Source: Isoetes taiwanensis (Eukaryota; Streptophyta; Lycopodiopsida; Isoetales; Isoetaceae). From it: DNA of 64,000 nt. Shown piece after piece: positions 1 through 64,000 of the stretch. The stretch spans positions 1,562,901 to 1,626,900 of the forward strand of contig JAJEKV010000030.1 in the NCBI GenBank assembly GCA_021234155.1, in the 5' to 3' direction. Both the position numbers and the translations under genes were made by a program. Position 1 is the stretch's first letter. The number at the start of each line of letters is the position of its first letter. The notes under the pieces were generated by a model that was not told where the DNA came from, made no database searches, and saw nothing but the letters and a program-made list of their open reading frames with translations.

Positions 1-960
1 AGCCATTGTACACACCCGAATTGTACATACATACTAAAAGTTAGCCATTGTACCCACATTCATGACGTTGTAAATATATCGCAAAGCATAAAATAGGACA
101 AATAAATGACCTATGAATGCAAAACGTTTTGATGGAATTCATATATGGTGAAATATGACAAATAAATGACATGTGAATGCAAAAAGCTTAGACAGAATTC
201 ATATATGATGATAAACATCATAGCACTGTTTAGAGTTATTGTAAAACATCGACACATCCATGGTGCTAAGAATTCTAACAGTTTCAAATTCCTACCTTGT
301 AAATAATTGTCATACCGAAAGTGATCGCCATTGGCCGCCATTTGTAGATTTAATTTTTATAAAGCATGCAATTGAGTTTTCACAGGACAATCCCAATTCT
401 TAACACCTTTATTTAGTACTTAAATAAGCATTTTAAGCCGAATGTAAAGTCACTGGATATTAAGCCACATGAACCATAAAGTTACATAATTTGCGAAGTA
501 ATTCAAGACATATTATAGAGAATTTATACATATTTTGCATAATAGATAAGGGTTAATCGAAGATAAATGGAGAAGACTTTGATGGCTATTTAACTATCTT
601 ATAGACACCTTGTTTTAATGCTTCATATAGAAATAATTGTCCTCTTTATGGACCAGATTATGGCCATTGATTGCTTCCTTGATATCTTGTCTGTTGTTAT
701 GCATTTGATTGCTTGTCCTTTATTTTCCTTGATATCTTGTCTTGTTATGCATTCAACTACTTATCCTTTATTTTGCACCTATCAAAAGATCTTAAAGAAA
801 TTTGCTTATTGGATGTTTGTGAAGTGAAACATGAGGTGTCATTTGAACCGTTGTATTCTTTAGACCAAACAGATTATCAGAAACACGATTATGTGAAGCA
901 TATAAGATTCACAAAACAAACAGAAAGAACAGAGTGATTGTCACCACATATAGAAGAATG
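1..960. other. Gene-free AT-rich stretch with two short tandem duplications
   Basis: No coding region could be supported here. Two local duplications are visible. A 60-bp unit is repeated at about 92-151 and 152-211 (both contain AATAAATGAC and GAATTCATATATG). A unit of about 50 bp is repeated at 675-724 and 725-772 (both contain TTCCTTGATATCTTGTC). Nothing else is recognisable. Confidence 0.6.
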
Positions 961-964
961 TTCC

Positions 965-1915
965 AAAAGCCAGAAAATCAAATATGTAAAACACTGGAGT
1001 AGAATCGCCATATAGGTTGGGGCTTACCTGCATTGGAAAATATGGCGTCAGAGAGTGCCAGCAAGTATACTACTTGCACTATACTTAGTGGCAAGAATTG
1101 AGTAGATAACTAGTTTTTATTTTTCTAGATCAAATCAGACATGAAAAAATCATGGCAGAGAAGGATCAAGGGTACATACTATGGAATATCACATGCAACA
1201 AACGATGGGAAGGGAAGGATCAAAAGTATACTCGCCAGCTTGCTTCAATGCTGTTTAGATCCCCTCCATTGAAACATCCTGCAAGAAGCTATACTTGAGA
1301 AAGGCTGAATTCGCTAGGAACTTGAACACTGGAGTCTGAGACATTGATGGTTGCTTTTGCGCCATAGTTCTGGCCTGCTTGAAGGTATCCAATGGAATGC
1401 TCTGTAGTTTTTGAACAAAAAAATTTGATGGTTCAAGTGTGGGGTAAATACACCAACAAAACAATTTGATGGTTCGAGTGTGGGGTAAATACAAATTGAA
1501 GAGAAGTCTGAACCTTTTTAAGAGCAAAAAATAAGTTTAGTTTGTTACCTCGTGTCTAATTCCACCTCCAACTTCTGGAGCAGCAGCAGCAGCGGAAGCG
1601 CTGGTCATGGGAGGTGGAACCCTGTGCTTTCAACAAAATTATCAAATATGTAAAACACTGGAGTAGAATTGCCATACAGGTTGGGGCTTACCTGCATTGG
1701 AAAATATGGCTTCAGAGAGTGCCAGCACATATACTACTTGCAATGCAATATCATATGCAACAAATGATGGGAAGGGAAGGATCAAAAGTATACTTGCCAG
1801 CTTGCTTCAATGCTGTTTAGATCCCCTCCATTGTAAGATCCTGCAAGAAGCCATATTTGAGAAAGGTTGAATTCGCTAGGAACTTGAACATTGGAGTCCC
1901 AGACATTGATGGTTG
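965..1915. repeat. Direct duplication of about 270-380 bp
   Basis: The segment starting ATATGTAAAACACTGGAG at about 970 and ending GACATTGATGGTTGC near 1346 is repeated at 1648-1916 at high identity. The first copy carries an extra insert of about 95 bp (roughly 1086-1180). The duplication covers the neprosin exon-intron-exon unit, so it is a genomic (not retroposed) duplication that kept the intron. Confidence 0.75.
985..1346 (-). pseudogene. Neprosin-domain gene fragment, downstream tandem copy, broken
   Basis: Minus-strand translation of 1346-1243 gives a decayed neprosin (DUF239, PF03080) segment: EFSLSQ, then a TAG stop where the family has the W of SQIW, then LLAG...GGDLNSIEASW. The second part at 1027-985 reads VSPNLYGDSTPVFYIF. 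Between them is a GT...AG interval of about 210 bp (donor near 1240, acceptor CTGCAG equivalent near 1028). It carries about 95 bp absent from the sister copy at 1640-1916. Besides the nonsense codon, the W of NVW is replaced by S. Neprosin is a plant glutamic-type prolyl endopeptidase; only its central region is present. The signal peptide and activation peptide are not seen. It is a dead tandem duplicate. Confidence 0.6.
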
Positions 1916-1916
1916 C
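1640..1916 (-). pseudogene. Neprosin-domain gene fragment, upstream tandem copy, two exons
   Basis: On the minus strand, 1916-1794 encodes ATINVWDSNVQVPSEFNLSQ followed by IWLLAGSYNGG and DLNSIEASWQ, a clear neprosin-domain signature. A 102-bp intron (donor GTATAC at 1793-1788, acceptor GCAG ending at 1692) interrupts it before VSPNLYGNSTPVF at 1691-1645. Together they give the family pattern S-I-E-A-(G/S)-W-Q-V-x-P-x-L-Y-G. The reading frame stays open in this piece, but no start, signal peptide, activation peptide or C-terminal half was found nearby, so it is a fragment rather than a gene. It lies head-to-tail with the broken copy at 985-1346. An isolated exon of a larger gene with long introns cannot be excluded. 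Confidence 0.6.
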
Positions 1917-2442
1917 AACCAAATTCAATTTATTGAAGTTACATTGCATACAACCAATTATCCACTTGGGAAATTTAGTGTATAAACTAATGTCTATTTC
2001 TGCTACATACAGGCAGCTTACATCTTACTTTTTCATCAATGACAATTGAGGCCCCAAGATAAGTAAGCCCCAGTGTAGCAAAAGTCGACAGTATAGTTGA
2101 CCCATAACAAAGTGCAAGAAATGCTCCTCTCAACGACTGCACAATCCCATAAGATGCACACTTTACAAAAGGCTCCAACCAACAAAAGCCTCCAACCAAC
2201 AAGCATATTCCATATTATTTGCTATGACTTGATGCTGCCTGTAATTTATATAATAACAGTAAAAGCTAGATATAAACAAATCTATGTCCCTGGTTGCCAT
2301 GTAGTAGTTTAGAACTCATTTGAGGCCAAAGCTAACTGCAATTCATGCTCCACCATTATACTTACAATTACAAATAGAACATTCCTACACGAAGGTTATG
2401 CAACATGAAAATCTACTACCTATATATTTCTGAAAAACTTAC

Positions 2443-2690
2443 AGAAGTAACAAGATAAGCATTATCATTCACATAAGCAAGTGGATTCTCTGGATAGCTT
2501 TGGATAGCAGACGTTAGCTGCCAAGAGAAAAACCTGGAAAGTATATTTATGTTATTAATAAAAGGTGAAAAGATGTGCAAATCAATTGAAAAAAGGCGGT
2601 CATGTTTACCCAAACATAAATCCTGCTGCACTTGTGTAAGCACTCGATGTAAGCTGCACTTCCAAGTTCCCAAACTGCCAAAGTTGGACA
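2443..2690 (-). other. Two exon-like segments of an unrecognised gene
   Basis: On the minus strand two open segments are bounded by good splice signals. The first, about 2690-2610, reads QFGNLEVQLTSSAYTSAAGF and ends at a GTAAAC donor (2609-2604). The second, 2533-2443, follows a TTTCCAG acceptor, reads FFSWQLTSAIQSYPENPLAY and VNDNAYLVTS, and ends at a GTAAGT donor (2442-2437). A further hydrophobic open stretch lies downstream at about 2170-2010 (GAFLALCYGSTILSTFATLG). These may be consecutive exons of one membrane protein, but the family is not recognised and frame continuity was not proven. No function is proposed. Confidence 0.3.
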
Positions 2691-3187
2691 CATCAGTCAA
2701 TATAAAAACATAATAATATTTTACGCTTCTTGGTCAGCAACAATTTTGAAGTCAACCAGATACAATCCATCAGCTCATCACCCCGTTTTAAATCCAAGTG
2801 GGAGAAGCCCATTAACTAGGGAAAGAGAATAGAGCTGCATTTAAGTCTTGGAGTTGTAACTATGGCATAAAAGCACCCTGTTCTGAAGCAAGCATAAAAG
2901 AAACAGTAGCACTACTATATGATACCTCTGTGTGATTGATAACAAACATACCTTTGGAGAATAAACTTTCTCTTGAGGGCTCATGGATCTAAATCCTTAG
3001 CAGATCAATAGACCTTGATCATGGATTGCAGAAAAGAAACCAGAAAAGAGCATTAAAGAGTGATAACTTTTCTCCAGACCCACCTTCAGAATCCTTTGAG
3101 AAGAATTTGGGCAGTCCATTTCTTGAAGGTTTTCTCCTTAACACAGTCGATGCAAAGTCCTTCCTTCTTGGGCACGCTAAGTTCTGA

Positions 3188-3830
3188 GCTTGGACTGCAG
3201 AGGAGAATAGGCATGGGGACATATTGAACAGATTTCTGTATTTAACTGGGCGTGTTGGCATGAAACAAATTGAGAAGACTATCCAATATCTGATTCATCT
3301 GGGATGGTATGTGAATGAAAGTTCTATAATTGCTAGATTGCAACCAAGCTTGTATACCAAGAAATTTCTGCTTGGTTCGTTTCTATTTTAGATGAATTAT
3401 GTAGAAGCCACAATTAAGCAGAGTAGGTGCTACACTTGAATTTGTTTATGGTACTGGACAATAAAAATTGACATTTCTTTCTTTGGCATGATCCTCAAAC
3501 AGAGAACAATCCTTTTTTGGGATTCATATATACCTATCAGAGAGAGCTACTGCAATATCCCATGGTAATACTGCCCGCCATGCTAAGGAGCTTGGTGATG
3601 TTAAGTTAGCCACCACGGCGGTCTTGTTGCAGCTGATGAAAAGTGACATGAAAATGCATATAGTAAATAGTAGAGAAGCTTTTTGAGGCTAATCCCAATG
3701 GTGCCATGTTTGCATTGAGGAACCTGATGAAGAAAAAGATTTTCATGCCTGCGTATTTGATTTTGATGGGCATAATAAGAACCTTTCCACAAATTTCTGC
3801 TTAGTTGCCCAAAGGCTTGGCGTGACTCTT
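3188..3830 (+). pseudogene. Acyl-[acyl-carrier-protein] desaturase (stearoyl-ACP desaturase type) pseudogene
   Basis: The plus strand from 3188 reads [20 protein letters not shown] then [16 protein letters not shown], the plastid acyl-ACP desaturase region holding a di-iron ligand pair (EENRH). A possible donor (GTATGTG) follows at about 3305. Homology resumes at about 3487 with PQTENNPFLGFIYT, then in another frame ERATAISHGNTARHAKELGD, then in a third frame GGLVAADEK-stop-HENAYSK, EKLFEANPNGAMF and KKKIFMPAYL, ending near VAQRLGV. The intact enzyme introduces the delta-9 double bond into stearoyl-ACP in plastids. Here several single-base frameshifts and a TGA replacing the R of the second ligand motif (DEKRHE) make it inactive. 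The N-terminal third is missing, and the intron suggests a degraded genomic copy, not a retrocopy. Confidence 0.75.
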
Positions 3831-4184
3831 AATTTTTCTTGTTAATTTTCTGAAAGGCATATTGGCATTGGGGCACTTGCACAAATCCCCCAGATCTATA
3901 ATGCACCGTTCGAGAAAAACTAATGGTAAAAATGGCCTTCTATTTTGAAACTTTGAAATCACTCATGTACTATTAAGATATTTTGACCTGCAGTCTTGGA
4001 CGAAGTGAAAGCTCTTCTTCCCATTTTAAGTTATGCCAAGCAGAAGTGGCATTCAGATATTAAGACAAAGTGCTTCTATTCTTTTTTTTTATCTAGCCAA
4101 GTTAGCTGTCCACTTTGGGTGCGTGAGACAGAACAAACAAAACAACAAAATGTACGACGAATGAAATGTCCAATTCTTACCGCA

Positions 4185-4351
4185 AGCTTTTGTATTCTCT
4201 CACGGAGTACTTCCTCGTCTTCTTGTTGAGTTGCTTCTGCATTCACCTTCAGAGCTTTCATTTTCAGTGTAAGGAAACTCCTGTCTTGATCTGAGGACAT
4301 CCTTGACAGTAATTCTTCGAATAAGAACGGTTCCTTCAGGGCATTTGCCAT
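4185..4351 (-). other. Candidate first coding exon, unrecognised, with helical charged segment
   Basis: A minus-strand open segment begins at an ATG (4351) and reads MANALKEPFLFEELLSRMSS, followed by a K/E-rich stretch (QQEDEEVLRERIQKLA) that could form a coiled coil. It runs into a good donor (GCG|GTAAGAATT) at about 4185. No downstream exon could be tied to it. The family is not recognised; a chance open stretch remains possible. Confidence 0.25.
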
Positions 4352-4784
4352 TTTCCTACCATAGCTGCTGCATTGCAAGGCCTGATTCAGAGCTTTCCGA
4401 CGCAGGCCGGCAACAAAGCTTGGAGTAGCAAAAACTCAGAGCTCCATTCCATACTGCTTGGTTGTTGACCTTGCAGTTCCACATAAAAAGCGGCATCCCC
4501 GAAGACATGCGTGAAAGGAAATGTTTTTAGTGTGGTTTTACGGCCCGAGCTGGACTATAGGAAGAAGTATGGAGGCGGAGGAGAAGAATCATGATCAGAA
4601 ACGACTGTTACACTACCAAAAAAGGATGCATCTCCGGCATATATTAGAGGGATCTGCTCCCCCTCCAAACCCTTTCCACTATAAAGAGACATTCTTCTAA
4701 TTATTTTGCCGTTACCAAGAAGAACACTGGCAGGAAATGCACGAACCACCGGAACTGCTAGCCGAAGGGGGAGTCCTGAAGGGG

Positions 4785-4931
4785 TTCGGGCGGCAACAGG
4801 GTTGACCGAGCATTTACAGGCAGCAGCCAGTTTTTAGCAGTCATCAGCATATGCTAGGTATATGCCAGCATATACCTGAATATGCCCACATACCCACATA
4901 AACGAGGGTTTGCCCCCCTAGGGGCAACCCA
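4785..4931 (+). repeat. Dispersed repeat, copy 1, ending in a GC palindrome
   Basis: About 150 bp containing GACCGAGCATTTACAGG, a run of CATATGC/ATATGCC words, CCCACATAAACGAGG and a terminal palindrome (GGGTTTGCCCCCCTAGGGGC then AACCC). The same order of motifs occurs in reverse complement at 26,875-27,050. This copy directly borders the polypurine tract that begins at 4,932. It may be the end of a transposable element; no coding capacity is seen. Confidence 0.7.
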
Positions 4932-6185
4932 AAAAGAGAAGAGAAAAAAAAAATGGAGAAAGGGGTTGGGAAAAGGGGATTAGGAAAAAAGAAAGGGAAA
5001 GAGAAAAAGAAAGGGCCAAGGGAGGGGGAAATGGAAGGGAAAAAAGGGAAGAGAGAAAGGATTGGGAGAGGAGGAAAAGGGCCATTGGGAAAAGGAAAAG
5101 GGAAAAGGGAAGCAAAGGGAAGGGAAAGGGAAGGAGGAAAAGGAAAAAAGGAAGCTGAAAAGAAGGGGGGGAATTAAAAAAAGAAAAACGGGAAAAATGG
5201 GGAGCGAGAAAATGAAAAATTAAGAAGGGAAAAAGAAAAGGAGAAAGAGAAAAGGAAAAAAGAGAAAAAAAACAAAAAATAGAGTAGAAAGGGAAAGGGG
5301 AGGAGAAAATGATAAAGGGAAGGCAAAAGGGCCGAAGGAAAAGGGAAGACAAAAGGGCCGAAGGAAAAGGGAAGGAAAAAAGGAGAAATGAGAAAAAGTG
5401 GAGAAAAGGGAAGAAAAAAGGGAAAGCAAAATGACCGAAGGAAAAGGGAAGACAAAAGGGCCAAAGGAAAAGGGAAGACAAAAGGGCCGAAGGAAAAGGG
5501 AAGGAGAAAAGGGAAGGAAAAAAAGAGAAGAGAAAAAAAAGTGGAGAAAGGGGTTGGGAAAAAGGGCTTAGGAAAAGAGAAAGGGAAAGAGAAAAAGAAA
5601 GGGCCAAGGGAGGGGGAAATGGAAGGGAAAAAGGGGAAGAGAGAAAGGATTGGGAGAGGAGGAAAAGGGCCATTGGGAAAAGGAAAGGGAAGGGAAAGGG
5701 AAGGAGGAAAAGGAAAAAAGGAAGGTGAAAAGAAGGGGAAAATAAAAAAAGAAAAACGGGAAAAATGGGGAGCGAGAAAATGAAAAATTGAGAAGGGAAA
5801 AAGAAAAGGAGAATGGGCAGATGAGAAAAGGGAAAAGAGAAAAAAAAAGGGAGTAAAACAGGAAAATAAAAATGGAAGGGGAAAAAAAAAGAAAAATGGA
5901 AAAAGAAAACACAACGAATGTAATAACAAAAAAGGGAAAAAAGAAAGGGAAAAAGGGAAAAGGGAAAAAGGAAAAAGTAAAGGGCAAAATGAAATGGGAG
6001 AAAAGGAAAGGGAAAAATAGAAAAGGAAAAACATGAAAGGGGCAAAAACGTGAAAAGGGCAACGGAAGAAATGGGATAGTGGAAAAAGGTAAACGAGAAA
6101 ATAGAAAAAGAAAGGAAAGAAAGAGGGGGAAAAAATGGAAAGCAGAAAAAGGCAAAGGAGAAAGGGAAAAAACTTGGGGAACCTT
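4932..6185. repeat. 1.25-kb polypurine (GGGAAA-like) tract with internal duplications
   Basis: The plus strand is almost purely A and G over roughly 1,250 bp, made of GGGAAA/GGGAAAAG-like words. It contains an internal direct duplication with an offset of about 588 bp (GGAGAAAGGGGTTGGG at 4955 and 5543, followed by matching sequence for about 150 bp). It also contains a 26-28-bp minisatellite (core GGGCCGAAGGAAAAGGGAAG) at about 5318-5510. The long open frames through it, rich in F, P, S and L on the minus strand, result from composition and are not called as genes. Such homopurine tracts can form triplex (H-) DNA. Confidence 0.9.
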
Positions 6186-6249
6186 GGGGAAACCTTGGGG
6201 TAACATGTGATCGTTTACATGTTTCCACTTATGCCCAGCAACGCTGGGC

Positions 6250-7041
6250 TCCATTTCTAGTAATCTATATTAACCCTTTCTATCAGACCACGCGAGTTCT
6301 GGAATATTCCCATGTAAACTGGCTGAGGGCAACCTAATGTGAATCATTACTGCTATTTTAAGTGCCTCCTCCCACGATTTATTTGGCAGTCCTGTAGATT
6401 TTAGCATAGACCTTACAACATACAACAAGATTCGATTCTTTTTCTCAGAGACTCCATTTTGTTGTGGTATAAATTTGAAGGTCAGTTGCCTTTTGATTCC
6501 CCTTGCAATACAAAATTGTTAAACTTACCTGAGAGATATTCTTCTCCTCTGTCTGATCTTATGGACTTGACCTTTTTTCCTGTTTGTCTCTCAACCTCTG
6601 CAATAAATTGCTTTAGAACATCTAAAGCTTGATTCTTCCTGGTTAAACAATAATTTATACACTTCCTAGTGTGATTGTCAATAAAAATGATGAAGTATCG
6701 TTTTTCTAATCTCCCTATAACATTAAGTGGCCCACAAAAATCTGTGTGAATGAGTTTCAAGATTTCTTGAGCTCTGCATTTGGATCTTGTAAATAGGAGT
6801 CTACTGATTTTTCCCAATATACACCCTTCACAAATGTGTTGAATTTTACCATCTTCTTCTTTACAAGATATAATTCCTTTCTTTGCCATGAATTTGACAT
6901 TGTTATAGTGGATGTTTGCCAAGTGTGTGCCAATCTACCATGCCAACTTTCAACATCAGGGATTGTCACAACGTTCATACTATTAAATGTAACTCCATTC
7001 ATCTGAAACAATTTCCCAACATGTTTGGCAACACTCTTCAA
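6250..7041 (-). pseudogene. copia GAG-pre-integrase and integrase remnant
   Basis: Minus-strand 7041-6757 carries the pre-integrase zinc-finger start (PDVESWHGRLAH). In another frame, 6922-6490 carries CEGCILGKISRL, then ILKLIHTDFCGPLNVIG, YFIIFIDNHTRK and a later SIRSDRGEEYLSGKF, i.e. the integrase core with D and D/E residues. About 6480-6250 continues as PQQNGVSEKKNRILLYVVRS and LPNKSWEEALKIAV. The last Asp/Glu-containing part QQNG...E is present. Frames change between these pieces. It would catalyse cDNA insertion in an intact element. Confidence 0.8.
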
Positions 7042-7145
7042 TTCATTGTTCTAATATACATTACATCGTTGATCATCAAATACAAGTTTGTATCCAAGAT
7101 CCACTAATTGACTAACTAAAATCAAATTTTTTATGAGCGTTGGAA

Positions 7146-7391
7146 TTATAAAACATTTGGAATATCTATTACATTTCCATTCAAATCTAACAAATGCAAA
7201 AGTCCACATCCTATTATTACTTGCGTGCTGCCATCTCCAACTTGAACATGTTTTGACCTGGCTGCTGCAGCAACATTCTTGAGTAGATCAGCAGATGTCA
7301 CTACTGATCTCTCAGCTCCACTATCAACTACAATCATATCATGTTTGTGGTCAGCAGCATTGTCATTTTTGTACTCATCTAATGAACTCAC
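7146..7391 (-). pseudogene. copia aspartic protease remnant
   Basis: Minus-strand translation contains MIVVDSGAERSVVTSADLL, an aspartic-protease active site of the DSGA type, followed by VQVGDGSTQVIIGCG. This is the normal copia position between zinc knuckle and integrase. In an intact element it processes the Gag-Pol polyprotein. The piece ends at a frame break before the pre-integrase part. Confidence 0.7.
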
Positions 7392-7555
7392 AAGCTTTAC
7401 CTCATCATCATCTTCCTCTTTTTCAGATTTCCCTTCTTCTCTTGCAATGTTTACACCAGCAACATGTCCCCTTCTTGCTCCTCCTCTGCCTCTTTGATTG
7501 GTATTTCTTGAACCACCTCTGGCTGTTTCCCTATTGGACTAGGACATTTCATTGT

Positions 7556-7680
7556 TATATAGCCCTTGTCTCCACAATTATAGCATGTAATTTCTATATT
7601 CAATTTAGGACAGCTAGATTTCATATGGCCAGGTTCATGACAATGATAGCATATAATTGTTTCATATGTTTCCCCGTTCT
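7556..7680 (-). pseudogene. Two tandem CCHC zinc knuckles of copia Gag, the second mutated
   Basis: On the minus strand the first knuckle reads CYHCHEPGHMKSSC (a proper CX2CX4HX4C). The second reads CYNCGDKGYITMKC, in which the zinc-ligand His is replaced by Tyr (TAT in place of CAT, a C-to-T change). Such knuckles bind the element RNA in nucleocapsid. Confidence 0.75.
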
Positions 7681-7814
7681 TCCCTCATGCATACAAAATT
7701 TTAGAGGCTTCCTCTTCTAGCATATTTACTTTCCTCTGTTCAATCTCTATCTGAATCATATTTTCTACTCGGGTTCTAGTCTTGGCAATATTTTTTATTA
7801 ATAATACTAAGTGT

Positions 7815-8395
7815 TCATTTGATGAGATAGCCCGGGCAATGGCAACTACTTGATATCTGATTTATATTGATCCTTGCTCCTTCCAAATCAGCAATTATGT
7901 TGTCAAATTTATTGAAAAAATCTGATATGTCATCATCGTGAAATTTTGAATTCCTCAACTCATTTTCTAACACATCTATTTGTGAGGTGGACTTAGCTTC
8001 ATAGTGCTTCAGTAAATAAGGCCACGTTTGACGAGGAGACATACCCCTGAGTTTATACATAATTGTGGGACTAACCTTGTTATATATAATCCCCTTTGCT
8101 TCCTTAATGATTGCAAATCTATTTGCTGCTCCAGAACTTCTCTCTGGTTGGTGCAGCCTGAAACGTCCCTGAGAAACCTTCCCCAACATCTGCAGTTGAA
8201 CTAGCTGCACCACTAGTAGCTGAAGTTCCACCATCTTCAGCAGCATCTGGATCTACTAATTCCCAATAGATCCTCTACTTTCAAAATATGCATGATTTGT
8301 TGCTTCCAAATTTGAAAGCCTGATCCTCCCTTGTAAACCTCCACAGACTCAGCAAACTTGCTCCAAATTTGCTTGCCATTATCCACTGTACCAAT
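7815..8395 (-). pseudogene. copia Gag (UBN2/Retrotran_gag type) remnant
   Basis: Minus-strand pieces in two frames show the N-terminal FQIWKQQIMHILKVEDLLGI pattern (8395-8255) and a later MSPRQTWPYLLKHYEAKSTS ... LENELRNSKFHDDDISDFFN ... FDNIIADLEGARININ segment (8100-7830). That is the usual Gag domain of plant copia elements (W...L...Y, then spaced helices). Stops and a frameshift separate the pieces. Confidence 0.75.
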
Positions 8396-8408
8396 GGCTC
8401 TGATACCA
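8396..8408 (-). other. Primer binding site matching initiator tRNA-Met
   Basis: The minus strand reads TGGTATCAGAGCC, the standard plant copia PBS complementary to the 3' end of tRNA-iMet. It is separated by 2 bp from the LTR edge that starts at 8,411 with TGTGACAATATAG (plus strand). The outer LTR boundary is not identifiable because no second LTR survives. Confidence 0.8.
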
Positions 8409-8629
8409 AATGTGACAATATAGACCAATTTAGTTAAAGATGCACTTGATCCCAATACCACCTAAGACCACGCAACCTCTATAATAAGCCACAATAGCAA
8501 GTCAACTTTCAATCATGAATACGTTCAGGAACTTTCTCTCACTAGCACCTGCGAACTTGCCACTTTCTCTCTCTAGCCATCTATTCTCGCATTCTTCCTT
8601 TGTTGCTCATTTGAATACATTCTCCCTCT

Positions 8630-8880
8630 AGCTCTTACTCCAAAGTGACTCATAGCGTGCTTTTGACTGATGCTGCCGCTCGTAGCAGACATAAAATGCA
8701 CGGGATAGGTCGCCTTTTCTGCATCCCTTCTGTCTAAGCCCATCCCAAAAATCTCCTAAAGATCTTTTCTCCGAGCCCATTTCAAAAGAATTTTGACGGT
8801 GACTGGAATTGAACCTCCCACCCATAAATTGAAGCCTCGCAAACCCCCCTCGTGCCAACCATTAGGGGCGGGCATCATTT
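8630..8880 (-). mobile_element. Possible tRNA-derived SINE
   Basis: On the minus strand a box-B-like GGTTCAATTCC (plus 8805-8815) lies about 40 nt downstream of a box-A-like TGGTTGGCACGAGGG (plus about 8849-8863). This is the spacing of an internal pol III promoter in a tRNA-derived SINE head. The body would extend to about 8630. No target duplication or tail was confirmed. A decayed tRNA-like sequence by chance is the alternative. Confidence 0.3.
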
Positions 8881-9359
8881 ATGCTTTGCTTTCATTCTCT
8901 CAACTCCAAAATAAGCCTGTGAACTTGGAAAGAGTCCTTCACTACACAGCCCAAACAATCATGGCCCATTGTGTAGCCCCTTGCCCCGACCCCCATTTGG
9001 AGGGAGACATCCCCCAGGCCCATGCCTAGGGCTAGACCAAGTCAGTTGCCGAGGCACGCCCACAAACTACTGATCCCATGCATTGTGAGCTCGCCTGGAC
9101 AACCAAGCTTAGGGGCTACCACAGAAATGGCCCCACCCAGACATCATGGACAAGCGTAGAGGCCTCTTCCCTGGAGAGGGAGCACGGGCCAAAGCCCAAT
9201 CAACAAGACCATCCCGACAAGCTGGGAGTGGTTGCTCAGGCCCCATGGTGAACTTAGCATCGGCAGATCCTTGGCGCCATCTCAAGGTCTGAATTAAGAA
9301 TAATAGTGCACGCATTGCAGGCCTGACATGGAGATGCAATCCTCAATACCCCGTGTGCT

Positions 9360-10010
9360 GAGAAGGCAATTGGCAGTGGAGAAACAACGGATCGCAAAGC
9401 TGAACCCGCACACAGCAGGTGGAAGACGGCCTCCGCTTGGCGCACTTTGAGAGGCAACAAGACAGATAGAAGGTCACTGACGGAATTGAGCTCCAATTCA
9501 CAGGGTAGAAGCCATAGCACAGGCTGCACCAGTCTCGTATACCCAATGGCCTGCATAGCCTGCACACCGCCAGTTGGACCATGCACTGCTACATCACCAC
9601 CAAGCCACCCCATGCCACTACCACCCCAGCACAAGCCGTAGCTCACGCCTGACATTGACTCGAAGGCCACAGAACTTCGAGAGCATAGACGGAGAGGCCA
9701 TAATTTGGTAATCTGGGGCCTACAAGAAGAAGAAGAGGAGAATATCATTCACCGCCTTCGAACGCAGATCCTCGACCGTATGACTTTCCCAGTGCCGGTC
9801 CACATTGCAAGAGCAAGCTACCATGGTGCTCAACTGCATTGTCATCTTCACGGTCGCAGATGCACAGGTACAATTTGCCGTATCAAGGCAAGCAACTGAA
9901 AGGGACGTCTTTGTATGTGGACCGAGACCTCACATCAGAGCAACAGAAGTCACGCAGACAAGAGCTCACCAAGGTTAGAAGCATCTATTGCGAGGAGGAG
10001 CCGCTGGACT
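9360..10010 (+). pseudogene. LINE ORF1-like protein remnant
   Basis: In one frame (9,665-9,790) the plus strand reads RRRGHNLVIWGLQEEEEENI then HRLRTQILDRMTFPVPVHIA, like the core of LINE ORF1 proteins (NLVIxGLPE...). After a frame change at about 9,880 it reads GKQLKGTSLYVDRDLTSEQQ and KSRRQELTKVRS, the conserved end of this domain. ORF1 proteins bind the element RNA. Upstream open sequence (about 9,360-9,640), rich in S, T and P, is probably the variable N-terminal part. Confidence 0.6.
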
Positions 10011-10299
10011 AGTCCGAGGCAGGATGTGCGCCCACCAAACGTTGCTACAACCTCCAGGGCCACTCTGCCATAGCCCCAACCCCCACTGATCATGCTCCTA
10101 CTCGCCTGCTCAAGTTCCACGCCTTGCTCCCGCTCCCTCAGTGGCCATTACTCCTCAGTCACATGCTACCTCCATTCCCACTGCGTCTCGCCCAAACCCC
10201 GCAACTCATTTCGCGCATGCAAATGCTGCTAGCAAATAGGAAATGTGCCTCTGGATGGTCTCCTGGAACTATCAGATTTTCCATGGTAGAAGGGGGATA

Positions 10300-10980
10300 G
10301 TCATCTGTGGCTGCAGGTATGGATCTCATCTTCCTCATGGAGACATGGGAGCATGCAAGGCACATGTTACCCGATCTTTCAGGATACTAGCACTTTTCGG
10401 TATTCAATAGCTACACAGGAAGGAGGGGACATGGGATGGGAAGGGAGGGGGGGTGCATATTATTACCGGATAGCTTTGGCACAGTCGGTCTCCCTACACA
10501 AGAGAGATTGACACAACTGGTACCTATGGATACGCGTGTATATTTGTAGTGGCAACTCTCTCTTCATGGCCACCTGCTACTTCCCTCATGCAGAGAGTTC
10601 TATTGCAGCCACTTCGATGTTGATACGATGGATCCTTATGTCGATCTGTATGATGACATCCAACAATATAAGCAGTTGGGTAGTGTCATACTCTTTGGAG
10701 ATTTCAATGCATGAACAGGAGTGGAGCAACCCACAAGACTTGACCCCCCTGGCAGACGATGCGCTGCAGCTATGCCATGCAGAGTTCAACTTGGCCACGG
10801 ACATCAGATGGCAACCAGGTCAGATGCTTTGGCAGGCAGTTGCTTATGCTATGCGGTATCTTTGACTTGGTATTTTGCAATGGCCTGACACAGTGGCCCT
10901 TTTCCTATAAGTGCACTTGTAGACAGGAGAACCAGGGCAAAGGATCTAGTGTGGTGGACTATGTATTAGTGGTTGAGTAG
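10300..10980 (+). pseudogene. LINE endonuclease (APE-like) remnant
   Basis: The region holds MDLIFLMETWEHA at 10,318 (the family has ...ETW), then LGSVILFGDFNA at about 10,676-10,711, interrupted directly after by a TGA stop (10,712-10,714). Later come GIFDLVFCNGLTQWPFSY and GSSVVDYVLV (10,860-10,975). GDFN and the final S-x-V-D-Y are hallmark endonuclease motifs. The intact domain nicks target DNA to prime reverse transcription. Frames change several times, so it is inactive. Confidence 0.75.
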
Positions 10981-11405
10981 GAAATGGCTATCATCAATCA
11001 CTTTCGAGTAGGTATAGACATTCGAGACGAGGAGGCCGACTCAAATCACCTTTCACTCTACCTGAAATTGGCCTGACAGGTAGTCAGAACCCCCTCTATG
11101 GCAGCTTCTTGTCAACCTCAGTTGCGACTGAATTATGAAGAGGAAGAGGATTACGCCGAGATGCTCACAGAGCAGGAATTTTGCAGGCCACCACACTAGA
11201 GCAACAGACGAGCCAGCTGATTGAGCTGCTACAAACTGCAACAAAAAGATGTTTTGGAAGAACCCACCCATGACGGATCTAAGAAACCACAACCTTCCCT
11301 CATAACTGGTGGTTTGATGCTGAGTGTAAGGAACAAAAATGCAGGCTTCGCCAGATCACGGGTTCAACTATGCACCCATAGGCCACTGCATAGTATCGCG
11401 CTTTC

Positions 11406-13105
11406 CTAAAGGCAAAGAAAGCGTTGTACCCCATGAGGCATCAAGGAAAAATGTTCTACCTGCTTGACAGTCATCCCAGAACCTTCTGGCGAAGGGTGCT
11501 TCAAAAGCCAGTACAGCCTACAAGGCATATCACTACTGGGCAGTGGGAGCAATACTTGCAGCAACTCTATGATCCTTCTGTGATGCAAACATCCATACCC
11601 TCACAGAATGGTCCGGTGTTAGAACTCGCAGAGGATGATGTCGTCCAAGGTCTACAATGTCTGGCCAATGGGAAAGCAGCAGACCTGAACGGCATGCAAG
11701 CAGAATTGCTCAAGTGGGCAGGGCAGCCTATAGTACTGATCTTCACTACCCTGTTCAACAGAGCACTACAGGAATGCTTCTTCTGGCAATGGACCACAAG
11801 AAAGGTTGTTCCCATTTACAAGGCAGGAGATCCACACTGTCCAGCCAACTACTGGACAATCATAGTCAGTTCGGTGTTTTCTAAACTGCTAGCTGGCATT
11901 CTCGAGTAGCAGTTGACCAGATGGATAGAGGTAGCAGACGTGCAGGCCCTCACACAAGCAGACTTTGGACCTCGCCACTCAACCATTGATTATATCTCCA
12001 CATTGAGCACCTTGGTTGAAGATAACAAGAATTGCCGACAAGATATGTATTCCTGCTTTGTTGACTTCGCGAAGGCTTTTGACGTTGTGCCTCGGGAAAG
12101 GCTATGGGAAGACTGTGCCAATTGAATCTTGCTGTGGATATGCAGAATACAGTGTATAGGCTGTATGAGAGCTGTTCTGGCTGAATGCAACTGATGATGC
12201 AATCATTTACTTGCAGTATTGGGGTTCGACAGGGATGTCCTCTCTCTCCAACACTATTTGGCCTTTACATTGACCAGTTAGAAACCAGGCATGCTGATAG
12301 TGCGAGGGGTGGCACCCAGCTTTTGCATCAAGTCATTAGGTAGCTCATCTATGTCAACATCCTGGTCCACACTCCGGAGGATATGCAGTATCATTTAGAA
12401 GCCCTAAATGCATTCTACTAGGCCACATGCATGCATGTCAATCTGGCCAAGACTAAAGTAGCCCTCATATCATCTGCACACTATTCTAGACCCCCTACAC
12501 TCACCTATCGGGAACAAATTATGGAGGTCACATCCACCTACAAGTACTTGGGAGTGAAGTTTCCTTCTTCACTATGTTGGGACGCATCCATCAGATTGCG
12601 AGTGATGGCAGGATGGAATGCACTCTATGCAATGAAAAACAATAGCCACAGGATAGAGCTCTATGATTGGCGCCATTCGTCACATTTATTCAGGGTATTG
12701 GTGGAATCCGTTCTTCTGTGCAGGGTCGAGGTCCGGGGCCCGACGGTACCCCTTGGTCTTCCGCACTTGGCTTACACCATAGCAATGGGACCGCAGCAGC
12801 TCAAGGCATGTTGCAAGGACAAGAGAGCTCAGTGGTTTGCCAGATGGAATGTGCAAGAGCACAGGTGCATAGAGGTGGACACAGAAGCAGAAGCAGACCG
12901 GGACAACCTGATGCATTACCTTCATACTTGTTTCCTCGGCAAGCTTTGGGACCCTAGGGCCCTGGAGGAGGTCAAAATAGCACATTACAAGGAACACATA
13001 AACCCCACACTGGACCGTGGCCTACAACACTACCTGTATTCAAATCTGCCCATGAAAAAGCGCAGGGTCATCACCTCCATTCGCACAGGTGCCCATCATC
13101 TCTAA
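11406..13105 (+). pseudogene. LINE reverse transcriptase and C-terminal region, catalytically dead
   Basis: From 11,424 the plus strand gives YPMRHQGKMFYLLDSHPRTF, GLQCLANGKAADLNGMQ, TRKVVPIYKAGDPHCPANYW, then a TAG at 11,907. It continues with ADFGPRHSTIDYISTL and CFVDFAKAFDVVPRERLW (motif A, 12,055-12,110), a frameshift, and LIYVNILVHTPEDMQYH at 12,344 where motif C should be YADD. After another TAG (12,419), MHVNLAKTKVALIS and STYKYLGVKFPSS follow, and the thumb and connection continue to 13,105. Replacement of both catalytic Asp residues of motif C by N and I shows loss of activity. Confidence 0.85.
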
Positions 13106-13535
13106 ATTGAGATAGGCAGGTGGATTGGGGAGCCACGCCAGGAGAGGCTTTGTCAATGCTGCCAGATGGGAGCCATTGAGGATGATAATCAGATTCGGGT
13201 ATGCTATGCTCTCTTGGTCAAGCCAGAGCAGACGCTACACATGATATTGAGCACGACCTCAATGTGCTCAATAGGATTATACATTCAAGAGGTCATGGAT
13301 TTGAGGGCTCACATATGCCCCCAGAAATACTTCATGATGTATGTATGTATATTTGTATAGCTTGTCATCAATCATATTGCTGCCACAGTTTTTCCTCAAA
13401 AACCCTTCGGGGCGGAGGTTTTTTAACCCAGAACAGCAATACCCCTGCTGCCCTCTTGTATTTGGCCCCATAGGCCGATTGGCCTCCTTGGACAATAAAA
13501 ATCATTCAATTCAATTCAATACAATCATTGTATCA
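13106..13535 (+). other. LINE 3' end: zinc-finger remnant, stem-loop and ATTCA tail
   Basis: After the stop at 13,105 the frame still shows EIGRWIGEPRQERLCQCCQM, the C-terminal Cys-rich finger. In the 3'UTR an inverted pair AAAAACC (about 13,398) and GGTTTTT (about 13,417) can form a stem-loop. A GGCC-rich hairpin (GGCCCCATAGGCC) follows at about 13,464. The element ends with AATAAAAATCATTCAATTC and short ATTCA repeats, instead of a poly(A) tail. Confidence 0.6.
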
Positions 13536-14590
13536 AGAGATTTTGATAATTTAAGTAACTTTCAATATTCTAACACAAGTACTGTCGCAATGATATTCAC
13601 GATTCTATTGTAGCTCAATTTTCCCAAAGCACATAGTGCTAAGACATTCTCAGCTAGCCGGGCTCTTCCTTGATTCAATCAGTTTCGATCCACCCCAACA
13701 ATGAATCAATCGACCAAGTCTTATCTCCGAGTTCCTATCGGTTAGCTATTTCTAAAACTGCCCGATGCCCATGATGAATTTTCATCCATTCAGATGGACT
13801 ATCAACTATATCAGTACTTCAATAGTTAGAAGTATTCCCAATAACTTTAATCGTCGAAATATGGAATGGACCTATAGGCATTACTTCACACATTTTAGTT
13901 CTTTTTGCATAATTATGTGAAAAATTTCCAATGCCATTTTCTTTTTTTCCATATTTGTGTCGTATTATATATTAAAATTATGATGTATCATACGAATCAT
14001 ACATATGAAGTACTGAACCTATCCCTACTGCAGAGTGAATCAGAGCAACTTGAAAAATTGAATTATTCTTGCGACTTGCAGCTGCCATCATGCTTGGAGA
14101 AGACCATTCTTCTTTCAATAGTTCTTGTTTGCGAGCAACTTCATGAAGACGAGAGGGTTGCTCGTCACTAAGAGGGTCTGGTGCCAGAAATTTAGACACT
14201 TTGTTTGCTCATATTGCTAGTGTTTATCTCGATAGACCTTTATATCGTTCATCATGTTTGGGTTTTTGTAGCCCTTCAAGGCTTTAGATATTCGAAGAGA
14301 ACATGCACATATTCCTAGTTGTAGCAATTACATGTTGGTGGTAGTATAATTACCAAAATGGTTCGAGTTTAATATACTATACAGTAGTCCATCCATGTAC
14401 ATTTTTTACAAATTGTTTTCCTTAGTTTGCAACTGATATCCAAATCTATTGCTCTCAATATTTACATCCCAGTCTATGATCTTAATTTTGATCATGGGAT
14501 CCTTAGACCCCTATCAACTTGTATATTGCATGTAATATTACTTAGCATATGCATCATGCAAGTTTAACTCTTCAAAACCATCATTCATTT
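13536..14590. other. No recognisable gene
   Basis: AT-rich sequence with frequent stops in all frames. A minus-strand open piece (14,199-13,978) and a broken minus-strand stretch (about 13,900-13,640, reading MCEVMPIGPFHISTIKVIGN with later stops) could be relics of coding sequence, but neither is recognised. Confidence 0.4.
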
Positions 14591-14599
14591 ACTTTCGGT

Positions 14600-15120
14600 T
14601 TATGTCAGGAAATTGGCAATTTTAAAGAGCGTCCTTTTTTCCCGTGTGGCCTTTCCCGTCCGTGGAAATGCCTCCCGCCTAAAAACAATTCAAAAATTTT
14701 TCTCTCCCTCCCGAAGACGTTTTTTTTTCCTCTTTCTTCTTCTGCGCCCAGATATTTTTCCGCTTCTTCTCCACCGCCTCTTCTCTTCTCCCGGATATTT
14801 TTCACTCCACCGCCTCTTCTCTTCTCCCGGATGGACGGCGCCTCCAACTCTTCTTCCGGTGACGATGGCGCCTCCAACTCCAGTGATGGCCTTTGCTCCG
14901 GTGATGCTCCATCTGCCTTTGCTCCATCTGCTGCGGGTCTTTTTCTCCGGTGATGCTCCAGTGACTGCCTTTGCTCCATCTGCTGCGGGTCTTTTTCTAA
15001 TGATGTGATCCATCTGCTGCGGGTTTTGGATCGATCTGAGGCCCGCTTTTGGGGTATTTTGAATTCTATATTTGTTTGAAAAGATCTTGTTTCAGCTTGA
15101 GCCCTAAGAATGTGCATGCT
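14600..15120 (+). other. CT/GC-rich block with short tandem duplications, possibly a 5' gene end
   Basis: Unlike its AT-rich surroundings this block is pyrimidine-rich and contains direct repeats. CCGCCTCTTCTCTTCTCCCG occurs twice (about 14,774 and 14,810). CTTTGCTCCATCTGCTGCGG occurs twice, with a third shorter copy. CTCC-rich runs of this kind are common in plant 5'UTRs, but the open frames here overlap on both strands and none is recognised. Confidence 0.35.
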
Positions 15121-17083
15121 CTGCTCTGTGTGGCATCCCCGGTGTTAGCCATCATGGAGGTGCGTCAATCTTTTTTTTTCTCTCCGTTCTGCTTAGCATC
15201 TGAATGGCCGATGATTAAACCCTTATAAATACCATCTTTCGGGTCAGAGCTTTATGCTATGTTGATGCTGAAGAGGTATGATGGCCTTTTTTTTGTGCTA
15301 TTTTTTTCCTGGAATAAAAAGCAGAGACTAGTCTTTACTGTGGCAACTAGCTCAATCCATGGTGAAACATCTCTCGAATGCTTTATGTAGGTCATGTTCT
15401 GGTTTTAAGTTTGCATTTATTTGGTTTTTAGCATTGCCATTGTCTATATCTCTTTTTTCTGCTAGATTGCTCAAAGATCATGAAGGCAGGCTAATTCACG
15501 CTTAGCGTGATAATGTGCTCCATACTTTGTTGAACGGTCCTTCCCAAATCACGCTTGGCGTGTATTGCTGCTCCATACCTGCTTCATAACTGCAAAATCA
15601 TGTGCTTAGTACATGAGAAAAAGCACTGCTATATTTCTCTCTCTTCAATGGAATATATGTTGATAAATCTAGTCAAGCATGTTTGATGCTTTAAGGAAAA
15701 AAGACTAATATGTTATATTTTATCTGAGAAGCAAATGTCTCAATAATGTATTATTGGGCTTTAATTTTCTAGTTTTTGTATGATAATTTCAATTTGACAC
15801 AGCTCACAAGGGTTTTAAGTGAGATTTTTTTAAAAGTAATATGACAATGTATTTTAATACAAAGCAATAATAATTGCCATTATTATATTGCGTGTATGAA
15901 TGTGCTAATGTCTGTAAATGCTAATCAAACATCAATTTCTTCCTTGTATTTTAAATAATAATAAAAACACCTATTAATTATGGCTCAAACAGTGTACTTT
16001 TGTATAATAACATGTCAAGCACCACAGCATTATATTGAATAAGGGGTTTGCAAAAGTGGCGTGCTTTTGGAACAGACATAAATCCAATTTAAATGAATGA
16101 TGGTTTCAAGGTTCTTATAGCCCATTGTTATTTGAGATAAGAGCACAATAAAGATTGGAGGGGAAAAGGGAGGTAACTTACAAGAGGAAGTTGTATCGCG
16201 AATGTAAGCAGAAACAATTGTAGACATGGAATTCAATTTCTTGATGATATATAAAGTTAGTTTAAAGAACTAAGTATTATCGTTCTTCTTTATTGCCACA
16301 TTTCTGCTGTAAGTTCTATTTGCTGTAGGGCTTCAAGTTTATGGATGGTGGCTGACCAAGACGATATTGAATTGCAGTAGACAAATCTTATGTCTTTTAG
16401 CTTTCATAGATCCCCCTCATGTAGCATTAGCATCACATATAGGTTCATCCAATTTACTTTTAGGTATTTGAGATGATATTATCATGCAAAACAAATGTGC
16501 AACAATTGATTTTTGGAGGATTTAATAGATTTGTGACTTTAATGGGTTACAAAAGGCCAAAAATTTGCAATCATTTGCAATCATTTGATAAATATATAGC
16601 TAGCTGAGGATAGTCATTATGCTTCTACAACAAGATGTGTCTAAGCAACATGCCAAAGTTCAGGTGACAATCATTTACTGTTTACCTAGAAAGGGAGAAA
16701 AAACTCTAATAGCTTTTCCTCAGAAGTAGAATATATGATCTGGGTATACTATTAGCAAGAAGATCTCCAGACTTGGTACAAATTCTTTGTAATTATGTAC
16801 TACAACATAAGTGTACAAGAAACATACTTTCAATAAAGATTTAGTCGGAACTTTGAGTACAAATTACAACTCTCATTGCCAGATATTCTCGTCGTGCATA
16901 AGCAAAACTTTGTCTGCTTACAAAGGCTTACAGGAAATGTGTTCTTCTAGACGATTGTGTAACTTTCTTTGGATATATGACTGCAAATAATTTGACGCAA
17001 GATGTAGAGCAAAGAGATCATGATGACCATCTAAAATATAATGCAAAAGTGACACAGTTTTCTTCAAGGGAGATCCATGATAC
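15121..17083. other. AT-rich sequence without a recognisable gene; paired small palindromes
   Basis: No coding region is supported. The words TCACGCTTAGCGTGA (about 15,497, a perfect palindrome around one base) and TCACGCTTGGCGTG (about 15,548) lie about 50 bp apart. Each is followed by GCTCCATAC, a small tandem duplication. Confidence 0.4.
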
Positions 17084-18355
17084 AAAGGTAATTGGGGGGC
17101 TTGCTAGATTTTGAGATCTTGGATGGCCATTCTTGGTGCCTGCGGCTAGGGCGGCGTGAAAAGGGAAGCCGCTCTCCTCTTCTCTCAAATTGGCACTGCG
17201 GCAACACTTCCAGAGTTTTCTTTACTTCTACAGATGCTAGCCAGGGTTTCTTGCAAAGGTTTCTGCCGAATCTGTTGCATCTTAAGATTGTCCGATAATC
17301 TATTTCTTGAAGTTTCTTCAGGGCGGCTTTTTTATAAGCATACAGGTAACCCACTAACGTGGTCTTTCTGCTCTAATGCATCAGAGGCATTATGTTTCTT
17401 GCAAGAAAAGAAGATCTTGGGAAGAATTTTTGTCTGCCCCAATCTTTGTTATCTCTATTAGTGGAATAGGCTACAAGGGCTCTTTCTCAGGAGATGCTAA
17501 AGTGGTTGGCCTGACATAAATTCTTCTTTTCTTTCTTTCTTAGTAAGCAAGAATACACTGAAAAGGCACATAGGTCTATAAGGTGGAGCAGATTTCTGCA
17601 TAGCTTTGAGAAAAAGGGGCTTCAGGTTCTTTTGATTTCTAGCAATCTATTATCTTAATCCAGATTCTTTAAACAGTTGTATGATTCCCTTCCTCTTGCT
17701 CTTTCCTACTAGCGGAAAGATCTAGGGCTGTTTTCTTGGAAGAAAGCAGAGTTCTTTGATCAGTATTTGCAAGTTTATTAACAGACTGTGAGATCTTGAG
17801 AATGACGAGCTAGGGATCTTATTATGGCTAGGACGACGCTCCCATATCATGAACCATACTTTGGAGGAGAGTTTTGGCGGCTGGGCTGTGTGTCTAGCTT
17901 ATTCAGATTGGCTGACTGGCACATCCCAACAATGCAGCATCTCTATTTGACTTCATCAGATGTAAGTAGATTTGTAGATATGATCATATCTTTGAGCAGT
18001 GCGGGAGATTGCTCAACTCTTCATTTCTTTCCTCTTCATCTCTATTTTTGCAAGAGGATTCTTTGAGCATTCAAGATTTGTCTGCAGATCTGGAAAATGG
18101 GCACTTGACTCCTGTAGTACTTTGTTTAACTACGAAGATGTTGATACTGTAGTACTAGTTGGATTAAGGAAGAGGTTGAGAGAGGCTTATGAGTACAAGA
18201 GCTTCAGATAAAATTTTAGATCCATGCGGGATCCGTTGTACTTAATCTAAATCTGATCCATGAGGAATCTTTATGTTGTAATTCTTCCAATCTCTGTTGA
18301 ATACAAAATTTTCTTACCTTCAAAAAAAAAAAAAAAAAAAAAAAAAGGTAATTGG
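17084..18355 (+). mobile_element. Retroposed insertion with poly(A) tail and 12-bp target-site duplication
   Basis: The 12-mer AAAGGTAATTGG occurs at 17,084-17,095 and again at 18,344-18,355, immediately after a run of A from about 18,322. The interval of about 1.25 kb therefore has the structure of an L1-mediated insertion: target duplication, body, poly(A) tail, target duplication. The body has frequent stops in all frames. It is either a 5'-truncated L1-type LINE end or a retrocopied transcript of unknown identity; no RT motif was found. Confidence 0.75.
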
Positions 18356-18924
18356 TCTCTCTGGTTTTACATACACAAAGAAGACTAAGAGCTTAAAGCG
18401 GAAATTGAAGGAGGAGATAGAAACTATATTCTTCTTTTGAAAGTCATGTAACAACAAATTAGGCGAAGGCAATGAAAATAGTAAAGCACTTCCAGGTAAG
18501 GGAGATGGGAATCGAGAAATCCACTCCAGCATTAATCTTGCTATATGAGATAGGGATAGTACGATTTGAAATTCTAGGTCTAGAAAGATCAATTTCTTTC
18601 CGATAGAGGAACACAATGGATCAATCAAAGCATAAGCTGGTAAGGTAGGCTATAAATGAATCTCGACAAATGCTAGAGAATAACGAAGGGGACTAGATAG
18701 AAGAGATGTTGGGGAGAAAAGCTGAGAATAGATCCTTTGAGGGAGCTAGACGGAAGAAAGTTAAATGCTAAGCAGAATGGGATCGGGGAGAGGATGAAAA
18801 AATTCTGAATGGAAAGATAACCGCATGTGAAATTGAAATTGTACCTCAAGAACACGAATCTAGAAGGAAGTTATGGGTAACAAATATATAATGAATATAA
18901 TTTCGAAAACAAATTGAATCATAT

Positions 18925-19230
18925 TTTATAGGTTCATAACAGGAAATCACAATCTTTGGATAGAAAAGGGGAGATGGCAAAGACTAGTCATAGAGAGAGA
19001 AAATAGGTTGTGCACGCTATATGGTATAAGAGAAGTAGAGGATGAGTGACATGTCTGGAACAAGTGCCTAGTATATGACGAGCGAAGAAAACAGACAAAC
19101 GAAGTAAACTAGAATTGGATGTACACAAAGGGACAAGAGACATACTATCAACATATGTCAAAGGCTCTCAAAGCAGTTATAGAAAAACATGAAAGAATAT
19201 ATAAGAGAAAGGGGTAACAAGAATATAGAT
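18925..19230 (+). mobile_element. 3'-terminal fragment of a LINE of a different family
   Basis: Plus-strand translation from about 18,930 reads RFITGNHNLWIEKGRWQRLV, then RLCTLYGIREVEDE, a TGA, then HVWNKCLVYDERR. This fits the C-terminal finger of LINE polyproteins (L-R-x-x-x-H-x-L-x-I-E-x-G-R-W...R-x-C-x-x-C...E-x-x-H-x-x-x-x-C). Cys and stop substitutions show decay. It abuts the minus-strand LINE copy that begins at about 19,240. Confidence 0.6.
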
Positions 19231-19239
19231 CAAGGGTAC

Positions 19240-22200
19240 AAGCTTGGTGAAGCATCATGAGATTATTTGCTACCCATTGAGCCCTCTTTTCCTTCCTGTA
19301 GGCCTTGAGGCACTGCGGGCCCATTGCCATAGAGTATGCCAATTTGGAGAGACAAGCATTGTTCATAGTGACCACCTTCTGAAAGTAGGCGATCAAGGGC
19401 TGCTCTCTGTAGAGGCAAGAAACCTATCCCTTTCACTCCCAGTGCCCGTGCTAAGAAGTCTTTTAGCACTTGGTCCAAGTCATTCTAGGTAGCAAGGGAC
19501 ACCACCAGGTCCCAGACTTTGATCTTTAAATAACTGAGACTGATGGGTCTATTCATACAACTCTGCTTTGTGACTATTGTTCTGCATTGCATATAGGACT
19601 TTCCAACCCGATGTCACTCCAACCGAATGGAAGTGTCCCAGTACATGTGGTAGAAGGAAAGTCTATTTCTAAATACTTGTAGATGAGCGTCATTTCCACA
19701 TTTTGCCCTCGATAAAAGATATGGTTGTGCTGGGGGGAGTGGCTATTGGAGCAAGAAAAAAGAAAGAAAGCTAGATAATTTGTGCCAAAACCTTCAACTA
19801 AACATCTATATCAAATTAATCCACTGGTTTAAAGTTAGTGTGGACCATTAAAGTTAAAGTTAGGTGTTCAATAAAAGTCAAAGTCTTTTATCTAATATGA
19901 GGCATTAAGCCTTTAGGAAAAGGTTCGACTTATAAAAGCAGGTGCCATCGGACAGATTAGGGAACAATAGCAACCATCCAGGCGACAAACGGTCCTGCTA
20001 CAGTAAAAGGATTGCGATAGTGAGAAGGCAGAATAGAATATTGACCAAATTCTCGTCCTAGTGAACCTCGGCCCAAGTGTTTCAAATAGAAGAACTTCTG
20101 CTCGAACCAAGCACGAAGACGATTGCATTTGCAGACGAAGTAAGGAAAAGGTGAAATTGCAGGTTGCCTACTTAAAGTAGTTTTAGTTAAGTTCTTAGTT
20201 AAGTTCTTAGTTAAGTTCGTAGCTCCATAAAGGAGGTAGGTGAATCTTTAGGAATAATTTTGTTTGCAGTATGCTTTAAGATAACCATAATATCTGCAGC
20301 ATAATTGTTGATCTTGTTGTCCATTATTTTATAAAAAGACTTTTTAGCCTTTAAGGGTTAGACTTGATTATTTCTAGTTGATGACCCAGCTAGTTGTAAT
20401 CATGGGTCTGGTTATGTTAATTTTGCTATATAATTTCTTGATTGAGGAAGATCAATCCAAGGAAGGGGAGGAATTGATATAGTGGCAGTTCGGGAAGTGG
20501 CTATGGGAGCAAGAGAGAAAAAGGGAGCTAGATTATTTGTGCCAAAGCCTTCAACCAAATATCTATGTTGCATTTATTCAATAGTTTAAAGTTAGTGTGG
20601 ACCATTAAAGTTAAAGTTAGAGGTTCAATAAAAGGCAAGCCTTTTATCTGATATATGGCATGGAGCCTTTAGGAAAAGGTTCGACTTATAAAAGGAGGCG
20701 GCATCAGACAGATTAGGGAACAACAATGACCATCCAGGTGACAAACGTGCCTGCTATAGTAAAAGGAGGACTGTAATTTAACCCAGCTTTTAACAACAGC
20801 AAGTGTTGATAATCAACGAACCCGGTTGATCCATCCCGGGAGATTTCAAGACTGCCAGCGACTTCATGAACCTAGCTTATACCCTTCCTTCCCATGAGAA
20901 AATACTCTAATGATAATCTATTGCAAAATACTTTTGTGTGGAATTGGATAGCAGAGCCTATCAATTCTTCTAGTGAATAACCTGAATTCTATTTAAGCCA
21001 TTCTTGAAATTATTTCTTCCCTCTAAATTTGTGATCTTGCAGAGCGGGCACTCTAGTATTAAAGTGATTCCTACCTTAAGCCAATCCTTTCCAAAAGCTC
21101 AGTCTTTTTCAAGATCTCTTGTGCTCTGGATAGTCCAATTGGGTGGTGAGCTTAGCCTTGGAGGCTGGACTTTGTTGTTTGAATCATCTCTACTTGCTTA
21201 TATTTTATTCAGTGTTTATTATATTGCCATAAAAGCATCCTTATCCGTATTAGTAAGTAAGTGAAGGAGGGAGATGAGCACCATCATAATCTTGGCCAAA
21301 TTGACACGCATGTCCGTGGCCTAGTAGAATATGTTTATGGCATCCAGATGGCCCTGCATGTCTTGTGGAATGTAAGCTAGAAGGTTGACATCATCAATGT
21401 ATATGAGCTGTCTGGTGATCTACTGCGTTGAGCTCCATCGCCCCCATTTTCAGCAAGTCAGTTCTCCAACTGATCATTGCATGATCCAAACAATGTAGGG
21501 GAGAGAGGGCATTCCTGGGGTCGACCCCAATACTGCTATCAATTGGTGGGTCTGTCAATTCTAGACGGATTAGACATGTCGTATATAGCTTGTATACCAC
21601 ATTATGCAGCTCCACCGGGACCCCCAGCTATCACAATCTTGCCTATAGCTTTCCCGAGGAATAGTGTCAAAAGCCTTAGCGAAGTCGGCAAAGCAATAAT
21701 ACAGGTCTTGTCGATGGTTCCTACTATCTTCAACCAGAGTCTGAACGGTGAAGATATAATCAAGGGTTGAGTGTTGTGGTCCGAATCCTGCACGTATGAG
21801 GACTCACACCTCTGCTTCTTCTGCCCATCTCGTCAACTGCTAATCGAGAATGCCAGCTAGCAGTTTTGCATATACCGAGCTGGCCATGATTGTTTAGTAA
21901 TTGGTCCGACACTCTGGGTCACCTGCCTTGTAGTTGAAACAACCTTGCTAGTGGTCCATTGCGGGAGGAGGCCCTCTTGTAATGCCTTGTTGAACAAGTC
22001 AATCAGGATTGGTAGCATGGCATGCCCGCCCACTTAAGCAACTCTGCCTGCATGCTGTCTAAGTCTGCCGCTTTTTCATTGGCAAGTCGCTGTGAAGACA
22101 TCAGCTTCTGTGATTTCTACCACTGGGTCTTCCTAGAGGGGTACTACTGCTCGAGTGCCCTAAGGATCATCGAGCTATTGTAAGTAATGCCTCCACTACT

Positions 22201-22330
22201 CGGAAGTGATATTCCCTATAGGCTGGATTGGCTTTCTGTGCACCCTTTGGAAGAAGGTCCTGGGATGGCAGTCCGAAGGGAAAACATCTCCCTTTGATAA
22301 TTTTCAATTACATCAGGCCTTATACCTTTG
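19240..22330 (-). mobile_element. LINE copy 2 (same family as 9.1-13.5 kb), split by an insertion
   Basis: On the minus strand the right part (22,330-21,263) carries the RT: an NYxTI motif, AGILD-stop-QLTRW, AGFGPQHSTLDYIFTVQTLV, CFADFAKAFDTIPRE and, at 21,401-21,390, the catalytic box YIDD with both Asp residues intact. It breaks at about 21,263. The following sequence resumes at about 19,737 (YKYLEIDFPSTTC) and ends with LSKLAYSMAMGPQCLKAYRK near 19,260, matching LINE copy 1 (12,500-12,830). About 1.5 kb at 19,738-21,262 is foreign. Confidence 0.8.
19738..21262. mobile_element. Unidentified insertion inside LINE copy 2, with 290-bp direct repeats
   Basis: This segment separates parts of LINE copy 2 that are contiguous in copy 1. 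It contains two direct repeats of about 290 bp at roughly 19,738-20,023 and 20,487-20,775. Both have GTTTAAAGTTAGTGTGGACC, GAAAAGGTTCGACTTATAAAA and CAGATTAGGGAAC. The CGACTTATAAAAG word looks like a TATA promoter, as in LTRs. The purine-rich GGAAGGGGAGGAATTGAT just upstream of the second repeat resembles a polypurine tract. A TRIM/LARD-like non-autonomous LTR element is possible. No PBS or coding capacity was found. A 12-bp repeat (TTAGTTAAGTTC) runs at about 20,190-20,218. Confidence 0.5.
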
Positions 22331-23840
22331 CTACAGAGAAAAGGTATTGACTCAAACACTCTAGCAGTGTTGAACGATATCTCGAGCACAAATTCAACTT
22401 AGGCTTTAATGCAGATCATTAAGACCAATTTCGGCTCCTCTATATTGCAATTCTACTTTAACAGGCAGGTCCTTGGCGATTTCAAATTCCAACCGTTGGA
22501 TCTAGACCAATTATTAGGCGTAAATGTTCTAGAATAGCATGATAAACACGCATCAGCGTGTTTATTACGATAAATGGTAGCAGCTATAATAAACAGGCAG
22601 CCGTAGGCAGCAAGCAGGAGGATAGGAATAATTATCCTCAAGATCCTGGAGAATTTATGCATAGACTCACGCATTGGCATAGCTCTTAGTTATTCTGCAC
22701 AGATTTTGTTTCGATTTTTGCTACTTCCAAATTTGATGTTGCGGCGTGCATCCAAGCTAGGGCATGCAAGTAACAACCACATCCAGCTCTCTGCCAAAAA
22801 TAATCATAGTTTGCAAAACAGATGAATAGTCGTAGCTTGAAAAAACAGAGGAATAGGTTGCAAAAACGGTAGCTATAAGTTGCAAAACAGAGGAACAACC
22901 ATAGCTGGTTGCATGACGCTACAATAAGGCCGAATGGATTGAAATCTGCAAGCCTCTAGGTTCCAATTTCGTCTCCTCTAGGTCTTCAAGCTTATTTATT
23001 TATATGCTACTACCATAAGAGTATCTGGCTCCAAAAATAATAATGCACATGTCTACATTATCAAAGGAAATTTTATCCTGTTTAGAATCACAATAACACA
23101 TGTGTGGTAATCATTACCTATATATCCAATGGCATTAACATAACTTTGTGGTGATCTCTACCTATATATATCCAAATAGCATTAACATAAGAACTAGTGT
23201 CGAGGGGCGTCTACTAGAATTGCTTAGTTGGTGCTTTGAAAGAAAAACTCATGAAGTTGAGAAAAGCGAATGAATTGAAGCACTATCTGGTCCATTCTAG
23301 GCATTAGCATTATCTCCATATACATACATATATGTTGCACTATTAACCATCATAGGCTTTCATATCCATCTAAAGCATTGATGCTTGCGAAGATCCAATC
23401 TGAATAGTCATGGTTACGGCCGCCCTATTCCAAATTATATAACAGAAGCTCGATCGTCCTCGTGCTACATCTTTAGCCCATGTTTGTATATTGTCTGAAG
23501 AACTTGGCATCCCAGGACTTGGTCTTCTATTAAAATTCATAACTCTAAGGTGTGGTCGTCCAAACTGTAGGTTCTTCTTGAAGATTTAGTGCAGGCAAGG
23601 CGCTTTTGAATCTTACTTTTTTCTAGTTCTGAGTCTTCAGTGTTACAGATGGCAATATAGAAATGGCACAAAACCGATTCGTTGCAGATTGGCTAATTTT
23701 ATTATGCGATTTGGCCAAGGTAAATCTATTCTTGGAGCAAGCTTAATTGAAATATTCCAATTTTAGGGCATTTTGTTTTCCATTGCATCGTCGGGAAAAA
23801 GGTATTGAATCTGCATTTTAGGGAAAAGGTAATAGCCCTT
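22331..23840. other. No recognisable gene; one perfect small hairpin
   Basis: AT-rich with stops in all frames. A perfect 9-bp stem with 4-nt loop (TAAACACGC-atca-GCGTGTTTA) lies at 22,543-22,564. The region just before 23,850 presumably holds the promoter of the E4 gene. Confidence 0.4.
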
Positions 23841-23850
23841 TTTTTACTTC

Positions 23851-23858
23851 TTATATAC
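23851..23858 (+). promoter_or_regulatory. Possible TATA box of the E4/UFD2-like gene
   Basis: The word TTATATAC lies about 50 bp upstream of the chosen start codon. Two ATGs in another frame (from 23,877) fall between it and that start and open a short overlapping frame, so leaky scanning or a later transcription start would be needed. Inferred from position only. Confidence 0.35.
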
Positions 23859-23905
23859 AAGCCCCAGAAGAAGAATGTCTATGCTACGCATCAGTGAACA
23901 AGAGC

Positions 23906-26788
23906 ATGGCGTCAACAATAGAAGGAGAGATCGACTTGGTGCTGAGGAGGATTTTTCAAGTCACACTTATGCCTTCATCTTTGGAGAATTTGATGTATCT
24001 AGGCAACCTAGCAGCTCAATTGCTGATAGAGAAACGCCCTCTTCTTTTCACCAGCGAGTTGATAGAGAGAGTGTTGGTAGCAAGGATTGACTTTTGCTCC
24101 ACATCTGAAACACGCTTCATGTATGTAGTTGCATGTTATAAACGTGCACTAGAAGAGCAATACAGGTTTCAAGAGGAATTAAATAATGTGAACAATATAA
24201 GGAACACAAAGTACGCCAAGTTGAAGACTGAGATGTTTCAGCTCTTTACCAATGCTAAGGAATTGACATTGCAGTATGCAGGATGTATGCTTCTTCGTAC
24301 AAATTTGTTTTTTCAGTTTGATCAGAAGAAACCTTTGCTGCATTTAGTTTTCAACACAGTAAATTCAGTATTTCAAAATGCATCCATTTTTTCAAAGTTT
24401 CTGAAGGATATGTTCAAGGTGCTTGATGGGAAAGAAGCAAACATGTTGCTGGATGCTATTTTTGAAGGGTTAAGGGACCTTATGTGCACATTTTCCTTCT
24501 CTGACCGATTCCAAAAACCACTTGATGAGTTGGTAATATTAGTTTCATCATGTCCATTGGCTGCGGAGGCGCTTGTACATCACTCAACATGGCATCCAAA
24601 AGGAAACCATGTTAATGGAAGGCATTTAGAAAATTCAACAATTTTAGGTGCATTTTTTCACATCAGTGTCATTCCAGATTCAGATGGTGCTTCAACTTGT
24701 GATCAGGTAACTAGGGATACTATACAGACCACCGTGCATCAGTTATATAATAGTTTACATAAGGTTTTGCTAGCATTGCTGGATAATCCACAGACTCAAG
24801 AGCATGTTTTGGATTTACTGGGTGACATCGTTAAGAAGAATGCATCTCGGACGCACACAAGGGTAGATTTCTCAAAAAATGCAAGCACAGGTATGTTCGT
24901 TAACCTGAGTGCAGTCATGCTCAGGTTGTGCAAAACAAGTTTCAGAAAAAAGGATAGACTTGACCTAACTTATGTATTGATGAATGGACGTGCTGATTTT
25001 ACTAATTTAACTGCCATTCGTGCAACTTCTGAGGAGCGAGCTCACTGGATTGATAAATCACAATGTTCCCAGCTGGCTGGTAAAGAAGTGTTTGCACCGC
25101 AAGGCTTGGAGTATGAGCAAGAGAAGTTGTGTGGATTACAATCAAAAGATTATTCACTTGATTGTGAATGTTTCTTTCTTGCTGCAAGGGTGCTTCATTT
25201 AGGCCTTATTCAAGCACTGTCTGAGCTCCAGAACCTTGAACAGGCATTAGAAATACAGAGGGATTATTTAAATTATCTGAAAATAGAATCAGAAATTGAG
25301 CCCATGAGATATGGATTGAAGGAAATAATTTCGGAAACAGAGGCAACTATAAGGAAAATGGTGCAGGATAAAAATTGCTATGAAGCACAACTAAAAGATA
25401 CAGATTTATTGCAGCAAGGATTAGCCTACTATGACTTGATGCTTCAGCGGCTTGTGTCTCCCTTTGGTGGATTCAGAGACTCCCTTCCCGCAATTTGTCC
25501 TATGCAGTTTGCTTCTATTCCAGAACATTTTATAGAAGATGCAATGGAATTTCTGATATTCGTTCTAGGTGTTCCAAATGCTATGGATGGCATCGTGCTC
25601 AATACTTTTATGAGTTTCATTGTGATGTTTATTTGGAATCCTGAGTACGTCAAGAATCCTTACCTAAGGGCAAAAATGGTTAAAGTTCTTAGCGCTTGGA
25701 TGTTATTAGAAATTAATAATCCAAGTTCAGCAAATTCAATCTTTGGAGAACATCATTTAGCAAGGCACCTTCTTGTTCCCAATCTTCTACGGTTGTATGT
25801 GGACATCGAATGTACAGGAAGTGACAAATACCTCATTAGAAATGAGATTTGTGAATTGCTAAGGTACTTGTGGACAATGCATGTCCATCGCGACACGTGG
25901 AAAGGCTTTGCACTTAGGGAGGAAAGGGGGTTCTATCTGAAATTTTTGAATTTGCTCATTGATGACATTACCTTTACTTTGGATACAAGCTTCCAATATA
26001 TACGAAGTCTAAAAGAAATCGAAGTTCTTCAAATGCTAAAAGAAATTGAACTTCTTCAAACAGAGGAAGGAGAATGGGAACAAATGCAACAAGTTAAACA
26101 AAAAGCAAGGGCTTACATGGAATTTGCTAATAAATGTCTTAGAATGTTACGGTATACTACATTCGAAATAACTTCTTCCTTGCTTCTGCCTGAAATGATA
26201 GGAAAGGTTGCTTCGATGCTCAATTATTTTTTGTTGCAACTCGTTTGCAAGAGTGCAGGGCTCAACATAAATGAACCAAGGGAATGTGGATTCGATTTAC
26301 ATACATTAATAGTTCTGGTTGCACAAGTCTACGTAAATATTGCAAGTGGGGATGAGCAAGGAATCTTTGCAAAGGCCATTTCTACAGATAATATGTCATA
26401 TAGGGATGGATTGATTTCAAAAGCAATTCTGTTGCTTGGAAGCTTATTTTTTGACAAGTTTAGAGATCTTGAAAGAAATGCCATTGACAAGTTTGGAGAT
26501 CTTGAAAGAAAGGTTGCCATCGCGGCGACAGAAGCTCTTGCTGAAGAGGCCATGTTAGGAGAAGTACCAGACGAGTTCCTTGATCCAATACAGTGCACTT
26601 TAATGATAGATCCTGTTATCTTACCATCTTCGAAGGCAAGTGTTGACCGAACAACCATCGAGAGGCACCTTTTAAGTGATCAAACAGATCCCTTCAATCG
26701 TTCATTTCTTGCTTCAAGTATGCTTATTCCTGATATACAACTGAAAGCTAGGATTGATGAGTTCCTTTATAGTCGTCGTTCAATCTAG
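23906..26788 (+). CDS. Ubiquitin conjugation factor E4 (UFD2/PUB1-type U-box ubiquitin ligase), single exon
   Basis: A 960-residue open frame, start MASTIEGEIDLVLRRIFQVT. It matches the plant UFD2/PUB1 family over its whole length: N-terminal helical part, then GMFVNLSAVMLRLC (about residue 330), CECFFLAARVLHLGL (about 420), the core around PEHFIEDAMEFLIF and PEYVKNPYLRAKMVKVL (about 540-590), LLPEMIGKVASMLNYFLLQL (about 760), and a C-terminal U-box from about residue 888 (PDEFLDPIQCTLMIDPVILP...DPFNR). E4 enzymes extend ubiquitin chains on substrates delivered by Cdc48/p97 in nucleus and cytosol. Angiosperm members are somewhat longer (about 1,040 residues) and, as far as known, intron-rich; here no intron interrupts the frame. 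Two short in-frame tandem duplications occur: KEIEVLQML/KEIELLQTE and DKFRDLER/DKFGDLER. The frame is intact, so function is plausible. A retrocopy origin is inferred; no poly(A) tail or flanking duplication was seen. Confidence 0.9.
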   Translation: MASTIEGEIDLVLRRIFQVTLMPSSLENLMYLGNLAAQLLIEKRPLLFTSELIERVLVARIDFCSTSETRFMYVVACYKRALEEQYRFQEELNNVNNIRNTKYAKLKTEMFQLFTNAKELTLQYAGCMLLRTNLFFQFDQKKPLLHLVFNTVNSVFQNASIFSKFLKDMFKVLDGKEANMLLDAIFEGLRDLMCTFSFSDRFQKPLDELVILVSSCPLAAEALVHHSTWHPKGNHVNGRHLENSTILGAFFHISVIPDSDGASTCDQVTRDTIQTTVHQLYNSLHKVLLALLDNPQTQEHVLDLLGDIVKKNASRTHTRVDFSKNASTGMFVNLSAVMLRLCKTSFRKKDRLDLTYVLMNGRADFTNLTAIRATSEERAHWIDKSQCSQLAGKEVFAPQGLEYEQEKLCGLQSKDYSLDCECFFLAARVLHLGLIQALSELQNLEQALEIQRDYLNYLKIESEIEPMRYGLKEIISETEATIRKMVQDKNCYEAQLKDTDLLQQGLAYYDLMLQRLVSPFGGFRDSLPAICPMQFASIPEHFIEDAMEFLIFVLGVPNAMDGIVLNTFMSFIVMFIWNPEYVKNPYLRAKMVKVLSAWMLLEINNPSSANSIFGEHHLARHLLVPNLLRLYVDIECTGSDKYLIRNEICELLRYLWTMHVHRDTWKGFALREERGFYLKFLNLLIDDITFTLDTSFQYIRSLKEIEVLQMLKEIELLQTEEGEWEQMQQVKQKARAYMEFANKCLRMLRYTTFEITSSLLLPEMIGKVASMLNYFLLQLVCKSAGLNINEPRECGFDLHTLIVLVAQVYVNIASGDEQGIFAKAISTDNMSYRDGLISKAILLLGSLFFDKFRDLERNAIDKFGDLERKVAIAATEALAEEAMLGEVPDEFLDPIQCTLMIDPVILPSSKASVDRTTIERHLLSDQTDPFNRSFLASSMLIPDIQLKARIDEFLYSRRSI

Positions 26789-26874
26789 AGCTAAATGTAA
26801 ATAACATCTCTTGTATATATCTTCTTGATGAAAATGGTCTCAACTTAACATTTGTGAACGTGTAAAGTGAAGTG

Positions 26875-27050
26875 TATTTTTGGGTTGCCCTAGGGGGGCA
26901 ATCCCTTATTGGGTTGCCCCTAGAGGGGCAATCCTTGTTTATGTGGGTTTTTGGCATATTCATGGTATATGCTAGTATATGCCTAGAATATGCCAGAAAC
27001 TGCTCCAAACCTCCTGTAAATTCTCGGTCGCCGCTGTTGCACGGGGGCTG
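26875..27050 (-). repeat. Dispersed repeat, copy 2 (inverted relative to 4.8 kb)
   Basis: The reverse complement of this interval follows the same motif order as 4,785-4,931: GACCGAGAATTTACAGG, TATGCC/ATATAC-rich stretch, CCCACATAAACAAGG and a palindromic GC terminus. The terminus is duplicated here (two TTGCCCC...GGGGCAA palindromes in tandem). It begins about 90 bp after the E4 stop codon and may provide or disturb that gene's 3' end. Confidence 0.7.
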
Positions 27051-27904
27051 CTGTGCAAACCGGATAACCGGAAGTATGCATCGGCTGGGTCTTCGGCAGC
27101 AAGTATCTTCATCTTGGCACGTACAGTGAGCTCACTTTGAGATTAGAATTTTGTTGGATTTCGCACAAGCTGGGTCTGTGTCAAACAGAGCTTCTTAAAG
27201 AGTCGCACAATCTTGTTCACATCTGATCAACATATAGCATATGCCCGATTAGCCTAGATTTCTGATTATGGAGTCTTCTTTCAGCGGGCTATGGCAGGGC
27301 TATGGCTTGAATCAAAGAAGAGACAGAAGTGGATAAGCAGCAGCAGGTCACCCTTTTGTTTTGCCATGTAGCTTCCATAGATTTGGTTGTGGTTTGTCGT
27401 CAATGGAGTCGAAATGGAGCATAGTTAAAAGCACGATTTTTTGAGCTTGGAGCTGCGGACTCAAGGCTATAGTATGCTTCAAGATGATTCCTGACCTTTC
27501 TCCATTTTATCATTCTTGAAGCTCCTGCCACATCAGTCCAGCCCTAAATCTCGCTACTTCTTCTGCCGTTATCATGGACTTTGTGAATCCCGGTGACTAT
27601 CTCCTTTCTGCAAGGTCTTTCTGGTACAGGTATGGTTACACTGTTAGGAATTAGTATATTAAAACTTGAAATGGAGGATGATTATCCAGATGAAAGTAAG
27701 TTTATGTTGTGGAGGCAATGGAGATAGACCAGTATTAGATTTTGGATGAAGCTCCTTGACAATAGGTCTTTAAAAGCTGGATACTCCATCCATGTACTTG
27801 CACTACCAGAACCGTTGAGATCCTTGCAATTTAAGACGTTTTTTATGGCTGGGTAAATATGCCAATTGTTGATTCCCTGGTGTTGCGCTAGATAATATCT
27901 CTTG
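27051..27904. other. No recognisable gene; probably a decayed flank of the PPR pseudogene
   Basis: No open frame with recognisable content. The last part may be a degraded upstream portion of the PPR sequence that becomes readable at 27,905. Confidence 0.35.
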
Positions 27905-28185
27905 CAGCATCTTGGAAGTGTGTGCAAGCATGGCGGTTTTAATAGAGGGTCTTATAGCTCATGCCTGTATCTATGCAAACAACCTTGCAACGGATCTGCT
28001 TATTGGGCCTGCCCTTATAAACATGTATGGTAGGTTTGAAATTTGAAGGATGCAAACACTAGGTTTGATAGTATACAAAGTCGAATTTGGTATCTTGGAA
28101 TGCGTTGATTGAACTATATGCACAATATGGCTACTTCTATGAGGCACATTGACTCTTCCACAAAATGCAGCAAAATGATCTATGC
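27905..28185 (+). pseudogene. Pentatricopeptide-repeat (PPR, PLS-type) pseudogene fragment
   Basis: The plus strand reads ILEVCASMAVLIEGLIAHAC then IYANNLATDLLIGPALINMY G before a TGA. The next frame gives LKDANTRFDSIQSR, then a further shift gives NLVSWNALIELYAQYGYFYE, A-H-stop and LFHKMQQND. This is the pattern of PLS-class PPR proteins (A-L-x-x-M-Y...V-S-W-N-A-L-I...Y-A-Q-x-G...E-A...L-F-x-x-M). Intact members bind organellar RNA. Two frameshifts and two stops in 280 bp show that it is dead. Only about two repeats are readable. Confidence 0.65.
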
Positions 28186-31100
28186 CAGACAATGGCAAGA
28201 AACTTTCTGGATGCACGGGAGTGCCTGAAGTTTTATCACGGTTTGCCACCATAATTAATAAGTTTATTTCTAGCCTAGCCTTGATTATTTTGTCGGACAA
28301 ACAAAGCTCTTGTTGGGATTCTGAAGTTGATAATACGTAGTCTAGTGGCTTTACAGAAACCCCCGTAAGAATAGGCCAATATATATGAATTTGGAGGGAT
28401 TTTTAAAGTGGTTGCTACCTCAAAATTCACAGCTTTTGGTGAATTGATGGAGTACGTGCATGTATATGTTGAGCTTAATTTGTCCAGAACTTGAAGGTAA
28501 TATATAAGGCATTCCTTCCTTGTTTTCTCTATTTATTCAAGGTATGTGTTTTTGTCCCATTTGACCTGTATATATTGATCTGCAAATTAGTTATGTCGAT
28601 TGCATTGCATGATCTATTAATCATGCTTTTCTATTTTCTACAGGCAGGTCATGCTTATATTGGTTTCAGGGTAAATTTTCTTCTACCAAGCGGATAGAAT
28701 ACCTTCTGAATATTTTTTATGTCGAAAATGATTACTTCATCTGAACTTCATGGGTCACATAGAGGTAAGCACTGCAAGACGCAAAGGAACTATGCAATTT
28801 TGGTTCAATAGGTCAGCAATTATAGCGGGGAAGACGCCCGCACCAGGCAAGGTACATTCCTTCTTCGAGCAAGGCCAGCATTCATAGCAGACATTACTGG
28901 CATGAGGTGCCATTCTGAAAGGTATCTTCTGCTGTATTCTTACATACAGTGAACTATAAATTGTCCATAACTTGCAAGAACAACGCCATTTATGGTTTAC
29001 AAACAAGATTTTTGAGAGTTACATAACATCAGCTTGGTTCAGAGATCCTTCTTGAGCCACTAATCTGAAGCTCAGTCTAAAATATCCTTTGTTTTGTTGC
29101 AAGCAAATGTTCTATGGGGAGACCATTTCTATTCATGCAGGTTCATGCATTTATTTTGTAAATCTTAAGACATAGCAGTATGAACTGTGGCCATGCATAA
29201 GCAAGTTTGAACGTCTTGCAAATGCCACCAGCTTGTTTCATGTAACTGATAATGTCGCAATTTATGGGCTCATGGGATATAAGCCATCCTGAAGGACTTG
29301 GCTTCTTATAGTAACCGTTGTTGTTTCTTTGCCAACAATGGCATCCATACTCCCAATTCAACATTTTGTGGGAAATGTCTAGCCTATGCAGTGGGATTAG
29401 GAGCCAGTACTGGTATTTAGGTGTCCTTGCAATACTTTCTAGAGTTCCCTTTCCTACATGTCCTCCTAGTTGCAGCTTTGGCTTTTGCGGCCGTGTTTAT
29501 TGTGTTCTTGCACCTTCTATCTGCAAATAGTCCAAGGTTTTTACCCTGAATTTGACTTCTTTGTTGCACTTTTGCACATAATGTATTTTCTACAGAGCCA
29601 GTTGAGAAGTGGAGTTGATAATGTGGACCTTGGAGCAGAACAATAAAAGTTTGTAAAATTGCTAAGCTTAGGATGTGCTCGCACCTTTTTACATACAATA
29701 ATCTTCATGTTAATTGCCTTATATAAGTAAAGTTTCAACTTGCCTCATTGACAAGAGAATGGGTAATGAGAAGCACAAGGATCATTCTCAATCTGGTTTT
29801 GTTCCAAAGCACAACCTTATACCACTAGGGCGAGCTTCAATTGCTGGTTTGCTTACTGTTAACAAGCTTATTGTGCTGAAGGCACTTGGATGCCAGCTGT
29901 GGGAAATGTGGCTACATTTTATCCTTTAAACTTTATGGAACGTTAAAACGTTTTATAATGTGGCTACTTTCCCAGAGTTAAAACATCCTCTGGGAGAATG
30001 GATGTGTCAAATAAACTTTAGCTCCTAAAGAAATAGAAAAGGTAGTCTCTGAAATATTTGGAAATCTCTCCAGAAGTACAGTTTGGGAACATGCTGTCAA
30101 TGCTGTGACAAAAAATATGATAACAGAAAATATTGGAGTCCAACGTTTCTGGAATAATGGATTGCTTTCGAATTTTTGTTAAAAATTTAAGGATGTTTTT
30201 TGCAATTTATTTCTAATCACTATTAATCTTGCTGCCAACTTGTCATTGTATCAATACATGCTATTTCCAATGGAGAAAAGTCTAGCAATGCTTGCATTGC
30301 ATACAAAATAAAATCGAGCAAGCATGCATAAAATCGAACGTGCATGTCCAACATAGTAATGTTGAATAGTTCGCGAGATGTATATGAAAACATTAGGTCT
30401 GTTGACCATAATTCATTTGCATTTGATCTTGCCATCTTTCATGTATTAGGTAATTCATGTGTGGGGACCCTTTACGCCCCATAAAATTTGAGGCAGCCTC
30501 GTCTGTGAGGCGGCCTCGCCAGACGAGGCGGGGCAGGCAGATTTGTAATTGCAGTATAATATATTCCTTCATCCATGATCTAGCCACTGGTCCACTCCTA
30601 TGTTTTCTGTTTTCTGTGTTTCACAACATCTGTTTCTGATATTGGAGTTTACAATTCCTCGTCACTGAACGTGGAACAGACATGTGCAATATAGAGATGT
30701 GAATACAGTAACAAATTTCGACCTTAGTCATTACATACGCTGTCTTAGACCTCTAGTCAACCTTGCCATAGCCAGCAGCAGCATAGGATTTCACAAAATT
30801 TGTGGCCAGCACAATGTACAGAGCCATACCAATTGCCATCTTTAGGGCTTTAGGCCTTTCCAGACCCCCTCTCCTTTAGGCCTCTTCTATCACAACCTGC
30901 TCTACCCGAGTTGTAACCTCCACAGCACTTGGGGGTTGTAGTTGCTTCTCTCTTGTAACGATGATCTTGTCATTCCAGCTTTACTTTATTTCAGATCTTT
31001 CTCTTCTGTTTAGATTTTTGTGTTTCATTCTGAGCTTAATACCTCTTTTATTTTTTTATTAAGGGCAACCAGCATAGAAAATATAAGAAACTACAATCCA

Positions 31101-32300
31101 CCAAGGCCAGTAAGACTAGTTTGGTTTTGGGAACGAGCTTTTTTGTTTTGACCTGTTTCATTCTCCATTCTTAGTGGATTAACAATGACTGATTTTGAGT
31201 AAAAGAATGGACCGATGCGTGCTTCGTATCCTCCAAAGGCTCCCTCCATCCAGAACTCTAGGTCTTTACACTATTTCAGCTTTAGGGTATACAATTAATA
31301 TACCATAGAATGAATGCTGAGGTGAATATAATGTAGACAAAGGCAGAGGACCAAAACTTTTAGATAATCTTCGGCTAAATGTCATTGTTGTGTCTGTCTT
31401 ATTCCGTTCAGTCAAATCTGTTTTGCTTTTCAAGAAACACCAGGGCATTTAGTATTGCAATTTCAGTGTGATCTCAATACCTTCTGTAGGGTGCTCCTGC
31501 TGCTAATAATAGACAAAGTTGCAGTCCTCTATATGGCTTTGTTGAGGCAACTCAAACAGCCATCAAGAAGACAATACTTCAACTGGGAAAAGCATTCATT
31601 TACATTATCATGAGTGTTATTGTTATTGGAATACCATCATTTGCTTCCTGGCAAACGGGGAAAAACACCATTCTTTTTATTGCAAATCAAGCTATTCCAG
31701 GTTTTGGTGCACTCCATTACATGCATGGACAAGTTATTTGCTATTTGCAGCCACCTGAACGGATACTTTTTGTGTGACTATTTTCTGGAAGCTTATCTGT
31801 GGAAGATATATATCCTTAGAATAACATAATGGATATATTAATTGCTGTATTTATCTTCAAGTGTCTACGTACTTCACTTACCTCCTAAAGCAATGAAAAT
31901 TTCCTGTGACATCTTTGTTTTTTGCTAAAATATAGAAATGGATTGGATGCCAATAAAGCTATATAGTGGAGGCAATGGTAGGTAAGTCCACAATCTTGCT
32001 TTTGCAGAAATAATACTCATATCATAAAAACTAAATCCCCCTTTCCCTCAATTGCACTTATATTTGAGTTTCAAACAACAAAAGCAATAATGAGAAGCAC
32101 GAAACATGCTTGTTATAGAGCGTGATGGCTCTAGGTCCTGCATCTCGAAAATAGAAAGCCCTAAGATACAAAGAAGATTCTAAAATTACTCAAGTGAGAA
32201 AGAACAAAAGACAGATCAAAACTCATACTTGGCTGCAGCTCATGGAAATTTCATCATTTCTAATTTGCCATGTCTGGCAGGTTATGTGCCTCATCTGGAT
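28186..32300. other. Long AT-rich gene-poor stretch
   Basis: No gene could be supported. Open but unrecognised pieces include a hydrophobic plus-strand stretch at about 29,425-29,530 (FLEFPFLHVLLVAALAFAAV FIVFLHLLS) and one at about 31,560-31,690 (KTILQLGKAFIYIIMSVIVI). Both might be membrane-protein exon relics. A GC-rich nested hairpin lies at 30,496-30,529. Confidence 0.35.
30496..30529. other. GC-rich nested hairpin
   Basis: Arms GCCTCGTCTG (30,496-30,505) and CAGACGAGGC (30,520-30,529) are perfect reverse complements. The loop itself contains GAGGC-GG-CCTC... symmetry at 30,507-30,517. It stands out in AT-rich surroundings. Confidence 0.6.
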
Positions 32301-32539
32301 AGATACTTCCCTTGACAACTGTAGTCTTTCAGTATGCTGAAATACATTTCTCTTGCTTTTATTCAACTCGCGAGTCGAGAAAACTCGTTTCCTTTTTGAC
32401 AGATGTCATCATTTCAGGGAGTTCCATGTCAACGACTCTGGATCATTGTCATTGGATACCGGCGGTTCACGTCGCGAGGAGGAGAGTGCACTCCACAAAG
32501 ACAATCCAGAGCAAGACACCGCCACGGCCGAAAGGACCC

Positions 32540-33268
32540 GAAAAAGATAATGATCCCGCATTTGGATCCCGATGAACCGGAAATATGGTCGAGCCAAACT
32601 CCAACGGGATCCAAATTTGGTCCCGCCAAGCTTGTAATATTTGACGCCAATGGAGTATTAGCTGCGGTATACCACGATAAAGACGCCCCCGAGATTAACA
32701 CCTCGCAGATCCCCACCGCCGATCGGAGCATAAAATAGTGTATCCGAGGCCTAGAGCTAAGGAAATTATTGAATGGTGCATTGAACGGGGATTCGGCGGG
32801 CATATGGTCTTGTATGGCAAAGAAAAATATTGTCAATGTTCTTGGTGTTCTCGGCATTTCAGTTTTGAAGTTCAAGTTCGCTTTGGGGAAGCGAAAGGGT
32901 CGAGCATGTGTTTGACCTCGATCCGTACCATCACAAAGGGAAGCCTATAATGGTGAAAAAGGTCGGATTGGGTTTATGAGCAATTCGGGACTATGGCAAA
33001 CACAACACGCGATCATAGACGACTCCGCCTACAAGTGCTATCATAACGCAAAAATACAATCATTGCTAAGTCATATCGACCAAGAATATGAGACGGATAG
33101 GTGGTTGTCCTTCTGACCGTGGTCCCGCCTTTTGGCGAATCCCTCTTGCCATTCTTGTCGCCGGCGTGATTAGGAACTATCCGAGCCTCACGGAACCCGG
33201 ATCCGCAGAGCAAGGCGATCATCATGAAAGCTATGGACGACAAATATTTTGGTGAACAAGAAGAGTGA
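32540..33268 (+). pseudogene. FCP1/NIF-like HAD phosphatase-domain gene, frameshifted
   Basis: Successive plus-strand frames show AKLVIFDANGVLAAVYHDK (32,620-32,680), VYPRPRAKEIIEWCIERGF (32,735-32,795), IWSCMAKKNIVNVLGVLGIS VLKFKFALGK (from about 32,800), DPYHHKGKPIMVKK (about 32,920), HAIIDDSAYKCYHNAK (about 33,010) and an end at YFGEQEE followed by TGA (33,266-33,268). This order (motif I, W-S-x-M/S motif, K-P...K-L, I-D-D-S) is that of the FCP1/NLI-interacting-factor (NIF) phosphatase domain. The motif I here is DxNG rather than DxDx, a variant I associate with an uncharacterised plant subgroup. At least four frame changes in about 730 bp mean this copy is probably dead, unless it has introns that I cannot see. 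The CACTA element begins 63 bp after the stop. Confidence 0.65.
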
Positions 33269-33331
33269 CCTCCGCTTTCGATAGTCAAATTGTGTGAATA
33301 TTGTAAACAAACGTGAAAATGTATTGAACAT

Positions 33332-33735
33332 CACTACAAAAAAATTGCCCCCGTTATTTATCGCGTCTATTACGACGCCCGTGACGCCGCTTGAACGCCG
33401 ATGAACGACGCCAAAAGTCGATGAACGACGCCTATAACGACGCCCCGCACGCCGCTTTACGACGCGGACGCTGCCGCCATACTCGCCGCGAACGGCGTCG
33501 TCTTAAAAGCGACGACGTGGCGTCGTTCAACGACGCCATCGCATTACGGCACGCCACGCCGCCGGGCGGCCAGCGTGGCGTCATGAAGCGGGTTGTCGAC
33601 GTGGCGCGCCGCGTGTTTGACGCCGCTTAACGACGCCACGCATTACGCGCGCCCACGCCGCCGGCAACCGCTACAAGCTAAGCGTTACCGTTGTCGACGT
33701 AGGCGATTTAAACAACGCCGTTTAACGACGTTGTT
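33332..33735 (+). repeat. Left terminal and subterminal region of the CACTA element
   Basis: Starts with CACTACAA. From 33,370 onward it carries many copies of ACGACGCC-like words (for example ATGAACGACGCC, TATAACGACGCC, TTAACGACGCC) and their complements (GGCGTCGTT). The GC content contrasts sharply with the AT-rich sequence from 33,740. Confidence 0.8.
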
Positions 33736-34029
33736 TACGTATTAAAAAAAAAAAAAATTTATTTTTTTTAATTTTTTTTTTTATAAATTGAAAAAAATAA
33801 TAATAATACATTTATTATGAATGAAGTTAATACATTTAATTTAAAGCCTATAAAATGAATTTAACCAATAAAAAAATATAAGATTTTAACGCCATTAAAT
33901 GATGTCGCTTAAATATATTAAAAAATACAAAAATAAATGAAGCCCCAATTTTTAGCTAAATACATTAATCAATAAATTAAGCTAAATACATTAATCAATA
34001 CATTAAGCAGATTGAAAATTAAATGCTTA

Positions 34030-34350
34030 CCCGGTACATAGGGAAAAGTTGTTTTGCACAAACAACGATTTGCTAGGAGTGTACATGCAAAACAATAAAT
34101 TCAATGATTAGTAAAATATTAGTATAAATAAACAACTTAAAGGAAAAAAAAATATGGAAAATCAATGGGGGAGGGGTGGTTTCAATGACGCCCCCTTCTT
34201 GGATAACAATTTAACCTAAATAAAGCATTAGTATTTTATTAGCGTATTGAAAAAAATTAAATCCTTACCTGGAAGAGGTGCCAACTTGTTTTGCAAGAAC
34301 AACACATTTTGCTAGGAGTGTACATGCAAAACAAAAAATTCAATGATTAG
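34030..34350. repeat. Internal direct repeat of about 110 bp in the CACTA element
   Basis: The segment TTTGCTAGGAGTGTACATGC followed by AAAACAA and TTCAATGATTAG occurs at about 34,070-34,110 and again at about 34,312-34,350. Each is preceded by a related TTACC...TTGTTTTGCA word. A further GC-rich CGACGCC cluster follows at about 34,880-34,990, ending in poly(T). Confidence 0.6.
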
Positions 34351-35339
34351 AAAGAAATAGTATAAAACAACTAATAAGGAAAAATTTTGAAAGAAGAAGG
34401 GTCTCGCCTATTAACGACGCCTTCTTAGATGGGAAAAAATTAGAAGAAGAATGGAAGAATTCAAGAAGAAAAGGCTAAGAAGAAGAGGAGGAACCCGAAA
34501 ATGGGGAGGAAGAATAATGAAGAAGATGAAGCAAAGAGGAGGATTAAGAGTAAGAATTTGAATAAGAGGAGGAAGAAGTAGTATAAGAGGAGGAAGAATC
34601 AAGAAGAAGATGACAAAGGGAATGGAAGAATATGTATGGAAGAAGGATGCAAGAATGGAAGAAGAAGAATGAAGGTTGAAGGAAGAACAAACAACAAATA
34701 CAAAAAGCCCTAAATCTACCCAAAAACAAGTTTAGATTCAAAAAACGAGTTGGTTGATCCGTGTACATACCTTATGAAGCTTGTCTTACACTTAGAATAG
34801 ACTTCAAAGTAGATCCGCCCGAAAAATCGCCAAAAACGCCTCCTCCATAAGCTTTGCTTGCTCGAAAATAAGCGGCGGGATTGCCGCCTGTTTTCGATTT
34901 AAATCACAGTCGCCGCTTAACGACGCCGTGGACGCCGTTAAACGACGACAAAAACGCCGTTGAACGACGTTTGTAACGACGCTTTTTTTTTTTTTCGACC
35001 AATTTTTTTTTTTTTTTTTTTTTTTTAGTAATGCATGTACACTTGATACATGGGTTTATTTAACATGGATAGGGGTTTATTTGACTTGCTACACCCGTTA
35101 AAGTTATGAAATATACCACCATGAAAATGTTCAATGTTTTGTGGTATATCCGTTGAGCTATGAGGTATATAATACGATGATGATAACTAGTAATACCTTA
35201 CCTGCTACGATAACTAATACCTTACCAATAGCTACGTGTTCGCTTGTTACGACGACATATATATATATTTTTTTAATTTTGTCCCCTGCTATGAGAATTA
35301 ATACCCTACCAACATGCGAAGATGTAGTTTATCTCAACA

Positions 35340-38300
35340 TGCCTGTATGTTGGATGCTAGCTGACAAAAAATCAGAATTTAAGTCCGTACTATGCATTAA
35401 TTACGAATTTACGAATGTCTTGCTACTGCAAAAGCGGGCCTTGACTTCTAACTGCCACAACGGGAGGAGTACAGGTCCAAACTCCATTCCGTCAGTTCCC
35501 CTTGCTTCGCGTTCTCAACTGCATGTGATTGGCCACGTCCCAAGTGCAAAAGACCAAAACTCGGCACCCAAAACGCAAACCCTGCTAGAACCTAGCAACT
35601 CATAGGGTTTACGTTTCGGAGGCTCTATGCTTGTCAGATTTGACTAGGACCTTGGCGCGGTCTTGATCGTGGGACCCTAAAACCACCCGGCGGCTTGCCC
35701 CAAAAGTCTTCTCCCAAAGGCCCCGGCGACGGACGGGCAACTTCCTCTCCCGAATCGGATCCTGTCTCGCCAATGGACTCTAACGTCGACATTGCCCTAG
35801 GGACCAAGTTTTGTGGCCGAAGCCCACCCCTTCTCAAGAAGCGCCAAACTATCTCATGTGCAACACACCGTAGTCAATTGGCCTAGGAGGTGGTCAATCT
35901 TTTAATATATCCTGGCGTAAAGTGTTTCTTTCTTTTGCAAAACCGGACCGTGTAACTTGGTCCCTAGGGTAATTTTGGCATTCCTGGACGATGTGGCGAA
36001 GTCGGATCGGCATTTCGAAACCTCTGCAATGTCCGAACGACAAAACACTTTGGTTTCTACATTATCGCCTCGCTGGACACTTCAGCGGTTTGATATGTTT
36101 TCCTGGACGGATGTTGGATTTTTTGGACCTTCTCGGACCAGGTTCCCGGAACAAAGGATTCAACGGCCGGATACGACGGAACCGAGATCCCGAGTGTGGT
36201 CTTTAGCGTACACCCCCGGGCGCAATACGCCGTGAAAGGCTGCCTCGAAAGCTTTTTGGGGCTCGCCTCCGGGGTTCTGGACTCTCCCTCTAATGAGGAG
36301 GCCTTGCAAGGTCCTCGGCCTTGTTTGACTTGGGCAAGTGTGCCCCGCTTCTGCCCAACAACAAGCCGCCTGCGACCGTTCTAGTGCAAACTATTTGATC
36401 TAAACCTTATCCAAAATTTTTGAAAGTTGGCCTGTATGTTGGCGATGACTTAGGAAGCTAGCGGACAAAAAAAATCAGAATTTAAGTCCGTACTATGCAT
36501 TAATTACGAATTTACGAATGTCTTGCTACTTGCAAAAGCGGCCCTTGACTTCTAACCGCCACAACGGAGGGAGTACAGGTCCAAACTCCATTCCGTCGGT
36601 TCCCTTGCTTCGCGTTCTCAACCGCATGTGATCGGCCACGTCCCAAGTGCAAAAGACCAAAACTTCGGCACCCAAAACGCAAACCCTTCTAGAACCCGCA
36701 ACTCATAGGGTTTACGTTTGGAGGCTCTATCCTTGTCGATTTGACTAGGACCTTGCGCCCGTGTCTTGATGTAGAGGGGTGTTGACGCCTTGAGCACGGA
36801 CCCTAAAAACCACCCGGAAGCAAAATTTGCCCCAAAAATTCCTCTCCCAAAGGCCCCGGCGACGGACGGGCAACTTCCCTCTCCTAACCGTGATCCGCTC
36901 GCCAATGGACTCAGAACGTCGACATTGCCCTACGGACCAAGTTTTGTGGCCAGAAGCCCACCCCTTCTCGAAGAAGCGCCAAACTATCTCATGTGCAACA
37001 CACTCGTAGTCAATTGGCCTAGGAGGTGGTTGCTGAATACTGCAATGTAGGGCGTAAGTGTTTGTTTCTTTTGCAAAACTGACCGTATAACTTGGTCCCT
37101 AGGGTAATTTTGGCATTCCGGACGATGTGGCGAAGTCGGTTCGGCATTTCGGAGCCTCCGCAATGTCCGAACGACAAAACACTTTGGTTTCTACGCTGTC
37201 GCCCGCAGGACGCTTCGCGGTTTGATATGTTCTCCCGGACGGATGTTGGATTTTTTTGGACCTTCTCGGACCAGGTTCCTGGAACAAAGGATTCAACGGT
37301 CGGATACGGGAACCGAGATCCGGGAGTGTGGTCTTTAGCGTACGCCCCCCCGACGGAGCGCTGCCAGGAAAGGCTGCCTCGGGAAGCTTTTTGGGGCTCG
37401 CCTCCTGGGGTTCGGACTCTCCCCTTTAATGAGGAGGCCTTGCAAGGTCCTGGCCTTGTTTGACTTGGGCAAGTGTGCCGCCTCTACGCCTAACAACAAC
37501 AGTCAGCCTGACCGTTCTAGTGCAAACTATTTGATCTAAACCATATCCAAAATTTTTGAAAGTTGGCCTGTATGTTGGCGATGACTTAGGATGCTAGCTG
37601 ACAAAAAATCAGAATTTAAGTCCGTACTATGCATTAATTACGAATTTATGAATGTCTTGCTACACGCAAAAGCGCCTTGACTTCTAACCGCCACAACGGA
37701 GGAGTACAGATCCAAACTCCATTCCGCTGGGTTCCCCTGCTTCAAGCGTTCTCAATCGCATGTGATTGGCCACGTCCCAAGTGCAAAAGACCAAAACTTC
37801 GGCACCCAAAACGCCAAACCTCGCTAGAACCTCGCAACTCATAGGGTTTTACGTTTGGGAGGCTCTATGCTTGTCGATTTGACTAGGACCTTGCGCCATG
37901 TCTTGGCGTAGGGGGGGTGTTGACGCCGCTGAGCACGGACCCTAAAACCACCCCGAAGCAGCTTGCCCCAAAAGTCCTCTCCCAAAGGCCACGGGCGACG
38001 GGACGGGCACTTCGCCTCCCGGAATCGTGTGATCCGCCTCTTCCGATGGACTCGTGAAACGCCGACATTGCCCTAGGGACCAAGTTTTGTGGCCAGAAGC
38101 CCAGCCTTCAAGAAGCGCAAACTATCTCATGTGCAAATACACTCGTAGTCAATTGGCCTAGGAGGTGGGCAAATACCGCAATGTAGGGCATAAGTGTTTC
38201 TTTTTTTGCAAAACGACCGCGGTAACTTGGTCCCTAGGGTAATTTTGGCATTTCGGACGATGTGGCGAAGTCGGATCGGCATTTCGAACCTCCGCAATGT

Positions 38301-41300
38301 CCGAACGACAAAACACTTTGTTTCTACATTGTCGCCAGCGGACGCCAGCGGTTTGATATGTTTTCCCTGACGGATGTTGGATTTTTGGACCTTCTCGGAC
38401 CAGGTTCCCGGAACAAAGGATTCAACGGCCGGATACGGAACCGATCCGGGAGTGTGGTCTTTAGGCGTACACCCCCGGGCGCAGTTTGCCGGAAAGGTCA
38501 GCCTCGGGAAGCTTTTTGGGGCTCGCCTCACGGGGTTCTGGACTCTCCCTCTAATGAGGAGGTCTTGCAAGGTCCCGGCCTTATTTGACTTGGGGCAAGT
38601 GTGCGGCGCCGCCCAACAACAAAGCTGCCCGGACTGTTCTAGTGCAAACTATTTGATCTAAACCTTATCCAAAATTTTTTGAAAGTTGGCACTCAGATGT
38701 TGGCGATGACTTAGGAAGCTAGCGGACAAAAAAAATCAGAATTTAAGTCCGTACTATGCATTAATTACGAATTTACGAATGTCTTGCTACCGCAAAAGCG
38801 CCCTTTGACTTCTAACCGCCACAACGGAGGAGTATTAGGTCCAAACTCCATTCCGCCGGTTCCCTTTGCTTCGCTTCAATCAGACATGTGATCGCCACGC
38901 CCCAAGTGCAAAAAGACCAAAACTTCGCACCCAAAACGCAAAACCCTCGCTAGAACCCGCAACTCATGTTACATTTCGGAGGCTCTATCCTTGTCGATTT
39001 GACTAGGACCTTGCGCCGATGTCTTGATGTAGAGGGGGTGTTGACGCCAGGACCCCAAAACCAAATCCCACGGACCCTAAAACCACCCTGAAGCAAAAAG
39101 TTTTGCCCCAAAATTCCTCTCCAAAGGCCCCGTAGTCATCAATTCGCGACGGACGGGCAACTTCCCCTCTCCGTAACCGCGGATCCGGCTCTCGCGTCAA
39201 TGGACTCAGAACGCCGACATTGCCCTACGGACCAAGTTTTGTGGCCAGGCCCACCCCTTCTCGGAGCGAAGCGCCAAACATCTCATGTGCAACACACTCA
39301 GAGTCAAATTGGCCTAGGAGGTGGTTGGACTTAGAATAATCGCAATGTAGGGCGTAAGTGTTTGTTTCTTTGCAAAACTGACCGTGATAACTTGGTCCCT
39401 AGGGTAATTTTGGCATTCCGGACGATGTGGCGAAGTCGGTTCGGCATTTCGGAGCCTCCGCAATGTCCGAACGACAAAACACTTTGGTTTCTACGCTGTC
39501 GCCCGCAGGACGCTTCGCGGTTTGATATGTTCTCCCGGACGGATGTTGGATTTTTTTGGACCTTCTCGGACCAGGTTCCTGGAACAAAGGATTCAACGGT
39601 CGGATACGGGAACCGAGATCCGGGAGTGTGGTCTTTAGCGACGCCCGACCTGAAGCGCCACCGGAAAGGCTGCCTCGAAGCTTTTTGGGGCTCGCCCCTG
39701 GGTTCTGGACTCTCCCCTTTAATGAGGAGGCCTTGCAAGGTCCTCGCCTTGTTTGACTTGGGCAAGTGTGCCCGCCTTCGGGCCCAACAACAAAGCAGCC
39801 TGACCGTTCTAGTGCAAACTATTTGATCTAAACCATATCCAAAATTTTTGAAAGTTGGCCTGTATGTTGGCGATGACTTAGGATGCTAGCTGACAAAAAA
39901 TCAGAATTTAAGTCCGTACTATGCATTAATTACGAATTTACGAATGTCTTGCTACTGCAAAAGCGCGCCTTGACTTCTAACTGCCACAACGGGAGGAGTA
40001 CAGGTCCAAACTCCATTCCGTCAGTTCCTTGCTTCAAGTTCTCAATCGCATGTGATTGGCCACGTCCCCCAGTGCAAAAGACCAAAACTTCGCACCTCCA
40101 AACGCAAAACCCCGCTAGAACCCTCGCAACTCATAGGGTTTACGTTTCGGAGGCTCTATGCTTGTCAGATTTGACTAGGACCTTGCGCCGTGTCTTGACG
40201 TAGAGGGGGGGTGTTGACGCCTTGAAACTCGGACCCTAAAACCACTTTCAAGCGGCTTGCCCCAAAAGTCCTCTCCCAAAGGCCCCCGCGACGGACGGGC
40301 AACTTCCCTCTCCCGAACCGATCCGCCTCCCGCCAATGGACTCGAACATCGACATTGCCCTAGGGACCAAGTTTTGTGGCCGTAAGCCCACCCCTTCTCG
40401 GGAAGCCAAACTATCTCATGTGCAACACACTGTAGTCAATTGGCCTAGGAGGTGGCACGAATCGCAAATGTAGGGCGTAAGTGTTTCTTTCTTTTGCAAA
40501 ACCGACCGCGGTAACTTGGTCCCTAGGGTAATTTTGGCATTCCGGACGATGTGGCGTTTGGATCGGCATTTGAGCCTCCGCAATGTCCGAAACGACAAAA
40601 CACTTTGGTTTCTACACTGCCAGCTCGCGCCAAGCGGTTTGATATGTTCTCCCGACGGATGTTGGATTTTTTGGACCTTCTCGACCAGTTCCCCGAACAA
40701 AGGATTCAACTACCGGATACGGAACCGAGATCCGGAGTGTGGTCTTTAGCGTGCACCCCCCGGAGCAAGATCTTTGCCGCCAGAAAGGCTGCCTCGAAGC
40801 TTTTGGGGCTCGCCTCCCGGGTTCTGGACTCTCCCTCTAATGAGGAGGCCTTGCAAGGTCCTCGACCTTGTTTGACTTGGGCAAGTGTGCTGCCCCTCGG
40901 TGCCCAACAACAGTCAGCCCTGGACCGCTCTAGTGCAAACTATTTGATCTAAACCTTATCCAAAATTTTTGAAAGTTGGCCTATATGTTGGCGATATTTA
41001 GGAAGCTAGCCGACAAAAATCAGAATTTAATTCCGTACTATGCATTAATTACGAATTCTTAATGTCTCCTACTTGCAAAAGCGGCCCTTGACTTCTAACC
41101 GCCACAACGGGAGGAGTACAGGTCCAAACTCCATTCCCCAGTTCCCTTGCTTCGCGTTCTCAACTGCATGTGATCGGCCACGCCCCAAGTGCAAAAGACT
41201 AAAACTTCGGCACCCAAAACGCAAAACCCCGCTAGAACCCGCAACTCATGGGGTTTACGCTTTGAGGCTCTATCCTTGTCGGTTTGACTAGGACCTTTGC

Positions 41301-42765
41301 GCCGCGTCTTGATGTAGAGGGGGTGTTGACGCCGAGCAGCACGGACCCTAAAACCACCCGGAAGCAGCTTGCCTCAAAATTCCTCTCCGGAAGGCCTCGG
41401 CGACGGACGGCAACTTCCCTCCCGAACAGGATCCGTCTCTCGCCAATGGACTCGAACGCCGACATTGCCCTAGGGACCAAGTTTTGTGGCGAAGCCCACC
41501 CCTTCTCGAAGCGCCAAACTATCTCATGTGCAACACACTTTCGTAGTCAATTGGCCTAGAGGTGGTCAAATACCGCAATGTAGGCGTGGAGTGTTTGTTT
41601 CTTTTGCAAACCGACCGTATAACTTGGTCCCTAGGGTAATTTTGGCATTCCTAACGATGTGGCGGTCGGTTCGGCATTTCGAAGTTCCCACAATGTCCGA
41701 ACGACAAAACACTTTGGTTTCTACTGCCGCCGGGGCGACGCAGCGGTTTGATATGTTCTCCTGACGGATGTTGGATTTTTTTTTGACCTTCTCGACCAGG
41801 TTCTTGGAACAAAGGATTCAATGGTCTGATACGGGAACCAAGATCCTGAGTGTGGTCTTTAGCGTCGCCCCACGGGCTACCGCCAGAAAGGCTGCCTCGG
41901 GGAAGCTTTTGGGGCTCGCCTCCCGGGTTCTGACTCTCCCTCTAATGAGGAGGCCTTGCAAGGTCCCGGCCTTGTTTGACTTGGGCAAGTGTGCCGCCTC
42001 TGCCCAACAACAAAGCTGCCCTACCGTTCTAGTGCAAACTATTTGATCTAAACCATATCCAAAATTTTTGAAAGTTGGCCCTCAGATGTTGGCGATGACT
42101 TAGGATGCTAGCCGACAAAAAATCAGAATTTAAGTCTGTACTATGCATTAATTACGAATTTACGAATGTCTTGCACGCAAAAGCGGCCTTGACTTCTAAC
42201 CGCCACAACGGGAGGAGTACAGTCCAAACTCCATTCCGTCGCCTCCCTGCTTCGCGTTCTCAATCGCATGTGATCGCCACGCCCCAAGTGCAAAAGACCA
42301 AAATTCGGCACCCAAAAACGCAAACCCTCGCTAGAACCTCGCAACTCATAGGGGTTTACGCTTTGAGGCTCTATCCTTGTCGATTCGGACTAGGACCTTT
42401 AGCGCCATGTCTTGACGTAGGGGGTGTTGACGCCGAAAGCACGGACCCTAAAACCACCCGGGCAGGCTTTGCCCCAAAAGTCCTCTCCCGAAGGCCCTGG
42501 CGACGGACGGGCAATTTTCCCTCTCCGGAACCGTGATTCGGCTCTGCCAATGGACTCAGAACGTCGACATTGCCCTAGGGACCAAGTTTTGTGGCCAGAA
42601 GGCCACCCCTTCTCGAAGAAGCGCCAAACTATCTCATGTGCAACACACTCGTAGTCAATTGGCCTAGGAGGTGGCTGTTGAATACTGCAATGTAGGGCGT
42701 AAGTGTGTCGTTTTTTTGCAAAACTGACCGTGTAACTTAGTCCATAGGGTAATTTTGGCATTCCA
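35340..42765. repeat. Tandem array of ~1.13-kb units in an A/B dimeric higher-order arrangement
   Basis: The anchor CTTGGTCCCTAGGGTAATTT (last copy slightly mutated) recurs at 35,957, 37,091, 38,227, 39,391, 40,515, 41,623 and 42,737, spacing 1,108-1,164 bp. Variants alternate. Units starting near 35,355, 37,590, 39,880 and 42,105 carry GGATGCTAGC before GACAAAAAATCAG. Those near 36,455, 38,710 and 41,005 carry GGAAGCTAGC. Independently, GGATCGGCATTT (35.96, 38.23, 40.5 kb) alternates with GGTTCGGCATTT (37.1, 39.4, 41.6 kb), and AAACCATATCC with AAACCTTATCC. Open frames in the units are short, differ between copies and are broken by small indels, so no gene is called. Confidence 0.9.
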
Positions 42766-42769
42766 AACG

Positions 42770-43347
42770 ATAAGCAACGTCGAGATTAAATTTTTTTTTT
42801 TTTTTTTTTTTTTTCCCCAAAAAAAAAAAAAAAAATAGTGACGTCGTTAAACGACGTTGCTTACGTGGCGCTCTGCTGACAATAGCGTGGCGCGGACGAT
42901 CTGGGCCATCGCCGGCAAAACTGGCCGCCACGCCGGATATTCCGGGCATGGCAGACACTTTGGCGCGTGCCGGGCATGTCGCCAAACCACGAAGGCCGAC
43001 CGTCACGCCGATTTTTAGTCGCCGCTCAACGACGTCGTCATGTCGACGGGCGAGAACGGTGGCGTGCCCGGCCGGCATGTCGGCAAGCCACGCGGCCGGA
43101 TGTGCCACGCCGGCTTCGTGAGGCGCCGTTCAACGGCGTTCACCGGCGATGTTTTGACACGCAGCCTACCAGCTTGGCGGCGTACCATGCCACGCAGCCA
43201 ATCCGACACCGCCATCCCCGAAAAACGTCGTTGAGCGGCGCCGAAGCGACGTTGTCGCCGTTGAACGACGATGTCGTTGATGTTCGGCGGCGACCCGCCG
43301 TTCTTCGACGCCGCGGCGTCGTTGGGCGTCGACTATCCCTTGTAGTG
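42770..43347 (-). repeat. Right subterminal region and terminus of the CACTA element
   Basis: After a poly(T)/poly(A) junction (about 42,790-42,835) the sequence becomes GC-rich. It has GTCGTTAAACGACG, GCCGCTCAACGACG, GTTGAACGACG and related words in both orientations, ending with the TTGTAGTG terminus at 43,347. Confidence 0.8.
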
Positions 43348-43387
43348 CATTTTGTAATGAATATACTTGTATATTGAGTTTTACGAT

Positions 43388-43594
43388 GCCTTTCGACTCA
43401 CGAGTGGAAAAGGCATGCTTGTCCCGTTGATGAGACCATTTGTATGTTTGATTGTGTGGACCGGATGCGGCCACAATGTATTATGATGATGCTTCTACGT
43501 TGCGTTTCTGGGCCTTTCTCGACTTCGCGAGTCGAAAAGGCACCGGGTTGTACTTTCACTTTTATGGGCCTTTCGACTTCGCGAGTCGAGAAAG
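43388..43594. repeat. Three copies of a CG-rich hairpin motif
   Basis: Hairpins of the form GCCTTT-(CT)-CGACTTCGCGAGTCG-AAAAGGC lie at 43,388-43,414 (degenerate: CGACTCACGAGTGG), 43,512-43,541 and 43,568-43,594. A related core, ACTCGCGAGT followed by CGAGAAAACTCG, occurs at 32,366-32,387 upstream of the FCP1-like gene. All four are therefore in the host sequence that the CACTA element interrupted. Confidence 0.65.
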
Positions 43595-43599
43595 ACACT

Positions 43600-44455
43600 A
43601 CTTCCCACGCCATTGGATGCGGTTGTATGGAATGAATGTTCTCCATTGTAATTTGATTTCAACATTCTTTTTTCGCTTTTGACTAATGGCACCGTAATTG
43701 TTAATCATACTCTCCTTGCTCCGTGTGGTTCGTGCACGCATCCGACACCGCCATCGATCCCGCCAGCATCACAGACCGCTCCAAAGCGGCACGATCCCCC
43801 GCTCAAGGCGGAAGAAATACCGATCGCACGGATCCCTCCACGCTACACTCTTGCCCTACCTTTGGGATAAGGTTGCTCGAATTCAGATGTTGCTCGCTAC
43901 ACCACGGGATAAAGAAACGGCGAAGAACAAAGAGAAAGTCCGGGAAGCTCAAAGCATCTTGCAAGCATTGCATAACATCCACGGAGGTTGGGGAAGGAGC
44001 ATATTCGATGGAAGGTCATGCGGGAGGCGAGTGGAGAAGTCGGGGTGGGCAGTCGGCCGGTAGCTCCAGAGGCACCTCCACGTGAGGCATTCCACACCCT
44101 TCAGGTTGCCCCAAGGCTTACGGTCGGCGTGAAGAAGCGCCGCTAGTTAATCCCCTAAGGTGGACCACCTACGAAGATGATGTAATCAGTGGACAAAGAA
44201 GACCACCATGGTCTCTGCGTCCGATGTAAAATACATTGTACCTGTTCAATTTATTAATAAAAATTCTTTTTCAACTAGATCTTTGGTTTCAAACTTTAAT
44301 GAATTTCCTTTGTTTCAGTTGCATTGTTCTTGTTCTCGACTCGCTAACCAGAGAAAACTGCAGCAAAGCTTGAATGCAGAGTTTTATTCAAAAATTCGAA
44401 TTAAGGATAGTTTTCGGCTCGGGGTGCTCCTTTTTGTGTAAATTAACAGGGTTCC
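43600..44455. other. No recognised gene; moderately GC-rich open stretches
   Basis: At 43,720-44,090 overlapping open frames exist on the plus strand (for example DKETAKNKEKVREAQSILQA), but no family is recognised and no frame dominates. It might be a further decayed exon. Confidence 0.3.
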
Positions 44456-44460
44456 GGAAA

Positions 44461-44594
44461 AAAGTGGGAATGGAATGAGTCCCACTTTAATTAAATACGA
44501 CTTTTTTATTCAACTAGTAAACACCTCTGGGTGGTGGTTAAATTGTAGCAAAGCTACCAATAAATATATTAAAGAATAGAATAGAATAGAATAG
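44461..44594 (+). mobile_element. Probable LINE 3' end with hairpins and AGAAT tail
   Basis: AAAGTGGGA and TCCCACTTT (44,462-44,487) form an inverted pair. GTAGC-AAA-GCTAC (about 44,545-44,557) forms a hairpin just before AATAAATATATTAA and a short (AGAAT)n array at 44,573-44,594. The arrangement is like the ends of the LINEs at 13.5 kb and 45.3 kb. No coding part is attached. Confidence 0.4.
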
Positions 44595-44829
44595 TGAAAC
44601 CGGAATAATTTTCAAATGTGATAGAGCTAGTCCCCATCTGAAAAGGACATAAAAGTAAATTAGAATATGTCAATGACGAATTAAAATGAAACTCAAAGAA
44701 TGCACTACAAGAATAAAGCAAACCGAACAAAGGAGAGCCAGATGGGCGCGAGAAAATGAGCGAGAGAAGGGAGGAGTGGTACTTATAGGAATGAATAGTA
44801 CAGTGAGCAGAATTATTTAAATGGTAAGC

Positions 44830-45316
44830 TTAGTAGAGGAAAGCGAAAGCTTCTCTCTTGCATGCGCCTAAGTTCACATAGACGGACAATTGAGGTGGAA
44901 CAAGAGCAGGATGTGCCACGTGAATTGCGTTTTTGTCCTTGCTGCCTAGATGCTCAAGTAGAAGATGAACGACATGCTCTTCTCTATTGCTCAGCTTTTG
45001 ACTACCTAAGAGCACAACATGATATCAGTTGCGAGTCTTTTCACGAGCTTTTGAACTTACCAGTTATAAAATTTGGTAGGTATCTTCAAGATTATGACAG
45101 GTCAGGGAAAGAGCTACTGTATCTTTATGACATGGCAAAAAATCTTGATGTGTTAGTTTTTCCTTTTTCAGTTGATCAAAAGCATGCATGTACCTTTTTC
45201 TCGTCTATGGACCTGAAGGTCTAACAGGCGTGATTCAATACAATACAATACAATACAATACAATACAATACAATACAATACAATACAATACAATACAATA
45301 CAATACAATACAATAA
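44830..45316 (+). mobile_element. LINE 3' fragment with C-terminal finger and (CAATA)16 tail
   Basis: Open frame 44,862-45,224 reads MRLSSHRRTIEVEQEQDVPR then ELRFCPCCLDAQVEDERHAL LYC. This is the LINE polyprotein C-terminal finger (L-R-x-S-S-H...R-x-C-P-x-C...V-E-D-E-x-H-x-L-x-x-C) and is well preserved. It continues to the stop at 45,224. A GACCT-GA-AGGTC hairpin (about 45,210-45,221) overlaps the stop region, and the element ends in 16 perfect CAATA repeats (45,236-45,315). The upstream RT is missing, so it is a 5'-truncated insertion of a family different from that at 9.1-13.5 kb. Confidence 0.7.
45236..45315 (+). repeat. (CAATA)16 microsatellite
   Basis: Sixteen uninterrupted copies of CAATA directly at the 3' end of the LINE fragment; the most regular microsatellite in the window. 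Confidence 0.95.
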
Positions 45317-45344
45317 TGCAAAATTTGCAGTATATCAGGACAAC

Positions 45345-46335
45345 AGGAGAAGGTTTTATTTATTGCTTTCTTCTAATTGAACCTCCAAGGCAGGTGAGTG
45401 ACCAAATTGCCGAAGTTGCGATTCGATGGCACCTGGCATGGGAAGCCAGGCTCAGACGAGAAAAAGGCTGAAGGTAACACCTAGCATATCTTCCTCTCTT
45501 AGCGCTGGCCCAACAATATGACCAAGTAAAGAGTTTACTCTACTGAGGTATGATTGACCAAACTCTGGGGAGAGAGTCATCTGCATTAAATGTAACTTAT
45601 CAGGCGAGTATTCAACGTACAATGTCCTCGTGCCAGTGATAATAATTTTGCAACTTGAAACCTTACTTCTAATTTTATAGGTTTAATCAGTTCTATCTTT
45701 TTCTTCCAAGGCACTAAGAAACCATGGCCTTCCGCATATGTACATTCTGACCAGAATTTTGCCTGAAGTGGAATGTTCCAGATGTTGCTTTGATCTACTT
45801 GAACTTCATTTGCTGCAGATGCCAGCTGACCAAGAAGTACATCCACAAACATTGATTTCCCCAGAGTTGCACACATATCGCGAGGAAGAAATATCGCTCT
45901 AAGCTTCCATTAGCAGCTCTCAAGTTGCAGGTAAATGATGCAGTAATCAGAGGCTGATCCAGCTGCTTGCATTTCTTATGCTGAGCACGCTGCTTTGACT
46001 TCAGAAACACGTCGGAAGAAAGAAGAGCAAGCACTAAATGGGGGATGCCAGATGTTTGTTCTTCTTGTATGTCAAAGATAATGCTGCAATCCCCTGTTTC
46101 AAAAAGCTTACTTGTTGCCAGCCTTCAAATTCTCAGATATAAATATTTTATAATTCCACAATATATGCATAGACACACTGACCAAAACTACATATTTCCA
46201 ATTGGCAAATGAAGATTTACCTAAACCGCTTTTTCCAATAACAATGGACCAAAGAGGAGCTTTAATTGTCAATCTTGGAATGGAGAGGACACGTTTGCCT
46301 TCTGGACATTGTAAAGTGATCCCCTGTATCTGTAT
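45345..46335 (-). pseudogene. Exon-like pieces of an unrecognised gene with a P-loop-like motif
   Basis: On the minus strand, 46,335-46,222 reads QIQGITLQCPEGKRVLSIPR then IVIGKSGLG running into GTAAATC. The pattern G-K-S-G-L-G-K-S would be a Walker A motif if read through. Then 46,090-45,910 reads LFETGDCSIIFDIQEEQTSG and PHLVLALLSSDVFLKSKQRA. In another frame, 45,905-45,590 reads DMCATLGKSMFVDVLLGQLA and IWNIPLQAKFWSECTYAEGH. About 45,575-45,350 reads MQMTLSPEFGQSYLSRVNSL and LGHIVGPALREEDMLGVTFS with a later TGA. Codon-like order suggests one gene read right to left. Frame changes and the stop suggest decay or unseen introns. An ABC-type or other NTPase is a guess only. Confidence 0.35.
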
Positions 46336-46339
46336 TGGT

Positions 46340-48364
46340 CTTGCCCAAGAACTTCAAAAATATTTTATGTAAATGACTGTTAGTTGTTTCTCAATAGATT
46401 TTTTTGTAAAGGATGGTCTTCACGATTGCATGAAGCAATTGAGATGTAGATTGTAGGATAAAGAAAAAAATCATTTGACTGAGGTACTAGATTTGGAAAC
46501 AAACACTGTACATTACCTTCAATACAGAAGATGGAGGGAGATAAAAGGACTACATGCTCATGGGTTCCAATAGAACAAGGCGATGATGATGGTACCCATT
46601 CTTGAGATCATTAAATCAGCATGTTCAAATATGGTACATTGTAAAGAATCTTAAAAGTTGAAGAAGAATAGTCCTTTGTTTGATGTAAAAATAATATTGG
46701 AATCAAAATGTGACATACTTTTTTCATTTTTAAAGAATGGTCTCAAAGTTGAGAAGGCAAGGGCCTTATATATTGGCTACCATTGTGATTGAACCCTGAA
46801 TATTCACGACATATCCGTGGGCATATCCACAGTATAAGTATCATGTTTGAACCACAAAAAAACGACATTTCTTAGAAACTTAGTGTCCCCCCCTCCATCA
46901 TCTTCCCCCTCCATCATCTTCCTCCATTTATAAGCCTTAGAGTGGTTCAATCACGATAGTGGCCAATATTTATACGGTTTGGTTGAGAAGATAGGGGAGA
47001 GTCAGCTATGTATGCCTCATGTGGTACTAGCTTTATGTGAAAATATTAAATTAAATAAACAACTATAATATTATTGGGTTCAAACTTTAGTGTTGTCTAT
47101 GTCCTTAGCTAATAAATATTGAAGTAAAAATAGGGGCATTTGTGCAGAATGCTGGTGCAATAATTCTATCTCATACACATGATAAACTATCACTTTTGCA
47201 ATGTGAGGTTGCACATAGTTGCTTAAAGCAATATGCTCTTTTATTTCTTTTCTTTTTTTCTTTTTTTTGCTCGTTTTGATGAAAACGAGGTACTACAAAT
47301 TTGCCATGGAAAACATAAAGCCAAAGAAGATTTGGATCAGTTCCAAGCATGGTATGATGAGATCATATATAAGGAGAGTGAATATCGGTTGTCACACTCA
47401 AAGGAGTTAGCTCAGGAATACCAGGAGCCCGTGGATGCGACTGTAGTTTACAATAACTTTTGCCTTACAGTAAATGTTACTTATGAGGCGTTTAAATACA
47501 TCAACATGTATGGTCAGTAAATTCAGAGCTTCATGGCTATAGTAGAAGCTAAATCTCGTCATTCTCCAACAACATGAAGTTTCTATTGGATCTCAAATAT
47601 TTCCTAAAGCTATTTCCAAAACTGGCCTCAAATATTTTCTAAAGGTATTTCCAAAACTGGTATGTGAAGGTCTTTTCACAGGCTACCATCCAACTTATGT
47701 GAGAAAGATGGGAAGGAAAATTTATATCCTATTGCCATTTTATTTGCTCCTCAGTTGATTTATCATGTCCAGCGAAGAGATAGCGTGCAACTGCCATTAA
47801 AAGCTATTGTAAGAGAGAACAGAATTGTTCAAATGAAGAATAGGACGAGGATGAAAAGACGGTAAACGCTTTTGACGAGCAGCGTAACAGTTGGAATCTC
47901 ATAAAAGCTTTATCTATAACTATAGGGAAGAAGGACTATCTAGTGCGCCAAGGTATAGCTAGTCTTATTAGTTGATGGAAGATGGTGTCTTTCGTCTAGT
48001 TTATGCTTTTTAGGCCTATGACTTTATCGACTTTCAGCCTGAAGTGCCAAGGGAATTAAAGGAAGCATTAATATATGGTGGCATATTAGTACATCCAGAG
48101 ATAGCTTTCAATAAGGTTCTGGAGGTCGCAAAGCTGGGCATAAAGGACGTGTCAGAAGTGAAGTTTAATGCAAGTTCATCACAAGCTCAAGAGGAGTCAA
48201 GTTCTTCAAGGTTTTCTATCAACGTATCCGCCAAATGCATCATCAAATCTGAGATAGAGGTAACATGCCATAACTTTGATTAATATGAATAAATCTTAAA
48301 GGCTTTATGTCCTCCACATGATTCAAAAGTTGTATGGATAATTTCATGCGCCAGACATGATCGT
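46340..48364. other. Unrecognised stretch with two open pieces on the plus strand
   Basis: 47,310-47,520 (+) reads DLDQFQAWYDEIIYKESEYR and ends EAFKYINMYGQ-stop. 48,020-48,283 (+) reads EVPRELKEALIYGGILVHPE and ends in a Ser-rich tail. Neither is recognised; they could be exon relics of one gene. A tandem duplication (CTCAAATATTT...TATTTCCAAAACTGG, about 35 bp) lies at about 47,592-47,660. Confidence 0.3.
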
Positions 48365-48588
48365 TGACAAAAAAGAACAGGGAAACAATAGATTGATTTT
48401 TATTGGGAATCCTGCCCACCGTAGATACATTATATACTTACACAGCGACACAGACACCTAAGCTAATAGACATGACTCTGTACATAGAGACGCAACTTTT
48501 GAAATGGTCACACCCTTTAGGCCACATCACTGATCTGCCTATTTCAGCAGGATCGCCACATGTGGATATTGGGGACATATTCTAAACA
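48365..48588 (-). repeat. 3' LTR of the gag-only element
   Basis: 224 bp, TG...CA ends on the minus strand (TGTTTAGAATATG...TTTGTCA). It matches the right LTR over nearly its full length (for example GATTGATTTTTATTGGGAAT and CCTGCCCACCG). Confidence 0.8.
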
Positions 48589-48598
48589 CTCCCACTGT

Positions 48599-49387
48599 TA
48601 TCGTATGCACAGAGTTCCAATTTACTACTGATACAATTTGCTTGTTCCTCATGCTCATGCTTAGAATTCTTTGGACAATCCTTCACATAATGGCCTTTGG
48701 CTCCACACTTAAAGCACTGACACATTTTCTTCAGTTCTTCTGGACTTAGTTTCTTCTTTTGTTTGTTCATTGCAAGAAATGCCTTTTCCTTCAGATCTAG
48801 TAATACCTTCCCCTTCTTCTTTTGACGCATTTCTTCTTTCAAAATAGAAGTATTACCTGATCAGGGGTTAGACTATCACGATTACACAGAATTACCTCAA
48901 GTTGTCCAAACGAATCTGATAAACTATTGATGAGCATAGCCACTTGATCCTTGGAATCCACTTGATCTCCTACAACAGCCAATTGTTGCACAAGAGTCTT
49001 GAATCTGCACACTGCTTCTCCAATCTTCTCATCTTCTTCGATGCGAAAGCTTCTAAATTCTTGGCAAAAGAACACCTTCATGGATTCCTCCTTGGATTCA
49101 TAAATATCCATTAATGTTTTCCAAGCATCATAAGACGAATCCTTGCTGCTCACATGCAGTACTTGCTGATTGCCTAAAGCTTCCACAATCAGATCATATG
49201 CTTTATTATCACGAATTTGCCACTTTGCAGCATCATCCGCAGTTGCAGGCTTCTTCTCAATACCTTCCATGATATTCCACAGGTCTCTTTGACGAAAGAG
49301 AGATCTCATTCTTATCTTCCAGATATAAAACCCTTCTCCATTAAATCTCACAATCAATTTGTTCTCAACAATCATGCTGGCAGCCAT
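48599..49387 (-). CDS. Gag protein of the gag-only element, one frameshift
   Basis: The first part, 49,387-48,839, starts MAASMIVENKLIVRFNGEGF, then YIWKIRMRSLFRQRDLWNIM (the W-K...M...L...LW Gag pattern) and continues through KTLMDIYESKEESMKVFFCQ EF to LTPDQVILLF-stop. In the next frame the protein continues ILKEEMRQKKKGKVLLDLK and ends with the zinc knuckle CFKCGAKGHYVKDC (CX2CX4HX4C, all ligands kept) and a stop just before the PPT. A single-base frameshift near 48,845 separates the two halves; it could be a mutation or a programmed shift. Gag would form particles and package RNA. Confidence 0.75.
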
Positions 49388-49553
49388 CTCTTGAATTCAC
49401 AACAAATTAGCACTTCCAGAATTAGCGATTGAGACAATTCAGGCTTCACGGCAGTGGCTCCTCATAAGGGTAATCTGCCCACGATTTTTTATGAAGAGCC
49501 TTTAGCCCACTGGTGCAGAATCGATGCTCTTCTCCAAGATCAGCCCACAAGGG

Positions 49554-49565
49554 GCTCTGATACCA
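49554..49565 (-). other. Primer binding site (tRNA-iMet) of the gag-only element
   Basis: GCTCTGATACCA on the plus strand, i.e. TGGTATCAGAGC on the minus strand, directly abutting the LTR edge at 49,566. Confidence 0.85.
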
Positions 49566-49782
49566 TGACAACAAAGAACAGTGGAAGTAATAGATTGATT
49601 TTTATTGGGAATCCTGCCCACCGCAGATACATTATATAGTTACGAAGAGACACAGACACCTAAGATAATTGGCATAACTCTGCATAGAGAGACACAACTT
49701 TTGGAATGGTTACACCCTTTGGGCCATGTCATTGATCTGCCTACGTCAGCAGGATCGTCACATGTGCATACCGGGGACATGT
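49566..49782 (-). repeat. 5' LTR of the gag-only element, outer end lost
   Basis: Similar to the 3' LTR up to GGGGACAT (49,780). The expected TTCTAAACA terminus is replaced by unrelated sequence, so no target duplication can be read. Confidence 0.75.
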
Positions 49783-52700
49783 ACCTCTTGGATGTTGGTA
49801 AAAAAGAGTCTGAACTTGAAGAACGTGAAGTTTGTGATGAACAAACAACCTATATCTAAGAAAATGACGCTGTAAAATGAATTTTATTTAATACAAAGAC
49901 TTCTCTTGCATTGTTTTGTAATGTTTATTTCAGAAATGGTGCCCACGCCAACTCTAACAATCCGAATAACCAAACACCTTCAAATGAGATGTTATCAGGG
50001 CGCTTAGAAGATAGGCAACATTCTGATCGCAGCATCACCATATAGTCAAAACATTTCAAATGCAATGGAGAACAACTTTGAATGAGGAAGAGATGGTGCA
50101 GAGGTCTGATTTCGAGGTCGGGATCGATGTGTTTGTACACAATATAGATAACGATGCCCTTCAATGGGTCTTAGTTGGCGAGGATACTTTCTTATAGGCA
50201 ATATATCATGGGCTCCATATGCCCGAATATTGCATCGTGGTTGCAGTTGACGTTATAATAATACTCGATACTCTGTTGCTTGTTCCTTCGATGGGAGATG
50301 CCAATATGGCAGAGGCAATTGGGTCTTTAGTTGTGTGACCAAGGTTAATGGCATCTTTGACACCAAAGATAAGTGCCTTTAATACTCTAGCTAATAAGAT
50401 TGATTAAGTTATCAAACCTTCTGCGATAGTACCGATGATGGGTTTGGCAAGCGAGGTAGTCAGGCCTGGTTTGCCTCAACCTCAGATAGATCCTTAGGAT
50501 GCTAAGAAGCCTAGAAGCATAAGGATCTTCGGAAGCCCAAGGATCTAGACAGTTCTATGGATTTAGATTTGGATTTGTATATTCATGTTACTTGGATACT
50601 TTAGCATATGTACCAACTGATGCTAGTAACTGTTATAGTGCATGCGTAATATCAATCATGGAGTAACAAGAGATACCAATGACCATACAACTAGACGTAT
50701 TGGTGATGGCTCATGTACTTGGAGCCAATTTAGGCCGAGCAAGATAGTAGTGGAAGACACAAGAGGAAGAGCAAGAAGCCTAAGAAGAAAACAAAGGATG
50801 TCATCTATGCAGGCCCTTCTAAGTTTAACCTGAAGGGCCAAAGGTTTCCTACTAGAGTCCAGTGGCTTTAGGAGGTAAGCCACTTCCAAAATTACTTAGA
50901 GTGGATTCTTTCGAAGTTGACAATGGCTACTCTGCAAAGAGATATTGCAAGAAAGATACATAAGGAAGAGGTATACTCAACTGTATGTTAATATTTCCCT
51001 ATGCTTGAAGAGGTTAACGAGCATAAGCACGCTACACCCTACCACTTTTGGGACCTACCAAAGTACCTACACTAAGTACTTCTGGAAGGGGTACAATTTC
51101 CTTGTTCTTTTTATTAAAACTAATTCAAAAGTTCAAAATAAAAGTCAAAAGCAAGATTAAGACATTATACAAGTACCAAGTGTTGGATACTTTTAAGTAG
51201 TTTTCTACCCTTATAATACTTTTTGTGGTAGGGTATAGTATGCTTTTGCCTTAGCAGTTGGATGCTTTCATGAGAGGCAGCTGAAAATCATGCGATTAGT
51301 TTTTTTAAAGACTATGTGAAATGTAGAGTCACCATAATGAATATGGATTTTTCCTGGCCGGGGGCTTGTGATAAAATTGTAACTTTTTCTATAATGAAAA
51401 AAAAAAGTTTATTTTATATCTATTCTACTCTATTTCAATTGTTTTAGTTGTTGTCTACATTAAATAAAACCATCGCGTGAGGTACAAAGAGAGAAATTCC
51501 ATTCAACATGACTTAGATAAGTGGATATCCAACTCACCTTCCACATGGGCACGATTCCGTGGATTGTTTCATTTCAGATCTTGATGAAGGACAAGGCTTA
51601 CAATCATCGGCTTTAATCATGCCACTAGATGTTTTATTAGAACATTGCACCGTGATTCAAGAACTTCCTGTTCTAATCCATTTCAAATGTTTTCTAAACA
51701 GATATAATCCAGTTTGATTTTTTCCGTTCACCTAAATATAAAACTTTATTTTCGTCCCGTCCTCAATGAACTAAAATTAAATTGTTTTTGAAATCCGCTG
51801 CCAGACAAGATTGGCAGAGTGAAGATGCTCTGCAAGTAATGCGACGCAGACGGACGCTGACGCAAGCTCCTCTTCGACACCGTTTCATGCAAATTCTTGA
51901 GGAGATCAAGGAGAAATAGGAGATCCCTGATGAAATTTTAGCTTTATGCAAGCATTTGATACAAATATCTGTGCAAAATCTGGCGTCAGGCTTATAGAAC
52001 CAACCTCCGGCCTGTACTGAACGCTCATGTTCTAATGCTTTCCTGATCTTCCTGTTTTGCAGCCGAATCAAGCAAAACCCACACCCAAAACTCAGATTTT
52101 TGAAGCGATTTGATCATATCCCCAAGCAAGGTATTAATCTGGTTTGTGTGCTTCCTTTCATGTTGTTATAAGCCCTTATAATCTGGTTTCTTGAATGTTA
52201 CATTTTTCTTTAAGGATCAGGTCATGTATCTCCACCAGCAAGAATCCATGTCTAATGTGGTTTTCGCACCACCGAAACTCACAGAAAAAGTCCAAGTTTG
52301 AGCTCATAGACCAAGAAATCAACGGCGGGTCCTCTACTTGGCCATGAAATCTTTCTGTGGGCGGAAAACATGGGAAAATCCACAAATGGGAATCTACTGT
52401 TTTGTTATATGAAGGGACGCTTTTGGAGCAGATCAAAATAGACCAGTTCGGCATTCTTATGCTTCAACAGAATGGGAAATGGGTTCACCAGTATTAAAAT
52501 AGAGCCGACAATAAGGGAACAGAGCTATGCAGTGATCAATGAGGCATTATCTTAGATTGTTGGCTTGGCATGTCCAAACCCACCTTTGCACGGGAACAAA
52601 AGAAACTTGACTGAAAGTGGACGGATGCGCCAGAATGGAAGCAGAAATTGTTTCAGCTTCATCAGCATTATGCTGCTCAACGAAACAAACCCAAAGCCAA

Positions 52701-54235
52701 GGACTTGCGAAGGATTTAAGCTCACAAACTCGATAGAAAGGACTAAGATTAAGAACTGATATGCCGATGATCCGATGCTAAAACCAAAACTCTCTATTCG
52801 CGAAGGTCTTAGACATGCAAGCTTGTTGCATTGAATATGCTCTGTTTCGCACTCCGGAAGAGGTCGCCAGTAAACGGTCCAGATGCCACCTCACTAGTCT
52901 ATTAAATATAATGTGCCACATGTAGACCTCCAATGCACCCCCTCATGTAATATTAAATTCGATGAAGCTTTTAGATAAATGACAAAAAAAAAACTACATA
53001 TGACCTCATGACATTGCATTAAATGCAATCAATATAAGTGGCTAAACTTGGCCCGTAGATCTCACAATCTGGACCGTCCAGACGGTGACACCTTGGCATC
53101 TACACACAAGGGGGCAGCTTATATTCATAGATCACTAAATTGTTCTGTCAATTTTGGGGTGTACCAAATATGCCACTTGCAAAGACAAATTTGTATGATA
53201 GATAAACAAGGGGCGAACATAGAACATTATGATTTGCTATGATATTGTTACATATTCATGTCTTGATTGATAGGCACGTGCTATCCATATTCAATTGGTC
53301 TATGGTTCTTAATTATTGAAATGTTTTGAAACATTATGGTGAGTGCAAAATTTGAAAGGGCTAAGAATGCTAGGATAAATATGGACAATGACAAGCTATG
53401 ATAGTGTACTTACAAATATGCCTTATGTATTGTACCAAGGACCAAGAATCATTGAAAAAGGGAAAAAGAGGATGAAAAATGTCTACGGGTTTGTTTCTCC
53501 TAAACTAGAATGTCTGATTTGGGGAGGCTTTGGTCGAAAAAAATACAGCCATTGGATATGAAACATATATAAAGTCGGCAATTTCAAAAGAAAGAATGAG
53601 CTCCCTAGTGGGAACCCCAAGGCTGTCGTGAATAGCACTCGCCCATCATATGGGCACAAAAGCATGAGGCAATAGAAAGTCTCCAATGTTCTTAAATCCA
53701 TGGCCACGCAAATCGAAGTTACATAAGTCAGTATTAAGTCACGCATTTCAAGATAGTCTTTTGCACCGTATAAATCCCCCTTTGCAAGCGTAAGCCAGGG
53801 AAGAGAAATGTTCAAGGCCGCCGCGATAAATTTCTTGTAGTTGTTATCTATATTTCTTTGTGCATTTAACATGTTTAATAGCATAGTCACAATGCGAAAT
53901 CATTTTCCATACCTCAAATTTGAGTCATCTCATTTGCACCGTAGCTACGATGCAGAATAAAGTAATATATACACTATAGTTATACAGTTTTGGCATGGTG
54001 AACACGGTACTAATATTTATAAAATTTGTTGACATTTAAAACTTTAAAAATATATCTTCTCCCTTGTCTAATCCTTGTGGATGTCTATTGCCTCAGATTT
54101 TTAGCTGCTGTAGGTTTTGCCCCAACTGCTTTTTTTCCTTCTCTTAAGACTTCTTCCTTAGGACCTTAGCCAATGAGCATCCCGTTTTTCCTTAGTTTTT
54201 TCTCTAGCTTACACATAATCCCTCTGTAAAACTAT
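49783..54235. other. Long AT-rich stretch without a recognised gene
   Basis: No family is recognised on either strand. The longest open frame (53,890-53,483, minus, 135 codons, start MTMLLNMLNAQRNIDNNYKK) has no known motif and unremarkable surroundings. A TCTGGAC-C-GTCCAGA palindrome lies at about 53,070-53,084. Confidence 0.35.
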
Positions 54236-54239
54236 TCAC

Positions 54240-54745
54240 ATTTGTTGCAATAAATTATCGCTCGATCCTCGATCTTGGGTGAACCTAACAATCGTAACTT
54301 GTCTCTGTGACTTTTCCATTCCATGTACATTCCATATTCCCAAGCTTTCTCTAATCTTTGGTAAACCATAGGCCATGGGCATGCTTTATGGATGCAGCTG
54401 CAACACATGGTCAGCCAGGGGATCAAGTCTCATTGGCTCCTCCACTCCTGTTCATGCATTGAAATCTCCAACGAGTATGACACTGCCCAACTGCTTGTGT
54501 TACTGTATGTCATCACATAGATCGAGATAAGGATCCATCTTATCTACATCTGAGTGGGCGTGGTAGAAGTTGCTTTCTGCATATGGGAACCAGGAAGAGA
54601 GGGTTGCCGCTACACCTGCACCCACAAGTACTGGTTGTGTCTGTCTGTATTTTGCAGGGAAACTGACTGCACCAAAACTATCTGGTAATAATAGGCAACC
54701 TCCCCATGTCCCCTCTTTCCTGTGCAGCTATTAAAATTTGAGAAA
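54240..54745 (-). mobile_element. LINE copy 3: endonuclease fragment
   Basis: The minus strand matches LINE copy 1 at about 10,400-10,800. It reads LGSVILVGDFNA followed by a TGA at exactly the same codon (plus 54,452-54,454) as in copy 1, then TGVEEPMRLDPLADH. Upstream minus-strand sequence resembles the CYFPHAES region. Both ends are truncated. Confidence 0.7.
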
Positions 54746-54845
54746 TGCTAGTAACCTGGAAGATCAGGTAGCCTATGCCCTGTATGTCACCACAAAAATG
54801 CACACAAGAGCACCCCTATGAAGTAAGTAGTACACTATTTATATA

Positions 54846-54949
54846 CAAGAAAGGCATTTGAGGATGCATTCCTGGAAGGAATCCCTGCCGATGCCGTTTG
54901 GCGGAGGTGGGGATGACTCCTCAGAATGCATCCTAAAATGCCTTTCTTG
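54846..54949. mobile_element. Foldback/MITE-like element, 104 bp
   Basis: CAAGAAAGGCATTTGAGGAT (then GCATTC) at 54,846 is mirrored by GAATGCATCCTAAAATGCCT (then TTCTTG) ending at 54,949, with one mismatch in 26 bp. A weaker continuation follows on both sides of the centre. No clear target duplication. Confidence 0.6.
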
Positions 54950-55900
54950 AAATGTGAATGTCATGATGGGTTCAATTCTGGTGTTCAATTTTAGGTAAAA
55001 TATCTCTGAATCTGGAAAAGTAGATCAGAATACAAGGTAGAAGGAAGAATGCAGGTGAAAACAGATCGGAACGATGATGAAAGCTCGAACTGCAGTATAG
55101 GGCAACATTCATTGAAAGAATGTTTGCCACGTGGCAATGCAGGATTGGCCGCGGGGCCAGAATTGAACCCACCTGACATTTTACGTTAGGTACAAAACGT
55201 AAAAATATGCACATAAACTTGGAAATTCCTCACACATGAACTAAATAAACTTTGAAAAAAAGTGATAACTAAGGGGTGATTTACAAGTGCCATTCAGCAC
55301 CGTAAGTGGAGAGTCATGGACGAAAAAATGGATGGCAGTTATTCGCGACCATCACCACTTTTCTTCAGGTTTCTTCAACAAAACTGATGCATATAAATCG
55401 CCCCTAAGGGCACTTTCCCGTGGACAGAAAATCTCCAGGTTTCATGAAGGTCTGGTCTGCTATTCTGATGTTCCCATGAGCTAAGAACCTGAGTGACTGA
55501 GGTTAAGAACCTCATTTGGGAAGTAATCCCGAAGATTACTTTTGGACCTGGGTCTGACCTCATCAAGGTCCGTCCGTCCATGGGAAAGCACCCTAAAGGT
55601 GTGCAACTGTATGTGACAAGAAGGTTGATGAGTTTTTGCTCCATGGATTTGGAAATAGTAGAAGACGTGATCAGCCAGCTCTTCGCATTAAACCAGACGG
55701 TAGGTGGGAAAACCCTGTCCATTGAATGGTCCAGCTTTTAGTCTTCGCACGTGTGATCAATCAGAGCCCTGCATACAACGTGATAGCTGTGCTTTTAAAA
55801 TAGCGTGCTCTGTTCTTACAAAACTACCTTTTCTCTCGGGACACTCTCGCACGCCTGTCGGACGCTCTCCATCCGTTCCAATGTTACCTGGGCTTCATCC
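54950..55900. other. Upstream flank of the AT-hook gene, no recognised gene
   Basis: A plus-strand open frame from 55,493 to 55,741 (TEVKNLIWEVIPKITFGPGS..., 82 codons) is not recognised. The rest probably holds the promoter of the gene at 56.8 kb. Confidence 0.3.
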
Positions 55901-56064
55901 TGCCGTTGCTTCCACGTGCCAGTCTCGTCCGATCATTAGTGTGCGCGCAGACGAATTGTTTGGCCATGGCAGACCCAGAGCTTTCGCATTTTCTGTTTTA
56001 ACAAGTTCTATATCGTTCCGGCAGAGAAGCTCCATGTTCTAGAGGATGGGCGCTTCTTTTTGAG

Positions 56065-56781
56065 GTAAGATTTTGCATTTGGCCCCCTTTGTCTCTGTTT
56101 TTTTGTGTCGCCAGATTCAACAATGCGAGTATACACTTGTGGGTTTGATCATTTTAAGTCTTAGTTTGCTCGATCCTTTTTTCCTGCTGTTTCCTGTTTG
56201 TTTATGCTTCGTTGAGGAACTGACTAGTTTTACAAGAGCTATCCCCTAAGCTCGACCTTTGACACAGTTTTTTGAAGTTCTACTGTTATGAACTGAGGTT
56301 CATAAGCCTTTCTGGTTTCTGCTTCCACTTCTATTCTCTGTTTCTGTATTTAACTACAGGATCTTAAAATAGAGAACAGCACATTTTATTTCCTGATGCT
56401 AAAACTAATGGAGGGGACTGTGGATATTTTTATAAAAAGAAAAGAGTCCTCAGTTTTTGGCCTTTCACTTCTTATTTCCAAATGTCTGTTTAATAAGGAT
56501 ATCGCAAAGTGTGCTATATCAGTTGTTCATTCAACTCCTAGTTGTCTTCCTTTTTACAGTCCATAGCCAAAATAATGTTTCTTATAGGCTTTACTTTATA
56601 CCTTTCTGAATAAGGAGAAGGAAGAAAACTTATTGATTGAATGGAAAACCTTATTCAGCCTACAAGGATTGTATGTTGCCTATTGGAGAGAAACTATAAA
56701 TATGAATTTTAAGCCAAAGTGCTGCAATTCATGCAGTAGTTGGGCTAATTTTACAAACATATTTTTTGTTGAATACTGCAG
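56065..56781 (+). other. Probable 5'UTR intron of the AT-hook gene
   Basis: A consensus donor (GAG|GTAAGA) at 56,065 and a strong acceptor (pyrimidine-rich, ATACTGCAG|) ending at 56,781 delimit 717 bp. The coding ATG lies 18 bp after the acceptor. A leader exon before 56,065 is inferred; its start is not defined. Confidence 0.5.
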
Positions 56782-56799
56782 ATCATTTGCTAAAAGAAG

Positions 56800-57408
56800 A
56801 TGGTGGGTGGAAGGAGAAGGAGTGACCTTGGACCTGATGGAAAACGCAAGCGCGGGCGGCCTCGCAAAAGTAATATGAGTTCAACAGTTGTTGAAGATGG
56901 TGCAAATGGTGTGACACCATCATCTGTTAAGATACGACGTCCAAGGAGAAAGAAATCTGAGATATACGGACACAGTGCAGTTGATGATTCACTTGTAGGG
57001 CAGTCTGTACATGGTGTGTTGGATGGATGTTTTGATGCTGGTTACATACTTAGTGTACGAGTAGGAAACACAGACAGAATACTTAGAGGTGTTGTTTTTG
57101 GTCCTGGGTTGTCAGTGCCAGTGACGAAAACAACTGATGTAGCTCCAAATGTAACTTTTGTAAGGAGAGAAGAAATAATATCTTTGCCACCCATGCCAGC
57201 ACAAGCTCAGTTTCCACCAGGTGCACATTCTGAACCTGCACAATCGACGCCTGCAAGTAATAGGGAGCAATATGAAGCAGGTCATGGATTTGGGGTGCCA
57301 TATGGCACTGGTCCACAAATGTACACTCCCATGCAAATGTTTCAGATGTATGGAATGCAGGTACATCAATCTGGTGCAACAGAACATCAAGAACAGAGCA
57401 ATATGTAA
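56800..57408 (+). CDS. AT-hook motif-containing nuclear protein
   Basis: A 202-residue intact frame starting MVGGRRRSDLGPDGKRKRGR. Residues 15-23 (KRKRGRPRK) are a canonical AT-hook, and a second basic hook-like patch (IRRPRRKKSE) lies near residue 45. A conserved block follows: VHGVLDGCFDAGYILSVRVG then RILRGVVFGPGLSVPVT and NVTFVRREE (about 70-125), as in a family of small plant AT-hook proteins of unclear function. The tail is Q/M/P-rich. AT-hooks bind the minor groove of AT-rich DNA, so a nuclear role in chromatin or transcription is likely. The start codon follows an intron acceptor by 18 bp. The whole coding part is in one exon with no breaks; it appears to be a functional gene. Confidence 0.8.
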   Translation: MVGGRRRSDLGPDGKRKRGRPRKSNMSSTVVEDGANGVTPSSVKIRRPRRKKSEIYGHSAVDDSLVGQSVHGVLDGCFDAGYILSVRVGNTDRILRGVVFGPGLSVPVTKTTDVAPNVTFVRREEIISLPPMPAQAQFPPGAHSEPAQSTPASNREQYEAGHGFGVPYGTGPQMYTPMQMFQMYGMQVHQSGATEHQEQSNM

Positions 57409-58138
57409 TCATACTTCTTTGAAATAGGATTCTGGAAGCTTGGAAATGCTGGACATTGTCCAAAATCCTATCCTTTTATGGCATGTTACAACAACATCCT
57501 TTTGGAAGTTGGTTTGGAAGCACGGTCTGTGGAAAAGAATTTACCAGAAACAAAGTGGTCCCTTAGGATTTCTTTTTTTCTTCGAATTTGTGTATTCAGT
57601 ATAGCTTCAAGCTGTTGAAATGATTTAGAGCAAATTCAATACATGTGTCTAGATTCCTCTGCAGACCACTTCTATGATTAGAAATTACCAATTTTCAAAT
57701 GGTCCGTTGGAGGACCTAAGTTTCAATCCACAGAATGACACATAAGCAAGCTTGCATGTCATCGCTTTGCTAAGGTGTATTGCCAAGAGGGCGATTATTA
57801 GTTGGTGTACATTCTTGTCTTTTAGATAAGTTTTCTGCAATATAATTAAAAAATCAAAGGAAAATACGATGACTAAACCTTTTCATGAACTGACTAATGC
57901 ACACACGATAGCCGAGTGCCACATTGCGGAATTTGTACAAACAAGCAGTAGCAACGTAAAAACAACCTACAACGCATTTTGCCCTTTCCTCCAATCTTGC
58001 CTCGCCACGTGCCAAAGTTTTATTTCCAAGAATATTAAAGGAAGTTTCCTTCAGCTTTTTTTTCATTTTTTTATTTAACATTCAATATCTTTACTTAACA
58101 TTATGGCGGGCAGAATGCTTAGTATTTTATTTTTAGGT
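57409..58138. other. 3' flank of the AT-hook gene, no further gene
   Basis: The first ~250 bp are probably 3'UTR (T-rich, with TTGTGTATTCAG). Nothing else is recognised. Confidence 0.4.
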
Positions 58139-58249
58139 TACAAAAATGTGAACTTCCCCTGCATTCCGGCAGGGTTAACTACGCCTTTTCGTTTCGCGCC
58201 TCGCGCGTCGGCGCCCTGTCATAATGCAAGGGAAGTTCACATTCTTGTA
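58139..58249. mobile_element. MITE with 27-bp terminal inverted repeats and GC-rich centre, 111 bp
   Basis: The left arm TACAAAAATGTGAACTTCCC (then CTGCATT) at 58,139-58,165 and the right arm ending ...GTTCACATTCTTGTA at 58,223-58,249 are inverted repeats with two mismatches in 27 bp. The centre (TTTCGCGCCTCGCGCGTCGG) is CpG-rich. Flanking TA on both sides would fit a TA target duplication. The transcript would fold into a long hairpin. Confidence 0.7.
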
Positions 58250-58569
58250 TACAATATTAACATGGTAATTCTTAGACATGCAAAACACGTTTGTTAAACT
58301 TTGGCATAATAATATGGAAGTAAACAAGGTGCTGCCACACTTTGGATAGCTTGATTTGCAATCCAATGCTTAAGGGATAACTGCCATTCAGATTTGAAAA
58401 ATGATTATTCTAAAGGAGTTGCAGAGTCGAAATAATCTCGTGGAAGATGTGGCATTGAGCTGGCTAGTCATTTTGATGATTTGAAAAAGCAGTTAAGGCA
58501 AAAAAAACAGATAAGGCACGAGCTTGTTGAAAAAAAAAAAGCCTTGAACTGAAAGGAAAAGAAGTCCAA

Positions 58570-59640
58570 CATGACCTTGTTTTTGCCACCTCAGCATATA
58601 TTTGCCACATCATCTTGCTCTTGCCACTTCATCTTGCCACTTCATCATGCAATTGCCACATCACCTTGTTTTACCAATTCATCTTGCAACTAACCTCAAA
58701 AGTATGCTTGTGAACCCTGTTAAGGATTTATCCATCTCATCTTGTAGTTCTTGCCACATCACCTTGTACTTATTGCCACATGACCTTGTTTTTGCCACCT
58801 CAGCATGTATTTGCCATATCATCTTGCTCTTCCCACTTCATCTTGGCATCATGTAATTGCCACATCATCATATTTTACCAATTCGTCTTACAACTAAACT
58901 CAAAAGTTTGCTTGTGAAATCTATTAAGGGTTTATCCACCTCATCTTGTAGTTTTTGCCACATCACCTTGTACTTCTTGTCACATGATCTTGTTTTTGCC
59001 ACCTCAGCATATATTTACCACATCATCTTCCTCTTGCCACTTCATCTTGCTACTTCATCGTGTAATTGCCACATCACCTTGTTTTACCAATTCATCTTTG
59101 CGACTAGCCTCAAAAGTTTGCTTGTGAAATCTGTTAAGGGTTTATCCACCTCACCTTGTAGTTTTTGCTACATCACCTTGTACTTCTTGCCAAATGACCT
59201 TGTTTTTACCACCTCAGCATGTATTTGCCACATATTATTCTTGCCACTTCATTATGTAATTGCCACTTCATTATGTAATTGCCACATCACCTTGTTTTAC
59301 CAATTCATCTTGCAATTAATCTCAAAAGTTCGCTTGTGAAATGTGTTAAGGGTTTATCCATCTCACCTTGTAGTTTTTGCCACAACACCTTGTACTTTTT
59401 GCCACATGACTTTGTTTTGCCACCTCAGCATATATTTTCCATATCATCTTGCCACTTCATCATGTAATTGCCACATCACCTTATTTTACCAATTCATCTT
59501 GCAACTAACCCTAAAAAGTCTTGCTTTACCAATCCATCTTGCAACTAACCTCAAAAATTTGCTTGTGAAATTTGTTAAAATCCACCTCACCTTATAGTTT
59601 TGCCACACCAGCTTGGACTTCTTGCCACATATCCTTGTCT
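58570..59640 (+). repeat. About five copies of a 210-bp satellite unit
   Basis: The anchor CCACCTCAGCAT recurs at about 58,587, 58,796, 59,000, 59,210 and 59,420 (period 204-210 bp). Each unit also contains CACATCACCTTG, ACCAATTCATCTTGCAACTA and GGTTTATCCA(T/C)CTCA(T/C)CTTG. Within the unit a shorter motif (TTGCCAC(A/T)TCA(C/T)CTTG) is repeated. Open frames in it are a by-product. Confidence 0.85.
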
Positions 59641-59864
59641 TCTTCTCTTATGTAAAGGAACCTTGTTTAAAAAATTTAATAACTTTATTAAAGATTGAAA
59701 GCTTGTTCCATATATCTACAATTTTTTCGTACACATATAGGCACGTACGTGCTAGAATTCATTACAGCCTACAAACCTTTTTTGGGAATTAATTATAGTC
59801 TAGAAAGCCTACAAATTTCTTAGGATAAAATACTATCTGATTATTCTCATTTGCTAATAGAAGA

Positions 59865-60213
59865 TGGCGAAGAGATTGGCGCAAGAAGGCGAGCAATCTT
59901 CTCCAAAGCAGAGAAGGTTTGCTTGACATTCCTTTCCTCGAGGCACTGGATATGCCCCCTGGTAGTCCAGGGCCAAGCGAGGAATCAAAGTATCATGAAT
60001 TACTCTGATTTCTCGTCCTCTACCTCCTTTGAATCTGATTTGTCAGATTACACCTCTTGTGAGGAAGAGGAACATGATGAAGACTTTGAATCTTCTAAAT
60101 GCTTTTTTGAAGTGCCTTTTTCCGAGGAATCTAAGGAAGAAGGAAGTAGTGAAGATCAGGAGATGATACATGTTCTGACAACTTCAAGGATGAAACCGAG
60201 TTTGAAAAATTGA
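59865..60213 (+). CDS. Unrecognised small acidic open frame
   Basis: An ATG at 59,865 opens MAKRLAQEGEQSSPKQR, which soon meets a stop. In another frame 59,900-60,213 runs open as an acidic Ser/Glu-rich stretch (MNYSDFSSSTSFESDLSDYT then CEEEEHDEDFESS and EESKEEGSSEDQEM). The acidic part may be a real exon of a nuclear protein, or the N-terminal part of a mobile-element protein related to the minus-strand gene next to it. No family is recognised. The frame choice is uncertain. Confidence 0.25.
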
Positions 60214-60733
60214 AGAAGCTCCTGTGTTAAGAAAGAACACAAACTTTTGTTCCACACCCTTTTTTTATGCATTGTATACTAGTTTTTAATTTTTATGAAT
60301 CTTCTGGTACATTTTGTTCATGTAAATACACTTGCGGACTTTTTTATAAATGAAATGACATTTTTTTTGGCAAAATTGTTCTACGCAATTGAGTTTTTCA
60401 GCATAAAGTAGTTATTGAATAGCAAGCTGCAAGCTTAAATGAAAACTTTGTAATTAAAAGAGTAAAGAATTGATACTAAAAAGAATAACTCATTTCATTC
60501 ATTTGCTTCAACAATTATTGATATACTTACTACTAGCATTTCATGATCAGCCTCAGATAGTGCGTAAGGCTCATCACAACTCTTAATTTTGTGTTTAACT
60601 TCAGCCAATTGCAGCTTTGCTCCAATAATAGAGCATTTACGTACAAAGATAGTTTTATCTCGAAGCAATTTGTACTTGTTAAGACACCCTTTTATTTGCT
60701 CAAAGTAGAATGCCTCAACAACATCATCCCCAG

Positions 60734-61790
60734 CTACAAATTGATTCTAATATTCATCTTTAGTTGCCTCGTGTAGTGTCCTCTTCTCTTTCTTACACAT
60801 AAGCAAATAGTAGAGAGCGCTGCAAAGGAGCCAAAACATTCTCCAGCTTTGACAATGTCAGCTAATGGAACGTCTTCTTCAGACGCAAACAATGCATCTT
60901 CAGTCCATCCTTCTTTTTTATTAGATGCACTATTATCTGTTGGCACCAAAACTTTGATATCCCAGATATCAATACGGAGCAGATTTTCACAACTTTCCCA
61001 TTCAGGACAGAAACAAGAAAGTGATCTAGGATTTGACTTGTCAAGAGCCATTAATGTCCCTGGCAATGACTTGCAGCCATATGGCACATTTCTGCCTATT
61101 TCTCTGCTCTTTGACTTCCCAAAACAACCTATGTGGACCACTTTGATGGTGGGAATTTCTTCTTCAAGGATGCACAAGCTGTGATAGCACCATTTATTGG
61201 CAGACCTTCTTCTTTAAGTTGCTCATCATAAGATCATTCTTTGCCTTGGTAGACTCTGCATCATGCTCCCCCTTACTATGGTCTGATGCAAAATAATTCC
61301 AACACATTCTGATTTTATTCATAAAGAAATATTTGCCCAGAAACAAGAAGATATGAGCCTGCTTAAACTGTGAAGCACAACCATCAGACCATACAATATG
61401 ATGTCTGATGTGTGTTGTCTCAATATTCTGCAGCCAAGCTTGATGCAATTTGAATGCATGTTGGACAAAGTGGAAGTCATGAAGTTTATCGTCAGAAACA
61501 TAAAATTGGACTATATTTTTCAGTTCTCCATTCATTTTTAGCATAGTAATATGGACCAGTATAGTTACCTGTTGATTGTGACAATGTTGGGACTAGACCT
61601 TCCTACTAGGTTGAAGTGTGTAATTCTCTGAAAATTTTAGAACTGAAAGCACATCATCATTTCTCAAGTTGTCCACACAAATTTTGAATTGTTTAGTCTG
61701 CCAATGTGAGGTGAAGTTATCTATGGTAAACTTAGCCAAATGATTAAACATATGGTCTTCACCATAATTGTAGGTTCTGCTGATTTCTTT
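60734..61790 (-). pseudogene. Transposase-like (RNase H fold suspected) protein gene, frameshifted
   Basis: On the minus strand, from about 61,790: HMFNHLAKFTIDNFTSHWQT, then DDVLSVLKFSENYTLQPSRK and a TAG. Next come 61,544-61,194: NIVQFYVSDDKLHDFHFVQH, then HHIVWSDGCASQFKQAHIFL and WNYFASDHSKGEHDAESTKA. After a further frame change, 61,177-60,734 continues CILEEEIPTIKVVHIGCFGK and DIWDIKVLVPTDN. The motifs (F-x-E-N-Y; S-D-G-C-A-x-Q-(F/Y)-K; W-x-(Y/F)-F-A-x-x-H-x-K-G-x-x-D) occur in a family of uncharacterised, transposase-like proteins known to me mostly from animals. The position before F-x-E-N-Y, usually Asp, is Lys here. Stops and shifts show decay. Confidence 0.5.
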
Positions 61791-61839
61791 ACGAGTTTCA
61801 ATCTCTTAGATGGCCCTTGCTTTGAAGAACTATAGCATT

Positions 61840-62690
61840 GAAGGTTATCGGTCTGGCCTATTTATCTTCAGTTAGAGAGAATCATCAGAAACTTTATTTG
61901 GGCTAGATGGCATATGGTCAACTAGAACACTGTCACTAAGCCAAAATCTCAAGGTGGTCTAGGCTGCAAAGATTTATTCTTGCTGGGATCTGCTCTTGTA
62001 GGTAAGCACGTTTGGAGAGCTCTATTCAGAGAAATAATCTAGCCTCTATATTTATCAAACGCTGGATTCAAAATTGTAGCATCAAAAGGCATACTTCTCT
62101 CAGTCATCATCTTCCATCTTCTGCTTTTTTCAATATTCAGCGTGCTCCAAGTTTTTCTCCTCTTTTGATGAATATGATATTAGTCTGGAATAAGATTTCT
62201 GGCTTCTTGTGCATAACAGACATGATCTCTTCATAAAGATACCACTTTATTTTGGAATCCTTATTTGTCTCAAGCTATAATATCCCTTTGGCTATGAAAC
62301 ACTCTAAAGTGTATAAAAGTGGAGAGACGATGGTATCTCAATCATAGATGATCTCACGGTTGAAAACATGTGGATCTTGTGGGACTTAGCTTAAAAAGGA
62401 AAATAAGGAGAACATCAACTAGCATAAGACTTTACAATTACTTTAAATCTGTACTATTTGACTTGAATATTATTCTTAATTCATGCTCTATAGATTGGAC
62501 TTGCAAAGGAAAAATATGTATAAAGTCTTTGTTATTTATAAATTGTTGGCTTCTAAAGGCTTTCTTCTAAAGCTAAATTATATTGGAATCTTAGTGACAC
62601 TGATGAGATAAAGCTGTTTAAAAATATTTGGTTCTCTTGTTGTTTTCCACATGTCTCTTATTATTATTATTTTTTATTTTTTGTTTTTGA
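61840..62690 (+). mobile_element. L1-type LINE 3' fragment
   Basis: Plus-strand translation from about 61,855 reads LERIIRNFIWARWHMVNWN, then PKSQGGLGCKDLFLLGSALV and KHVWRALF (with single stop or shift changes). This is the conserved part after the RT thumb in plant L1 elements (P-K-x-x-G-G-L-G-x-x-D-L...N-x-A-L-x-x-K-x-x-W-R). Further degraded sequence runs to about 62,690. Confidence 0.65.
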
Positions 62691-62789
62691 AGGATGACAA
62701 TCTATTATATCAAGAAAAATCAAGATACATAATATTAGAGATAGCATGCATCTGAATGGGGCCCAATGATGCCATCGAAAGTCCATCCC

Positions 62790-63440
62790 CTAAGCAAATT
62801 CTAATGGATTCTAGACCCATAATTAATAGATTCTAGGCCAAGAATCTGTGGATTCTGGGCCCAAAATCCATGGATTCTGGGCCCGGAATCCATGGGATTA
62901 TGGGCCTGAATCCATGGATTTCGGACCTAGAATGGGGCATCCTTATATGTTGTTTAGGGGAGCCAATAGAGTGTGCAGGACTTTTTAGGGTAAACTCATA
63001 TTTATTTGCAGGGCTCCATATAAGTACATGGACTTTTTGGAGTAAAAGTCATACCTTTTTTGGGGCTCTATACAAATCGAGTTCATGCAAGAAAAGCAAG
63101 AGCATGGCTCTATAAAAGAAACAATTTTCCTCTTGATCCAAGACTTTCTCAAGCGCCTTCTTTTGATCCAACACTCTTTCATGGATTCTCTTGATCTAAA
63201 TCGTGTGCCCAAGTACCCTATACCAATGTCAACATGTCAGTTGGGCTTAGCAAAAACAATAAAATTTGATCATGTGACCTAGAATCCATTGTGAATTTCG
63301 GCCCACAATTCATGGATTTCGGATTAAGGGCCTGAATCCAAAGGGTACTATACTCAGAATCCATGGACTCAGGGCCCAAAGACTGCACAAATCTTTGGGT
63401 ATGGATTTGTGCATGGACTCAGAATCCATGCACAAATCTC
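62790..63440. repeat. Degenerate minisatellite built on ATTCTGGGCCC and ATCCATGGAT words
   Basis: At 62,800-62,935, units of about 20-25 bp containing GATTCTGGGCCC, AATCCATGGATT and variants repeat about five times. The same words recur at 63,280-63,440 (TCAGAATCCATGGACTCAGG). GGGCCC and CCATGG are palindromic. The interval 62,950-63,280 is unrelated sequence without a recognised gene. Confidence 0.65.
63404..63438. other. Perfect 14-bp inverted repeat
   Basis: GATTTGTGCATGGA (63,404-63,417) and TCCATGCACAAATC (63,425-63,438) are exact reverse complements separated by 7 bp. Confidence 0.85.
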
Positions 63441-64000
63441 TTATACGAGCCCTTTGAAGCATTGGGTGGCAGTTGTATATTCAAAGGCATTGTCCTAAAA
63501 AGACTAGTAATAGTATCCAATATTGCTGGGCATATGTTGACAATATAAGGTCAATGGGTTTGTGCACTCAAATCGACTATCCATATGGTCATAGAGCAAT
63601 AAGCTACAAAAGAGAAAACTGCTAGAACATACACACCCTTTTAATCTGGCTATTTCTCATCATTTGTTGCTTTCGTATGAGCAACATTGGACACTGTTCT
63701 AGTAATCAAGAACGATATAAGCTGATGGATTGATAAATTTCGAAAAAATGGGCAAGTTGTAAGTTGTATCTACATAGATAGTTTAGTAGTCACGCTCCTC
63801 TTATAACATATAACATAAGCATTTCTAACATAGATGTCTCCAACTAACTAAAAAGAAACCCTTTCAAACATAAAAAAGACTAAGAATTTAATTATGTCTT
63901 CCTTTGTTGGCTATTCCATACGATTTAATAGCTCCCTGATAGATCTTTAAAAACAAAAAGAAAAGGAATTTTACTAAGAGTTGAAATTGGTATCTACGCA
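63441..64000. other. No recognisable feature
   Basis: AT-rich sequence to the window end; no coding region, repeat or RNA gene seen. Confidence 0.4.

Follow-up and report, generated by a model that had tools for sequence, protein, structure and literature searches.

CACTA (En/Spm) transposons are bounded by terminal inverted repeats that start with CACTA, are flanked by a 3-bp target-site duplication (TSD) and carry short subterminal motifs that are repeated in both orientations; Transposase_21 is encoded by their autonomous members only. The closest described relatives of the locus reported here link such elements, or other DNA transposons, with tandemly repeated DNA. A Jozin-like CACTA element of Chenopodium quinoa holds a captured array of satellite DNA; the element measures 16.5 kb, has a transposase domain and carries 32.5 copies of a 171-bp unit towards its 3' end, and the repeat is dispersed along the chromosomes (PMC8978399). 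CficCl-61-40, also known from Chenopodium, is a satellite that arose from a fragment of CACTA tnp2 (PMC7320549), and the Drosophila virilis foldback transposon Tetris is reported to have contributed building blocks to a satellite (PMC4079207). No higher-order repeat within a CACTA element was found in the open-licence literature searched.

The window analysed here, a stretch of 64,000 nucleotides from an Isoetes taiwanensis assembly of 1.66 Gb in 1,110 contigs, contains a further CACTA element with a tandem array, with a longer unit and no transposase found. As in C. quinoa (PMC8978399), the array is long and internal and the element is present in several copies, but here it is filled by 1.12-kb units and no transposase was found, as against 171-bp units and a transposase domain, and the alternation of unit types that one copy displays is a further difference. 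The initial annotation had called such an array unusual for a CACTA element, a judgement weakened by that published case; the only feature out of the ordinary is the alternation, shallow and present in one of the copies examined. CficCl-61-40 resembles the present family in that CACTA elements are linked with tandem arrays, but its ~40-bp monomer derives from transposase sequence and is described as the most abundant satellite of those genomes (PMC7320549). With Tetris the family has in common the link between a DNA transposon and tandem repeats, whereas Tetris is of the foldback type, resides in an animal and is claimed to have given rise to a satellite, and the present family consists of arrays mostly inside CACTA flanks (PMC4079207). 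We consider it likely, with a probability of about 0.8, that the window holds one copy of a dispersed non-autonomous CACTA family whose body is the array of 1.12-kb units, and that this copy has a local history of two-unit duplication.

The window element starts with CACTACAA at 33332 and ends with TTGTAGTG; the starting sequence recurs inverted at 43340-43347, and the perfect inverted match between the two ends is 8 bp long. A CAT/CAT duplication surrounds the element, and perfect 3-bp TSDs were found at six of six two-ended elements, this one included. The motif AACGACG occurs in both orientations at both ends, six times forward and once in reverse in the left 419 bp and three times each way in the right 511 bp, so that 13 occurrences fall within the 930 bp of the ends versus five in the 9,086 bp between them; one more lies in the window outside the element. 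The proposal that the chief cargo of this CACTA element is a tandem array is upheld. Six open reading frames (ORFs) from the element region, four in the array, one at its left edge (35102-35605) and one at the right end, gave no Pfam match, and no PF02992 match lay inside the element among the matches listed; as Transposase_21 was not found in it, the element is read as non-autonomous. The coordinates of its parts are collected in the table. The left internal segment also contains an imperfect two-copy repeat of ~180 bp (33971-34148 and 34205-34384), whose copies start ~235 bp apart, as judged from secondary matches in other copies of the element and by eye. Elsewhere in the window, a 988-aa open frame with Ufd2P_core and U-box domains (23822-26788) is, by its domain content, likely a ubiquitin E4 ligase gene, a perfect CAATA microsatellite of 16 copies lies at 45236-45315, and a 204-bp tandem repeat of 4.2 copies with many TTGCCAC words occupies 58569-59452.

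Table. Coordinates, in window positions, of the CACTA element and of the parts of its array
Feature	Position	Strand	Basis
CACTA element, non-autonomous, 10,016 bp	33332..43347	+	Ends, TSD, no Pfam match in scanned ORFs
TSD, left copy, CAT	33329..33331	.	Read from sequence
TSD, right copy, CAT	43348..43350	.	Read from sequence
Left terminal/subterminal region with repeated AACGACG	33332..33750	+	7 AACGACG, both strands; similar segment in other copies
Left internal segment, conserved	33751..35351	+	At least its end adjoins 16 of 17 other array loci
Array unit 1, type A	35352..36452	+	Anchors, tree
Array unit 2, type B	36453..37588	+	Anchors, tree
Array unit 3, type A	37589..38713	+	Anchors, tree
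Inverted repeat in unit 3	38056..38254	.	31-bp arms 38056-38086 / 38224-38254, 137 bp apart
Array unit 4, type B	38714..39880	+	Anchors, tree
Array unit 5, type A	39881..41000	+	Anchors, tree
Array unit 6, type B	41001..42102	+	Anchors, tree
Array unit 7, partial, ~670 bp, mixed A/B	42103..42771	+	4 A + 4 B at 8 alternating sites
Right subterminal/terminal region, ending in TTGTAGTG	42772..43347	+	Beside 16 of 17 other array loci

The tandem array comprises six full units of 1,101-1,167 bp and a partial unit of ~670 bp. It extends from 35352 to about 42771 (42772 in a second comparison), so that its end lies six bases beyond the 42765 given in the initial annotation. The anchor GGA[AT]GCTAGC recurs at 35352, 36453, 37589, 38714, 39881, 41001 and 42103; the count of seven anchors stood, whereas their spacing, first put at 1,108-1,164 bp, has a slightly wider range and was measured as 1101, 1136, 1125, 1167, 1120 and 1102 bp. 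Pairwise identity among the full units ranges from 84.7 to 91.1%. The arms of the inverted repeat in unit 3 are 87% complementary, and the stretch at 38050-38260, taken from the sole unit folded, folded better than 200 shuffles (z -3.13); comparable inverted repeats appear as minus-strand self-matches in many units of other loci and, within the window, in units 2, 3, 4 and 6. The idea that the unit has a coding origin was rejected, since none of the five ORFs scanned from arrays (154-189 aa; four in the window, one at another locus, L015) had a Pfam match.

All three pairs of diagnostic sites proposed to distinguish two monomer types do alternate along the window array, and a tree of the six full units gives, as predicted, two alternating groups, {1,3,5} and {2,4,6}, in 296 of 300 bootstraps. 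When the six units were aligned together with 81 other units, 13 of 18 evenly split sites alternated, and when they were aligned alone 12 of 22 did so; the comparison, 38 overlapping six-unit stretches from nine other arrays, had a mean of 1.8 alternating sites and a maximum of 6. Chance was rejected as the source of the alternation on the strength of these site counts and the bootstraps. The six full units thus present alternating monomer classes within one array, and in this they resemble alpha-satellite, with its distinguishable monomers in repeating order. The depth of the pattern is another matter. Same-parity identity exceeds different-parity identity by 1.74 points, which is the top value of the ten possible 3:3 splits and has a permutation p of 0.10, the floor of the test because only ten such splits exist, and identity at lag 2 is 88.1% vs 87.0% at lag 1 (+1.1 points). 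This falls short of same-type identities clearly above opposite-type ones, and the putative higher-order copies are not much more alike than the monomers within a copy, the gap being those 1.74 points; copies of the alpha-satellite higher-order repeat are nearly identical, whereas same-type units in the window differ by 9-13%. Unit 7 carries the A variant at four and the B variant at four of eight alternating sites, and over the first 690 bp, with this unit included, the alternating split ranks second of 35. The A-B-A-B-A-B-A order first put forward holds for the six full units, the partial seventh being mixed. Taken together, the identity, site, tree and seventh-unit tests show that the six full units do alternate, though to a small depth, and that the seventh fits the pattern only in part.

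The genome holds similarly built elements at numerous sites. A search for an exact 29-bp core of the unit gave 1,227 occurrences (reversed control, 0), and because only 125 of 139 fetched full units, drawn from the best matches and long arrays, hold this core, the true number of units is greater than 1,227. The left segment, or at least its end, was found at 16 of 17 other array loci (L006 being without it), and the right segment likewise at 16 of 17, the right side of L013 lying outside the fetched piece. A sample in genome order covered 20 of the 24 clusters among the matches listed, the other four having been fetched whole as long arrays. Five of its right-hand pieces reached a boundary, all with the right segment (weak in L042), and 15 were still array; of its left-hand pieces, nine showed the left segment, nine were array throughout and two were without the segment, one stopping inside a unit (L055) and one matching neither array nor segment (L063). 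A CACTA flank was present at 14 of the 16 boundaries reached in this sample. For the initial annotation's conjecture that transposition could seed satellite arrays elsewhere the boundaries speak both ways: most of those reached lie inside the same CACTA family, but some arrays stop at contig ends or are without the flank on one side. Arrays usually start at unit position 1 (exceptions are L007 at 8 and L011 at 38) and end at 669-687, and loci with both flanks hold 2.5 to 12.5 units.

A deletion that joins unit positions 1089 and 204 was found at seven places on six contigs: at five loci (L003, L004, L006, L008 and L009) it coincides with the final junction between units, and the other two places are the pieces L041 and L048. 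This deletion is a subfamily marker, and its presence in several elements indicates that arrays were inherited or copied as wholes. Mean unit identity is 90.2% within loci vs 89.6% between them, and the best partner of a unit lay in its own array for 24 of 87 units with the long array C568 joined, or 21 with C568 cut in two; local homogenisation of arrays is accordingly weak at most. In a tree of the 87 units no array out of 17 forms a group of its own, although the 11 units of C568 come close (a group of 14), and the A and the B units of the window are not separate groups either, the smallest groups that contain them holding 45 and 59 units. At CG and CHG sites 13% of cells depart from the majority base vs 5% elsewhere, and about half of the CG/CHG divergence consists of transitions, as would be expected of methylated repeats. 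Conservation is uneven along the unit, some parts being more conserved than others.

No transposase source with matching ends was found among the candidates scored (best 150 of 2312 and best 40 of 550), and comparison by eye revealed no element holding both PF02992 and matching ends among the matches listed. Spans of 17-20 kb between matching ends (C1044, C1042 and C568) were considered as possible autonomous copies and not upheld on inspection: that of C568 is array for the most part, that of C1042 includes ~10 kb without array matches, and that of C1044 has two right ends with LINE-like open frames between them, as seen by eye.

Some arrays are nested or reach considerable length. One element (L012, G000:C908:23276000-23285500, with L071) has landed within a unit that belongs to a different array, at unit position 443-445; CCA flanks it on either side, as does array sequence. 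In L009 array units lie directly beside the right end and no array was seen on the other side, and in L014 they lie beyond the left segment, whose outermost bases are unmatched. At least five of the 17 contigs among the matches listed end inside an array (C10, C46, C58, C148 and C164), which suggests that the arrays were too long or too alike for the assembler; the assembly may understate the true length of arrays at contig ends. In C148 ~16.5 units extend to the contig end, and the 4.9 kb read on the opposite side contain no right segment. The array of C58 is interrupted (L026, at about position 6846) by sequence ending in TTGTAGTG plus one base, probably another CACTA-type insertion. These cases raise the speculative and rather unlikely prospect of a satellite incubator, in which elements carry arrays, nest in each other and, together with two-unit duplications, build compound arrays that break assemblies.

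The strong alternation in the six full window units could mean that the AB pair is the unit by which the whole family expands, a conserved dimeric higher-order repeat, and two other arrays (L003 and L008) do have A-type 5' halves past the first unit as well, without strict alternation. The other copies sampled speak against this. Across 14 other stretches with at least four full units, from 13 arrays with C568 cut in two, the parity difference ran from -1.33 to +0.52 points and lag-2 identity exceeded lag-1 identity by at most 0.7 points (in L013); the excess did not go beyond 0.2 points in the four long arrays, which have 16, 12, 15 and 9 full units. Identity declines gradually with distance in C148 and C164, with no period of two, and rises slightly at lag 8 in C58. 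Outside the window the diagnostic sites split into separate linked blocks, sites 1-5 (r 0.35-0.73) and sites 6-8 (r 0.40-0.97), and sites 9-13 show weak correlation at most with any other site (largest absolute r 0.36). The narrow margin of lag 2 over lag 1 in the window itself also counts against a dimer, and the order A-B-A-B-A-B was not seen among the other arrays sampled. For the sampled arrays the parity, lag, site-linkage and alternating-site tests reject a conserved dimer unit; this reading is largely refuted for the copies sampled, and we regard it as very improbable. Of the two-unit expansion that the initial annotation proposed, the two alternating groups of the window remain, whereas its standing as a general property is lost, as it is absent from the other sampled arrays. 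Because no other examined array shows alternation, the pattern is a local imprint of two-unit duplication and no family-wide higher-order repeat.

Other readings concern the origin, use and reality of the array. A CACTA element might have taken up an older free satellite and subsequently dispersed it, the course of events argued for C. quinoa (PMC8978399); the 1.1-kb unit is unlike the element ends, and some arrays reach contig ends or have no CACTA flank on one side. Yet the flanks at 14 of 16 boundaries in the genome-order sample and the usual start and end positions, which suggest a single origin inside the element, leave capture doubtful. The inverted repeat that recurs among units, the one folded example of which beats its shuffles, and the greater conservation of some unit parts would suit an array kept for the element's benefit, as a hairpin or small-RNA source or an array of binding sites. 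Unit number varies widely between loci, however, the units decay, and AACGACG is concentrated at the ends and not in the array, so that on sequence grounds such a benefit seems improbable; no function of the array for host or element is evident. That the array order is an artefact of assembly could be suspected from the contigs that end inside such arrays, but units that differ by 9-15% should be placed by long reads, the element ends and TSD are intact and similar arrays recur at other loci, and we give this explanation almost no credence.

We therefore return to a dispersed non-autonomous CACTA family with the array as its body, for which common outer segments, usual array start and end positions, variable unit number and 3-bp TSDs were observed. 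The element would move whole, with transposase supplied in trans by another CACTA element, and arrays would in this way spread ready-made. Later changes in copy number would come about by unequal exchange or by slippage, for the most part in steps other than two units. In the window copy the duplicated segment would have been a two-unit block, headed by a unit with the variant that arrays usually have at their 5' edge. With the window left out, an A-like 5' half was present in 11 of 12 first full units vs 6 of 69 other units (p 1e-8), or in 12 of 13 vs 5 of 68 when L014_02 is moved by hand to the first units, where it belongs because the preceding piece lies beyond the left segment; arrays with an incomplete first unit (L004, L006, L011 and C1042) contribute no first unit. 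There are exceptions to the rule: L016_01 is not A-like, C164_01 is mixed, and in C148 A-like 5' halves occur at the downstream end. On the simplest view, a block made up of the edge unit and the next unit was duplicated in the window copy, probably in two or more rounds, and the A-B-A-B-A-B order would persist under later independent decay, which would be faster at CG and CHG sites. The tree of the window units pairs unit 1 with 5 and unit 2 with 4, and since simple repeated duplication of one dimer would not produce these pairs, they suggest later exchange too. This pairing, the mixed seventh unit, the lack of separate A and B groups for the window units in the 87-unit tree, the first-unit exceptions and the fact that no transposase source was found among the candidates scored are points against the explanation.

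In this family one array is present at numerous separate sites of insertion, and since the arrays seem to have moved as wholes, comparison of the copies can show how they grow, lose units and decay. It also lets the question of whether transposon-borne arrays become free satellites be tested in a gap-free genome. Within the family, the alternation in the window is a modest, local record of one duplication history.
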